Shown: in pieces, positions 1 through 43,799 of the stretch
How the letters are laid out: every line of letters begins with the position of its first letter
Numbering within the stretch: the first letter of the stretch is position 1
Assembly: GCA_028874765.1 (NCBI GenBank)
Contig: JAPPIE010000099.1
Location: 35,117 to 78,915, forward strand
Source of the DNA: Gemmatimonadota bacterium
GTDB taxonomy: Bacteria; Latescibacterota; UBA2968
DNA: 43,799 bases
Direction of reading: 5' to 3'
Notes under the pieces: generated by a model
What the model saw: the letters and a program-made list of their open reading frames with translations, nothing else
Told to the model about the DNA's origin: nothing
The model's database searches: none
Translations under genes and position numbers: made by a program

Positions 1-551
1 CGCAGGTGTCCCAGATCTACAGAGTTCTCTGTGGTTTCCTGGGGATGGCCGCGGAACCGGAGTATGTTGAATCCCAGTTCACCCCACTCTTGTCCAGTGG
101 TTGGCTCGGCTGGCAAATCCCACTGCGACGGCCGACCGCCGCTCCCGAACCAGGCGAAGACCATGCCGAGAATCTCTCTGGTCTCATATACTTTCAGTCT
201 CGCGGCTCTGGGTGCCGGGGCGTTCGGCGTCGCAACGCATTGGCCGGTCGTATCGTACTCAAACCCGTGAAACGGACAAACGAGGCGCCCATTGCATATC
301 TTCCCACCGACCTCCGGCCCCAGATGCGAGCCCAGATGTGGGCATACCGCGTCGGCCACGCAGACATGGCCTGCATCGTCGCACCAGACAACGATTTCTT
401 CGCCCAGCCACGTCTTCTCAATCAGTTTTTCTCGCAAAATGGAATCGCGGCTTGCGACGAAATACCACCCTTCGGGGAACGGCGATAACTCATCAGCGCC
501 GGTCATGACTGGTCGATTAGTTCGTAAGTCCGCAGACTCTATCAAAGACAT
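1..551 (-). CDS. Rieske [2Fe-2S] aromatic-ring/steroid-type oxygenase, alpha subunit (partial, 3' end off window)
   Basis: Translating the minus strand from ATG at 551 gives an open frame to the window edge with no stop (183 full codons). It carries the Rieske cluster ligands C70-P-H72 and C92-P-F-H95 in the CPHLGSHLG and CPFHGF contexts, preceded by the usual FPEGWY N-terminal motif. The stretch HPQETTENSVD (residues about 169-179), with N176, D179 and H182, matches the start of the mononuclear-iron catalytic domain of the KshA/VanA-like oxygenase family. Such enzymes hydroxylate or demethylate aromatic or steroid-like substrates with electrons from a separate reductase; the substrate is unknown here. 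AAGGATGAG upstream supports the start at 551; an internal ATG at 504 is an alternative. The gene lies 123 bases downstream of lptD on the same strand. Bases 1-240 are about 60 % GC by hand count, higher than a sampled part of lptD (27 of 60 at 2041-2100). The remaining catalytic domain lies outside the window. Confidence 0.9.
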   Translation of the reverse strand, partial: MSLIESADLRTNRPVMTGADELSPFPEGWYFVASRDSILREKLIEKTWLGEEIVVWCDDAGHVCVADAVCPHLGSHLGPEVGGKICNGRLVCPFHGFEYDTTGQCVATPNAPAPRAARLKVYETREILGMVFAWFGSGGRPSQWDLPAEPTTGQEWGELGFNILRFRGHPQETTENSVDLGHL

Positions 552-674
552 AAAGGTCTCATCCTTATGAGTTTCCCAAAGGCACCCTGAACAGCGCCGA
601 TTTCACGAGATATTCCCATACAAAATCGCCAAAATCTATAAGCCATTTATGCCAGGTGGACAAGGTGAAAGATT

Positions 675-3026
675 TCATATCCCAAATCCCCCACGGCGGT
701 GTTCAAACTTTATTTGCGGGATATCTTTGATATTGATCTTAAAAAAGAACCCCTTATTAAAACCCGCGGGATACCACGAAAACCGAGCCTCCCAACAGTG
801 GAGGTCGCGGTAAAGCGATAGGCTTTGTGCCGAGATTTTGGCATCGGGCAGAACATCGATATTGATCGAATAGTCAATTCTTATGAATTGGCGAGGATTG
901 ATGCCAACATCTGCTTTGACCCAGGATGTTTTGCTCGTTGTATTGCCGAACCGCCGCATCGCAATATAGTGAGAAAGATTGAATCGCCACGGCTGGCTGG
1001 CACCGCCGAAATCGCTGTACAGATCGCGTTCAAAGCCAAAATCTGCGCCATATCCCCCCCTGTATCCACCGCCATATCCAGCATCATACCCAGGATCGTA
1101 TCCATCAGGGAGAGCGGACTGGACAACCATATTGCCTCGTCCACCTTGACCACCGGAAAAACGAAAATTGGAGGTGATCGTCAGGTTCTGCATGCGCGGA
1201 TGCAAAAGCGCCCGCTGGCCTGTACTGTCATAGAGCGTATGGGTCATCGCAATGCGAACATCCACGCGGCGATCTGGTTTGAGAGACGCGCTGGTGCGAA
1301 GCGGACGCCATTTTTGCCTCGGCGCGTCAAAATCGTATCCCATTGACAGATTGAGAGTCGCCAGAGTAAAGCGACGCACATCGTCGTCGCGCTGAGTTTT
1401 GAGTTCAAAAGTATTGCCGATATTAAAATTTATGCTGCGTCTGGCATCGTCCCATCTGCGATTGCCTCCAAAACCCATTGTTCCCTGAAAAATACTTCCC
1501 GATTGGTTGTAATTGAAATTGATTCGAGGCTGAAAGCGATGCCGAATACCGCGCAACCGGCCGATTTGCGGTTGGAAAATGCCGTATAATGTCGTGCCCG
1601 AAGTCAGTGTCGCATTGTAAGACGTGCGGCGGGTTGTCGAATCGGTATCGCTATATATAAACTCTTCGCCAAAATTAAAGCCCGGTGTGAGATCCAGCCA
1701 CCCCATGGGGCGGTGTTGGCTGTTGACTGTGACGCGGTTTTGAAGAGAGACGCGCTCCGTATTGGGTGCAGGATCGGGATTGCGCGCAAAGTTATTCGAC
1801 AAGGTACTCGAAAAACCGTAATAAAAGGCGCGATACCACGGTCCCGTAACAGATGTGGGTTCATTACCTCCAAATATGCGGCGTCTGTTTTGCCGAAAGC
1901 TGAGACGAGGAAAGCCCTGAAAACTATTATTTTTTGTCCTTAGATCGCGGTAATACGTCAGACTACCGTCAATGCTACGCCCGGATTCTGTCCAGCGTTT
2001 GTCAAAAGAAAAACTGGACCTCAGTTGCCGATTGAGATAGCGATAGAGATTATTGCTATTGCGTCGATCAAAGTTGGTACTGGTCGAAAACTGCCCGCTC
2101 CCCCTGATATTGGTCGTGGCGTTGAGGCGTTGCTGGTGTTGCAAATTAAAGCGCCAATTGTGAGCCGTAGCATCGCCAGAGGTATCGTGGTCGTATCCGA
2201 TATCCATTGATCCACTGAACCGATTGCGTCTGGCATAAGCAAATCGCGATTCGAGCAAGAATCCACCACGCTCGCGCAAAGTACTCTTAACCGTGGCATC
2301 CCAGTATTCACTCGGAGCAAAATAATATCCCAAATTGTGGACAAAAATGCCATCGCGGCTGTTGCTACCCACGCCCGGCGTGAGCAAGCCCGATTGCCGC
2401 CCGCGCTTGACTGGAAAAACAAAAAAAGGAACCCAGAAAACGGGAATCGGACCAATGCGAAAAGTAACAGACCGTCCAATCGCTTTATCGTCTTGCAAAA
2501 TACGCACATTTTTGCACAAAAAATCGTAGTGTACATGGTCGCGATCACAGGTACTCAAAGAGAGATCCAGAGCATTCAGCGCTTTTTGACCATCGAGTGC
2601 AATGCGGGCACCGCGATAGTGTTTGCGCTGATGTGACGCGCGTCCATCTCGCACCCTACCGCGTTCTGTATCCAAGTTATAGACCATGTACTCACCCGAT
2701 ATCTTTTCGCTACCGCGGGTAAATTGGGGCGGCCCCACAGTTTTTGCCCCGGTGGAATCGGGCAATGCCCGTGCCGTAACGTGCCGCGTGTTTTGATCGT
2801 ACGTAATATGACCGGCTTTGAGTTGTAAATCGCGATAGCGCAAGGTGGCATTACCGATCAATTCGACGCGTCTGGTCTGTACGTAATAAACAACCTCGGC
2901 GGCGTCAAATGTTATGGAATCGCCAGCGGCTTTTTGCGGCAAAACGGGTTGGCACCATCCCGGCGTAATCGCAAATAGCAGAAACAAAACGAGCCACACG
3001 GCTTGTGTTTTATTACGAGTCTTCAT
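675..3026 (-). CDS. lptD: LptD-like LPS-assembly outer-membrane protein
   Basis: This 783-residue protein begins with a signal peptide (KTRNK then a hydrophobic core ending near GWCQP). An OstA/LptA-like beta-jellyroll follows (about residues 40-120: ITFDAAEVVYY, GNATLRYRDLQLKAG, ITYDQNTRHVTA), then a long beta-barrel region rich in Arg, Tyr and Phe alternations (about 190-780). LptD with LptE inserts lipopolysaccharide into the outer leaflet of the outer membrane. The ORF can be extended to a TTG at 3062, but that codon sits inside a good -10 element. The ATG at 3026 with its signal peptide is therefore preferred. No lptE or lptA-C genes are nearby. The C-terminus ends in GGFGI and not in the usual aromatic residue. 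The barrel is diverged, so the assignment rests on the N-terminal domain, the size and the overall pattern. Confidence 0.85.
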   Translation of the reverse strand: MKTRNKTQAVWLVLFLLFAITPGWCQPVLPQKAAGDSITFDAAEVVYYVQTRRVELIGNATLRYRDLQLKAGHITYDQNTRHVTARALPDSTGAKTVGPPQFTRGSEKISGEYMVYNLDTERGRVRDGRASHQRKHYRGARIALDGQKALNALDLSLSTCDRDHVHYDFLCKNVRILQDDKAIGRSVTFRIGPIPVFWVPFFVFPVKRGRQSGLLTPGVGSNSRDGIFVHNLGYYFAPSEYWDATVKSTLRERGGFLLESRFAYARRNRFSGSMDIGYDHDTSGDATAHNWRFNLQHQQRLNATTNIRGSGQFSTSTNFDRRNSNNLYRYLNRQLRSSFSFDKRWTESGRSIDGSLTYYRDLRTKNNSFQGFPRLSFRQNRRRIFGGNEPTSVTGPWYRAFYYGFSSTLSNNFARNPDPAPNTERVSLQNRVTVNSQHRPMGWLDLTPGFNFGEEFIYSDTDSTTRRTSYNATLTSGTTLYGIFQPQIGRLRGIRHRFQPRINFNYNQSGSIFQGTMGFGGNRRWDDARRSINFNIGNTFELKTQRDDDVRRFTLATLNLSMGYDFDAPRQKWRPLRTSASLKPDRRVDVRIAMTHTLYDSTGQRALLHPRMQNLTITSNFRFSGGQGGRGNMVVQSALPDGYDPGYDAGYGGGYRGGYGADFGFERDLYSDFGGASQPWRFNLSHYIAMRRFGNTTSKTSWVKADVGINPRQFIRIDYSINIDVLPDAKISAQSLSLYRDLHCWEARFSWYPAGFNKGFFFKINIKDIPQIKFEHRRGGFGI

Positions 3027-3061
3027 AATTTTAAAGTGTGTTGTGGATTTTGTGGAGTACA

Positions 3062-3090
3062 AACGTAAATTCGGGATTGGAAAAAGTCAA
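3062..3090 (-). promoter_or_regulatory. Putative sigma-70 promoter for lptD
   Basis: Read on the minus strand there is TTGACT (3090-3085), a 17-base spacer and TACGTT (3067-3062). The predicted start point near 3055 leaves a leader of roughly 30 bases before the ATG at 3026. Confidence 0.55.
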
Positions 3091-3176
3091 CAGAGGCCCC
3101 ACAGCGGAATCTGCTGGAATAATCTTTGCGTCATGCCCTGTACAAACAAGGGAATATCCCAGTTGTTCCGTTTTTA

Positions 3177-3205
3177 TTGATATATTTCAGCGGAATCTGT
3201 ATCTT
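3177..3205 (+). promoter_or_regulatory. Putative promoter for tRNA-Leu
   Basis: TTGATA (3177-3182), a 17-base spacer and TATCTT (3200-3205) end 20 bases before the mature tRNA 5' end, a typical distance for a tRNA gene with a short 5' leader. Confidence 0.55.
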
Positions 3206-3224
3206 TAGTTTTCGCAACAGATAT

Positions 3225-3311
3225 GCGGACGTGGTGGAATTGGCAGACACGCCAGATTTAGGATCTGGTGGGGTAAAACCCGTGGGGGTTCGAGTCCCCC
3301 CGTCCGCACCA
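3225..3311 (+). tRNA. tRNA-Leu (anticodon TAG), CCA encoded
   Basis: The acceptor stem GCGGACG pairs with CGTCCGC. The anticodon arm CCAGA-TTTAGGA-TCTGG places TAG at 3259-3261, reading CUA and other CUN leucine codons. The T arm GGGGG-TTCGAGT-CCCCC is perfect, and a long variable arm (about 3268-3283) is typical of class II tRNAs. Discriminator A at 3308 is followed by a genomically encoded CCA at 3309-3311. Confidence 0.97.
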
Positions 3312-3363
3312 AAGAACAATCAGACGGTTCGAGGCTCAACGCCTTGAATCGCTGGCGCGAGAA

Positions 3364-3392
3364 CTCCCTTTGGGGAGCTTTTTTATTTTTTT
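3364..3392 (+). terminator. Rho-independent terminator after tRNA-Leu
   Basis: The hairpin CTCCC (3364-3368), loop TTTG, GGGAG is followed by a C and a T-rich run (TTTTTTATTTTTTT). It sits inside the upstream extension of the next ORF, which argues that the downstream gene does not start at its TTG at 3370. Confidence 0.75.
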
Positions 3393-3429
3393 AACAGACC
3401 GAAAAAAACAACGTGAAAGCGAGGAATTT

Positions 3430-4701
3430 GTGGCAGCATTTTTGAATCGCGATCAAGTGCGAACAATTCGAGAGGAATTTGGCACTCCGGTATATGTTTA
3501 CGACCAGCGCACGCTGGAAACACAGGCCGAAGCAGTATTAAACTTCCCCAACGCCTTTGGGCTGACCGCGCGCTATGCGATGAAAGCATTGCCCAACAGC
3601 ACCGTAATTCGCATTTTAACGCAAAAAGGACTGCACATCGATGCCAGCAGTGGATACGAGGCCGAGCGCGCCCTGCGAGCCGGTGTGCCTGGCCATCACA
3701 TCATGCTTACGGCACAGCAGATACCCAATAATTTGAAACACCTGATCGATCGTGGTGTAATCTTTAACGCGTGTTCCCTGAACCAGCTGCAAACATTTGG
3801 CGACCTGTTCCCCGGGCGCCCCCTTTCCGTGCGTATCAATCCCGGCATGGGATCTGGGCACAGCAAGCGCACCAACGTGGGGGGACCTGCGGCGAGTTTT
3901 GGGATCTGGCATGAATATATCTCCGATGTCCATAAGATTTGCAAACAGCGCGATTTGACAATAACGACCATGCACACGCATATCGGGTCGGGCAGCGATC
4001 CCGAAGTGTGGGAACGCGTCGCATTGATGTCATTGAAAATTTGCGTTGGATTTGAAAACACCACCACATTGAGCTTGGGGGGTGGATACAAAGTCGGACG
4101 CCTGCAGGGCGAAGTATCGACGGATTTGCAGGTGATCGGGCAACACATGGCAGAAGCCTTTAAAATGACCGCAAGACAAACCGGACGCGCGTTGCGCCTG
4201 GAAGTAGAACCTGGAACATACCTGGTGGCAAATGCTGGCGCAATCGTCGCAACGGCGATTGATGTGGTAGATACTGGGATAGACGGGTACAAATTTATCA
4301 AAACCGATACCGGGATGACCGAAGTAATTCGACCGAGCATGTACGGGGCGCAGCACCCCATTGCCGTGGTATCCGCCGAGGAAGAAGAACGCGGATTTAA
4401 CGAATATATTGTAGTGGGACATTGTTGTGAAAGCGGCGACGTATTAACCCCTGCGCCCGATGATCCCGAAGGATTACTGCCCCGGTTATTGACAAAAACG
4501 AAAGTGGGAGATGCCGTAGTCATTGGTGGAGCGGGCGCGTATTGTGCGGGCATGTCCTCTAAAAATTACAATTCCTTTCCCGAAGCAGCCGAAGTATTAT
4601 TGGACAGAGACGGCGCATTGCACTTAATTCGGAAACGTCAGACACTGGATCAGGTCTTGCAAAATGAAATTGTACCGGATTTCTTGACTACTAAGAGCTA
4701 A
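3430..4701 (+). CDS. PLP-dependent fold-III decarboxylase, diaminopimelate decarboxylase family (substrate uncertain)
   Basis: This 423-residue alanine-racemase-fold decarboxylase aligns along its length with E. coli-type LysA. It has the PLP-lysine motif AMKALPN (K52), NPGMGSGHSKRTN, the HTHIGSG motif, EPGT (T263), RPSMYG, HCCESGD (C333, E334) and MSSKNYNSFPEAAEVL. LysA converts meso-diaminopimelate to lysine. In LysA the EPG motif is followed by an Arg that contacts a substrate carboxylate, and the YN motif is followed by SRP; here these are EPGT and SFP. A D-lysine/D-ornithine or other amino-acid decarboxylase activity is therefore possible. The start is GTG at 3430 with GAGGA at 3421-3425. 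An upstream TTG at 3370 is in frame but overlaps the tRNA terminator. The gene is first in a five-gene run, three bases before the flavoprotein gene. Confidence 0.85.
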   Translation: MAAFLNRDQVRTIREEFGTPVYVYDQRTLETQAEAVLNFPNAFGLTARYAMKALPNSTVIRILTQKGLHIDASSGYEAERALRAGVPGHHIMLTAQQIPNNLKHLIDRGVIFNACSLNQLQTFGDLFPGRPLSVRINPGMGSGHSKRTNVGGPAASFGIWHEYISDVHKICKQRDLTITTMHTHIGSGSDPEVWERVALMSLKICVGFENTTTLSLGGGYKVGRLQGEVSTDLQVIGQHMAEAFKMTARQTGRALRLEVEPGTYLVANAGAIVATAIDVVDTGIDGYKFIKTDTGMTEVIRPSMYGAQHPIAVVSAEEEERGFNEYIVVGHCCESGDVLTPAPDDPEGLLPRLLTKTKVGDAVVIGGAGAYCAGMSSKNYNSFPEAAEVLLDRDGALHLIRKRQTLDQVLQNEIVPDFLTTKS

Positions 4702-4704
4702 TCT

Positions 4705-5844
4705 ATGACTTATGACGCAATTGTATTGGGCGCAGGAATCAATGGATGTGGCATTGCGCGTGAACTCGCCGAGCGAGGGCAACGGGTGCTGGTGCTGGAC
4801 AAGGGAGCGATTGGCGGGGGCACATCGTCCAAATCATCGCGATTGATCCACGGTGGGCTGCGCTATTTGGAAACGCGGCAATTTGGGCTGGTACGCGAGG
4901 CTTTAAGTGATCGTCTGGAACTTTTGGGACGCTACCCCGAACTGGTCTCAATGCGACCGTTTTATCTGCCAATTTATCGCAAGAGTCCGCGTCCCGTCTG
5001 GCGGTTGTGGACGGGTATCAAGCTCTACGATGCACTGGCTGGGCGGCACAATATCTATCGGTCACGCAAGGTATCTCGAAAGCGATTTACGCGTGAATTC
5101 CCCGCATTAAAGCGAGAAGGAATTCGGGCGGTACTGCGCTATTACGACGGCAAGACAAACGATCTCGCACTCACAAAGCGCGTAGCAGAAGATGCGCAAG
5201 AACTGGGATGTGTATTTCGCGAAGGGGTTGGCGTGCAACACATAGCCTGGGATGAAACCGGGTTTGCCGTATCGGTCGGCGAGACAAAATACCGCAGTCA
5301 CATCCTGATCAATGCAACGGGACCGTGGATTGATGAAGTCTCAGAGCGTTATCAATTGCCATCGCGATTTCAGATTCGCAAAGTGAGTGGCATTCACATT
5401 TTTGTAGATGGACTACTCACACCCCATCCCCTGTTTTTGCAAACCGAAAGCAAGCGAGTCTTCTTTGTCATACCCGAGCCAGAACGCGACCAGACAATGA
5501 TCGGCACAACCGAGCGCGAAGAGCGCGGACGGGTAGATGACGTGGCGATTCATGAGGAAGATCTCGATTATATAATACGGCAAGTAAATTCGTACCTGGT
5601 TTCAGACTGCCAACTTCGACGCACAGATATAACAGATGCCATTGTGGGAGTTCGTCCTCTTGTAGAAAAAAAAGGCGACGCAACCGCGCTCTCGCGGGAA
5701 TACGAACTGGACTTGCACACGCGCGGGCAAACCCAATTCCTCAATATATTCGGCGGAAAACTGACGACGTACTTATCGCTATCGCGTCGAGTCGCCAAAA
5801 CACTCGGCATCAAAGAAATTGTGTCGATAGCACTGCGGGCTTAA
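4705..5844 (+). CDS. GlpD-like FAD-dependent glycerol-3-phosphate dehydrogenase/oxidoreductase (short form)
   Basis: The 379-residue protein opens with the dinucleotide-binding motif GAGINGCGIA (residues about 8-17), then LVLDKG and the GlpD signature GGTSSKSSRLIHGGLRYLE. Later come NATGPWID and a C-terminal FAD contact, NIFGGKLTTYL. GlpD oxidises glycerol-3-phosphate to dihydroxyacetone phosphate and passes electrons to quinone at the inner membrane. Full-length GlpD is about 500-560 residues. This protein ends just after the FAD/substrate domain and lacks the C-terminal helical cap, so a different 2-hydroxy-acid or polyol-phosphate substrate cannot be excluded. It starts 3 bases after the decarboxylase stop, which suggests co-translation, and it precedes the transporter gene by 12 bases. 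Confidence 0.85.
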   Translation: MTYDAIVLGAGINGCGIARELAERGQRVLVLDKGAIGGGTSSKSSRLIHGGLRYLETRQFGLVREALSDRLELLGRYPELVSMRPFYLPIYRKSPRPVWRLWTGIKLYDALAGRHNIYRSRKVSRKRFTREFPALKREGIRAVLRYYDGKTNDLALTKRVAEDAQELGCVFREGVGVQHIAWDETGFAVSVGETKYRSHILINATGPWIDEVSERYQLPSRFQIRKVSGIHIFVDGLLTPHPLFLQTESKRVFFVIPEPERDQTMIGTTEREERGRVDDVAIHEEDLDYIIRQVNSYLVSDCQLRRTDITDAIVGVRPLVEKKGDATALSREYELDLHTRGQTQFLNIFGGKLTTYLSLSRRVAKTLGIKEIVSIALRA

Positions 5845-5856
5845 CCGGAGGAATAG

Positions 5857-7272
5857 ATGCTAAAAAAATTGGACAATTTCAAAACAGCCGTTCTACCCGA
5901 ACGCAAATCGGGCTTCTGGCAGATGGCGGGACCGGGTGCCATCCTGGTCGGGCTATCCATCGGCGCAGGCGAGATCATTGTGTGGCCTCTTGTAGTCGCT
6001 GAGTACGGGGCGAGCATGATCTGGGCTGCGGTACTCGGTGTATTTTTGCAAATGTGGATCAACTTTGAGGTCGGTCGATGGACAATTGCCACGGGTGAAA
6101 CAGTATATACGGGATTTGCGCGTGTGTGGCGCGGTTTTGCACCGCTATTTATTCTAATCACATTATTCTCCTGGATCGCCCCGGGATGGGGACGCGCCTC
6201 GGGATTGGCTCTCAAAGCTCTGCTGGTCGGCCCCCAGGGTTGGGGCTCGGACACATTTTGGACCATAATTACATTTATCGGCGTCGCACTGATATTGTTT
6301 GGTCCCAAACTCATTTACAATTCAATGGAAAAAGCCGTTGAACTGATGGTGGCGATTGTCACCATAGGATTAATCATGGTGGCTTTTGCCGTGGGCACGG
6401 CAGAAACCTGGATCGACCTGGGGAAAGGAATCGCGAACATTGGGTACAAAGATCCAAACATGTCGGTAAAGGCGCTATTCATCGCCATCGTATTTGCCGG
6501 CGCTGGAGGAACGGCAAATTTGTTTTACACCTTTTATTTGCGCGACAAACACATTGGCATGGGCGCGCATGTGCCAATCATGCAAAATCCATTGCGGAGC
6601 CGCACAGAAGCCATTCCATCAACCGGATTTGTATTTGAAGAAACAGAAGAAAACGCGACGAGGTTCAAGGCCTGGTGGGATTATATAAAAAAAGATCAGA
6701 TGTTGTTTTTCTGGGGATTAAACTCCATTACAATGATGCTGTTCATCTTCGGATCGCTCGCAGTCCTGCATCCCCAGGGCATCGTGCCCGCACAAGGCAC
6801 GCTGATTTGGGACGAAGCCGCTATTCTGGGCGAAATTTGGGGCGACATAGGCCGCGTGATCTTTCTCCTGGTGGGGCTGGCAACGCTGTTTGGCACACAA
6901 CTCGCCCTCGTGGATGGGGTCTCACGATCAATCGCAGACATTATATATACCAATTTTAAGGGCGCGCAAAAACGAGAACTGAGCTGGTGGTACCTCCTCG
7001 TCGCAGGAATATGGATTGTGGCCGGATGTGTGATCACTTTTGTGATGGAACAATACGGTGTAAGCGAATTGGGCTTTCTGTTTAATGCGGCCTACATGGG
7101 CGGATTTGCCATGGCGATTTACGTGCCACTGATGCTGTACATCAATTATCGCTACTTGCCAAAAACCGCCCGACCGGGCAAAGGGTGTACCGCAATGATG
7201 GTAATTGCATCGCTGGTATATATGGTATTTGCCATAGCCTGTATTTTGTGGGAAGTGGGTATTTTTGCTTAA
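5857..7272 (+). CDS. Nramp-like (APC superfamily) membrane transporter lacking the metal-binding motif
   Basis: This 471-residue protein has about 11-12 hydrophobic segments. Segment 1 begins GPGAILVGLSIGAGE, the Nramp arrangement. Canonical Nramp proteins have DPGN there and a MPH-type motif in TM6. Here the equivalents are GAGE and a Gly/Ala-rich FAGAGGTANLF, so the known Mn/Fe ligands are absent. The protein should lie in the inner membrane as a cation- or proton-coupled symporter, but a divalent-metal substrate is doubtful. A strong ribosome site (GGAGGAATAG) precedes ATG 5857. The soluble loop at about residues 240-275 is longer than usual. Its place between a flavoprotein and a hydrolase suggests uptake of the substrate that these enzymes process; this is inference. 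Confidence 0.8.
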   Translation: MLKKLDNFKTAVLPERKSGFWQMAGPGAILVGLSIGAGEIIVWPLVVAEYGASMIWAAVLGVFLQMWINFEVGRWTIATGETVYTGFARVWRGFAPLFILITLFSWIAPGWGRASGLALKALLVGPQGWGSDTFWTIITFIGVALILFGPKLIYNSMEKAVELMVAIVTIGLIMVAFAVGTAETWIDLGKGIANIGYKDPNMSVKALFIAIVFAGAGGTANLFYTFYLRDKHIGMGAHVPIMQNPLRSRTEAIPSTGFVFEETEENATRFKAWWDYIKKDQMLFFWGLNSITMMLFIFGSLAVLHPQGIVPAQGTLIWDEAAILGEIWGDIGRVIFLLVGLATLFGTQLALVDGVSRSIADIIYTNFKGAQKRELSWWYLLVAGIWIVAGCVITFVMEQYGVSELGFLFNAAYMGGFAMAIYVPLMLYINYRYLPKTARPGKGCTAMMVIASLVYMVFAIACILWEVGIFA

Positions 7273-7286
7273 AAAGGAAGAGACCA

Positions 7287-8327
7287 ATGGACAGACGCAA
7301 ACGCTTCTTCTCGCCTTATGAATCTATTTTTGCGTGGATGCGGGCGACAAAATCCGAGCTAACTTTTGATGGACAGACTGTGGATGACTGGCGTCTTTGG
7401 CGCCGAAAATTCCGCGCGCGATTGACGAAAAATCTGGGACCAATGCCAGAAAGCGTGCCCCTTCAGGCAGAAGTGCTACGCCGGGACGACATGGGGGATT
7501 ACGTGCGCGAAAAAGTCGCGTTTGACACGGAGCAGTTTGCCAGCGTCCCCGCATTTGTACTGGTGCCAAAGGGACTGAAGCGCGGCGAAAAGCGTCCGGG
7601 AATTCTGGCGGCACACGGCCATGGAATAGGCAAAAATCCACTCGTGGGTTTGGATGCAGATGAAAAGCCACACGAGGATTATCAGAAGCAGTTGGGTGTC
7701 CAACTCGTGCAGCGGGGCTATGTGGTCATCGCACCGGATTGGCGCGGATTTGGCGAGCGGATGAGTCCCGAAGATTGGGTGCGCCAAACGCGCGACAAGT
7801 GCAACGTAAATTACATGGCAGAAGGATATCGCGGATATCACTTTTTGGCATTGCAAATCTGGGATGGATTTCGCACACTGGATTACCTACAGGCGCGCCG
7901 AGAAGTGAATGAGAAGCAAATAGGGTGTTTGGGCGTATCATTCGGCGGCACAATGACGACCTATTTGACAGCTCTGGATCAGCGGATCAAATGCGCGTGT
8001 ATCAGCGGGTACCTCAGCACATTGCGAGAAGGCGCAATGCCCGGAAGAGCAAATTTTTGCGGTGCACAATATATGCCGGGGTTGATGGCGATTGGCGATA
8101 TTCCCGATGTTGCGGGTTTGATCGCGCCTCGACCTCTCGTCGTGGAGATGGGCGAACGCGATCCGGGCTTTCAAATCGCAGATGCCGAACGGGCATTTCG
8201 TCACCTATCAAAAATCTATCGCGCAGCAGATGCACGCGATCAGTTGGTGAAAGATCGATTTGATGGGGTCCACGAATTTAGTGGCCACAAGTGTTTGGAT
8301 ATATTTGACAAATATTTGAAGGGATAA
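7287..8327 (+). CDS. Alpha/beta-hydrolase, acetyl-xylan-esterase/dienelactone-hydrolase-like
   Basis: The 346-residue cytoplasmic protein has no signal peptide. It has the oxyanion region LAAHGHGIGKN, a nucleophile elbow GVSFGG with S218, a likely acid near ERDPGF and a C-terminal His in DGVHEFSGH. The elongated N-terminal strand region resembles large esterases of the AXE1/Abhydrolase_7 type, which deacetylate or hydrolyse esters of carbohydrates and other small molecules. ATG 7287 is preceded by AAGGAAGAG. An upstream in-frame codon at 7185 lies inside the transporter gene and is rejected. It is the fourth gene of the 3430-9518 operon. The physiological ester is unknown. Confidence 0.85.
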   Translation: MDRRKRFFSPYESIFAWMRATKSELTFDGQTVDDWRLWRRKFRARLTKNLGPMPESVPLQAEVLRRDDMGDYVREKVAFDTEQFASVPAFVLVPKGLKRGEKRPGILAAHGHGIGKNPLVGLDADEKPHEDYQKQLGVQLVQRGYVVIAPDWRGFGERMSPEDWVRQTRDKCNVNYMAEGYRGYHFLALQIWDGFRTLDYLQARREVNEKQIGCLGVSFGGTMTTYLTALDQRIKCACISGYLSTLREGAMPGRANFCGAQYMPGLMAIGDIPDVAGLIAPRPLVVEMGERDPGFQIADAERAFRHLSKIYRAADARDQLVKDRFDGVHEFSGHKCLDIFDKYLKG

Positions 8328-8366
8328 GACAGCGTATCGCGATTTTCTTATTTGCAGGAGATCTTT

Positions 8367-9518
8367 ATGCCCAGAGAGCCAGAAGCATCGTGGGAAAATG
8401 GGATTCGCAGCGTGCGCCGCGATGAAATGGGGCGTCTGCGTCAGCTACTCGACAACGTGTTTTTCGAGGGACTGGCAGATATCCAACCGCACGCGTTCAA
8501 TGACGATAATATGCACAATTTGCGCGTGGTCGTAGAAAACGGCGAAGTCGTATCGCACATCGGCACAATTCGGCGGAACATATCCATTATGGGATGCACA
8601 CTCCGCGTAGCGTCCCTCGGAGGGGTGGCGACCTACGAAGCCCATCGGGGCAAGGGCCATGCCACGGCACTCTTGCGAGATACCATGCGTCACTGCCGCA
8701 AAGATGGCGTGGATTATATCATGGTATCGGGCTATCGCAACATGTACCACAGATATGGGTGTCGATATGTGGGGCGAGACTGGATGTTTCAAATCGCGCG
8801 TGAGCGGGCAAACGATTTTGACGATACAACCTGGACGATAGCACAGGCATCAAAGGCAGATATAGAAACGATTGGAGCCATCTACCAGCGCGAACCCGTG
8901 CGCTGGTTGCGCCCGCCTTCGGACATCGCCTTTGGCATAGATGGATGGGTGCAGAACCGTCCGGCAAAAACCTATCTGATTCATCGGGGCAATCAACCCG
9001 TTGCTTTTGGAGTTATACAACAGGCACGAGAACGAGATGCAGGGCAAGTATATTTGCTCGATTACGCAGGTGAGCGGTCTGCAATCGTCGGCGCATTGGG
9101 CAAGTTTATCGAAAAGCAGCAATTGAATCGGCTATCATTGCACGTCAAGGGATTCGATACCGTATTGCGCGGCTTGCTTGAAGCGCGCGGTTTAACAGGT
9201 GAGCCTGCCAATTTACCCGGTACGACGATGATCATTCATTTCGAACAATTACTCGAAAAAATGCGTCCCTATTTTGTTGAACGAGTCGGAGAACACGCTG
9301 CCCGAGGGCTGGTATTTCGGGAAGACGGTGACGAATACCACATCTACTACGGCGGCGACCGCGTAGTGGCCGAAAGCCGCGGTGCAGCGGCACAACTGAT
9401 TTTTGGAACGCTGGAAGAATCTGAAAATGCTATGTTGGATGCAGGCGGACTCGCCGGTGAAGTCTTGCGCGCCTGCCTGCCGATTCCGGGGGTTTGGTAC
9501 GGGGTGAATCATCTCTGA
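8367..9518 (+). CDS. Eis-like GNAT acetyltransferase with C-terminal SCP2-like domain
   Basis: The 383-residue protein has an N-terminal GNAT domain with the acetyl-CoA motif EAHRGKGHATALL (about residues 91-103). A second, degenerate GNAT domain follows (about 150-280), then a C-terminal sterol-carrier-like domain ending PGVWYGVNHL. This three-part layout and the length match the Eis (enhanced intracellular survival) family, which N-acetylates amines such as aminoglycosides or polyamines. In environmental bacteria the substrates are mostly unknown. ATG 8367 has GGAG at 8357-8360; a TTG at 8352 is possible but less likely. It is the last gene of the run and lies 39 bases after the hydrolase. 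Confidence 0.85.
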   Translation: MPREPEASWENGIRSVRRDEMGRLRQLLDNVFFEGLADIQPHAFNDDNMHNLRVVVENGEVVSHIGTIRRNISIMGCTLRVASLGGVATYEAHRGKGHATALLRDTMRHCRKDGVDYIMVSGYRNMYHRYGCRYVGRDWMFQIARERANDFDDTTWTIAQASKADIETIGAIYQREPVRWLRPPSDIAFGIDGWVQNRPAKTYLIHRGNQPVAFGVIQQARERDAGQVYLLDYAGERSAIVGALGKFIEKQQLNRLSLHVKGFDTVLRGLLEARGLTGEPANLPGTTMIIHFEQLLEKMRPYFVERVGEHAARGLVFREDGDEYHIYYGGDRVVAESRGAAAQLIFGTLEESENAMLDAGGLAGEVLRACLPIPGVWYGVNHL

Positions 9519-9560
9519 GTTCGCCAAATAACTGCTCCGAATCTCAAACTCTATTTTATC

Positions 9561-9589
9561 TTGCTATCTGGTATTGCGTGCCTTATACT
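9561..9589 (+). promoter_or_regulatory. Putative sigma-70 promoter
   Basis: TTGCTA (9561-9566), a 17-base spacer and TATACT (9584-9589) precede the coding start at 9632, giving a leader of about 36 bases. Confidence 0.6.
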
Positions 9590-9631
9590 TACGGTGCATA
9601 TTGAATACTCACAAACAGTAAGGATATTTTT

Positions 9632-10045
9632 ATGACAGCTCCAGATGGTGATTCCGCAGATATACTCTATGAGCAAGTCCTCGATAATGCGCGTCGAGAA
9701 ATTGAAGATGCATTGGCTATAATAGACGAATTGCGCCAATCAATCCGCCAGGTGGAAGCTCGAGTTGAAGCCGCCCAATCGATTTATAACGCCGTTACCG
9801 CGAGATTGAACCTGGAAGATGAACTGACCGAAGAAATACACCTGGACACTCTGCCCAATATACCGCCAGTTGAGCCATCTGAGGTAGCGTCAGAACCGTC
9901 GCCACCATCCGAGCCTTCCAAACCAGAAGAACCCCTGGAGGTCGATGAGGCAGAATCTCCATCCGAACAAAATGATGCACCAGTGCTCTCTGAGGCCGAA
10001 CGCGCGCTTATCAGCGAGCATCTGCGATCAAAACGCAAAGGATAA
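9632..10045 (+). CDS. Hypothetical small coiled-coil/Pro-Glu-rich protein
   Basis: I do not recognise this 137-residue acidic protein. Residues about 10-60 form a likely amphipathic helix or coiled coil (LDNARREIEDALAII, RQSIRQVEARVEAAQ). Residues 70-115 are a disordered Pro/Ser/Glu-rich linker (EPSEVASEPSPPSEPS). A short helical tail ends in the basic RSKRKG. It has no signal peptide or membrane segment. AAGGA lies upstream of ATG 9632, and the gene has its own promoter and its own terminator, so it is probably expressed as a single-gene unit. Confidence 0.75.
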   Translation: MTAPDGDSADILYEQVLDNARREIEDALAIIDELRQSIRQVEARVEAAQSIYNAVTARLNLEDELTEEIHLDTLPNIPPVEPSEVASEPSPPSEPSKPEEPLEVDEAESPSEQNDAPVLSEAERALISEHLRSKRKG

Positions 10046-10070
10046 GCACCTACATACTTATCATATTAAC

Positions 10071-10116
10071 AGAACAGGGCTTCGCATCTTGCAGAAATCC
10101 CTGTTCTTTGTATTTT
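10071..10116 (+). terminator. Rho-independent terminator
   Basis: A perfect 9-bp stem AGAACAGGG (10071-10079) / CCCTGTTCT (10099-10107) encloses a 19-base loop and is followed by TTGTATTTT. Confidence 0.75.
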
Positions 10117-10164
10117 AGGGGATGGCTTTTAGAAAATGCAAACACGCCAACCGAAGGAATTTTT

Positions 10165-11607
10165 ATGAGCATATGTGACACGGAGAAATCCGTTGACGAG
10201 ATGGACGCCCGGGAACGGGCACGCTATATTGACGATCTGACGCCCAGAGGTGGTTTATATACCGAAGTACAGCGCGAGGTGCATCCGCAGTCGAACAGTT
10301 CGTGGCGCGTATCGCCCGACCCGTGGTGGCTACCTCCCCCGGTTCTATCACACCTCGAGGCATTGGGACAGCATCTCTATCAGTTTTACAAAGCACTGAA
10401 TCTATTGTATTCGCAAAGTATAAGGGGTATTCAGCCCACATGGGTCTCGCGGTATCTGGATCTGGGCAAATCGGAAGAAGTGATCAAATTTGGGCAAATG
10501 AGCCGATTCAAAAGCCATGTACCCCTCGTGATTCGGCCCGATGTGATACCCACGCGATCGGGAATGATTGCGACGGAATTGGATTCGGTGCCTGGTGGAA
10601 TTGGATTTACGGCAAGCCTGGCAGAGCGATATGCCAAACTCGGCGATCAAATTGTGGGCGGCGCAAATGGGATGGTCACTGGATTTGCACAGATGGTCCG
10701 TGACGTTGCCGGCACAGATGCGCCTGTGTTGGGCGTGGTGGTCTCGGAAGAAGCATCGGCTTATCGGCCTGAAATGTCGTACCTGGGCGACCAATTAAAT
10801 GCCGCCGGTCTGGAAACTTATGTCATTGGACCCGAAGAACTATCTTTTGTCGAAGATGGGCTATTTATCGATGGGGCGCACGGTCGCCGACGCATAGACG
10901 TGATATACAGATTTTTTGAGTTATTCGATTTGAGGAACCTGCCCCAAATAGATTTGATTTTATACGCAGTACGCAAAGGGCTCGTCAAGATCACACCCCC
11001 CTTAAAAGCATATCACGAAGAAAAGATGATGATGGCCCTATTCCACCATCCCTTGCTATCGAATTTCTGGCATCAACACCTGGGCAAAAAATCCGTGGCC
11101 TTTTTGCGGCAAACCTTTCCCAAAACGTGGATCTTAGACCCTGCACCTTTGCCTCCCCATGGCGTTATTGCCAGCTTGGAAATCGCCGGTCAATCCTTTT
11201 CCGATTGGCGTGCACTGGGGCACCTGGGGCAAAAACACCGACAACTGGTCATCAAACCCTCGGGATATTCTGAAATGGCCTGGGGCAGTCGCGGTGTAAC
11301 CATTGGGCACGACATGGCCGAGCGAGACTGGCAAGGCGTGATCGACGAAGCATTACGCGCCTTTGAGCAAACGCCCCATATCATGCAGGAATTTCACAAT
11401 GGCGCGACTTTTTCGGCGTCGTATTACGATTACGAAACCGATCAAATCGAAACATTCAGAGGACGGGTGCGATTGCAACCCTATTATTTTATCTTTAAAG
11501 ACAAAGCAGTGCTCTCGGGCTTACAGGCGACAGTCTGTCCAGCAGACAAAAAAATATTGCACGGAATGGTGGATGCAGTGGTGATACCTGGCGCGGTTAA
11601 GAAGTGA
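10165..11607 (+). CDS. Uncharacterised protein resembling circularly permuted ATP-grasp enzymes
   Basis: The 480-residue protein has no confident family assignment. Visible blocks are IATELDSVPGGIGF (about residue 140), DVIYRFFELFDL, PLKAYHEEKMMMALF, LVIKPSGYSEMAWGSRGV (about residue 360) and HIMQEFH. The order of a Glu-rich block, then K-P with a Gly-rich loop and then Q-E resembles the nucleotide site of permuted ATP-grasp ligases such as glutathionylspermidine-synthase-like proteins. Such enzymes form amide bonds through acyl phosphates; this function is inference only. ATG 10165 has GAAGGA at 10153-10158; the upstream codon at 10108 overlaps the preceding terminator. larE follows 15 bases later, so the two are probably co-transcribed. 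Confidence 0.8.
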   Translation: MSICDTEKSVDEMDARERARYIDDLTPRGGLYTEVQREVHPQSNSSWRVSPDPWWLPPPVLSHLEALGQHLYQFYKALNLLYSQSIRGIQPTWVSRYLDLGKSEEVIKFGQMSRFKSHVPLVIRPDVIPTRSGMIATELDSVPGGIGFTASLAERYAKLGDQIVGGANGMVTGFAQMVRDVAGTDAPVLGVVVSEEASAYRPEMSYLGDQLNAAGLETYVIGPEELSFVEDGLFIDGAHGRRRIDVIYRFFELFDLRNLPQIDLILYAVRKGLVKITPPLKAYHEEKMMMALFHHPLLSNFWHQHLGKKSVAFLRQTFPKTWILDPAPLPPHGVIASLEIAGQSFSDWRALGHLGQKHRQLVIKPSGYSEMAWGSRGVTIGHDMAERDWQGVIDEALRAFEQTPHIMQEFHNGATFSASYYDYETDQIETFRGRVRLQPYYFIFKDKAVLSGLQATVCPADKKILHGMVDAVVIPGAVKK

Positions 11608-11622
11608 GCGAGGACGGAAAAC

Positions 11623-12453
11623 ATGACACTTGATGAGAAACTCACACGGCTGAATGATTTGCTCAAAGACATGGGCAGTGTGGTTGTGGCATTTTCGGGC
11701 GGAGTTGACAGCGCATTTTTGGCAGCGGCAGCACATCGGGTTCTGGGCGACCACGCGCTGGCTGTTACCGCAATCTCTGCGAGCTATGCGTCTGGTGAAC
11801 GCGAAAAGGCTCAAGCACTGGCCGAGCTAATTGGCATTCGACTCGACATTGTCTATACCCGAGAGATGGAAAACCCCGACTACGTAAAAAACGATCCCGA
11901 TCGGTGTTTTCACTGCAAAAGCGCGCTGGCGGATAAGCTGGACGAAGTAATCGAACGCTATACAGGACAATTCGAGTATTTGCTCTACGGCGCAATAGCC
12001 GACGATGTTGGCGACTATCGCCCGGGCATGGCTGCCGCCGAATCCCGGGGTATTCGCGCACCAATGGTCGAATTGGGATTCACCAAAGACGACGTCAGAA
12101 CATTGTCAAAGCGATGGCACCTGCCCACCTGGGACATGCCCGCATCGGCGTGTTTGTCTTCTCGAATACCCTATGGCACAGCCGTCACAGAGGAAGCATT
12201 ACATAAAATTGATCGCGCCGAACAATTTTTGAAAGCGCGTGGATTTGTGCAAGTGCGCGTTCGGCATCACGAAGACATTGCCCGAATTGAAGTTCCACCT
12301 GAAGATCTGGCGCGGTTTTTTCAGGATGGTACAAACGAAGCTGTGGCTCAGGCACTCAAAAATATCGGGTATCGCTATGTCACTTTGGATCTTCAGGGGT
12401 ATCGCACGGGCAGCTTGAATGAAGTGTTAATGAAAATAGAGACGAAGGACTAA
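11623..12453 (+). CDS. larE: LarE-like ATP-dependent sacrificial sulfur transferase
   Basis: The 276-residue PP-loop protein has the ATP pyrophosphatase motif SGGVDSAF (residues about 25-32), RCFHCK (C95, C98) and ASACLSSRIPYG with Cys at residue 177. LarE adenylates the biosynthetic precursor of the nickel-pincer nucleotide cofactor of lactate racemase and donates sulfur from its own Cys176 (L. plantarum numbering). The lone Cys177, with no cysteines in the C-terminal part, fits the sacrificial type and not the [4Fe-4S] type of LarE. No larA, larB or larC lies in the window, so the cofactor pathway must be completed elsewhere or this is a LarE paralogue with another sulfur acceptor. It lies between the ATP-grasp-like gene and def. 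Confidence 0.9.
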   Translation: MTLDEKLTRLNDLLKDMGSVVVAFSGGVDSAFLAAAAHRVLGDHALAVTAISASYASGEREKAQALAELIGIRLDIVYTREMENPDYVKNDPDRCFHCKSALADKLDEVIERYTGQFEYLLYGAIADDVGDYRPGMAAAESRGIRAPMVELGFTKDDVRTLSKRWHLPTWDMPASACLSSRIPYGTAVTEEALHKIDRAEQFLKARGFVQVRVRHHEDIARIEVPPEDLARFFQDGTNEAVAQALKNIGYRYVTLDLQGYRTGSLNEVLMKIETKD

Positions 12454-12463
12454 ACTGATAAAT

Positions 12464-13000
12464 ATGGCCTTACTCGAAATAAAAAAATTCGGTTGTCCAA
12501 TATTGCGAAAAAAAGCAACTCCCGTTCAAGATATAACCGATGAAGTGCGGCAACTTGTCGAGGACATGTTCGAAACAATGTATGAGGCCGAAGGGGTTGG
12601 CCTGGCAGCGCAACAGGTGGGCTTTACAGGACGACTTCTGGTAATGGATGTGCGCCCGCGCGACCCCATGTCGGAACCTCTGGCATTTATCAATCCGGAA
12701 ATTTTATGGGCAGAGGGTGAATGTGTTGGCGAAGAAGGTTGTTTGAGCCTCCCGGAAATTGTCGGAGATGTCAAACGCCCGGCACGGGTGCGTGTACGCG
12801 CACTCAATGAGAATGGAAGTGTGCTTGAGATGACAATGGATGGCATTGCCGCCAAAGCACTTCAACACGAAATTGATCACCTAAATGGCGTGCTCATCCT
12901 CGAACATTTTAATGCGATCAAGCGCAATTTGTTGCGCGGTCAATTGCGCAAACTACAGCGCGAAGGCAAAAAACAGGCACCGGGGTTGGCGTACGTATAG
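12464..13000 (+). CDS. def: Peptide deformylase
   Basis: The 178-residue metalloenzyme removes the formyl group from the N-terminal methionine of new proteins. All three family motifs are intact: GVGLAAQQVG (residues about 44-53), EEGCLSLPE with the metal Cys, and QHEIDHLNG with the HEXXD/H metal ligands and catalytic Glu. The length is normal for type I/II bacterial enzymes. It lies 10 bases after larE; the Shine-Dalgarno sequence is weak (GAAGGA about 14 bases upstream), so translation may be coupled. Confidence 0.97.
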   Translation: MALLEIKKFGCPILRKKATPVQDITDEVRQLVEDMFETMYEAEGVGLAAQQVGFTGRLLVMDVRPRDPMSEPLAFINPEILWAEGECVGEEGCLSLPEIVGDVKRPARVRVRALNENGSVLEMTMDGIAAKALQHEIDHLNGVLILEHFNAIKRNLLRGQLRKLQREGKKQAPGLAYV

Positions 13001-13020
13001 CACTGACCACTGACTTTTCT

Positions 13021-13842
13021 ATGGCATCTTATATTGATTTGCACCTGCATTCGACGAAATCGGATGGCTCCTTCTCTCCAACTCAGGTTGTTCAGCGAGC
13101 AGCCGAATTGGGAGTATCGGCCATCAGTCTGACGGATCACGATTCTGTTGCCGGCGTGCAAGAGGCTCAGAATATCGGTCGAGATATTGGCGTAGAAGTA
13201 ATTCCCGGCATCGAATTGAGCGCGCAGGAAGCTGGCATAGACATTCACATCCTGGGCTATTTTATCGATCCTACAAATTCGGATTTACTGGCATATATAC
13301 AGAAATTTCAAGATGCGCGGCGAAACCGCGCAGAAAAAATAGTAGCCAGGCTCAATCGCCTGGGCGTACGAATCACAATAGCGCAGGTGTTACACAAAGC
13401 GGGAGATGCTACTATCGGACGCCCTCATGTGGCAGACGTGCTGGTCGAAGAGGGATTTGTGTTTTCCCACGATCACGCATTCCAAAAATATCTGGGATAT
13501 GGCAAACCCGCGTACCAACCCAAATATGTATTGACGCCGCGCGAAGCGGTAGAAGTCATTCACGCGGCTGGTGGATTGGCCAGTCTGGCACATCCCGTTT
13601 TATATCGCCGCGATGCTCTTATTCCCGACCTGATCAAACAGGGGTTAGATGGCCTCGAAGTGATGCATGTCAAACACGACCACGCAGATGTGCGTCGCTA
13701 TTCAGATATGGCACAACACTATGATCTACTCACAACGGGTGGATCAGATTGCCACGGCGATGGTCGCGGTCAAGCCGTAATGGGAACTGTTCGGATTCCC
13801 TTGACATTTTTGGCTGCAATGAAAAAAAAATTGGCGCAGTAG
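13021..13842 (+). CDS. PHP-domain phosphoesterase (TrpH/RNase AM-like)
   Basis: The 273-residue protein carries the PHP metal-ligand series: DLHLHS (residues 6-11), TDHDS (about 40), PGIELSA (about 62-68), RPHVAD (about 136), LAHP (about 190) and GSDCHG near the C-terminus. Proteins of this type hydrolyse 3',5'-nucleoside bisphosphates or trim RNA 5' ends (YciV/RNase AM). The insert with conserved RPH and the length match that group better than histidinol phosphatase. It starts 20 bases after def and is followed 13 bases later by the next gene. Confidence 0.9.
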   Translation: MASYIDLHLHSTKSDGSFSPTQVVQRAAELGVSAISLTDHDSVAGVQEAQNIGRDIGVEVIPGIELSAQEAGIDIHILGYFIDPTNSDLLAYIQKFQDARRNRAEKIVARLNRLGVRITIAQVLHKAGDATIGRPHVADVLVEEGFVFSHDHAFQKYLGYGKPAYQPKYVLTPREAVEVIHAAGGLASLAHPVLYRRDALIPDLIKQGLDGLEVMHVKHDHADVRRYSDMAQHYDLLTTGGSDCHGDGRGQAVMGTVRIPLTFLAAMKKKLAQ

Positions 13843-13855
13843 AGGCGACGCTTAT

Positions 13856-14878
13856 GTGCCTGCCCACCCCATATTTTTAGATATGAATGACATCCCATTC
13901 CTGGACAGAAACCGGGCAGACCAGTATTTTTTAAATACCCTTGAGATACTCCAGGCCGAAAGCCGCAATCCATCGGTAGTTATGGAGGTATTTCCCAATG
14001 CCGACGGCCTCTTGTGCGGCATCCGAGAGGTCCTGGATATTTTGCGCGAGACATTGCCTGAAAATACAGAGGTCTGGTCGCTGGATGAAGGATCGGCAAT
14101 GGCGCGCAAAGAAGTGGTACTGCGCCTTCACGCAGATTACTGCGCCGTCGGAATTTTTGAAACGGCGCTACTGGGCACGCTCGCGCATGGTAGCGGCTGG
14201 GCCACTGCGGCGCGAGCCTGTGTAGAAGCTGCGGGAGAGATACCCGTGATCAGTTTTGGCGCACGGCACGTACATCCCGCCGTATCAGACCGCATGGAAT
14301 ACGCCGCATTAATCGGAGGATGTGTTGGCTGTGCAACACCAGCAGGTGCTGCCCTATCCGATCAAAAAGCATCGGGCACCATGCCACACGCTCTGATGTT
14401 GATTTACGGCGATACAGTAGCCGCTACCCGGGCTTTTGATACCCACATGCCCGATTCCGTGCGGCGTGTTGTACTGGTAGATACCTTTCGCGACGAAGCC
14501 GAAGAAAGCGTGCGCGTCGCGCGTGCAATGGCCGGGCGATTGTGGGGCGTACGCCTGGATACACCCTCGGAATTGGGTGGCGTCACACCCGATCTGGTCT
14601 GGCGCGTACGCAGAGCATTGGATAGCGCGGGTTTTGACCAGGTGGGTATTTTTATAAGTGGTGGGTTAACGCCCGAGCGGATTTCAGAATTTGTGCGGTT
14701 GAAGTGTCCGATCGTCGGTTTTGGCGTGGGCAGTGCAATCAGCGGCGCATCGCCAATTGATTTTACGGCAGATATTAAACAAATTGATGGCAAACCCATC
14801 GCCAAACGCGGTCGCAAAGCGGGTATCCAGAATAACCCGAGGCTTAAAAAAAATCGTCTCTTGTGGAGTGAAAATTGA
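13856..14878 (+). CDS. Nicotinate phosphoribosyltransferase-like protein
   Basis: The 340-residue protein resembles the archaeal/bacterial type II nicotinate phosphoribosyltransferases. It has an N-terminal beta region with KEVVLRLHADYCAVGIFETALLG, a helix with ARACVEAAGEIPVISFGARHVHPA, a GTMPHAL strand and the phosphate-binding end of a beta/alpha barrel (RLDTPSELGG, FISGGLTPERI, GFGVGSAI). The family joins nicotinate and PRPP to nicotinate mononucleotide in NAD salvage. A GTG start at 13856 with AGAGG at 13841-13845 fits best; an ATG at 13883 lacks a ribosome site. The stop overlaps the TTG of moaD. Product NaMN feeds NaAD, which LarB uses, so proximity to larE may be meaningful; this is an inference. 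Confidence 0.85.
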   Translation: MPAHPIFLDMNDIPFLDRNRADQYFLNTLEILQAESRNPSVVMEVFPNADGLLCGIREVLDILRETLPENTEVWSLDEGSAMARKEVVLRLHADYCAVGIFETALLGTLAHGSGWATAARACVEAAGEIPVISFGARHVHPAVSDRMEYAALIGGCVGCATPAGAALSDQKASGTMPHALMLIYGDTVAATRAFDTHMPDSVRRVVLVDTFRDEAEESVRVARAMAGRLWGVRLDTPSELGGVTPDLVWRVRRALDSAGFDQVGIFISGGLTPERISEFVRLKCPIVGFGVGSAISGASPIDFTADIKQIDGKPIAKRGRKAGIQNNPRLKKNRLLWSEN

Positions 14879-15120
14879 ATATCAAAGTACTCTTTTTTGC
14901 ATCTTGTCGCGATTTGATTGGCACTGGTGAGCGGGAAATGACACTGCCAGACAGCGCGACAGTAACGGATTTGATATCAAAGCTCGCATTGGAACAGGCG
15001 CGGTTTATAGACATGGCACCGAGTTTGATGGTGTCGATCAATCAAGCGTATGTGGAACGGGATGCGGAACTTCAAGATGGCGATGAGGTGGCATTTATCC
15101 CGCCTGTGAGTGGCGGATAG
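14875..15120 (+). CDS. moaD: Molybdopterin synthase small subunit, MoaD
   Basis: The 81-residue ubiquitin-like protein starts IKVLFFASCRDLIG and ends FIPPVSGG. The terminal Gly-Gly is thiocarboxylated to carry the sulfur used to build molybdopterin. The only reasonable start is TTG at 14875, which overlaps the upstream stop as TTGA, with TGGAGTG a few bases before. It is followed by moaE after 32 bases. Confidence 0.93.
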   Translation: MNIKVLFFASCRDLIGTGEREMTLPDSATVTDLISKLALEQARFIDMAPSLMVSINQAYVERDAELQDGDEVAFIPPVSGG

Positions 15121-15152
15121 GTGCTACCTGTTCATCTTTAGAGGAAATTATT

Positions 15153-15596
15153 ATGGCTGGTGATGTGTATAAAATCCAGGATAAAAAAATAAAACCAGAT
15201 GCATTATACAATGCTGTACTGGCGGATTCGGACGGCGCAGTAACCACATTTGCGGGCGTGGTGCGAGACAATACAAAAGGGCGTGGAACCTCCTATCTCG
15301 TCTATGATGCGTATAGAGATATGGCTGAAAAGAAAATGCGGGAAATCGGAGATGAAATAAAAGAAAAGTGGGAGGTGGATTGCGTGGGAATACTGCACCG
15401 CGTAGGACGGTTGGAAATTGGGGAAATCAGCGTCCTAATTGCGGTTTCTTCTCCACATCGCAAAGCGTCTTTGAAAGCGTGTCACTACGCGATTGATCGC
15501 TTAAAACAGACCGTGCCGATTTGGAAAAAAGAAGTGTGGACAGACGGAGGTGAAGCCTGGATCGAGGGCGACCCATCTGCTCTGGCTTCGCGTTGA
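15153..15596 (+). CDS. moaE: Molybdopterin synthase catalytic subunit, MoaE
   Basis: The 147-residue protein has the MoaE fold landmarks TTFAGVVRDNTKG (about residues 30-42), a central GILHRVGRLEIGE, SPHRKASLKACHYAIDRLK and the catalytic-Lys region PIWKKEVWTDGG. Together with MoaD it inserts two sulfurs into precursor Z to form molybdopterin. AGAGGAAA precedes ATG 15153. The stop lies directly against the broken end of an RND-pump gene on the other strand, so the gene's original downstream neighbour was probably lost or displaced. Confidence 0.95.
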   Translation: MAGDVYKIQDKKIKPDALYNAVLADSDGAVTTFAGVVRDNTKGRGTSYLVYDAYRDMAEKKMREIGDEIKEKWEVDCVGILHRVGRLEIGEISVLIAVSSPHRKASLKACHYAIDRLKQTVPIWKKEVWTDGGEAWIEGDPSALASR

Positions 15597-15600
15597 GAAA

Positions 15601-15666
15601 TGCGATGCTGTTCCTGACCATATAAGCTATAGGACGTTCCCGTGCGGAGCCATCTTCCCGCTTCAT
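15601..15666 (-). pseudogene. 5' remnant of an RND efflux permease gene
   Basis: On the minus strand an ATG at 15666 overlaps the adaptor stop as ATGA. Its first 22 codons read like the start of an AcrB/MexB-type pump: KREDGSARERPIAYMVRNSIA, where family members continue ANLLM into TM1. After codon 22 the frame leaves the family and runs antisense into moaE, ending at 15427. This is what remains when an adaptor-pump operon is cut by deletion or by a rearrangement breakpoint at about 15597-15601. The identification rests on a short motif plus the adaptor-pump overlap. Confidence 0.65.
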
Positions 15667-16886
15667 GGATCACCTCTAACCGCAGTCTGCACCACCATGC
15701 CTTCAGTTGCAAACTGAATCCCGCCTATGACGACCGCCTGTCCGGCTTCCAGAGTGCCGGTTACGAACACCTTATCATCGGAACGCTGAAGGACGCGCAC
15801 CGGGACGATGGTCAATAGTTTGTCATCGCGCACTGCCCAAATCTCGTTGCCTGGCCTGAGTGCTGACCGTCGCAAGATGAAGTACCGGTCTGGGATGATT
15901 CCCTCAATTCGTACTTTCACAAACTTACCCACAAGAAGGGGCGGGCCAGGATCAGCATTTGCATTATCGCCATCTGCTCCAGCCCAAGTGCCGCTTGCAA
16001 AGGGGTCCGGAACGCGTACGATAGCGTTGATGGTACGCGTCTGTTCGTCCAGAGATGCCTCCGCTCGGTCCACGTAGCCCTCCCAGGCGTAGCTCCTTTC
16101 GCCGTATTCAGCAATGACGCGAGCCTTGACCCGCGTGTCTCCGTCGCCCGCTTCCAACTCCCATAGGCCGGGGATGAGAACCGCGTTGGCGTCGGACAGG
16201 GGAACCACTACTTCGACAGCGTCGGCCGCGTAAAGTCGCCCTACGCCCTGGCCAGCTACCGCGAATTGCCCCACATCTATCGACTCGATCCGCACGATTC
16301 CGCTGAAAGGCGCGCGTACCTCTGTGCGGGACAAAGCCAACTCAGCGTCAGCGAGCATGGCACTATCTCTGCCTAAAGCGGCTTGGGCAGCCTCGAGCTG
16401 AGGCTGCCGCAATACCAGAGGGCCGGCCTCCTTCAGCGACGTGCTATCCGCCTGGCGGCGTTTATATTGCGCGTACTCAGCGCGTGCGATCCGGGACTCT
16501 TCCTCCTCCTGGAGAAGTACTACCTGCTGTGCGGCCACGTTGGCCTGTGCCTGCTGAACTCTGTTGCGGTAGTCAGCGTCCTCAATGCGGAAGAGAACCT
16601 GCCCTTTGCGAACGCGTCCGCCACTCTGAAAGGCCGGATCCACCCAAACAACCTTACCATTGATTTCGGCAGCGACATCTATCTCTGCGACAGGTCGAAC
16701 CGTCCCGGCTCCGTACACGGGAATTGCACTGGCACCAGCCACTGCAGGAGTTGTGGTTACGAAGGGAATCTGGGTGGGAAGAGGCCGAAGTTCCGGCTCG
16801 GGCTTCAGCCAGACCATAAGGCTGGCAAAAAACAAGGATGTGAGAAGAACGGCACCGGCCATGAGTAAGTTTCTTCCTCGATTCAT
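15663..16886 (-). CDS. RND efflux membrane-fusion (adaptor) protein, HlyD/AcrA family
   Basis: The 407-residue protein has an N-terminal membrane anchor (LLMAGAVLLTSLFFASLMVW). A first lipoyl half (AEINGKVVWVDPAFQSGGRVRKGQVLFRIE), an alpha-helical hairpin of about 80 residues and a second lipoyl half (VRAPFSGIVRIESIDVGQFAVAG) follow, then a beta-barrel and a membrane-proximal domain. It would link an inner-membrane RND pump to an outer-membrane channel. No pump or TolC gene remains nearby apart from the 22-codon remnant, so it is probably orphaned. ATG 16886 follows AAAGAG. By hand count 16141-16260 is 81 of 120 GC, against 31 of 60 at 17461-17520 in the next gene, which suggests a different origin. 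Confidence 0.9.
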   Translation of the reverse strand: MNRGRNLLMAGAVLLTSLFFASLMVWLKPEPELRPLPTQIPFVTTTPAVAGASAIPVYGAGTVRPVAEIDVAAEINGKVVWVDPAFQSGGRVRKGQVLFRIEDADYRNRVQQAQANVAAQQVVLLQEEEESRIARAEYAQYKRRQADSTSLKEAGPLVLRQPQLEAAQAALGRDSAMLADAELALSRTEVRAPFSGIVRIESIDVGQFAVAGQGVGRLYAADAVEVVVPLSDANAVLIPGLWELEAGDGDTRVKARVIAEYGERSYAWEGYVDRAEASLDEQTRTINAIVRVPDPFASGTWAGADGDNANADPGPPLLVGKFVKVRIEGIIPDRYFILRRSALRPGNEIWAVRDDKLLTIVPVRVLQRSDDKVFVTGTLEAGQAVVIGGIQFATEGMVVQTAVRGDP

Positions 16887-16972
16887 CTCTTTTCTCTTTT
16901 CAGTACAGGCTGATCCGATGTGCGGCTTGGCATTGATAAGCCCCACAAAAAAGGGAATACTTATCCCCATAC

Positions 16973-17001
16973 ACCATAGCATACACTTTTACAAAATGCA
17001 A
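16973..17001 (-). promoter_or_regulatory. Possible promoter for the adaptor gene
   Basis: On the minus strand TTGCAT (17001-16996), a 17-base spacer and TATGGT (16978-16973) lie about 90 bases before ATG 16886. The surrounding 16887-17044 holds no gene. Confidence 0.35.
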
Positions 17002-17044
17002 GAATTTTTAAATTTGATTAGTATTTAGAATATCTTGAGGTTTT

Positions 17045-18472
17045 TTATAGTTTTTGCAATGCGGTGTGGAAGGTCCAGAGACGCCATTGGGCATTGTCGA
17101 AATTTGAAAGTTTGATGCGTATTTCCGAAGGCCCAATGGGAAGTTCACATGGAATATGGTCAATGGCGAATCCATTATCATGTTGCCCCGCGTGGATCTC
17201 TGCGCCATTGAGCCACACGCGGATCCAGTCGTCATACCCCACAACGAGAGTGTAAGCACCCGCTTCAGGCGGAGTGATCTGTCCCACCGCATAAGCGGAG
17301 ACATTGACGGGTTGGGTGCCCACATTGGTGCGTTTGCGACCTCGGAAGTAGCGCGTGAAATCGCACCAGCCGCGTTCTGAATCCGTTTGAATGGGCATAG
17401 AAAATGTGGCGGACGCACTCTCGCCCATGTAGATATCAAAATCAGCAGTGTGCGTGTTGGGCCAATCGACGATGGAATTCTCTGCCCATTCAGGCCGATT
17501 GAAATCCTCGCGTGTATTGCAGCGAAAAGGTCCCGCGATTTGCCATTGATCTGGCGTGAGAATAGCTGGCGGGTCAACGGGATTGACATAGGCGTAGATA
17601 ACGCTTTCCACATCATTCCCACGAGACCCGAAACGAATAATTGCCGAGTGATCAAACCATATTGGATCGGGACCAAAAAAGCGGTACATCACCCCTTCGT
17701 AACCAGAGCCTCCCGCTGTGTGTTCAGTGCTCCGATGAATGTGCGGCGCACCGACCCAGTCGGTTTGTACCTTCCATATCCCAAAGCTCATATTAAAAAT
17801 ATCCTCTCCACCAATGCCGCGCAGGACATGGGGATCGCTTTCCCCATCGAGTAACCACAGGTCTCCACCGGTATGATACCAAGCATCAGCGCGATCTCTT
17901 ACGACCACGCCTTTGACCATGCCCGCGATAAACCCATTGCCCGAATAGTCAGCCATCAGCATACTACCCAGCGATTGAGCGGGATATTCGCCTCGGTGCG
18001 TGACATGGAGGCGCAATGGGGTTAATTCGGTATTGTCATACGACGACCAGTCGGCCATAAACCAGAGCGGAATAGCGCGACCACTATTATTCGTGATTTC
18101 GAGACGCAGCGATTTGAAAGGGATGGGCAAATAACAATTGAGCGCGTTTTTGGGAAGGATTTTGATAGCCGCGCTATCAATGGGATAAATATCGTGTTCA
18201 AAGAGAATGGCAAAAAAACGAGCGATGGGGAGATCGACAGTGGGATCGTCCTCCCCATCGCAATAGAGGCGGAGTTGCAAATCGTGGATGGGATCGCGCG
18301 CATCGCCTTCGCGCTTATACCCATAAGTGAGCCACCAGTGATGGATGCACCCTGGACCTTCTTCGTCAAAGAGAACTGCCGTTTCACCAGATGCAACATT
18401 CGGACGACGAGTAACGCGCTGGCTTTTGCCGCGAATGGGCAATTCGAGCTCTGCGTGAAAAAGGCGATTCAT
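17045..18472 (-). CDS. DUF2961 / GH172-family protein
   Basis: The protein of about 475 residues has the DUF2961 signature EGPGCIHHWWLTYGY near residue 40, PIARFFAILFEHD, and long beta-rich stretches with MADYSGNGFIAGM and YRFFGPDPIWF. A C-terminal beta-sandwich (about 380-475: GQITPPEAGAYTLVVGYDDWIRVWLNGAEI) looks like a PA14/carbohydrate-binding module. GH172 members act on alpha-D-fructofuranosides and related arabinofuranosides; most are uncharacterised. There is no signal peptide, so it is probably cytoplasmic. ATG 18472 is chosen. A TTG at 18487 overlaps the stop of the upstream small gene as TTGA and is a real alternative. The gene is third in a minus-strand nhaC, small protein, GH172 run. 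Confidence 0.85.
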   Translation of the reverse strand: MNRLFHAELELPIRGKSQRVTRRPNVASGETAVLFDEEGPGCIHHWWLTYGYKREGDARDPIHDLQLRLYCDGEDDPTVDLPIARFFAILFEHDIYPIDSAAIKILPKNALNCYLPIPFKSLRLEITNNSGRAIPLWFMADWSSYDNTELTPLRLHVTHRGEYPAQSLGSMLMADYSGNGFIAGMVKGVVVRDRADAWYHTGGDLWLLDGESDPHVLRGIGGEDIFNMSFGIWKVQTDWVGAPHIHRSTEHTAGGSGYEGVMYRFFGPDPIWFDHSAIIRFGSRGNDVESVIYAYVNPVDPPAILTPDQWQIAGPFRCNTREDFNRPEWAENSIVDWPNTHTADFDIYMGESASATFSMPIQTDSERGWCDFTRYFRGRKRTNVGTQPVNVSAYAVGQITPPEAGAYTLVVGYDDWIRVWLNGAEIHAGQHDNGFAIDHIPCELPIGPSEIRIKLSNFDNAQWRLWTFHTALQKL

Positions 18473-18483
18473 CACTGAATTTT

Positions 18484-18576
18484 TCAATCAGATTTGTGTT
18501 CAGAAGAAATAACAATAAAACCAATGATGAACAAAGTCACTATAAATGTCATAAACAGCATCATTCCAACAGGCAT
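18484..18576 (-). CDS. 30-residue single-span membrane protein
   Basis: ATG 18576 is preceded at 6 bases by a strong Shine-Dalgarno sequence (AAAGGAGA, minus strand, 18590-18583). The 30-residue product is almost all hydrophobic (PVGMMLFMTFIVTLFIIGF and on), with a short charged tail SSEHKSD. It begins 37 bases after the nhaC stop and ends where the GH172 reading frame begins. I recognise no family. Size and form recall small transporter subunits such as MetS, but no sequence match can be claimed. It may be an accessory of the NhaC antiporter. Confidence 0.6.
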   Translation of the reverse strand: MPVGMMLFMTFIVTLFIIGFIVISSEHKSD

Positions 18577-18613
18577 TATGTGTCTCCTTTCGGTGATAAT
18601 TATGGAGAATCCA

Positions 18614-20338
18614 TTACGCAGTGAAGAAAGCGACGACTGTCCAGCAGATTGCAGCCAGGCCAGCGGCAATAGAGGCTTGCGGAATTTGCGTTTTGACGTG
18701 ATCCATCAGGTCGCAACCCGTACACATAGAACTGAGAACCGTAGTATCTGAAATGGGCGAGCACTGATCGCCGTAAACGCTACCATCAATAACAGCGGCA
18801 AAACACAGCGTCATAAATAGTTCGGGGTGTGAAAGGCCATTTGCCGTTGCGACCGCCCAGGCCAATGGCATAGCCAGTGGAAAAGCCACCGCATACGTGC
18901 CCCAACTCGTACCTGTGGAAAAGGCAATCGCCATCGTGAGAAGCTGGAGCAAAACCGGCAAAATGAAATATGGAATGGTATCCCCGAGTTGCTCGACCAA
19001 AAAGATGCCCCCACCCGTTTCCTTACTGATGCCACCAATAGTAATAGCCAGCAAGAGAATAACCGAGCCGAGCACCACGCCTTTGAGACCATCGTGAAAT
19101 CCCGAGACAATATCCTTAAGCGACATGCCCTTGGCAAGAGCCATACCCACGGCTATCAGAAGTGCGATGCCAAAAGCCCATTGCACATTCGGAGATCCGC
19201 TGATGATAAAAGTCCCGATAGCAATGGCGATAAGCGCGCCCAGAGGCAGGAAAAATTCGAGAACATGCGGCGTGTAGCCTTCGGGCACATTGCTTCCCTG
19301 CAGTTCTTTGGCGCTCAAGGGATCGGCATCGTCGGCGTCGAGTTGCCCCGTCTCTCGAGAGCGCTGCATAGCTTCCTTGAGTTGCTTGCCCAAAAAGAGG
19401 GGTTTTTCAATACTGAGCAAGAACGTGCCCAACACGGCGAAAATGGCGTAGAAGCAGAAGGGAACACTCTTAAAAAAGAAGAGAAGACGGTCGGCTTCGG
19501 TAGCTAAAAAACTGACGCCAGCGACAAAAATAAAAGCCTGAACATAGCCGGGCCAGGCATTGAAAGCGAGTTGTGAGGCAATCGGTGAAGCGGTCGAATC
19601 GACGATGTACGCAAGTTCTTCGTGGCTGATTTTTTCCTCGTCGGCAATGGGTTTGACAGTTGTACCGACCAGCACCGTACTGACAGTGCCGCCCTGGAAA
19701 AAAATGACACCGAGCATCCAGGCGACGAGCTTGGCACTCTTGGGACCGCGCACAAAACGCACAGTCATAAATTCGGCAAAAGCTTGCGCTGCACCCGTGC
19801 GCGACCATATCCCCATAAGCCCACCCAGGAGCCACAAATAGAGCAATAAGATACTCGCGGCATTTGACGTTGATAATGAGGGAATTAAAACCTCGCCCGT
19901 AAAGTCATATCGCGTCAAAATAAGCGCGCCCGAAATAATACCGCCCAACAGAGCTGTAACGGGTTCTTTGGTAATCCAGCACAATAGCACGGCCACTATC
20001 GCCGGCAGCAGTGACCAGTAGCCCCAGTGGTGTTTTGCAAGAAGCTGTTTGTATTTTGTTTCTCCGTTTTCCACGAATGAGACAAATTCCTCTTTGATGG
20101 GAGGCGTTTCATTCGAGCCGTGTATCCTTGAGGGATTGAGTTCGGCTTGTTCAATCGGCACCGCATCGAAATAGGCGGGTTTGCCTCTGTAGATGTAATA
20201 CAGTTGGCCACTATCGTCTGTGAGAACGTCTAAGGTAATTTGTTCAACGGTCCATGTGGGCGGCACAGTTGACCCCACAATCCACGATACAATTATGGCA
20301 ACGACAAAAATGACAAAATTGCGAATACCAGTAGGCAT
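18614..20338 (-). CDS. nhaC: NhaC-family Na+/H+ antiporter
   Basis: The 574-residue polytopic protein shows the NhaC hallmarks [58 protein letters not shown] and the C-terminal [20 protein letters not shown]. It would exchange Na+ (or a small carboxylate) for protons at the inner membrane. ATG 20338 has an excellent ribosome site (GGAGGGAG). An unusual loop of about 80 residues after TM1 (about 25-105, with [15 protein letters not shown] and [12 protein letters not shown]) is predicted outside the membrane and is not part of ordinary NhaC. The gene is first in the operon with the small membrane protein and GH172. Confidence 0.9.
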
Positions 20339-20387
20339 ATACTCCCTCCGGAATAAGGGTACAAAAAATGCGGCGAGAAGGCGCCCC

Positions 20388-20416
20388 AAAATAAGGCGGT
20401 AAAATGCACTTGTCAA
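20388..20416 (-). promoter_or_regulatory. Putative promoter for nhaC
   Basis: On the minus strand a consensus TTGACA (20416-20411), a 17-base spacer and TATTTT (20393-20388) lie about 50 bases before ATG 20338. Confidence 0.6.
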
Positions 20417-20460
20417 TTGCTTTGACGCGGGATGAACATAGAAAAATGGGATAAAACAAG

Positions 20461-20488
20461 TTGACTTTGTACATAAGTTTGTTACATT
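20461..20488 (+). promoter_or_regulatory. Putative promoter for the zinc-ribbon gene
   Basis: TTGACT (20461-20466), a 16-base spacer and TACATT (20483-20488) drive rightward, back to back with the nhaC promoter. The stretch 20339-20592 between the divergent genes otherwise shows nothing clear. Confidence 0.55.
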
Positions 20489-20592
20489 ATCTTTAAATTT
20501 ACCCCTTGGCCATGACCACCCCTATTTATGGCCGAAAGGGTTGTGTGCATGGCGAGATTTTTTTTAAAGACGCCAGTGGCGAGGAGGGTTTT

Positions 20593-20784
20593 ATGGAGCA
20601 AGCGTTTCCACAGTGTTTGAAGTGCAACACGGGTATTTTGCTACCGCTGTCGGATTATGGGCGCGATGGGGCATCTATCATGTACAAAGCATGGGTATGC
20701 AACAATCCCAACTGCGGATTTAATTTGCGGATTGACAACGGTGAAATTAGCACGGGCCGGGATATTACCGAGTCCTACAAGTAG
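20593..20784 (+). CDS. Small zinc-ribbon protein
   Basis: The 63-residue protein has two cysteine pairs, CLKCNTG near residue 8 and CNNPNCGF near residue 36, which fit a zinc ribbon. Aromatic and charged residues lie between them. The function is unknown; similar small ribbon proteins occur as stand-alone, possibly regulatory or RNA-binding, proteins. GAGGAGG directly before ATG 20593 decides the start. An in-frame ATG at 20512 would add 27 residues but has no ribosome site. It has its own promoter and is followed by two terminators. Confidence 0.75.
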   Translation: MEQAFPQCLKCNTGILLPLSDYGRDGASIMYKAWVCNNPNCGFNLRIDNGEISTGRDITESYK

Positions 20785-20789
20785 AGCTC

Positions 20790-20828
20790 CCATTTCGGTG
20801 GGGTATTCCTCACCGAAATGGTTGTTTT
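20790..20828 (+). terminator. Strong Rho-independent terminator 1
   Basis: A 14-bp stem (CCATTTCGGTGGGG / CCTCACCGAAATGG, one G-T pair) with a short loop is followed by TTGTTTTTT. Confidence 0.85.
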
Positions 20829-20835
20829 TTCCCTC

Positions 20836-20892
20836 ACCGGTTTGCCGTTTCACCTTCTCCCAAAAAGGGCGGCACCGGTTTCTTTCTTTTTT
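20836..20892 (+). terminator. Second Rho-independent terminator
   Basis: ACCGG-TTTGCCG pairs with CGGCACCGGT (two-base bulge) and is followed by TTCTTTCTTTTTT. The two hairpins in series insulate tsaD from upstream transcription. Confidence 0.7.
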
Positions 20893-20946
20893 CCCCTTCG
20901 TATGCCGATACACTCCCCTTAATTTTCCAACAACTGATACATACTT

Positions 20947-21996
20947 ATGAGCATTTCTGATCGGCCCATTTTAGGTATTGAAACATCCTGCGACGAAACT
21001 GCAGCTGCCGTGGTAGCCGATGGACATATCTATTCCAACACAATTTTTTCCCAAACAGAACACAGCCTCTACGGCGGCGTGGTGCCCGAATTGGCATCTC
21101 GCAACCACATACGAACACTCCTGCCCGTCGTCGATCGGGCACTTTCAGAAGCCGACCTGAAACTGGACGACTTAGGTGGTATTGCTGTGACACAGGGACC
21201 CGGCCTGGTGGGTTGCCTGCTTGTGGGCATTTCCGTGGGCAAAGGGCTTGCACTCGGTTCGGGGTTGCCCCTTGTGGGTGTGCATCACATCGAAGGACAT
21301 TTATTTGCAGGCAGTATGGCGCATCCCGACCTGGTGCCGCCTTTTATGGCACTGGTGGCTTCGGGAGGGCATACGGAATTGATTTATGTCTGTGCATGGG
21401 GTAATTACGAGCGTTGGGGACGCACGCGCGACGATGCCGCAGGTGAAGCATTTGATAAAGTGGCTAAAATACTGGGGCTATTGCGCGAGGGGGAGGTCAC
21501 CATGGGCGGACCGCGTATTTCGATGCTTGCCGAAGAGGGAAATCCCGATGCCTTTGATTTTCCGCGTGCAATGATCAACGATCCGGGATTTGATTTTAGT
21601 TTTAGCGGGTTAAAAACGTCTGTACTCTATCGGATTCGCGATCTCGCCGTAGAGGATATTGAAGCTATCGGAGCAAATATTGCGGCGAGTTTTCAGGCGG
21701 CTGTAGTCGATGTGCTGGTGGATAAGACAATCAGAGCAGCGCGGGAAGCAGGTACAGAGCGGGTATTGCTTTCGGGTGGAGTCGCCGCCAACCGCGCGCT
21801 ACGGGCGCAACTCGATGGCAGAGCCTCCAAACTTGGGATGGGTGTATTTTATCCGCCGACAGCCCTGTGTACAGATAATGCGGCGATGATTGCTGGCGCA
21901 GGTGCTTTTCGCCTGGCCCGAGGTGAAGTTGCCAGAGGTAATTTGAATGCGGCCCCGCGGTTGCCGCTGCCTGGATTGCGCGAGCGGCAGGTATAA
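20947..21996 (+). CDS. tsaD: tRNA threonylcarbamoyladenosine transferase TsaD
   Basis: The 349-residue ASKHA-fold enzyme moves the threonylcarbamoyl group to A37 of ANN-decoding tRNAs, in complex with TsaB and TsaE. It shows GIETSCDETAAAVV at the N-terminus, metal ligands H114 and H118 in HHIEGH, the phosphate loop VASGGHTELI, GEAFDKVAK, SFSGLKTS and SGGVAANRALR, with a C-terminal CTDNAAMIAGAG. Length and motifs are complete. No Shine-Dalgarno sequence precedes ATG 20947; a -10-like GATACATACT lies just upstream, so a leaderless mRNA is possible. It is followed two bases later by the VWA gene. Confidence 0.97.
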   Translation: MSISDRPILGIETSCDETAAAVVADGHIYSNTIFSQTEHSLYGGVVPELASRNHIRTLLPVVDRALSEADLKLDDLGGIAVTQGPGLVGCLLVGISVGKGLALGSGLPLVGVHHIEGHLFAGSMAHPDLVPPFMALVASGGHTELIYVCAWGNYERWGRTRDDAAGEAFDKVAKILGLLREGEVTMGGPRISMLAEEGNPDAFDFPRAMINDPGFDFSFSGLKTSVLYRIRDLAVEDIEAIGANIAASFQAAVVDVLVDKTIRAAREAGTERVLLSGGVAANRALRAQLDGRASKLGMGVFYPPTALCTDNAAMIAGAGAFRLARGEVARGNLNAAPRLPLPGLRERQV

Positions 21997-21998
21997 CA

Positions 21999-24143
21999 AT
22001 GCTGCGCGATATTGGGTTTTCCATCTCAGACGGATGGCTGCTATTACTCGTTGGCTGCGCCGGGATTTATCTCGCTTTTTTAATGTATCGCTCGCGCCTT
22101 ACGGGCATACATCAATTGTTGTTGAGCTTACGCGTCGCGGCACTCGTTTTGTTAATAGGCCTTTTAATAGAACCGATTCTCTCGCTGACGTTGCACACGC
22201 AGCGTTTGCCTTTAGTCGCCGTGCTCATCGACGATAGCGAAAGCATGAAAATTGCAGATGGCGATACCGCGCGTTTTGAAGTTGCAAAAGCCGTGCTGAC
22301 CGATCCCACACTCAAAAATTTGCGCGCGCGCGCACGGGTGATGCAGTTTCGATTTGCCGATGTTTTAACGCCCCTGCGAGATAAAGAAGAACTTACCTGG
22401 GCGGGACGAGCGACTGATCTGGCAGGTGCATTAGATGGATTGCGCGAGCGTACAATGGGTGAAGGGCTTGCTGCAGTAGTGCTCATCTCAGACGGCGGAC
22501 AAAATTTGGGTGGGCGCCCCGAGCGGGCAGCGGTCGATCTGGGCGCGCCTGTACTCGCGGTGGGAACAGGTGACCCGGTTCCCCCTAAAGACGTGTCCAT
22601 TGTATCGGTGGTTATCGATCCTCTGGGCTATGTGGGCAGGTCGCTTGTGATGCAAGTCCGCGTGCTTTCTTCCGGATTTGAACGGGTGCGCGAGCAGGTG
22701 CGCGTGCTCTTGAATAATCGGGAAGTGAGTGCCAAAACCATTGCGCTGGCCGATGGCGAACAGACCCTTGAATTTGAGATTAGACCCGAGCGATCCGGGC
22801 GGCATGCATTTTCAGTACAGATTGCGGCACAGGCAGGTGAGCGCACAGTGGGTAACAACCGCGTAGTAGCCTCGACTGATGTGCTCGAAAGTCGCGTGAG
22901 AATTTTAATACTTGCAGGCAGTCCGAGTGCCGATCTGGGCTATTTGCGACGCGTACTGCAGGAAGATGTCAATCTGGAAGTTGAAGTGCTGGTACGCACA
23001 TTGACGGCCGGGTGGCAAAAAGAGGTGCATCGCGCGTTGCGCTCATTGGACGAACGCGATATTGTCGCGTTGATCAACGCGCCCTACGAAGTACTTGCAG
23101 GTATGCCAGAGCAGGCACTTGTCGCCTTTGTGCAAAAAGGCGGGGGACTGTTGACCCTGGGGGGCAATGCCGCTTTTGGTGATGGGTATGCGCGCTCGGC
23201 ATTGGCCGATGTTTTGCCCGTGCAATTTTTGGGATCGTCAGACACATTTCAAGAACGCGCTTTTGCCCTTTCGCTTCCCGATTCTCGCCACCCCATCTTG
23301 CGCGTATCCGACGATCCACTAAGCGACCGCGATGCCTGGGAGGCATTGCCGCCACTTCTGTCTTATAATCGCGTGGGAATAGCTGTTTCCAACGCAACTG
23401 TATTAGCGCATCATCCCACAGAGCGCGTTGATGGTAAATCAATGCCCTTACTGGCAATTCGCCGCGTAGGCGCGGGAAAAACTGCGGCTGTAGCGTATCA
23501 AACATTTTGGCGTCACGGGCTGATGATGTGGGGCGATGGCAAGACCGATGCCGTGGCACGCGCATTTTGGAAAAATATGGTGCGCTGGCTGGTCACGCGC
23601 GACGAGGTCTCACGTCTAAAAATCATGACTGAAAAGCCTGCGTATCGAAGCGGTGAGGCAGTCGCGGTACATGCAAGCGTTTTTGACCGTCTATTGCAGC
23701 CGCGTCCAGGCGCGCGGGTTCTCGCGCGAGTCGGCGACAGCCTGGGGGTAAGAGAAGTTCTCCTGCGTGATTTGGGCGGTGGACGGTATGCTGGCAATTT
23801 GGGACGTTTCCCACAAGGCGATTACGAGCTTCAAGTACAGGCACGGGCCGATGATGGTGATCTGGGTACGGGTATGGGGCGTTTTACTGTGGGAAGATAC
23901 AGCCTGGAATACGAAACCGTGCGCATGCGCGCCGAACTGCTCGGCGATATTGCTACGCGCAGTGGCGGGCAATATGTGAGACCGGGTGATCTGAAGACGG
24001 CGCTCGATTCGCTTATTCTGGCTCCTGAGCCTGTTATCACCCACCACCGGTTCAGGTTGTGGGGGCATGAGTGGCCGCTATTTTTGCTGGTAGGGCTGCT
24101 GGTATTTGAATGGACTATTCGACGAAGATTGGGGATGATATAA
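21999..24143 (+). CDS. Membrane VWA / glutamine-amidotransferase-like protein (BatA-like)
   Basis: The 714-residue protein has two N-terminal membrane helices (about 12-30 and 40-62) and a VWA domain with an intact MIDAS: D78-D-S80-E-S82, the Thr in GRATDLAGAL and SDGGQN. An Ig-like segment (about 210-290) and a class-I amidotransferase-like domain without the catalytic Cys motif (about 300-500, LILAGSPSADLGYL, GGGLLTLGGNAAFG) follow, with a further beta domain and a C-terminal helix (about 690-708). This layout is common in bacteria as an uncharacterised inner-membrane protein beside Bat-type or MoxR ATPase systems. No MoxR gene is in view. It is two bases after tsaD and overlaps the next gene by one base. 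Confidence 0.8.
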   Translation: MLRDIGFSISDGWLLLLVGCAGIYLAFLMYRSRLTGIHQLLLSLRVAALVLLIGLLIEPILSLTLHTQRLPLVAVLIDDSESMKIADGDTARFEVAKAVLTDPTLKNLRARARVMQFRFADVLTPLRDKEELTWAGRATDLAGALDGLRERTMGEGLAAVVLISDGGQNLGGRPERAAVDLGAPVLAVGTGDPVPPKDVSIVSVVIDPLGYVGRSLVMQVRVLSSGFERVREQVRVLLNNREVSAKTIALADGEQTLEFEIRPERSGRHAFSVQIAAQAGERTVGNNRVVASTDVLESRVRILILAGSPSADLGYLRRVLQEDVNLEVEVLVRTLTAGWQKEVHRALRSLDERDIVALINAPYEVLAGMPEQALVAFVQKGGGLLTLGGNAAFGDGYARSALADVLPVQFLGSSDTFQERAFALSLPDSRHPILRVSDDPLSDRDAWEALPPLLSYNRVGIAVSNATVLAHHPTERVDGKSMPLLAIRRVGAGKTAAVAYQTFWRHGLMMWGDGKTDAVARAFWKNMVRWLVTRDEVSRLKIMTEKPAYRSGEAVAVHASVFDRLLQPRPGARVLARVGDSLGVREVLLRDLGGGRYAGNLGRFPQGDYELQVQARADDGDLGTGMGRFTVGRYSLEYETVRMRAELLGDIATRSGGQYVRPGDLKTALDSLILAPEPVITHHRFRLWGHEWPLFLLVGLLVFEWTIRRRLGMI

Positions 24144-25000
24144 TGGGTAGAATACAGAATTTAGCAAATAAAATGTACTCAGTAGTTCTCGCATTGTTTT
24201 GTTATATGGCCCCGCTGACCGTGGAAGTCTCCGCACAGGTGATGATCAACGAAGTGATGGCACGACCCGTCAATGGGCCAGAGTGGGTAGAGCTGTACAA
24301 CCGTTCGTCAGACGCAGTTCATCTATCCGGGTGGACGCTATCCGATTTGCGGACAACGGGACAATTTAAAGCAGGTGCAGTCATTGATGGCGGAGGATAT
24401 GTGATTGTCGCAGAGGACGTAGATGCTATTGGCCTGCAATTCCCCAACCTCGATGTTCCCATCTTGTCGCTTACCCGCTGGCCCCGGCTAAATAATGGAG
24501 GCGATGGCCTTATTTTGCGCGATGCGATGGCAACACTTGTCGATAGTATCTTTTATCCAGCGCAAGAGGCTTCTATAAGTCTGGAACGCATTGATCTCAC
24601 TGTAGCAGGCGATCAGGACAACTGGCTCGACAGCCAGGATCCGAGGGGGGCGACCCCTGGGGCTGCAAATAGCGTTCAGTTTAACGACGACATAGCGGAG
24701 TTATCTGTGGCGGTTGCCCCCAATCCCTTTGTCGATCAAGTCGCCATTACATATCGGGTGCCCTCCCCCAGACTCCACGCAAATTTGTGGGTATTTGACC
24801 GCACGGGTAGGCGCGTGGCATCCTTACTTGAAAGTGTTGGAAGTGGCAGTCAGCGCGTTGTAAATTGGGATGGGAGCGACGATAATGGACAAATTTTGAA
24901 GCCAGGTATTTATGTTATCTATCTGGAAGTTGGCACGCCAGAAGGCAAATTATTCCGCGCCCGAAAGCCCGTGGTGCTGGCAAGAGGAATAAGTCAATAA
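24143..25000 (+). CDS. Secreted lamin-tail-domain protein with FlgD-like C-terminus
   Basis: The 285-residue protein has a signal peptide (hydrophobic core about residues 10-30, ending VSAQ). A lamin-tail domain (about 32-150) shows VMINEVMARP, EWVELYNRSSDAVHLSGW and DGLILRD. The C-terminal FlgD-Ig-like unit (about 195-285: NPFVDQVAITYRV, FDRTGRRVASL, VNWDGSDDNG, PGIYVIYLE) resembles sorting or anchoring modules of FCB-group secreted proteins. ATG 24143 overlaps the previous TAA by one base (TAATG), which points to coupling with the VWA gene. The role is unknown, but surface or extracellular location is likely. Confidence 0.8.
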   Translation: MGRIQNLANKMYSVVLALFCYMAPLTVEVSAQVMINEVMARPVNGPEWVELYNRSSDAVHLSGWTLSDLRTTGQFKAGAVIDGGGYVIVAEDVDAIGLQFPNLDVPILSLTRWPRLNNGGDGLILRDAMATLVDSIFYPAQEASISLERIDLTVAGDQDNWLDSQDPRGATPGAANSVQFNDDIAELSVAVAPNPFVDQVAITYRVPSPRLHANLWVFDRTGRRVASLLESVGSGSQRVVNWDGSDDNGQILKPGIYVIYLEVGTPEGKLFRARKPVVLARGISQ

Positions 25001-25002
25001 AA

Positions 25003-25020
25003 CCGATGTCCCCACATCGG
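25003..25020 (+). terminator. Possible weak terminator hairpin
   Basis: CCGATGT-CCCC-ACATCGG forms a 7-bp hairpin followed by ATATATTCTCCCCTTT, which is only partly T-rich. Confidence 0.35.
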
Positions 25021-25055
25021 ATATATTCTCCCCTTTGATGCTGTGAGGAACAGAT

Positions 25056-27593
25056 ATGGAACAGTCATCGAAGGCATTACCTGAGACACAAAAAGATCGG
25101 CTAGCATTACCCTTTCAAATTTTAGGTGTGTGCTTGATTGCTATCGCACTATTGATGGCTTTGAGCTTGCTATCGCACTCGCCAGAGGACCCGCCCAATT
25201 CGACGCGCCCCAACGAGTTGGCACAAAACCTGGTCGGATGGCTCGGCGCGCACATCTCCTACCACTTGCTATTTAGCGTGGGCTATGGTGCTTACGCACT
25301 GATTGTGTTGGCAGTTGTGTGTGGATGGAACCACCTCAGGATGTCGAGCGTCAGATCGCTTGTGATGTACAGTGTCATCCTGTTTTCACTAATGGTGATC
25401 TACTGTGGCGCGACAGGCGTACTTTTTTGGGAGAGGCCCACAATGGCCTGGAAGTTGGGAGGTTGGCTGGGCTTTATGCTATCGTCTTCCCTGCTGGTGC
25501 CCTATTTAGGTACTGTTGGTTCCTATATTTCTTTGATAACGCTATTTGTGGTGTTGTTAATGGTTGCCACCGATATTCCGTTTAACCGAATTCCCGAATG
25601 GACTTTTTTCAAAAAGCGTGAGGAGAAATCCGACAATAACGGGATACCCCCCGAAGTGGTACAAGTTGAGGACACCGATCAAATCGAGGACACCGATCAA
25701 AAAAAAAATATAATTGAAGAAGAAATTGTTGCCGATCCCATTTTAAATAATGGAGAAAAGGACGAATTGGCCGAGGTACCCAACCCCGAGATGGCCGATG
25801 ACATCGATGAAGAAAACATTGATGAATTATTAGAGAAGCACACAAAAGAGACAGTTGCCGACCCCGTTCCAGATGTGGATCAAGTTGATTCGGAAGAAAA
25901 CCAATTGGTTGAGGCACCCACATCCGAGATCGCCGATGACGATTCAGAAAACCAAGAAAAAAAAGAAGCAGTTGGTACTGACCCCATTCCAGATGTGGCA
26001 CGAGTTGAGCGAGAAGAAACCGAATTATCTGAGATAGAATTTGAAATTGTAGATAAAACGCCTGAACCAGAACCAGAACCAGAACCTGTTCCTTCAAAAC
26101 CCAAAAAGAAAATTGTGCGTAAGCCATCTTCGACATATCTGTTACCCAATTTGAAGTTGCTGGAAGATCCTCCTCCGGGTGATGGGATTATAGACCGCGA
26201 AACTCTGTTTAAAGGGGCACAGGCATTGGAACAAAGCCTGAGCAATTTTGGCGTTCAGGGCAAAGTAGTACAAGTCAACCCTGGACCTGTTATTACGACA
26301 TACGAAGTTGCACCTCCCCCAGGCGTGAAAGTCAGCAAAATTGTCGGTCTTGCAGACGATCTCGCCCTCGTGATGAAAGCGCAGAGTATTCGCATTCAGG
26401 CTCCCATTCCCGGCAAGGCTGCGGTTGGCATTGAAGTGCCCAATCCAGAACCTTATACAGTCTTCTTAAAAGAAATTTTGGAATCGCGCGCATTTGAGCA
26501 GTCCGATTCAAAATTGATGCTCGGGTTCGGCAAAACAGCTTCGGGTGATCCCTATTGTGCCGATCTGGCAAAAATGCCGCATTTGTTAATTGCCGGCGCG
26601 ACCGGGGCTGGTAAATCGGGGTGTATCAATGCATTGATTTCCAGTATTTTGTTCCGCTGCACCCCAGAAGAAGTGCGTTTTATTATGGTGGATCCCAAAA
26701 TGCTGGAATTGTCAATTTACAACGATATTCCACATCTCTTAGCCCCTGTTGTCGTCGATCCCAAAATGGCGTCGGGTGCGCTCAAGTGGGCGGTGTCAGA
26801 GATGGAGAACCGCTATCGCACGATGGCGCAGTTTACAGCGCGCAATATTACTGATTTTAATGCCAAGATGGCGCGGCTGCGACAGGAAGCACCCACCGAG
26901 GAAGACCGCGACGAGATTCCCGATGCCTTGCCCTATATTGTCGTGGTGATAGATGAATTGGCCGATTTGATGATGACTGCACCGAGCGATATTGAAAGCT
27001 CACTGGCGCGATTGGCACAAATGGCCCGCGCAGTGGGCATCCATCTCATTATTGCAACCCAGCGTCCTTCAGTAAATGTGATTACTGGTACAATCAAAGC
27101 CAACTTCCCAACGCGTATTGCATTTCGCGTGGCATCCAAGGTCGATTCGCGCACGATTATTGATGCCAATGGCGGTGAAAAACTCCTTGGGCGAGGTGAT
27201 ATGCTATTCTTGCCCCCTGGACAACCAGAACCCATTCGCCTTCACGGGGCGTGGATCGATACTGAAGAAACCGAACAATTAGTGGCCTGGGTGCGCGATC
27301 AGGGCGTCGAACTCGATAGCGTTGAATTTGAGGGCGAAAATAGCGATCTTTCTGTTGTCGATAACGAGCGCGATGCCCGATTTGATGAGGCATTGCGATT
27401 GGTGGTTATCCACCAACAAGGCTCGGCATCGCTCCTGCAGCGCCGGATGAAGGTGGGATACTCGCGGGCTGCCCGCCTTGTTGACGAACTCGAAGCCGCC
27501 GGGATTGTTGGCCCGCCCAATGGGTCGAGCAAGGGGCGCGAAGTCCTCGTTGACGAAGATTATTTAGAGGAACTCGAGGAGTTGGATGTATGA
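25056..27593 (+). CDS. ftsK: DNA translocase FtsK/SpoIIIE
   Basis: The 845-residue protein has four N-terminal membrane helices (about 20-170) and a very acidic linker (about 185-350). The motor follows, with Walker A GATGAGKS at about 514-521, Walker B YIVVVIDELADL and ATQRPSVNVITG. A winged-helix gamma domain at the C-terminus (RRMKVGYSRAARLVDELE) reads orientation sequences. FtsK pumps chromosomal DNA at the division septum and supports dimer resolution. The linker contains three related repeats. ATG 25056 has GAGGAAC upstream. The stop overlaps the lolA start (ATGA), the same gene pair as in E. coli. Confidence 0.96.
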   Translation: MEQSSKALPETQKDRLALPFQILGVCLIAIALLMALSLLSHSPEDPPNSTRPNELAQNLVGWLGAHISYHLLFSVGYGAYALIVLAVVCGWNHLRMSSVRSLVMYSVILFSLMVIYCGATGVLFWERPTMAWKLGGWLGFMLSSSLLVPYLGTVGSYISLITLFVVLLMVATDIPFNRIPEWTFFKKREEKSDNNGIPPEVVQVEDTDQIEDTDQKKNIIEEEIVADPILNNGEKDELAEVPNPEMADDIDEENIDELLEKHTKETVADPVPDVDQVDSEENQLVEAPTSEIADDDSENQEKKEAVGTDPIPDVARVEREETELSEIEFEIVDKTPEPEPEPEPVPSKPKKKIVRKPSSTYLLPNLKLLEDPPPGDGIIDRETLFKGAQALEQSLSNFGVQGKVVQVNPGPVITTYEVAPPPGVKVSKIVGLADDLALVMKAQSIRIQAPIPGKAAVGIEVPNPEPYTVFLKEILESRAFEQSDSKLMLGFGKTASGDPYCADLAKMPHLLIAGATGAGKSGCINALISSILFRCTPEEVRFIMVDPKMLELSIYNDIPHLLAPVVVDPKMASGALKWAVSEMENRYRTMAQFTARNITDFNAKMARLRQEAPTEEDRDEIPDALPYIVVVIDELADLMMTAPSDIESSLARLAQMARAVGIHLIIATQRPSVNVITGTIKANFPTRIAFRVASKVDSRTIIDANGGEKLLGRGDMLFLPPGQPEPIRLHGAWIDTEETEQLVAWVRDQGVELDSVEFEGENSDLSVVDNERDARFDEALRLVVIHQQGSASLLQRRMKVGYSRAARLVDELEAAGIVGPPNGSSKGREVLVDEDYLEELEELDV
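25728..26040 (+). repeat. Three degenerate tandem repeats in the FtsK linker
   Basis: Units start near 25728, 25854 and 25971, with period about 117-126 bases. Each begins with a VADP/GTDP-type motif, has an acidic core and, in the first two, ends MADD/IADD. Units two and three share near-identical DNA at their start (gaccccGttccagatgtgg with one change), so they look like recent in-frame duplications. Confidence 0.7.
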
Positions 27594-28270
27594 TGCGTAG
27601 AATACACCACAGGCGTAGCCTGCATACCTTTCTCGCTATTCTCAGTATTTTACTTTACACGGGAACTGTACAGGCAGATACGCGCGGCTCAGAGGTAGTT
27701 GCGAAATTGCAAAAAAAATTTGCGGATCTCGAGACGCTTTCCGCTCACTTTGTCAAGCAACACTACTGGCGCGTGATGGACCAGCATCAAGAAGTCAAAG
27801 GCAAGTTGCTGGTTCAGCGCCCCGATCAGTTTCGAATGGATTCGGATGTACAGGTAGTGGTGAGCGATGGCAAAACCGTGTGGCATTACGCGCCTGCCAA
27901 TGCTCAGGTGCTGGTGAGCGATTACACTGCGATGGAAAATGATCGAAACTATGAGAAATTGTTATTTGATCTGATTTTTTGGGGCGGGTACGACGAAAAT
28001 TATGTGCCCGTTTATATGGGCGAAGAAAAGATACATCGCAAAACGTGTTACGCGGTTGATCTATTGGCAAAAAAAGAAGATACGTATATCCATAAAATTC
28101 GCATTTGGATAGACAAACGCCTCTATCTGGTACGGCAGGTAGAGTATCGCAATATTCACGAAGATGTGACAACATTTGTGTTGTCGGATTTGAAGGTCAA
28201 TAAAAAAGCCAAGCCCGATCAATTTACATTTCACGTACCCAGCGGGGTGGAATTGATCGATTTGCGCTGA
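27590..28270 (+). CDS. lolA: Outer-membrane lipoprotein carrier LolA-like protein
   Basis: The 226-residue protein has a signal peptide (HTFLAILSILLYTG, cleavage near VQA-D). A LolA-type half-barrel follows: VVAKLQKKFADLETLSAHFVKQ, KGKLLVQRPDQFRMDS, VVVSDGKTVWHYAP, FDLIFWGG and IDKRLYLVRQVEY. LolA carries lipoproteins from the LolCDE complex through the periplasm to the outer membrane. The start overlaps the ftsK stop by four bases (ATGA); an ATG at 27593 is also possible. lolD lies 2.8 kb downstream, but no lolC/E or lolB gene is present. Confidence 0.85.
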   Translation: MMRRIHHRRSLHTFLAILSILLYTGTVQADTRGSEVVAKLQKKFADLETLSAHFVKQHYWRVMDQHQEVKGKLLVQRPDQFRMDSDVQVVVSDGKTVWHYAPANAQVLVSDYTAMENDRNYEKLLFDLIFWGGYDENYVPVYMGEEKIHRKTCYAVDLLAKKEDTYIHKIRIWIDKRLYLVRQVEYRNIHEDVTTFVLSDLKVNKKAKPDQFTFHVPSGVELIDLR

Positions 28271-28316
28271 TGTGTCGTGATGTGTCGTTATGAATACAAT
28301 GGGAAAGGAACAAATA

Positions 28317-29433
28317 ATGGCTGTGGAAATTCAGGTGCGTGAAATACAAGACGCGCTATCCGATTATAGCGCGCGCGTGGATAAGCTTGGGAGGTATCTT
28401 TGACCTCGATCAAAGACGGGTCAAAATTGCCGAATTTGAAAAACTAATGGAAGCACCAGATTTCTGGAATGATCGCGAAAATGCACAGCGGATTATCGAC
28501 GCCTGTAATGCGGAGAAATACTGGGTGGAAAGTTGGGAAAGTTTAAATGCACAAGCGGAAGATCTGGACGTACTTTTTCAATTGGCCAGTGAAGAAGGCG
28601 ATGACGAATCTCTATCGGAAGTCGCCGCCGAATTGCCCGATGTTGGCGCAGCTTTAGACGCCCTTGAATTGCAGCACATGTTGGGCGATCGAGAAGATCG
28701 CAATGACGCGATCTTGACTATTCACCCAGGTGCTGGAGGTACTGAAGCGGCAGATTGGGCGCAAATGTTGATGCGTATGTACACGCGATGGGCAGAGCGG
28801 CGCGGGTTTCAAACCAATGTTCTGGATACGCTTCCAGGCGAAACAGCAGGGATTAAGAGTGCGACAATTGAAGTGAAGGGCGATTACGCTTTTGGCTATC
28901 TCAAGTCCGAATCAGGCGTACACAGATTGGTGCGAATTTCGCCTTATGATTCCAACAATCGCCGCCATACATCATTTGCATCCGTTTTTGTCTATCCCGA
29001 CGCCGAGGGCGATATCGAGGTGGAGATCAATCCCAACGATTTGAAAGTAGATACCTATCGCGCTGGGGGGGCCGGCGGACAACACGTGAACAAAACTGAT
29101 TCTGCGGTGCGTATTACCCACGAGCCCACGGGGATTGTAGTGCAATGTCAGAACGAGCGTTCTCAGCACAAGAACCGCAATACGGCCCTGAAAATTCTCA
29201 AGGCGCGATTGTATCAACACCTGCGGGAAGAAGAAGACAAAAAGCGTGCCGAACTCGAAAGCACCAAAAAGCGCATTGAATGGGGTAGTCAAATCCGCAA
29301 TTACGTTTTCCAGCCCTATCAGATGGTGAAAGACGCGCGAACCGGCTTTGAGACATCGGATGTTTCGGGAGTTATAGATGGCGATCTCGACCCGTTTATC
29401 CGCGCGTATTTACTGACGTCGGACGCTACGTAA
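28317..29433 (+). CDS. prfB: Peptide chain release factor 2, with programmed +1 frameshift
   Basis: Translation starts at ATG 28317 with AAAGGA upstream, runs 28 codons to an in-frame TGA at 28401-28403, shifts +1 and continues from GAC at 28402 to the stop at 29433. The product has about 371 residues, normal for RF2. The C-terminal part holds the catalytic AGGAGGQHVNKT loop and RRHTSFASVFVYP. The codon-recognition tripeptide, SPF in E. coli RF2, is here S208-P209-Y210. RF2 ends translation at UGA and UAA. prfB is followed by lysS, as in E. coli. An ORF that starts at 28339 in the second frame misses the true N-terminus. Confidence 0.95.
28389..28404 (+). promoter_or_regulatory. Programmed +1 frameshift site of prfB
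   Basis: GGGAGG (28389-28394) acts as an internal Shine-Dalgarno sequence, followed by TAT, the slippery CTT (28398-28400), TGA and C. This matches the classical RF2 site, where low RF2 makes the ribosome slip from CUU to UUU and restores synthesis. Confidence 0.93.
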
Positions 29434-29471
29434 ACTGAGTTTTAATCGGCGATCGCAAGTGGGCAACGCGC

Positions 29472-29500
29472 TTGACTTGAATATACATATTGGTTATAGT
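29472..29500 (+). promoter_or_regulatory. Putative promoter for lysS-lolD
   Basis: TTGACT (29472-29477), a 17-base spacer and TATAGT (29495-29500) lie about 60 bases before the lysS start. Confidence 0.65.
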
Positions 29501-29559
29501 TTTATGACCTTCATAACGTTTAATCTTATAGATATTAGAGGGGTTGGGAGGCTCCAATT

Positions 29560-31092
29560 TTGACTCGGGTTGTGGGACAAACGCCAGAATCTCAATTAAT
29601 CGAACAGCGCCTGCAAAAACTCGACACCATTCGAGATTTGGGCATTGAGCCTTATCCGTATCGCTTTGAGCCCACGCACTATTCTGCGGATATTGTCGCG
29701 TCTTTTGATGCGCTGAACGAATCGGGCGAAGAGGTGCGGGTTGCCGGTCGATTGATTGTTACGCGCGGTCATGGCAAAGCGGCCTTTGCCGATTTGCGAG
29801 ATGCCGTGGGCCGCCTTCAAATTTATGTGCGGCTCGACAATGTTGGCGATGATGCTTTCGCGCTGTGGAAGTTGCTGGATATCGGCGATTTTATTGGCGT
29901 ATCTGGCCGGGTTTTTAAGACGCGCACGGGTCAAATATCCGTTCAGGTTCAAACGCTCGCATTGTTGACCAAAGCCATTCGTCCGCTACCCGTTCCCAAA
30001 GAAGAAATACGCGATGGCGAGCGCGTAGTACACGATCAATTTAGCGACAAAGAACTGCGATATCGCCGTCGTTATCTGGACCTGGCACTCAACCCCGATG
30101 TGCAGGCGGTGTTTCGCAAGCGCAGCGCGGTCGTATCTGCGATTCGCGAATTTTTAGATGCACGCGGTTTTCTCGAAGTCGAGACACCGGTGTTGCAGCC
30201 GCTCTACGGCGGGGCTTCGGCCCGTCCTTTTGTCACACATCACAACGTGCTGGACATGCCGCTGTACCTGCGGATATCCGATGAATTATATCTCAAGCGT
30301 TTGATTGTGGGTGGGCTTGAGCGAGTGTATGAAATCGGCAAAAATTTTCGCAATGAAGGCATCGACCGAACTCATAACCCCGAGTTTTCGATGCTCGAAT
30401 TGTATCAGGCTTATGCCGATTACTCAGATATGATGACAATATCCGAGACACTCTACGCCTTTGTGGCCGAAAAGGTGAATGGTGCAACAACACTCGAATA
30501 CCAGGGACAAAAAATTGATTTTACCCCTCCCTGGCCGCGCATTCCCATGCTCGACGCCATCGAAAAATACGGCGGTATCAATGTGGCGCGTTCCTCAGAT
30601 GCCGACTTGCGTGCTGCGTGCAAGCGCTTCGATTCCGATATCGAACCGGATGCAGAGCGAGGCTTGTTGATCAACGCATTGTTCGAAGCGTGTGTCGAAC
30701 CTGAATTGATTCAACCGACCTTTATTACCGACTACCCCATTGCAGTGTCTCCCCTGGCCAAACGCCATCGGACCGAAAAAGACCTCACCGAACGATTTGA
30801 ATTTTTTATCAATGGTTGGGAAGCGGGCAATGCATTTTCGGAGTTAAACGATCCGATTGATCAGCGGCAGCGGTTCGCCCATCAAAAAACCTTGCGCGAC
30901 CGGGGCGACGATGAGGCTCAGATTCTCGATGAAGATTTTTTAATGGCTCTGGAACACGGGATGCCGCCGACGGGTGGGTTGGGCATTGGTGTTGATCGAA
31001 TGGTGATGTTTCTCGCAGACGTGCCTTCGATTCGAGACGCAATTCTCTTTCCGCACATGCGCCCAAAAGAGGGCCTTGACGACCATGAATAA
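29560..31092 (+). CDS. lysS: Lysyl-tRNA synthetase, class II
   Basis: The 510-residue enzyme charges tRNA-Lys. It has an N-terminal OB-fold anticodon domain (about 50-150: VAGRLIVTRGHGKAAFADLRD) and the class II core: a motif 1 region (RSAVVSAIREFLDARGFLEVETPVL), motif 2 (GKNFRNEGIDRTHNPEFSMLE) and motif 3 (GGLGIGVDRMVMFL). The start must be TTG at 29560, because GGGAGG lies at the right distance and no ATG exists before the OB fold. The next gene overlaps by 8 bases. Confidence 0.96.
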   Translation: MTRVVGQTPESQLIEQRLQKLDTIRDLGIEPYPYRFEPTHYSADIVASFDALNESGEEVRVAGRLIVTRGHGKAAFADLRDAVGRLQIYVRLDNVGDDAFALWKLLDIGDFIGVSGRVFKTRTGQISVQVQTLALLTKAIRPLPVPKEEIRDGERVVHDQFSDKELRYRRRYLDLALNPDVQAVFRKRSAVVSAIREFLDARGFLEVETPVLQPLYGGASARPFVTHHNVLDMPLYLRISDELYLKRLIVGGLERVYEIGKNFRNEGIDRTHNPEFSMLELYQAYADYSDMMTISETLYAFVAEKVNGATTLEYQGQKIDFTPPWPRIPMLDAIEKYGGINVARSSDADLRAACKRFDSDIEPDAERGLLINALFEACVEPELIQPTFITDYPIAVSPLAKRHRTEKDLTERFEFFINGWEAGNAFSELNDPIDQRQRFAHQKTLRDRGDDEAQILDEDFLMALEHGMPPTGGLGIGVDRMVMFLADVPSIRDAILFPHMRPKEGLDDHE

Positions 31093-31759
31093 GTTGCTTC
31101 GCGCAACAGGTATTTACAAGCACTATGTCATGGGGGATACCCACATTGAGGTACTCAAAGGTGTTGACCTCGGGGTTGTTCGCGGCGAAATTGTAGCAGT
31201 GGTTGGGGCTTCCGGTGTTGGAAAAAGTACTTTGTTGCACATTATGGGCGGGTTAGACCATCCGGCTTCAGGGACGGTTGTCATCGATGGCGTCGATATA
31301 TTTGCCCTTTCAGATACTGATCGCGCCAAATTTCGCAACCGTCAGATTGGGTTTGTTTTTCAGTTTCACCACTTACTGCGCGATTTTACCGCGCTTGAAA
31401 ACGTGATGATGCCCCTGATGATTGCCGGTGTTTCGCCCGATGAAGCGCGAGTATCTGCGCAAAAACTGCTGCTTGATGTGGGTCTGGAAAAACGGCTTGC
31501 ACATTTGCCTTCCGAGCTTTCTGGCGGAGAAGCACAGCGCGTTGCTGTTGCGCGGGCATTGGTGACACAACCCGCTGTCGTTCTGGCCGACGAACCTTCT
31601 GGTAATCTCGATGTCGCGCGCAGTGCAGAACTTCACGCACTAATATGGGAACTTGCCAGGACCCGACATCAAACGTGCATTATTGTAACACACGACCAGC
31701 ATTTGGCCGCTCGCGCTGATCGGGTGGTCGAGATGGAAGACGGTCGTCTCGTTGCTTAA
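31085..31759 (+). CDS. lolD: Lipoprotein-releasing ABC transporter ATPase LolD
   Basis: The 224-residue ATPase has Walker A GASGVGKST, the LolD/MacB-type Q-loop region QFHHLLRDFTALENVMMP, signature LSGGEAQRVAVARAL, Walker B VVLADEPSGNLD and the switch His in IIVTHD. LolD powers extraction of lipoproteins from the inner membrane with LolC/E. No permease gene is beside it, although lolC/E usually adjoins lolD in diderm genomes. ATG 31085 overlaps the end of lysS. Confidence 0.88.
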   Translation: MNKLLRATGIYKHYVMGDTHIEVLKGVDLGVVRGEIVAVVGASGVGKSTLLHIMGGLDHPASGTVVIDGVDIFALSDTDRAKFRNRQIGFVFQFHHLLRDFTALENVMMPLMIAGVSPDEARVSAQKLLLDVGLEKRLAHLPSELSGGEAQRVAVARALVTQPAVVLADEPSGNLDVARSAELHALIWELARTRHQTCIIVTHDQHLAARADRVVEMEDGRLVA

Positions 31760-31792
31760 ATAACAAAGCGTGTGGGACCAAAAGAAACAGTG

Positions 31793-31821
31793 TTGAGTTT
31801 TCCTTTATAAACTGTTATACT
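31793..31821 (+). promoter_or_regulatory. Putative promoter for clpC
   Basis: TTGAGT (31793-31798), a 17-base spacer and TATACT (31816-31821) are followed by a leader of about 50 bases. A hairpin-capable TCGCC...GGCGA lies in the leader before GAGAGGAG. No CIRCE element is visible. Confidence 0.65.
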
Positions 31822-31875
31822 GGGAATCAACATCACGCTTCGCCAGATTTCTCGTCAGGCGAGAGGAGTATTTCG

Positions 31876-34467
31876 ATGAATAGTATGTTTTCAGACCAGG
31901 TAAAGCAGGTCATGCAACTCGCTCGAGAAGAGGCAGCGCGCCTGGGACACAATTACATCGGTACCGAGCATCTGCTGCTGGGCATCATACGCGGGGGCAA
32001 AAGTACGGCCGTTCAGGTATTGACAAATCTAAATTTAAATCTCGAAAGTATCAAGCAATCCATCGACGATTTTGTCGCTTCTTCTGGCAGTTCAATGACA
32101 ATGGGCGAAGTGCCTTTTACGCCCCGTGCAAAACAAATTCTCGAAATCGCTGCCAATGAAGCCAAAGAAATGAAAAGCCGAGTCGTGAGAACCAGCCATC
32201 TGCTGTTGGCACTATTAAAAGATAAAGACGGGGTTGCCGCACAGATTTTGGTCACATTCGGCGTAGATCACAGAACCGCCAAGGAGGAGGTGATTGCCGT
32301 GTTGCAGGGAAAATCTTCAGGTAGTAAACGTGAAAAAAGAAAAAGCAAAACGCCTTTCCTCGATCATTTCGGTCGCGATTTAACCGATCTGGCGCGGCAG
32401 GGCAAATTGGATCCGACTATCGGTCGCGATCGCGAAATCGAACGGGTGTCACAGGTGCTGGCCAGACGCAAAAAGAACAACCCGGTGCTGGTAGGCGAAC
32501 CCGGTGTGGGCAAAACGCAGATCATCGAGGGATTGGCACAGCGCATTGTGGAACGGCGAGTCCCACAAATTTTGCTGGACAAGCGCGTGGTCACGCTCGA
32601 TATGGGTGGCATTGTCGCCGGTACAAAATACCGCGGGCAGTTTGAAGAGCGCCTGAAAGCTGTGATGAATGAACTGCAACAAAGCCAGAATGTGATCATT
32701 TTTATCGATGAGTTGCACACCATTGTCGGCGCCGGCAGTGCCGAGGGTACGCTCGATGCTTCCAATATGTTTAAGCCCTCTCTCTCCCGCGGCGAATTGC
32801 AGTGCATTGGTGCAACGACCTTGGACGAATATCGAAAATATATTGAAAAGGATGGCGCGCTTGAGCGACGATTCCAGACGATTGTGGTCGATGCGCCTTC
32901 AGTGGATGAAACCATTGAAATCCTCAAGGGACTAAAAGACAGTTATGAAACACATCACAAAGTGTCTTTTTTACCCGAATCTATCGAAGCAGCGGCGCAA
33001 ATGGCCGACCGCTATATCAGCGATCGGCACTTGCCCGACAAGGCCATTGATGTGATCGATGAAACGGGAGCCCGGGTGCGATTATCCCGTCTCAACCCCC
33101 CCGAAGAGATCAAAGAAATCGAGATGGCCATTGGCGAGATTACGCGAAAAAAGGATATGGCTGCCGAAAATCAGCAATTTGAAGAGGCGGCCAGCTTGCG
33201 CGACCGCGAAAGAGAACTCAAAAACGAACTCGAAAATATGCGCCAGACGTGGGAAGCACAGGTGACAGATGACGTGGTCGAAGTAACAGAAGAACACATT
33301 GCCGAAGTGATTTCGAGCATGACGGGCATCCCCGTGTTTCGGCTGGCACAGGCCGAGTCCGAAAGACTGATCAACATGGCGTCCGAGTTACAAAAGCGCG
33401 TGATCGGTCAAGAAGAAGCTGTTTCTACGGTGTGTCGCTCCATTCGGCGCACGCGCGCAGGTCTCAAAGATCCCAATCGCCCAATCGGCACGTTTTTGTT
33501 TCTGGGTCCCACGGGTATTGGCAAAACGTATTTGGCGCAAGCACTGGCGCAGTATCTGTTTGACGATGAAGACGCTCTCGTAACCGTAGATATGTCGGAA
33601 TATATGGAGAAATTTGCGGTATCTCGGCTCGTGGGTGCACCACCGGGTTATGTGGGATACGATGAGGGCGGACAGCTAACGGAAAAAGTGCGCCGGCGTC
33701 CCTATTCGGTGGTTTTGCTCGATGAAATTGAAAAAGCCCATCCCGATGTGTTCAATATCCTCTTGCAGGTATTGGATGAAGGGCGTTTGACAGATAGCTT
33801 TGGGCGCAAGGTAAATTTCAAAAATACCATTTTGATTATGACATCCAACCTGGGAACCAAAGATCTGCAAAATGCAGGTGGCCTGGGATTTGGCCGATCA
33901 GACAAAAAATCAATTCGCGAAAAAATGGAAGAGCGCATCAACGAAGAGGTCAAAAAGACATTTAATCCCGAGTTTATCAACCGCTTAGATGAAACGGTAA
34001 TTTTCAATCCGCTGGATCGAAAGGAAATTATTCAGATCGTCGATATCGAGCTTGAAAAAATTCTCGCTCGCGTTGCAGAACGCGATATCGAGGTACGCCT
34101 CACACAAGGAGCCAAGAGTTTAATCGCCGAGAAGGGCTATGATCCGACTTATGGCGCGCGGCATTTGCGGCGCACCATTCAAAAGATGATTGAAGATCCC
34201 CTCGCCGAAGAGATCATTATGGGTCATTTTTCGGATGGATGCAACGTTCGGGTGAGCAAAAAAGGCGATGTACTCAACTTTGAGGGACATTCTATCGCAA
34301 AAGAAGAATCGGAAGACACGGCCGAAGTGCAGATGAAAGAAAAAAATAATAATCTCAAATTCGCCGATGAGAGCGAAGCAAGTGATCTCAGTAAAAAGGT
34401 AGGAGATCAGGACAAATCGGGAGATCCTGTCGGCGAAGAGGAAGTGGCAAACAAGGACAAAGCATGA
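31876..34467 (+). CDS. clpC: ClpC-type AAA+ protease ATPase
   Basis: The 863-residue protein has an N-terminal double Clp repeat (about 1-145) and a first AAA+ module with Walker A GEPGVGKT (207-214) and Walker [10 protein letters not shown] short UVR-like middle domain (about 410-450, [24 protein letters not shown]) marks ClpC and not ClpB. The second AAA+ module has Walker A GPTGIGKT (544-551), and the D2-small domain contains [10 protein letters not shown]. ClpC unfolds substrates for ClpP. The last ~60 residues are a charged, probably disordered tail longer than usual in ClpC. It sits between lolD and bamA, where these neighbours are usually contiguous. Confidence 0.93.
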
Positions 34468-34490
34468 TCGTAAAGGTGCGGTCAATACCC

Positions 34491-34520
34491 AAACGGCCCG
34501 GACGGCAGTCCGGGCTGTTT
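34491..34520 (+). terminator. Terminator-like hairpin after clpC
   Basis: A 13-bp inverted repeat AAACGGCCCGGAC / GTCCGGGCTGTTT (one G-T pair) with loop GGCA follows clpC by 24 bases. The T-run is contained in the stem end, so efficiency is uncertain. Confidence 0.5.
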
Positions 34521-34555
34521 GTCGTACGGTCGGAACATTTTTCCATGTTGGGCGT

Positions 34556-34583
34556 TTGAGGCTTACAAAGTCCCACATAATCT
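34556..34583 (+). promoter_or_regulatory. Possible promoter for bamA
   Basis: TTGAGG (34556-34561), a 16-base spacer and TAATCT (34578-34583) precede the GTG start by about 24 bases. Confidence 0.4.
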
Positions 34584-34606
34584 ATTTCAGATAGGTATTT
34601 CGCAAC

Positions 34607-36901
34607 GTGAAAAGGTTTTGTACATACAATTTTTTGGTCCTCATTGTACTATTGGGCGGGCGCACGGGCGCACAAGAAGGCCCGGTGATTCAGGAGATCC
34701 GCATTCGAGGCAATGATTGGGTCGAGATTTCTTTTATCGAATCTCAAAGTGGCTTATTCAAAGGACAGAATCTGGTAGAAGGCGAAGCCGCGCGGGTGAT
34801 TCGCAATCTTTATAAAAGCGGTCTGTTTTCCGACATAAAAATCTCTATAGATAAGGTGCCAGAGGGTGTGGCTGTTATTATTGATTTGAAAGCCGTGCCG
34901 CGTTTGGGTGAGGTGATCTTTAAGGGCAATCGCGCAATAAAGGATAAGACACTAAAGCGCGAGTCGAAATTGACTGAAGGCCAGTTAATAAAGCATCGAG
35001 AAAAAAAGAGAGCGGTCAACAAGCTGGTCGCGCTCTATCGCAAAAAAGGCTATTTGCTCGCCTCAGTAGATGTACAAGAAGAGGCGGTTGATAAAGATGG
35101 GCGATTGCCACTGACCTTTGAAATTCACGAGGGCGAAAAGGTCAATTTGAAAAAGATTCGTTTTCACGGCAATACGGCATTGACCGGGAAGCAACTGCGC
35201 AAACAAATGAAAGAGACCAAACAGGATGGCTGGTGGTTTGGGGGAGGCAAATACAGCGAGGAGACTTATCCCGACGACAAAGAATTGGTCTTGGCCTTTT
35301 ACCGGCAAAAAGGATATCGGGAAGCGGCAATTGTATCCGATAGCTTGTCCTATGGCCCTGTGAAAAAAAATATGTACCTCGATATCACGATCGAAGAAGG
35401 GCCGCTTTATCGCTTTGGCGCAGTGAGCTGGTCGGGCAATGAGAAAATCACCGATGCCGGTTTTTCTCACTTTATTGTAGTCGATTCAGGCGCGGTCTAT
35501 AACGAAGAGCGCGTCTTAAAATCGCGAGAGCAATTGCAAAATGCCTATATGGACATCGGGCATATTGGCGCGCAAGTTTTTCCACAACAAAAACCCATTG
35601 AAGGTCACGTCGTCGATGTGCATTTTGACGTAGTCGAAAAAGATCCGTGGACAATTCGCAAAATTTTGATTACGGGCAATACCAAAACCAAAGACCGCGT
35701 GATTCGACGCGAATTGCGCGTGCGGCCAGGCGATACGTTTAGCCGCGCACTTTTGGAACGCAGCGTGCGCGAAGTCATGCAACTCAACTTTTTCACCAAT
35801 GTGTTGCCCGAACCTATCGCGGTAGAAGAAACATCAGAGATTGACCTCGAGTTTACCATAGAAGAAAAGTCAACGGGTACGGCGTCTATTGGGGCGGGGT
35901 ATAGCGAACGCGACAAGCTCATTGGCACCATTGGGTTGCAAATTCCCAATTTTAGAGGCAATGGACAGCAGCTTGATTTCCAGTGGGAGTTTGGATCGCG
36001 CCGCGAAACCTTCAGCATTGGATTTACCGAACCGTGGTTCCGCAACACCCCCACGAGTATATCGGCATCGCTGTTCCGAAGCACCATACGACTGGCAACT
36101 TATGGTGTAGCGGACTTTGACCAGCGCACAGAAGGCGGTGCATTTCGCCTCGGACGCCGACTCCGCTGGCCCGATTATTCGCGCATTTCTGGAGGGTATC
36201 GCATCGAGAAGGTTGCTTTTATCAATTTTTCCGACAGTACAGATGTAAACAATCCCTTTTACCAGGACAATATAACCAGCAGTATCAGCGCGAACTTGAC
36301 CCGCGACAGCCGTGATTTGCCGATTTTTCCCACATCTGGAGGCGTAATTTCCTATTCGCCCGCATTGGCTGGCGGATTTTTGGGCGGTAATAGAGATTTT
36401 CACAAGCACGATATTGTCACGAGCTTTTACTTTCCCATATTCTGGCGATTGGCCTTAAATGTGCGGTCACAATTGGGCTTTGTCGCCAGTTATGGCACCG
36501 AGCGTGTCCCATATCAGGAATTGTATCTGCCGGGTGGCGTTGACATTTTTGAAGGCACCATGTTGCGGGGTTATCCCGACCGCTCAATTGGCCCTCGTAA
36601 TATTGGAGGGGAGCCAACTGGGGGTGTCGCGCAATTGTTGTTCAACGCAGAGATCAGTATTCCCATTGTGCCCAATCAGTTTTACGGCCTCATTTTTGCC
36701 GATGCGGGTAATGCCTGGGACAATCTGGATCGGATCAGCCTGACAGATATGCGCCGATCGGCCGGTTTTGGCATTCGGATTGTAGCACCTGTAGTGGGTA
36801 TTATGGGATTTGATTTTGCATGGGGATTTGACCGTCGGCGTGTCGATGGTCAGTCCGTACAGATGATGACGCATTTCCAATTCGGTCCGCAATTTTATTA
36901 G
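34607..36901 (+). CDS. bamA: Outer-membrane protein assembly factor BamA
   Basis: The 764-residue protein has a signal peptide (FLVLIVLLGG then RTGAQ) and five POTRA domains (about 25-420: VIQEIRIRGNDW, LGEVIFKGNRAI, NLKKIRFHGNTAL, RFGAVSWSGNEKI, IRKILITGNTKT). A 16-stranded Omp85 barrel follows, with YLPGGVDIFEGTMLRGYPDR, and the C-terminus is FQFGPQFY with a terminal aromatic residue. BamA folds and inserts outer-membrane proteins. GTG 34607 has a weak ribosome site but gives a proper signal peptide. skp and fabZ follow, as in many diderms. Confidence 0.96.
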   Translation: MKRFCTYNFLVLIVLLGGRTGAQEGPVIQEIRIRGNDWVEISFIESQSGLFKGQNLVEGEAARVIRNLYKSGLFSDIKISIDKVPEGVAVIIDLKAVPRLGEVIFKGNRAIKDKTLKRESKLTEGQLIKHREKKRAVNKLVALYRKKGYLLASVDVQEEAVDKDGRLPLTFEIHEGEKVNLKKIRFHGNTALTGKQLRKQMKETKQDGWWFGGGKYSEETYPDDKELVLAFYRQKGYREAAIVSDSLSYGPVKKNMYLDITIEEGPLYRFGAVSWSGNEKITDAGFSHFIVVDSGAVYNEERVLKSREQLQNAYMDIGHIGAQVFPQQKPIEGHVVDVHFDVVEKDPWTIRKILITGNTKTKDRVIRRELRVRPGDTFSRALLERSVREVMQLNFFTNVLPEPIAVEETSEIDLEFTIEEKSTGTASIGAGYSERDKLIGTIGLQIPNFRGNGQQLDFQWEFGSRRETFSIGFTEPWFRNTPTSISASLFRSTIRLATYGVADFDQRTEGGAFRLGRRLRWPDYSRISGGYRIEKVAFINFSDSTDVNNPFYQDNITSSISANLTRDSRDLPIFPTSGGVISYSPALAGGFLGGNRDFHKHDIVTSFYFPIFWRLALNVRSQLGFVASYGTERVPYQELYLPGGVDIFEGTMLRGYPDRSIGPRNIGGEPTGGVAQLLFNAEISIPIVPNQFYGLIFADAGNAWDNLDRISLTDMRRSAGFGIRIVAPVVGIMGFDFAWGFDRRRVDGQSVQMMTHFQFGPQFY

Positions 36902-36970
36902 CGGTCAGACTCCTCCTGTACCCATGGATGGCAAGGGAGGGCCAAAAGTTTATTCACGGAGGGTATTTTG

Positions 36971-37519
36971 ATGACACGCTGTCGCTTACTTTATGTCGCG
37001 CTATCTCTGGCACTAACTGGTATAGCCAGTACTGCTGGCGCGGAGCTAAAGATAGGGTATATTGATTCGCAGAAAATTTTGGATCAATACAAGCCCTATC
37101 AAGATGCTTTGAGAGAATATAGCCGTTACGAAGATGAACTCCAGCGCGAGATGAGCACCATGCAAAACGATCTCGCCAAGATGCAGGACACCTACGAACG
37201 TCAATCTCTACTTTTGAGTGACAAACGCAAACAAGAAGAGCAGCAAGCTATTATAAAAAAACAGCAGGAACTGCAGCGGTTTGTGCAAGACACCACCTCT
37301 CCGCAAGGCAGTCTCGCGCGCAAGACCGCGGAATTGTCTGAACCTATTATTCAAACAGTGAATGCGGTTATCAAACAAGTGGCAGAAGACGAAGGCTTTG
37401 ATTTTGTACTCAATTCGACGGCTCTGGCCTATGCGAAAGAGGCACACGATTTGACCGATAAGGTCCTCGAAGCACTTGCCAAAGATCTCGAGACCAAAGC
37501 GAAAACTGAGAGCCCATAG
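36971..37519 (+). CDS. skp: OmpH/Skp-like periplasmic chaperone
   Basis: The 182-residue protein has a signal peptide (RCRLLYVALSLALTG, cleavage near AGA-E) and the OmpH start LKIGYIDSQKILDQY. Long charged helices (about 45-110, DELQREMSTMQNDLAKM) form the tentacles of the trimeric chaperone. The C-terminal LNSTALAYA strand completes the body. Skp binds unfolded outer-membrane proteins in the periplasm and hands them to BamA. ATG 36971 has GGAGGG at 36958-36963. lpxD, often next, is missing. Confidence 0.92.
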   Translation: MTRCRLLYVALSLALTGIASTAGAELKIGYIDSQKILDQYKPYQDALREYSRYEDELQREMSTMQNDLAKMQDTYERQSLLLSDKRKQEEQQAIIKKQQELQRFVQDTTSPQGSLARKTAELSEPIIQTVNAVIKQVAEDEGFDFVLNSTALAYAKEAHDLTDKVLEALAKDLETKAKTESP

Positions 37520-37549
37520 TAGATCATCTATATATGTTGTTTTCTATTG

Positions 37550-37590
37550 AAAGTCTCTGATTTACTCCGCGGAGTGACCGGAGACTTTTT
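37550..37590 (+). terminator. Possible terminator between skp and fabZ
   Basis: AAAGTCTC (37550-37557) pairs with GAGACTTT (37581-37588) around an inner palindrome ACTCCGCGGAGT; TT and a mixed sequence follow. Confidence 0.5.
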
Positions 37591-37612
37591 AATGTAAACG
37601 TTGGAGGATGCC

Positions 37613-38050
37613 GTGACTCTGGATATTAGAGATATTGAAAAAATTCTTCCGCATCGTTATCCTTTTCTGCTCGTTGATCGCGTAACCGAGTTAGTACCTG
37701 GCGAGCGGCTGGTCGCGTACAAAAATGTGTCGGCTAATGAGCCATTTTTCCAGGGACATTTTCCCGGCAATCCCGTGATGCCGGGCGTGCTCATTATCGA
37801 AGCGCTGGCTCAGGCCGCTGCAATTTTGATGAGTGATGGGCAGGAAAGCGATTTGATCCCATTGTTTATGGGCATTGACAAAGCGCGTTTCCGCAGACAA
37901 GTTGTGCCCGGTGATCAACTTCAGCTAAAAGTCAAAGTAGGCCAAAAACGCCGCAATGTGTGCAAAGGGATTGGCGAAGCCACAGTGGATGGCGATGTCG
38001 CTGCACAGGCAGAATTGATGGCGATGTTTGCAAAGCGCGAAGATTTGTAG
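37613..38050 (+). CDS. fabZ: 3-hydroxyacyl-ACP dehydratase FabZ
   Basis: The 145-residue hot-dog enzyme dehydrates 3-hydroxyacyl-ACP in fatty-acid synthesis. It shows [14 protein letters not shown], the active-site [21 protein letters not shown] with catalytic His and Glu, and a C-terminal [14 protein letters not shown]. The GTG at 37613 is preferred, with GGAGG at 37603-37607. A TTG at 37601 in the same frame would overlap the ribosome site. fabZ near bamA and skp recalls the lpxD-fabZ-lpxA cluster, but no lpx genes are present in the window. Confidence 0.95.
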
Positions 38051-38070
38051 CACCCCCTATCCTCGTTCTA

Positions 38071-38106
38071 AAAAAACTCGGCGCGAATATAAAAGCCGAG
38101 TTTTTT
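38071..38106. terminator. Bidirectional terminator between fabZ and the ABC-F gene
   Basis: AAAAAACTCGGC (38071-38082) and GCCGAGTTTTTT (38095-38106) form a perfect 12-bp stem with A- and T-tracts, so it can stop transcription from both convergent genes. Confidence 0.85.
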
Positions 38107-38146
38107 GTTTTATAAAAGTTTTCAGCGGAAAATATCCGCATACCGC

Positions 38147-40018
38147 TCATTTTTCTTTTTCCAAAACTTCCCATTCTTCAAATAAGTGATCCATTCTATT
38201 TTGAATCTCTTCTTTTTCTTGCGCCAGTTCTTTCAGGCGATGCCAATCGGTGGCGTGGTCTTCTCGCGCCATTTCTTTAGCTATCTGATCGGCCTGGTCT
38301 TCGAGTGTTGCTATTGCTTCTTCTATTTCGGCCAAGCGGCGTTCCCGTCTTTGCTGTTGCCGCATTGCGCGCTTGCGATTTTTATAGTCGGTTTGCGTTT
38401 GAGGTGCATTCTGTACGGTCGGTATTTCTACAACCTGCATCTGGCGCTGGTAAGCATCGTAATTGCCGTCCACCAGTTGCCACTTTCCGTCGCCAAGCAC
38501 GATCAGGCGATTGACCAGACGATTGAGAAAGTATCGGTCGTGTGAAACCGCGATTACAGTCCCCTCAAAAGTCTCAAGCGCGTTTTCCAGCACATGGCGG
38601 GAGGCGATATCCAGGTGGTTGGTGGGTTCGTCAAGTACCAGCAGATTGAGGGGTGCGCGCATGAGTTTAGCCAGGGCAACGCGACTTTGTTCTCCCCCAC
38701 TGAGCGAACGCGTCTCGCGTTCCACGTCGTCCCCAGAAAAGAGAAAAGCACCCAGAAAGTTTCTAATCTCAACCTCTGGAACATTGGGCGTAAGTGACCA
38801 TATCTCTTCGAGAACGCTCAAATTGGGATTCAGATCCTGACGGGTTTGCGCATAATATCCAATCTCGAGACCTTTGCCCGGAATAACGCGTCCCGAGTCC
38901 GGTGCGAGTTGTTCCATAAAAATTTTCAAAAGTACGGATTTGCCCGAACCATTGGGACCTATAATTCCAAGGCGCTCGCCCCACCACAACGTGAAGTTGA
39001 GATCGGCAAATAAAGGGCGATCAGGATAGGCTTTGGTAAGATTTTCAACCTGTAAAACGCGATCTCCCCCCCGTGTGGTGGTATTAAATTTGAGCGCGAT
39101 ATCGCGTTGTTGTACAACGCGTTCTACGCGATCGAGTTTTTCAAGTGCCCTGCGTCGGCTCTGCGCCTGCCTGGTCTTTTGTCCGGCGATATTCCGGCGG
39201 ATATACTCTTCGGTTCGCTCAATATGCGCTTGCTGCGCACGATAGGCTTTTTGCTGCTGCGCACGGCGCTGTTCTTTTTCGTGGATATAAAAGGAATATG
39301 TTCCCGAATACTGTTCGACCACGCCTTGTTCCAGATCTATAATTTTGGTCACTGTGCGCTCGAGAAAAGTGCGGTCATGGGATATAATGACAAAGGCTTT
39401 GGCATAATCCGAAAGAAAGTACTCGAGCCACTCTATAGCCTGCAGATCGAGATGATTGGTAGGTTCATCCAGAAGCAACAAATCGGGTTCTCTTGCGAGC
39501 AATTGGCCAAGGGCCAGGCGATTTTTCTGCCCGCCACTGAGCACTTGCGTTGACAATTTCAGATCGGTTTCGCAAAAACCAAGTCCGAAAAGAATGGCCT
39601 TGGCACGGGCTTCTGTCGCATACCCTCCCATGTGCTCATACTGGTCGCGGAGATGCCCGTAATCATCGAGTACAGCATCGGAATTTTCACCCTCAGCCAT
39701 GGTTTTTTCCAAATCCTGAAGGCGGTGTTGCAGAGCCAGAATATCGGCAAAAGCATCGAGTGCCGCATCCATAACTGTGCAATCTGAATCAAATGTGGGT
39801 TCCTGAGTTAGAAATCCAATATTGAGACCGCGCTGCCTGTGCAGTTGCCCTCGATCGGGCAGGCTTTCTTCGGTTATGAGCCGAAGCAACGTGGTTTTGC
39901 CACACCCGTTGGGACCGACAAGCCCGATGCGATCACCTGGATCAATTTGCCAATGAATACCAGTGAGCACATCGTACGCGCCGAAAGATTTCCAGATATC
40001 TTTGAGTTGGATAATCAC
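38147..40018 (-). CDS. ABC-F family ATP-binding protein (Uup/EttA-like)
   Basis: The 623-residue protein has two ABC modules and no membrane segments. Module one has Walker A GPNGCGKTT (about residues 35-43), signature LSGGQKNRLALGQ and Walker B LLLLDEPTNHLD. Module two has GPNGSGKSV, LSGGEQSRVALAK and LLVLDEPTNHLD. An arginine-rich linker and a C-terminal coiled coil (about 545-620, RQQQRRERRLAEIEEAI) resemble Uup/ABCF3-type factors that act on ribosomes. The start is GTG at 40018, overlapping the pyrF stop by four bases (GTGA), so it is coupled to pyrF. Confidence 0.92.
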   Translation of the reverse strand: MIIQLKDIWKSFGAYDVLTGIHWQIDPGDRIGLVGPNGCGKTTLLRLITEESLPDRGQLHRQRGLNIGFLTQEPTFDSDCTVMDAALDAFADILALQHRLQDLEKTMAEGENSDAVLDDYGHLRDQYEHMGGYATEARAKAILFGLGFCETDLKLSTQVLSGGQKNRLALGQLLAREPDLLLLDEPTNHLDLQAIEWLEYFLSDYAKAFVIISHDRTFLERTVTKIIDLEQGVVEQYSGTYSFYIHEKEQRRAQQQKAYRAQQAHIERTEEYIRRNIAGQKTRQAQSRRRALEKLDRVERVVQQRDIALKFNTTTRGGDRVLQVENLTKAYPDRPLFADLNFTLWWGERLGIIGPNGSGKSVLLKIFMEQLAPDSGRVIPGKGLEIGYYAQTRQDLNPNLSVLEEIWSLTPNVPEVEIRNFLGAFLFSGDDVERETRSLSGGEQSRVALAKLMRAPLNLLVLDEPTNHLDIASRHVLENALETFEGTVIAVSHDRYFLNRLVNRLIVLGDGKWQLVDGNYDAYQRQMQVVEIPTVQNAPQTQTDYKNRKRAMRQQQRRERRLAEIEEAIATLEDQADQIAKEMAREDHATDWHRLKELAQEKEEIQNRMDHLFEEWEVLEKEK

Positions 40019-40833
40019 CTTTTACTGCCTCTTGCGCCATTAAGCATCTGACGCAGATCTTCCGCAGATTGTCGAGCGGCGTCTGCAAAATCGGTACCAC
40101 TGGAAGCGTAGAGGATGCTGCGCGACGAGTTGACGAGAATACCGCTGCCTTTTCCGTTCAGACCATTTTGGACAATTGCATTAGTCTGACCACCTTGCAT
40201 TCCCACGCCGGGTAAAAGGATGGGGAGGTCAGTGGCAATCGCGCGAATAATTTTTAAGTCGTTGGGATGTGTTGCACCCACAACGAGACCGCAGGGGCCT
40301 TTTTCCGACCATTTCACAGCTTTTTGCGCGAGCACCTCATACAACACGCCCTGGTCTGTGTTGAGGCGCAAAATATCAGCCGACCCGGGATTGGATGTGA
40401 GGCACAAAAGGAAAGCACAACCGTTTTGATAAGCCAAAAAGGGGGCAATAGCATCTGTTCCCATCAGAGGGTTGACAGTCACTGCGTCAACGCCGAGTTG
40501 GCAGTATGCCATGTATGCATAGTGTTCTGCTGTATTGCCAATGTCGCCAGCTTTGAAATCGAGTATAATTGGCATATCGTTGGGAATAGCATGGATCGCG
40601 CCTTGAAGTGCCTCCCAACCCGCTATACCCTGCGCACCAAAAAATGCAAAATTGGGTTTATACACACATGCAATATCTCTCGTAGCGGCTATAATTTCTT
40701 TGAGAAAAGCAAGTGTGGGATTGGATTTCCCTTTGAGGTGTTCGGGCAGTTTTGCTGGATCGGGATCGAGCCCCACGCACACAAAACTATCGTTGCGTTG
40801 TACTGTATCGCTGTATTTTTCTAAAAAAGACAT
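40015..40833 (-). CDS. pyrF: Orotidine-5'-phosphate decarboxylase (subtype 2)
   Basis: The 272-residue enzyme turns OMP into UMP in pyrimidine synthesis. The active-site series DFKAGDIGNTAEHYA, the N-terminal CVGLDPDPAKLP and KPNFAFF, and the C-terminal LLPGVGMQGG phosphate-binding loop match the longer subtype of PyrF (about 270 residues) rather than the short 230-residue one. Upstream is rnpB; downstream the ABC-F gene overlaps by four bases. Confidence 0.95.
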   Translation of the reverse strand: MSFLEKYSDTVQRNDSFVCVGLDPDPAKLPEHLKGKSNPTLAFLKEIIAATRDIACVYKPNFAFFGAQGIAGWEALQGAIHAIPNDMPIILDFKAGDIGNTAEHYAYMAYCQLGVDAVTVNPLMGTDAIAPFLAYQNGCAFLLCLTSNPGSADILRLNTDQGVLYEVLAQKAVKWSEKGPCGLVVGATHPNDLKIIRAIATDLPILLPGVGMQGGQTNAIVQNGLNGKGSGILVNSSRSILYASSGTDFADAARQSAEDLRQMLNGARGSKR

Positions 40834-40855
40834 TCAATCTCTCCATTAAGCAAAT

Positions 40856-40880
40856 GGCGGACCCCTCGTGGGAATCCGCC
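40856..40880 (-). terminator. Hairpin downstream of rnpB
   Basis: GGCGGATTCCC-ACGA-GGGGTCCGCC (minus strand) forms a stable stem with a mismatch or bulge and lies 35 bases past the rnpB 3' end. Only a short T-rich tail follows. Confidence 0.5.
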
Positions 40881-40914
40881 GTTACTGAATAACACCGCTC
40901 CAGCACATGCTTTG

Positions 40915-41285
40915 AAACAAGCGGGCCTGTAAGCCGAGTTCTGTCGTTTGGTATCCCAAACGGATGGTCATTTATCTGGGACGCCGGTTACCCGACGCCT
41001 CTTGCGGCCTACCCGAGCGTAATAGCGAGACGGGCTATCTCTTCGCTCCTATTCGGCCTTGCTCCAAATGGGGTTTACCGTGCCGCGCTCGTCGCCGAGT
41101 CGCGCGGTGGGCTCTTACCCCACCGTTTCACCCTTGCCCGCAGCGCGAATCATCACGCCCGCTGGCGGTCTGTTCTCTGTGGCACTTTCCATCGGGTCGC
41201 CCCGCCTGGGTGTTACCCAGCATTTTGCCCTGTGGAGCTCGGACTTTCCTCATCCCGAAAGGGACGCGACCACCCAGCCCACTTG
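40915..41285 (-). ncRNA. rnpB: RNase P RNA (bacterial type A)
   Basis: On the minus strand the 5' part carries GAGGAAAGTCCGAGCTCC and CAGGGCAAAATGCTGGGTAA. The middle has GGTGAAACGGTGGGGTAAGAG. The 3' part has the conserved core TCGGGTAGGCCGCAAG and the ACAGAACTCGGCTTA box. The ends pair as P1: CAAGTGGGC (41285-41277) with GCCCGCTTG (40926-40918). Length is about 370 bases. RNase P removes tRNA 5' leaders. It lies 9 bases downstream of rnhA on the same strand. A 245-codon plus-strand ORF across this region is a shadow. Confidence 0.96.
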
Positions 41286-41293
41286 TAAGATTT

Positions 41294-41716
41294 TTATTTT
41301 TTAGACGTATCGGCACTGTCTTTTGTTGCAATGCCCTGATTTGCCAATCGGTCAGCTTCTCTATTTTGCTCTCGGCGCACATGTTTGATCTGAAAGCCAT
41401 CAAAAATCCTACTCTGCATCCGGGCGGTTTGATAAAGCGGCAAAAGCCCACCGCTTTTGACTTTGTACGTCCCATTCATCTGGCGAACCACGAGTTCGCT
41501 GTCGGAAAAAACTATCACCCGATTGGCTTTGAACTGTGCCGCTATTTCGAGCCCCTTGATCAGCGCGCGATACTCTGCGACATTATTGGTCGTACAACCA
41601 ATATATTCACAGTGTTCTGTGAGCAACTCTCCACCTGCTTCAATGCGAATGCCAATACCAGCATGCCCGGGATTGCCCCTGGATGCCCCATCAATAAATA
41701 GGGTCAATTCGGTCAA
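41294..41716 (-). CDS. rnhA: Ribonuclease HI-like protein
   Basis: The 140-residue protein has the four acidic RNase H positions: FIDGASRGNPG, the Glu in NNVAEYRAL, FSDSELVVRQM and REQNREADRLA. RNase HI removes RNA from RNA-DNA hybrids. The short basic loop is like the plant/archaeal-type RnhA-like family. The start is TTG at 41716, because the first catalytic Asp is residue 9 and no ATG precedes it; it overlaps the upstream stop as TTGA. The gene lies between the zinc-ribbon protein and rnpB. Confidence 0.93.
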   Translation of the reverse strand: MTELTLFIDGASRGNPGHAGIGIRIEAGGELLTEHCEYIGCTTNNVAEYRALIKGLEIAAQFKANRVIVFSDSELVVRQMNGTYKVKSGGLLPLYQTARMQSRIFDGFQIKHVRREQNREADRLANQGIATKDSADTSKK

Positions 41717-42435
41717 ACCGCAGCCTCTTCGTCACTCCACACCAGAAGGCGACCACAACTTTCGCAGCGCATGATGCTATCGGCGCGTCTGACTTCCACC
41801 AGGCGTTGAGGGGATAATTGGCGGTAACAGCCGCCACAGGACCCTTTGCGAACGGGTACAATAGCAATACCGCCTTTGACAACTTTGCGAATGCTATTGT
41901 ATATGCTTAAAGGGCGGCGTTCCACACCGGGTTCGATGGCTGACCGCTTCTTTTGCCAGGCACCCACATCTTTTTCTACAGAATTGAGTTTGACCGTTAA
42001 TTCGTCAATGCGTTTTTGCCGGTCTTCTTCAATCTCCCGGTAGTAATTTTCGTCTTCGCGGAGTTTTTCCACAATTTTTTCAACCGTATCGATACTTTCC
42101 AAAATGGCGGTTTCGTGTTGGTCCTTGCGGTCGTTGAGGGTCGCGATTTCGATTTGTAAGGCATCGTATTCTTTGTTCGTTTTTACTTCGTAGAGACGGT
42201 CTTGATGTTTTTTCAGGTCTTCTTCTATTGCGCCGAGTTCTCTTTCGAGTGCCCGGCGATCTTTTTCCAGTTCTTCACTGCGCTGCTGTTGGGCATCGAG
42301 TTGATCGCGTGCATCTTGCAGTTCACCTTTGAGACTGTTGATCTCTTTGGGATAATCGGTTTGAGATTGGTGCAACGCATTGATTTCTTTGTCGATTTCT
42401 TGTAGTTTCAGCAAATTAACCAAACTCTCTCTCAT
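41713..42435 (-). CDS. Coiled-coil C4 zinc-ribbon protein (CdsZ/DUF164-like)
   Basis: The 240-residue protein has a long coiled coil (about 1-175, LKLQEIDKEINALHQ, RRALERELGAIEEDL, VKTNKEYDALQIEI) and a C-terminal ribbon with CGGC and CESCG pairs. Homologues include the chlamydial CdsZ and flagellar-type regulators, but most are uncharacterised and sit next to rnhA or nif3. AAGGAGG precedes ATG 42435. It is co-transcribed with rnhA and perhaps rnpB. Confidence 0.88.
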   Translation of the reverse strand: MRESLVNLLKLQEIDKEINALHQSQTDYPKEINSLKGELQDARDQLDAQQQRSEELEKDRRALERELGAIEEDLKKHQDRLYEVKTNKEYDALQIEIATLNDRKDQHETAILESIDTVEKIVEKLREDENYYREIEEDRQKRIDELTVKLNSVEKDVGAWQKKRSAIEPGVERRPLSIYNSIRKVVKGGIAIVPVRKGSCGGCYRQLSPQRLVEVRRADSIMRCESCGRLLVWSDEEAAV

Positions 42436-42545
42436 GCGCGGGCCTCCTTGTGAAGCGTAAAAAGAAAAGGTGCTACCCTGAGCAGGTGCACCTTTCTATG
42501 GCCGTCTTTGCTACAACTTGAACCTCTTGATCAGAGGCATTGTAA

Positions 42546-42622
42546 TGGTGGGCGATACTGGATTTGAACCAGTGACCTCCGGTATGTGAAACCGGCACTC
42601 TAACCAACTGAGCTAATCGCCC
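42546..42622 (-). tRNA. tRNA-Val (anticodon CAC), CCA encoded
   Basis: On the minus strand acceptor GGGCGAT pairs with ATCGCCC. The anticodon loop TTCACAT (CAC, 42588-42586) sits in stem CCGGT/ACCGG. The T arm CTGGTTCAAATCCAG and the D arm AGCTCAGTTGGTTAGAG are standard. Discriminator A and CCA are encoded at 42549-42546. It decodes GUG. Confidence 0.96.
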
Positions 42623-42732
42623 AATTTTGCAATAATACCGCACAGAACGACCGACCTATTTTTTAAAAATTAAGAGCAGGACAGAAAATTTTACAACGCA
42701 TTTTAATTAACAAAAGATAGTTTGGGATGTCA

Positions 42733-42755
42733 AGCCCGATTCCTGAAATCAGGCT
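42733..42755 (-). terminator. Possible terminator after the PhyH gene
   Basis: AGCCTGATT-TCAGG-AATCGGGCT (minus strand) forms a 9-bp stem with one G-T pair but lacks a clear T-run. The rest of 42623-42774 shows no gene. Confidence 0.35.
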
Positions 42756-42774
42756 CTGGCTACCCCCTCCACAT

Positions 42775-43545
42775 TTACGCATTTTCTTTCAACTGCACAG
42801 TATCGGGCCGCCGACCTATTGACGGTGGCGCCATTAGGCGAACCTGTTGTGCCGTCAAATTTTCATAATCATCGACATTGTAATACGTATTTGCCCACGA
42901 TGAATGTCCGGGGCTGTATTTATAGAGAAACGCACGCCGCTCGTGATCGGCTGTCCACGGCATCGTCCCGTGAACCAACGCCTCTGTAAAAATCAACGCA
43001 TCCCCCGCGTTCACTTCGGGCTGTACCACATAATGGGGTACCCGTTCATACTCCCGCACGTCCTGTGGAATGCTGTTCAAAAAATTGGTCTTGTGTGTGC
43101 CGGGAATACAACAAAACCCACCGGCACCTTTGCGCGCTGGCATCGTGAAAAAGGTTACCACCGTCAACCCGGTTCGAATAACACCATCGCGGTATTTGTA
43201 CCAATGATCGCCCTCGCGCCCATTATCGCCCCCGTGCAATCGCCCTCGCCGCCCACCTTTTTGCATAAAAATGCTGTAATCGTGATCAATCCGCACCTTT
43301 GGTCCCAAAAATTCCAGCAAATAAGGCATAATCTTCGGGTGATCCAGCAACTTCTGAAAAGGCTTTCCCCACGTTGAGGGCCGCCCCACATTGCGATACC
43401 CACCATTGCCATCTACTGCCTTCATCTTCGCATCGGCAATTACATTGAGTTCATCGACTTCCCGCTCTGAAAGCACATTTTTGATGACAATATAGCCATC
43501 TAAATCAAATACGAACTTATCTTCAATATCCACCGATAACTGCAT
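42775..43545 (-). CDS. Phytanoyl-CoA dioxygenase (PhyH) family protein
   Basis: The 256-residue Fe(II)/2-oxoglutarate oxygenase-like protein opens FDLDGYIVIKNVLSEREVDEL, typical of PhyH proteins. It has RLHGGDN (residues about 101-107) where the proximal metal His-X-Asp is expected, GTHKTNF, and a distal EALVHGTMPWT with 2-oxoglutarate-binding RRAFLYKYSPGH. The family hydroxylates acyl-CoAs, small alcohols or natural products; the substrate is unknown. It is divergently transcribed from the dehydratase-like gene at 43746, with promoters face to face. Confidence 0.9.
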   Translation of the reverse strand: MQLSVDIEDKFVFDLDGYIVIKNVLSEREVDELNVIADAKMKAVDGNGGYRNVGRPSTWGKPFQKLLDHPKIMPYLLEFLGPKVRIDHDYSIFMQKGGRRGRLHGGDNGREGDHWYKYRDGVIRTGLTVVTFFTMPARKGAGGFCCIPGTHKTNFLNSIPQDVREYERVPHYVVQPEVNAGDALIFTEALVHGTMPWTADHERRAFLYKYSPGHSSWANTYYNVDDYENLTAQQVRLMAPPSIGRRPDTVQLKENA

Positions 43546-43590
43546 GCTTCACTCCTTTAGATATGGACACAAAACAATCGAATTTTGAAA

Positions 43591-43619
43591 AAGATAATAG
43601 TCTCAATAACCCTCGTCAA
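43591..43619 (-). promoter_or_regulatory. Putative promoter for the PhyH gene
   Basis: On the minus strand TTGACG (43619-43614), a 17-base spacer and TATCTT (43596-43591) precede the start at 43545, where AAAGGAG is the ribosome site. Confidence 0.6.
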
Positions 43620-43665
43620 TGAAGTTCCTTTAAGTGAGGTTCCAGGATACAGAATGCTTTGTTCC

Positions 43666-43694
43666 TTGCCTATGTCGATAAACTGAAGTATTTT
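43666..43694 (+). promoter_or_regulatory. Putative promoter for the right-edge gene
   Basis: TTGCCT (43666-43671), a 17-base spacer and TATTTT (43689-43694). An inverted repeat AGTATT/AATACT (43687-43692 and 43699-43704) overlaps the -10, as an operator might. Confidence 0.5.
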
Positions 43695-43745
43695 TCAGAA
43701 TACTGAATAAATTGAAATTGAATAAATAAAACAAAAGGAGCATTG

Positions 43746-43799
43746 ATGCAGAAAGATTATTCTGAAGTCAAAGGTCAACTGCGAAGTCAAGAGTGGTTC
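43746..43799 (+). CDS. Start of a gene, possibly IlvD/Edd-family dehydratase (partial)
   Basis: ATG 43746 follows AAAAGGAG. Eighteen codons are visible, ending with LRSQEWF, which resembles the N-terminus of sugar-acid dehydratases of the IlvD/Edd family (LRSxEWF). The rest lies outside the window. The substrate cannot be told. Confidence 0.5.
   Translation, partial: MQKDYSEVKGQLRSQEWF

Follow-up and report, generated by a model that had tools for sequence, protein, structure and literature searches.

RND tripartite efflux operons such as MdtAB, MexAB and TriABC combine a periplasmic adaptor, of the kind described by the TIGR01730 and HlyD_3 models, with an HAE-1/AcrB-type RND partner that is described by PF00873. 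In addition, an RND-type sterol transporter, BstA, has been reported from Methylococcus (PMC10942540), horizontally moving steroid gene clusters have been found in sponge bacteria (PMC9531527), and bacterial sterol methyltransferases have been described (PMC10070321); a word search of the latter two, the sponge papers, returned no mention of RND. The locus considered here lies within a window of 43,799 nucleotides (C381:35117-78915, such that window base 1 is base 35117 of scaffold C381) from a 4.9-Mb metagenome-assembled genome of a sponge-type bacterium, and contains an intact adaptor gene that is followed by only the beginning of a pump gene. An earlier sequence-only reading of that window had concluded that the pump gene was cut to about 22 codons at the boundary with moaE, and had proposed a deletion, a translocation or an assembly junction at that point.

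A pump-gene scar behind moaE

The sequence-only reading was correct in recognizing, behind the adaptor and in an ATGA-overlapping frame, the N-terminus of an RND protein: on the minus strand, an ATG at 15666-15664 overlaps the adaptor stop codon (TGA, 15665-15663), and alignment to the RND starts of related genomes delimits a remnant of 22 codons, termed here the scar, at 15601..15666. The translation of the scar frame, MKREDGSARERPIAYMVRNSIA, ends at 15601, past which the frame reads FLNAKPEQ... (that is, antisense moaE) until a stop at 15427, such that the whole open frame starting at the scar ATG comprises 79 codons. The scar DNA is similar to the RND genes of three relatives (G003, G004 and G007), and that similarity ends at 15602, 4-6 bases away from a moaE stop codon that ends at 15596, which agrees with the earlier placement of the break. 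Because a single alignment of approximately 1.3 kb, at 74-82% identity, takes in the adaptor and the scar jointly, the scar corresponds to an RND homologue rather than to a chance resemblance. The scar lacks the Gly-Pro (two conserved codons) of a conserved GPIAYM start motif that the compared RND starts retain; the 22-codon frame displays no Pfam match, and the transmembrane and porter domains of PF00873 are absent. Comparison with related genomes, which the sequence-only reading had suggested, revealed no separate, conserved copy of the same 22-codon ORF in 10 other genomes of the genus. Most likely, this remnant is inert.

The left neighbour of the inserted DNA is an intact moaE gene (15153..15596, plus strand) for the large subunit of molybdopterin synthase, identified by comparison with the moaE genes of relatives (to most of which, within the genus, it is 94-97% identical at the amino acid level) and by NCBIfam MoaE models that match with scores below their curated cut-offs. 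The aligned moaE flanks and RND starts of those relatives place the left junction, where the moaE flank meets the scar, at 15597..15602, with the exact base uncertain by about 5. The right junction (17017..17040) looks like a moaE terminator of the relatives of which only the 3' arm and T-run remain, the 5' arm being missing, and is followed by a DUF2961/PA14 gene (17045..18487, minus strand). In six of the nine loci available from same-genus relatives (G001, G002, G004, G005, G007 and G008), the latter gene is the next one behind moaE, within approximately 60 bases and past a short terminator hairpin, while other DNA lies behind moaE in the remaining three (G006, G009 and G010); a search for moaE in G003 gave no match. 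None of the nine loci carries an adaptor after moaE.

The DNA between the junctions (15601 to approximately 17016) is therefore interpreted as an insertion of about 1.4 kb into the moaE terminator region, which comprises the scar, the intact adaptor and unmatched upstream DNA, and which also removed the 5' arm of the hairpin. Thus, the proposal of a deletion, translocation or assembly junction was sound insofar as a rearrangement junction does exist at that position, with translocation or insertion describing it best; it was incomplete in that a second junction, at approximately 17016, implies the insertion of a 1.4-kb piece with the whole adaptor, and an assembly junction is unlikely. No marks of a mobile element (target-site duplication, terminal or inverted repeats) were found beyond chance, the longest word shared between the junctions being 5 bases, and no transposase-like ORF was recognized in the segment. 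The interval from moaE to an NhaC-type antiporter gene (window 17045-18610 and its counterparts) varies among relatives, with DUF2961 missing in G006 and G010 and an extra 0.6-0.9 kb present in G002 and G008, and is regarded as a small insertion hot spot.

The intact adaptor and the intact pump

The adaptor gene (15663..16886, minus strand) encodes an intact membrane fusion protein of 407 residues with an N-terminal hydrophobic segment, which matches TIGR01730 (RND_mfp) at 139.2 bits, against a cut-off of 94.9, and HlyD_3 as well. Its frame contains no stop codon, and comparison with four relatives that possess an intact adaptor gave dN/dS values of 0.22-0.29 at a dS of 0.47-0.53 (flanking and island-side genes of the same relatives gave a dS of 0.14-0.50), from which the gene is judged to be under purifying selection. 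A conserved leader with a ribosome site (AAAAGAGAAAAGAG; 16887..16914, minus strand) precedes it, and similarity to relatives ends at approximately 16914. Further upstream lies an A+T-richer stretch (16915..17016, minus strand, 38% G+C), on the minus strand of which no promoter consensus was found; a 126-base query from upstream of the adaptor had no match elsewhere in its own genome or in 59 related genomes. That stretch is a possible candidate for a new promoter region of the adaptor. The genome contains no other adaptor of the close family, the next best being 33% identical, and a DNA search revealed no second copy. The adaptor is 81% identical to the adaptors of relatives, as compared to 88-96% for the flanking genes. 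Faster evolution of a freed adaptor was considered as the source of that divergence and found no support, as its dN to Rhodothermales is 0.17 versus 0.18-0.20 for the relatives' intact adaptors.

The same scaffold carries, outside the window and 19.5 kb before the scar, a complete RND gene of 1062 codons (C381:28062-31250) that matches PF00873 at 536 bits over profile positions 9-1019 of 1021. The claim of a pump gene cut to about 22 codons therefore did not hold, and a genome search for a displaced, startless RND fragment beginning with ANLLM, which the sequence-only reading had suggested, found none: two RND types used as queries recovered the intact gene only. That gene has its own GAGGA ribosome site and no adaptor in front of it, and is preceded by DNA that, as far as approximately position 28012 of the scaffold, resembles what lies between DTD and the adaptor gene in relatives, and then by about 50 bases that include the ribosome site. 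Because the RND gene is complete, with its own ribosome site and without an adaptor before it, the adaptor appears to have been detached from a pump, rather than a pump having been halved.

The RND gene belongs to an accessory island at C381:27900-35790, which is flanked by the DTD and LptD genes and lies for the most part outside the window. Behind the RND gene, the island encodes a GPP34-P450 fusion, a methyltransferase whose C-terminal domain is of the sterol-methyltransferase type, and a Rieske protein, the gene of which forms the end of the island within the window (1..673). The closed genome of one relative (G008) lacks the entire island, and DTD there lies directly against the LptD region. 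A search of the genome for an oxidosqualene/hopene cyclase (PF13243) found none, and a sterol-related role of the island is therefore a lead only. The island of G002 additionally has a 3-beta-HSD-like epimerase. In L111, the locus that covers the island at C381:28062-35700, the protein encoded at 14220-16316 combines two domains, Golgi phosphoprotein 3 (GPP34) and cytochrome P450, and homologous ORFs of similar length exist in several other loci. The island RND and P450 genes display 93-97% nucleotide identity to a Gemmatimonadetes-labelled MAG (L088), a likeness that suggests either a recent inter-phylum transfer or a mislabelled MAG.

In four relatives (G001, G002, G003 and G007) the adaptor gene immediately precedes the RND gene, to which it is ATGA-coupled, and has the DTD, maf and priA genes on its other side. 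A complete RND gene followed by a P450 gene is present in G002 and G007; the contigs of G001 and G003 end inside the RND gene, so that the operon is visible only that far. The segment behind moaE is 81% identical in nucleotide sequence to the adaptor and RND start of each of these four genomes, and 74% identical to those of G004, which retains the same gene order with a frameshifted adaptor. Because related species possess both genes adjacent to one another, the locus is best described as an operon that has been split, leaving a small scar, and not as a new kind of gene.

Origin of the split arrangement

The arrangement is probably explained by the splitting of an adaptor-pump operon, in which a segment of approximately 1.4 kb came to lie in inverted orientation at moaE, leaving the RND gene alone 19.5 kb away, the adaptor acting in trans and the scar inert. 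Illegitimate joining, which would involve neither a mobile element nor a target duplication, would have brought the adaptor to its position behind moaE; the RND gene, left beside its old upstream region, would be read from its own start; and expression of the adaptor would probably be driven by the stretch upstream of it or result from DUF2961 read-through. We infer that the adaptor may serve the island RND in trans because relatives encode the same type of adaptor directly before the same type of RND. A simple model of two inversions, the first of the entire segment and the second restoring everything except the adaptor, was also considered: while it fits the order and orientation of the genes, it predicts an RND gene minus its first 22 codons, and the actual gene possesses a different version of them, for which reason the model was rejected in its simple form. 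The adaptor gene of G004 (L037, G004:C29:85089-86266) is split between two frames, its RND gene being intact, and thus represents another RND with a doubtful adaptor. Elsewhere, two Acidobacteria loci (L097 and L102) have a P450-type gene within the approximately 4.7 kb that separate adaptor and RND, and in a Gemmatimonadetes locus (L096) the two are divergent; these arrangements may be regarded as precedents for loose coupling in this adaptor/RND family.

Phylogenetic trees bear upon which operon was the source. The adaptors of the genus, among which the one at moaE branches deepest, have two Rhodothermales sequences as their sister group in the adaptor tree, with supports of 100/99 and 97/96. 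In the RND tree, the genus falls into a different, well-supported clade with Gemmatimonadota, other Latescibacterota and Gammaproteobacteria, and the Rhodothermales RND lies far away. Because adaptor and RND thus fall into different clades, the relatives' operon looks like a hybrid, and the presence of a Rhodothermales-like adaptor beside RND genes of another clade suggests that the adaptor was exchanged at an earlier time, with the breakpoint close to the codons at the scar end; an alignment read by eye would place the change of type within approximately the first 20 RND codons, again near the scar end. Given its deep branching, and its 81% identity against 88-96% for the flanks, the adaptor may not be the one that formerly preceded the island RND.

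The same observations lend themselves to a second explanation, which is possible but unlikely: that a separately acquired Rhodothermales-type operon, with an adaptor followed by an RND gene, was inserted behind moaE and its RND gene was then deleted, while the resident RND independently lost its adaptor. Such an origin would accord with an adaptor that branches before all others of the genus, in a clade sister to Rhodothermales, and with a search that found no Rhodothermales-type RND remaining in the genome. The last scar codons (AGG AAC AGC ATC GCA) also look closer to a Rhodothermales RND than to the hybrid RND of the genus, with 4 mismatches out of 18 across codons 17-22 against one Rhodothermales sequence (L081) and 7-8 against G001, G002 and G007, by hand count. 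While these diagnostic bases lean weakly toward a second operon, they are very limited in number, and L082, the other Rhodothermales sequence, does not resemble the scar more than the hybrids do. Moreover, at least two independent losses would be required, and no other remnant, such as the outer-membrane channel gene that precedes the adaptor in L081 and L082, was observed at moaE; parsimony leans toward displacement of the adaptor from the resident operon.

A more speculative and rather doubtful extension is that the adaptor and first RND codons constitute an exchangeable module, such that recombination at the GPIAYM..AANLLM codons swaps adaptors between RND pumps, with this locus representing a free-standing copy; its setting would be the islands for lipid modification that spread horizontally among sponge bacteria.

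It is quite improbable that the 1.4-kb piece belongs to the island of a related strain and was misjoined into the moaE locus as an assembly chimera. The metagenome assembly comprises 474 contigs at 6% contamination, related strains may coexist, and the flanks diverge less than does the adaptor. Yet a chimera would need two false joins, each across only about 4-5 shared bases in a k=55-type graph and neither marked by N; the RND locus, independently of the junctions, shows a new leader and no adaptor; and the decayed scar and missing moaE terminator arm are unexpected from a clean misjoin. The scaffold does contain 100-N gaps, at C381:22389-22488 and 35017-35116, each flanked by an exact 55-base overlap typical of k=55 graph assembly, and neither is at a junction. 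The second lies between the RND and adaptor genes, directly before the window begins, and contigs of G002, G006 and G018 cross the equivalent place. As both junctions fall within unbroken sequence of such an assembly, an assembly error appears unlikely at either.

Finally, a role of the 22-codon frame as a small functional gene or as a leader for translational coupling, which its ATGA overlap and 79-codon open frame might suggest, is scarcely credible, given the lost Gly-Pro, the antisense moaE past codon 22, and the lack of both a Pfam match and a separate copy in any relative.

Comparison with known adaptor-pump systems

The locus illustrates that a seemingly broken pump gene can be the edge scar of a moved, intact partner gene, with the real pump located elsewhere, and that annotation based on gene neighbourhood would score such a pump as lost. 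The hybrid pairing of adaptor and RND across phyla that it documents might, if tested, provide natural evidence for adaptors serving non-cognate RND pumps. While the two proteins are of the same kinds as those of described tripartite efflux operons, the adaptor here is 19.5 kb from the pump on the opposite strand, rather than adjacent and co-directional, and carries a scar of a pump gene. The adaptor-RND-P450 operon of the four Candidatus Latescibacterota relatives shares the adaptor clade, RND clade and DTD-side flank, and differs in that its adaptor is directly before the RND gene rather than displaced. The Rhodothermales operon (JANQSQ010000283 and OX638295), in which an outer-membrane channel-like gene, an adaptor and an RND gene are found in that order, encodes an adaptor of the sister clade that is 72% identical to the one at moaE, but an RND that is only about 51-54% identical to that of the island.

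Follow-up and report, generated by a model that had tools for sequence, protein, structure and literature searches.

Both genome annotation and many of the protocols used in proteomics readily overlook proteins as small as 30 residues or so. Among small membrane proteins, MgtS, KdpF and AcrZ act by lateral contact with polytopic membrane proteins, MetS-type proteins (PF16951) are small single-helix proteins encoded beside a secondary transporter, and TisB, Ibs and TimP are examples of hydrophobic toxin-like peptides; the small membrane part of TRAP transporters is made of several helices. For the NhaC family we know of no small-protein partner, and none appeared among the papers listed by a literature search for one. 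That small membrane proteins can bind transporters is set out in a review (PMC10710835), for MgtS on PitA and MgtA and for AcrZ on AcrB.

Here, we analyse a small open reading frame (sORF) that lies between an NhaC-like antiporter gene and a GH172/DUF2961 gene on a 43,799-nucleotide stretch of DNA (hereafter, the window; Table 1) from an uncultured bacterium that is labelled Gemmatimonadota and belongs to Latescibacterota in the GTDB lineage. Because the frame, its ribosome site and its stop codon are conserved and its residues are under purifying selection, we consider it almost certainly a real protein-coding gene. We put at about 0.5 the probability that its product is a genus-restricted small membrane protein of 30–34 residues that acts laterally on a polytopic membrane protein.

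Table 1 Features of the sORF locus in the window and of the corresponding loci (L numbers) in relatives.
Feature	Position	Strand	Basis or remark
sORF, 30 sense codons and stop, MPVGMMLFMTFIVTLFIIGFIVISSEHKSD	18484..18576	minus	sequence, conservation, selection
Shine–Dalgarno site AAAGGAGA	18583..18590	minus	sequence; spacing kept in relatives
NhaC-like antiporter, Na_H_antiporter PF03553, 574 aa	18614..20338	minus	37 bases upstream of sORF
Promoter-like site TTGACA-17-TATTTT before NhaC-like gene	20388..20416	minus	consensus match only
GH172/DUF2961 protein, 475 aa	17045..18472	minus	11 bases downstream of sORF
Cassette stretches	L053:6738-7331, L054:6734-7327		between antiporter and sORF
Cassette remnant	L131:8508-8566		G014, 58–59 bases of the same sequence
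GH172 remnants	L052:6871-6909, L056:6863-6930, L131:8753-8818		three relatives

The ATG of the sORF occupies positions 18576–18574 and its stop codon ends at 18484. The initial annotation had described 30 codons behind a strong ribosome site at 6-base spacing, and this is what the minus strand holds: AAAGGAGA, the six bases CACATA, then the ATG. It had also read the product as one hydrophobic span with a charged tail, in agreement with the single helix (residues 3–29, pLDDT 92) given by structure prediction, in which the N-terminal side is uncharged and the C-terminal tail, SEHK, is nearly invariant. Under an order-1 Markov model, an ORF of 20–60 codons with [AG]GGAG 5–9 bases before its ATG and a hydrophobic span (mean Kyte–Doolittle value of at least 2.0 over 19 residues) is expected 0.015 times per window, and the one observed is this sORF. 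The frame had further been said to be usually lost inside a longer spurious ORF. This is true of the window, where it sits within a 61-codon ORF with a TTG start and an open frame of 73 codons, and fails as a generalization because the open frame spans just 36–40 codons in seven of the ten genomes that carry the sORF.

Those ten genomes all belong to the genus of the window. A search of 64 genomes of the phylum (E value 0.05) found the sORF in none of 54 and in single copy in each of the other ten, which are ten of the 15 genomes of the family and ten of the 11 of the genus, with 77–97% protein identity to the copy in the window. The eleventh genome of the genus, G012, gave no match to the sORF or to the antiporter, and its contig with tsaD starts roughly where position 20790 lies in the window, short of the locus, so the locus was probably just not assembled. 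An inverted repeat precedes tsaD at window positions 20790–20821, and the G012 contig ends in that repeat.

Conservation of the ORF and of its ribosome site in relatives was proposed at the outset as the point on which the gene would stand or fall, and both are conserved in all ten genus genomes with the locus, as is the stop codon. The distance from GGAG to ATG is 7 bases in nine genomes and 8 in the tenth, and the sole length change within the frame is one whole codon (G005 and G011). G010 has ATT in place of the usual ATG, and an alternative ATG lies 12 bases upstream; the ribosome site has shifted along with the start, at the usual 7 bases from the new ATG. Over the first 28 codons, those free of gaps in all ten genomes, pN/pS is 0.184, a value as low as which was reached in none of 2,000 column shuffles, compared to 1.05, 8.98, 0.41, 0.43 and 1.85 in the other five frames; it is 0.203 in a subset of seven genomes. 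Variable columns number 10, 1 and 16 of 28 at codon positions 1, 2 and 3, respectively. This pattern of substitution indicates purifying selection on the amino acids, weaker than that on the antiporter (pN/pS of 0.066).

Outside the genus, the sORF was not recovered. With the E value relaxed to 10, nothing full length appeared outside the genus in 21 genomes of the order, and in 40 antiporter-bearing genomes searched at an E value of 0.5 there were weak matches only, at four places in three genomes (E values of 0.19–0.45), none of them full length. We also inspected the antiporter loci themselves, a set of 80 of which 74 lie outside the genus (a further locus, L132, was left out of the analysis). 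No sORF-like ORF follows the antiporter at these 74 loci within 700 bases or the available contig, which for L103 and L118 held nothing downstream to inspect. Short hydrophobic ORFs do occur downstream at eight of them (L058, L062, L098, L112, L120, L121, L128 and L130), and none was similar to the sORF when judged by eye. By these searches the sORF is restricted to its genus. The expectation that the same ORF would be found beside nhaC in related genomes is thus borne out within the genus, where it adjoins the antiporter in most genomes, and not beyond it; because the sORF was not found in the antiporter-bearing genomes outside the genus, the antiporter presumably works without it there.

The antiporter matches PF03553 over residues 280–568 (E value of 1.6e-31). 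It scores 46 against the NhaC equivalog model TIGR00931, for which the cut-off is 370, so ‘NhaC-like’ is a safer name than the nhaC first given to it: the family relationship holds, and sodium antiport is putative. For structure prediction, 29 of the 36 rows of the alignment were kept (L119, which has a stop, and L111, L117, L122, L124, L127 and L130 were left out). In fold, the predicted structure comes closest to MleN, YdaH, VcINDY and SiaQM, which we take to be elevator-type transporters, neighbours that serve as a guide only, as the model is of moderate confidence (pLDDT of 75). Residues 25–104 (window positions 20023–20265), outside the PF03553 match, are predicted to form beta strands between the first two helices. 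Antiporters at least 60% identical to that of the window occur in metagenome-assembled genomes (MAGs) labelled Latescibacterota, Gemmatimonadota, Gammaproteobacteria, Binatia, Acidobacteria and Planctomycetota (L051–L130), a spread over phyla that may reflect gene exchange between lineages.

The arrangement of the locus is compatible with a shared transcript. A promoter-like site precedes the NhaC-like gene, in a consensus scan that returned 11 such sites with 4.8 expected, and no terminator-like site was found on the minus strand at the boundaries between the antiporter, sORF and GH172 genes. We propose that the sORF would be translated from its own Shine–Dalgarno site, usually off a message starting before the NhaC-like gene, that the product would insert as one helix, and that lateral contact of this helix with a polytopic membrane protein would change the activity or stability of that protein. 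The product is probably a transporter helper or regulator in the membrane. The NhaC-like antiporter is the first candidate partner, at somewhat less than even odds, and in the form of the mechanism that we prefer the helix would lie on the scaffold of an elevator-type antiporter and either modulate its activity or shield it from degradation; the partner might also be another membrane protein, or the product might act on the membrane itself. Tentatively, the sORF product may be read as a novel single-helix protein, confined to this genus, that serves as a subunit or regulator of an elevator-type antiporter of the NhaC family. Should it indeed act on the antiporter, the NhaC family would gain a small-protein regulator, from a lineage that is uncultured.

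Constant adjacency to the antiporter would be expected of a dedicated small subunit, and within the genus it is seen in seven of ten genomes. The sORF lies on the same strand behind the antiporter in all ten, at 37–41 bases in these seven and at 642, 938 and 2,539 bases in G010, G013 and G014. Placing the sORF in a sodium-antiporter operon, as the initial annotation did, therefore suits the genomes in which it directly follows the NhaC-like gene and not the other three, and the link to the antiporter is weaker than that annotation suggests. G010 and G013 share a related stretch between antiporter and sORF (91.6% alike over 594 bases), of which G014 keeps a remnant. In G013 this cassette carries a DUF4258 gene, identified there, and a small partner ORF directly upstream of the sORF, a pair that we read as toxin–antitoxin-like. 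In a tree of the antiporter, a single-gene tree with L062 as outgroup and without L064, in which the anchor motif was not found, G014 falls outside the other nine genomes, G010 lies near the base of those nine, and G013 is sister to G006, which has no cassette. The cassette may be old and have been lost several times, or it may have moved among strains; were it ancestral, the adjacency of sORF and antiporter would be secondary.

These observations bear on the alternative that survives best, a small membrane protein whose partner would instead be, for example, a different transporter, a membrane protease or a respiratory complex and whose place behind the antiporter reflects the history of the locus. 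It would account for the persistence of the sORF at 0.6–2.5 kb from the antiporter in G010, G013 and G014 (in the last of which GH172 is gone too), for its absence from the related antiporters searched outside the genus, and for a cassette sequence common to three genomes that include the outlying G014. We nevertheless regard it as less likely than not, as the sORF keeps its place and strand behind the antiporter in all ten genomes that carry it and mostly adjoins it.

The cassette also bears on a second alternative, that the sORF encodes a hydrophobic toxin-like peptide, comparable to type I toxins or to TimP, that acts on the membrane itself. The length and composition of the product fit, and the toxin–antitoxin-like pair lies directly upstream in G010 and G013. 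However, the consensus scan found no plus-strand promoter-like site at 17051–19083, and hence none near the sORF for an antisense RNA, a search of Rfam on 18300–20700 gave no family, and the strong ribosome site within an operon-like array and the near-invariant tail sit poorly with such a peptide, which we hold to be improbable.

Downstream of the sORF, the neighbouring protein matches PF11175 (DUF2961; E value of 2.9e-28); the name GH172 is that of the initial annotation. GH172 has been lost in G006, G009 and G014, where 20–67 bases of the gene start remain, joined in G006 and G009 by 27–29 bases of its end, and these three genomes contain only distant relatives of GH172 elsewhere. In two of these three relatives the first and last bases of the gene are fused, in the manner of an internal-deletion scar. 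In G006 and G009, the sORF is soon followed by a palindrome and then a run of T, which we read as a probable terminator. As the sORF is intact in all three genomes with just GH172 fragments, it does not depend on GH172. This leaves little room for a leader or coupling ORF whose translation matters for GH172 and whose product does not: the end of the sORF 11 bases before the GH172 start would suit that role, but selection on its amino acids and its integrity beside a fragmented GH172 make it very improbable. Finally, a chance ORF, as which something so short and over the cut-off in none of the libraries searched might pass, is scarcely credible given the Markov expectation, the conservation and the codon pattern across genomes.

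For a gene of this size, the comparative evidence is unusually clean, from the residues to the ribosome site and to a start that shifts together with its site, and the sORF survives when each of its neighbours is lost or displaced. As this case shows, a few related MAGs can suffice for recognizing small genes that are confined to one lineage.

We then compared the sORF with described families. Searched alone and together with all ten members, its product gave nothing over the cut-off in Pfam or NCBIfam. Weak Pfam hits (Orf78, YxzE, DUF4408, ATP1G1 and others) were set aside, as they fall below the cut-off (best E value of 0.014) and resemble generic hydrophobic helices, and a profile search of the PDB returned just photosystem II protein I, at an E value of 9.

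Of the known systems, MetS-type subunits share with the sORF a single helix encoded beside a secondary transporter and differ in the transporter family; membership was excluded, as PF16951 has no match over the cut-off in any of the 11 genus genomes. TRAP and elevator-type transporters with membrane partners, such as SiaQM, have a fold near that predicted for the antiporter, but their small part differs from the single helix of 30 residues described here, the contact of which with the antiporter is hypothetical.

MgtS of Escherichia coli (31 aa; PF22865 and NF033842) is alike in length, in its single hydrophobic span and in its short charged tail, with nine ungapped identities in register over 30 positions (M1, M5, F8, M9, G19, F20, H27, K28 and D30). 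Scores as high against MgtS came from 28 of 20,000 segment-wise shuffles (89 of 20,000 by identities) and from 0 of 2,760 hydrophobic windows of the loci, although the chance of such a likeness is higher than the shuffles indicate because MgtS was chosen for the comparison out of many small proteins. A profile comparison gave a probability of 40%. The MgtS models have no match over the cut-off in the 11 genus genomes, and the Pfam and NCBIfam models do recognize MgtS itself, as a positive control; as they recognize MgtS but not the sORF product, we rejected membership in that family. The neighbours differ as well, being ydeE and mgtT in E. coli and an NhaC-like antiporter here. We therefore file the product as an orphan small membrane protein outside the Pfam, NCBIfam and PDB families searched and of a kind already known, one that by analogy perhaps works like MgtS.
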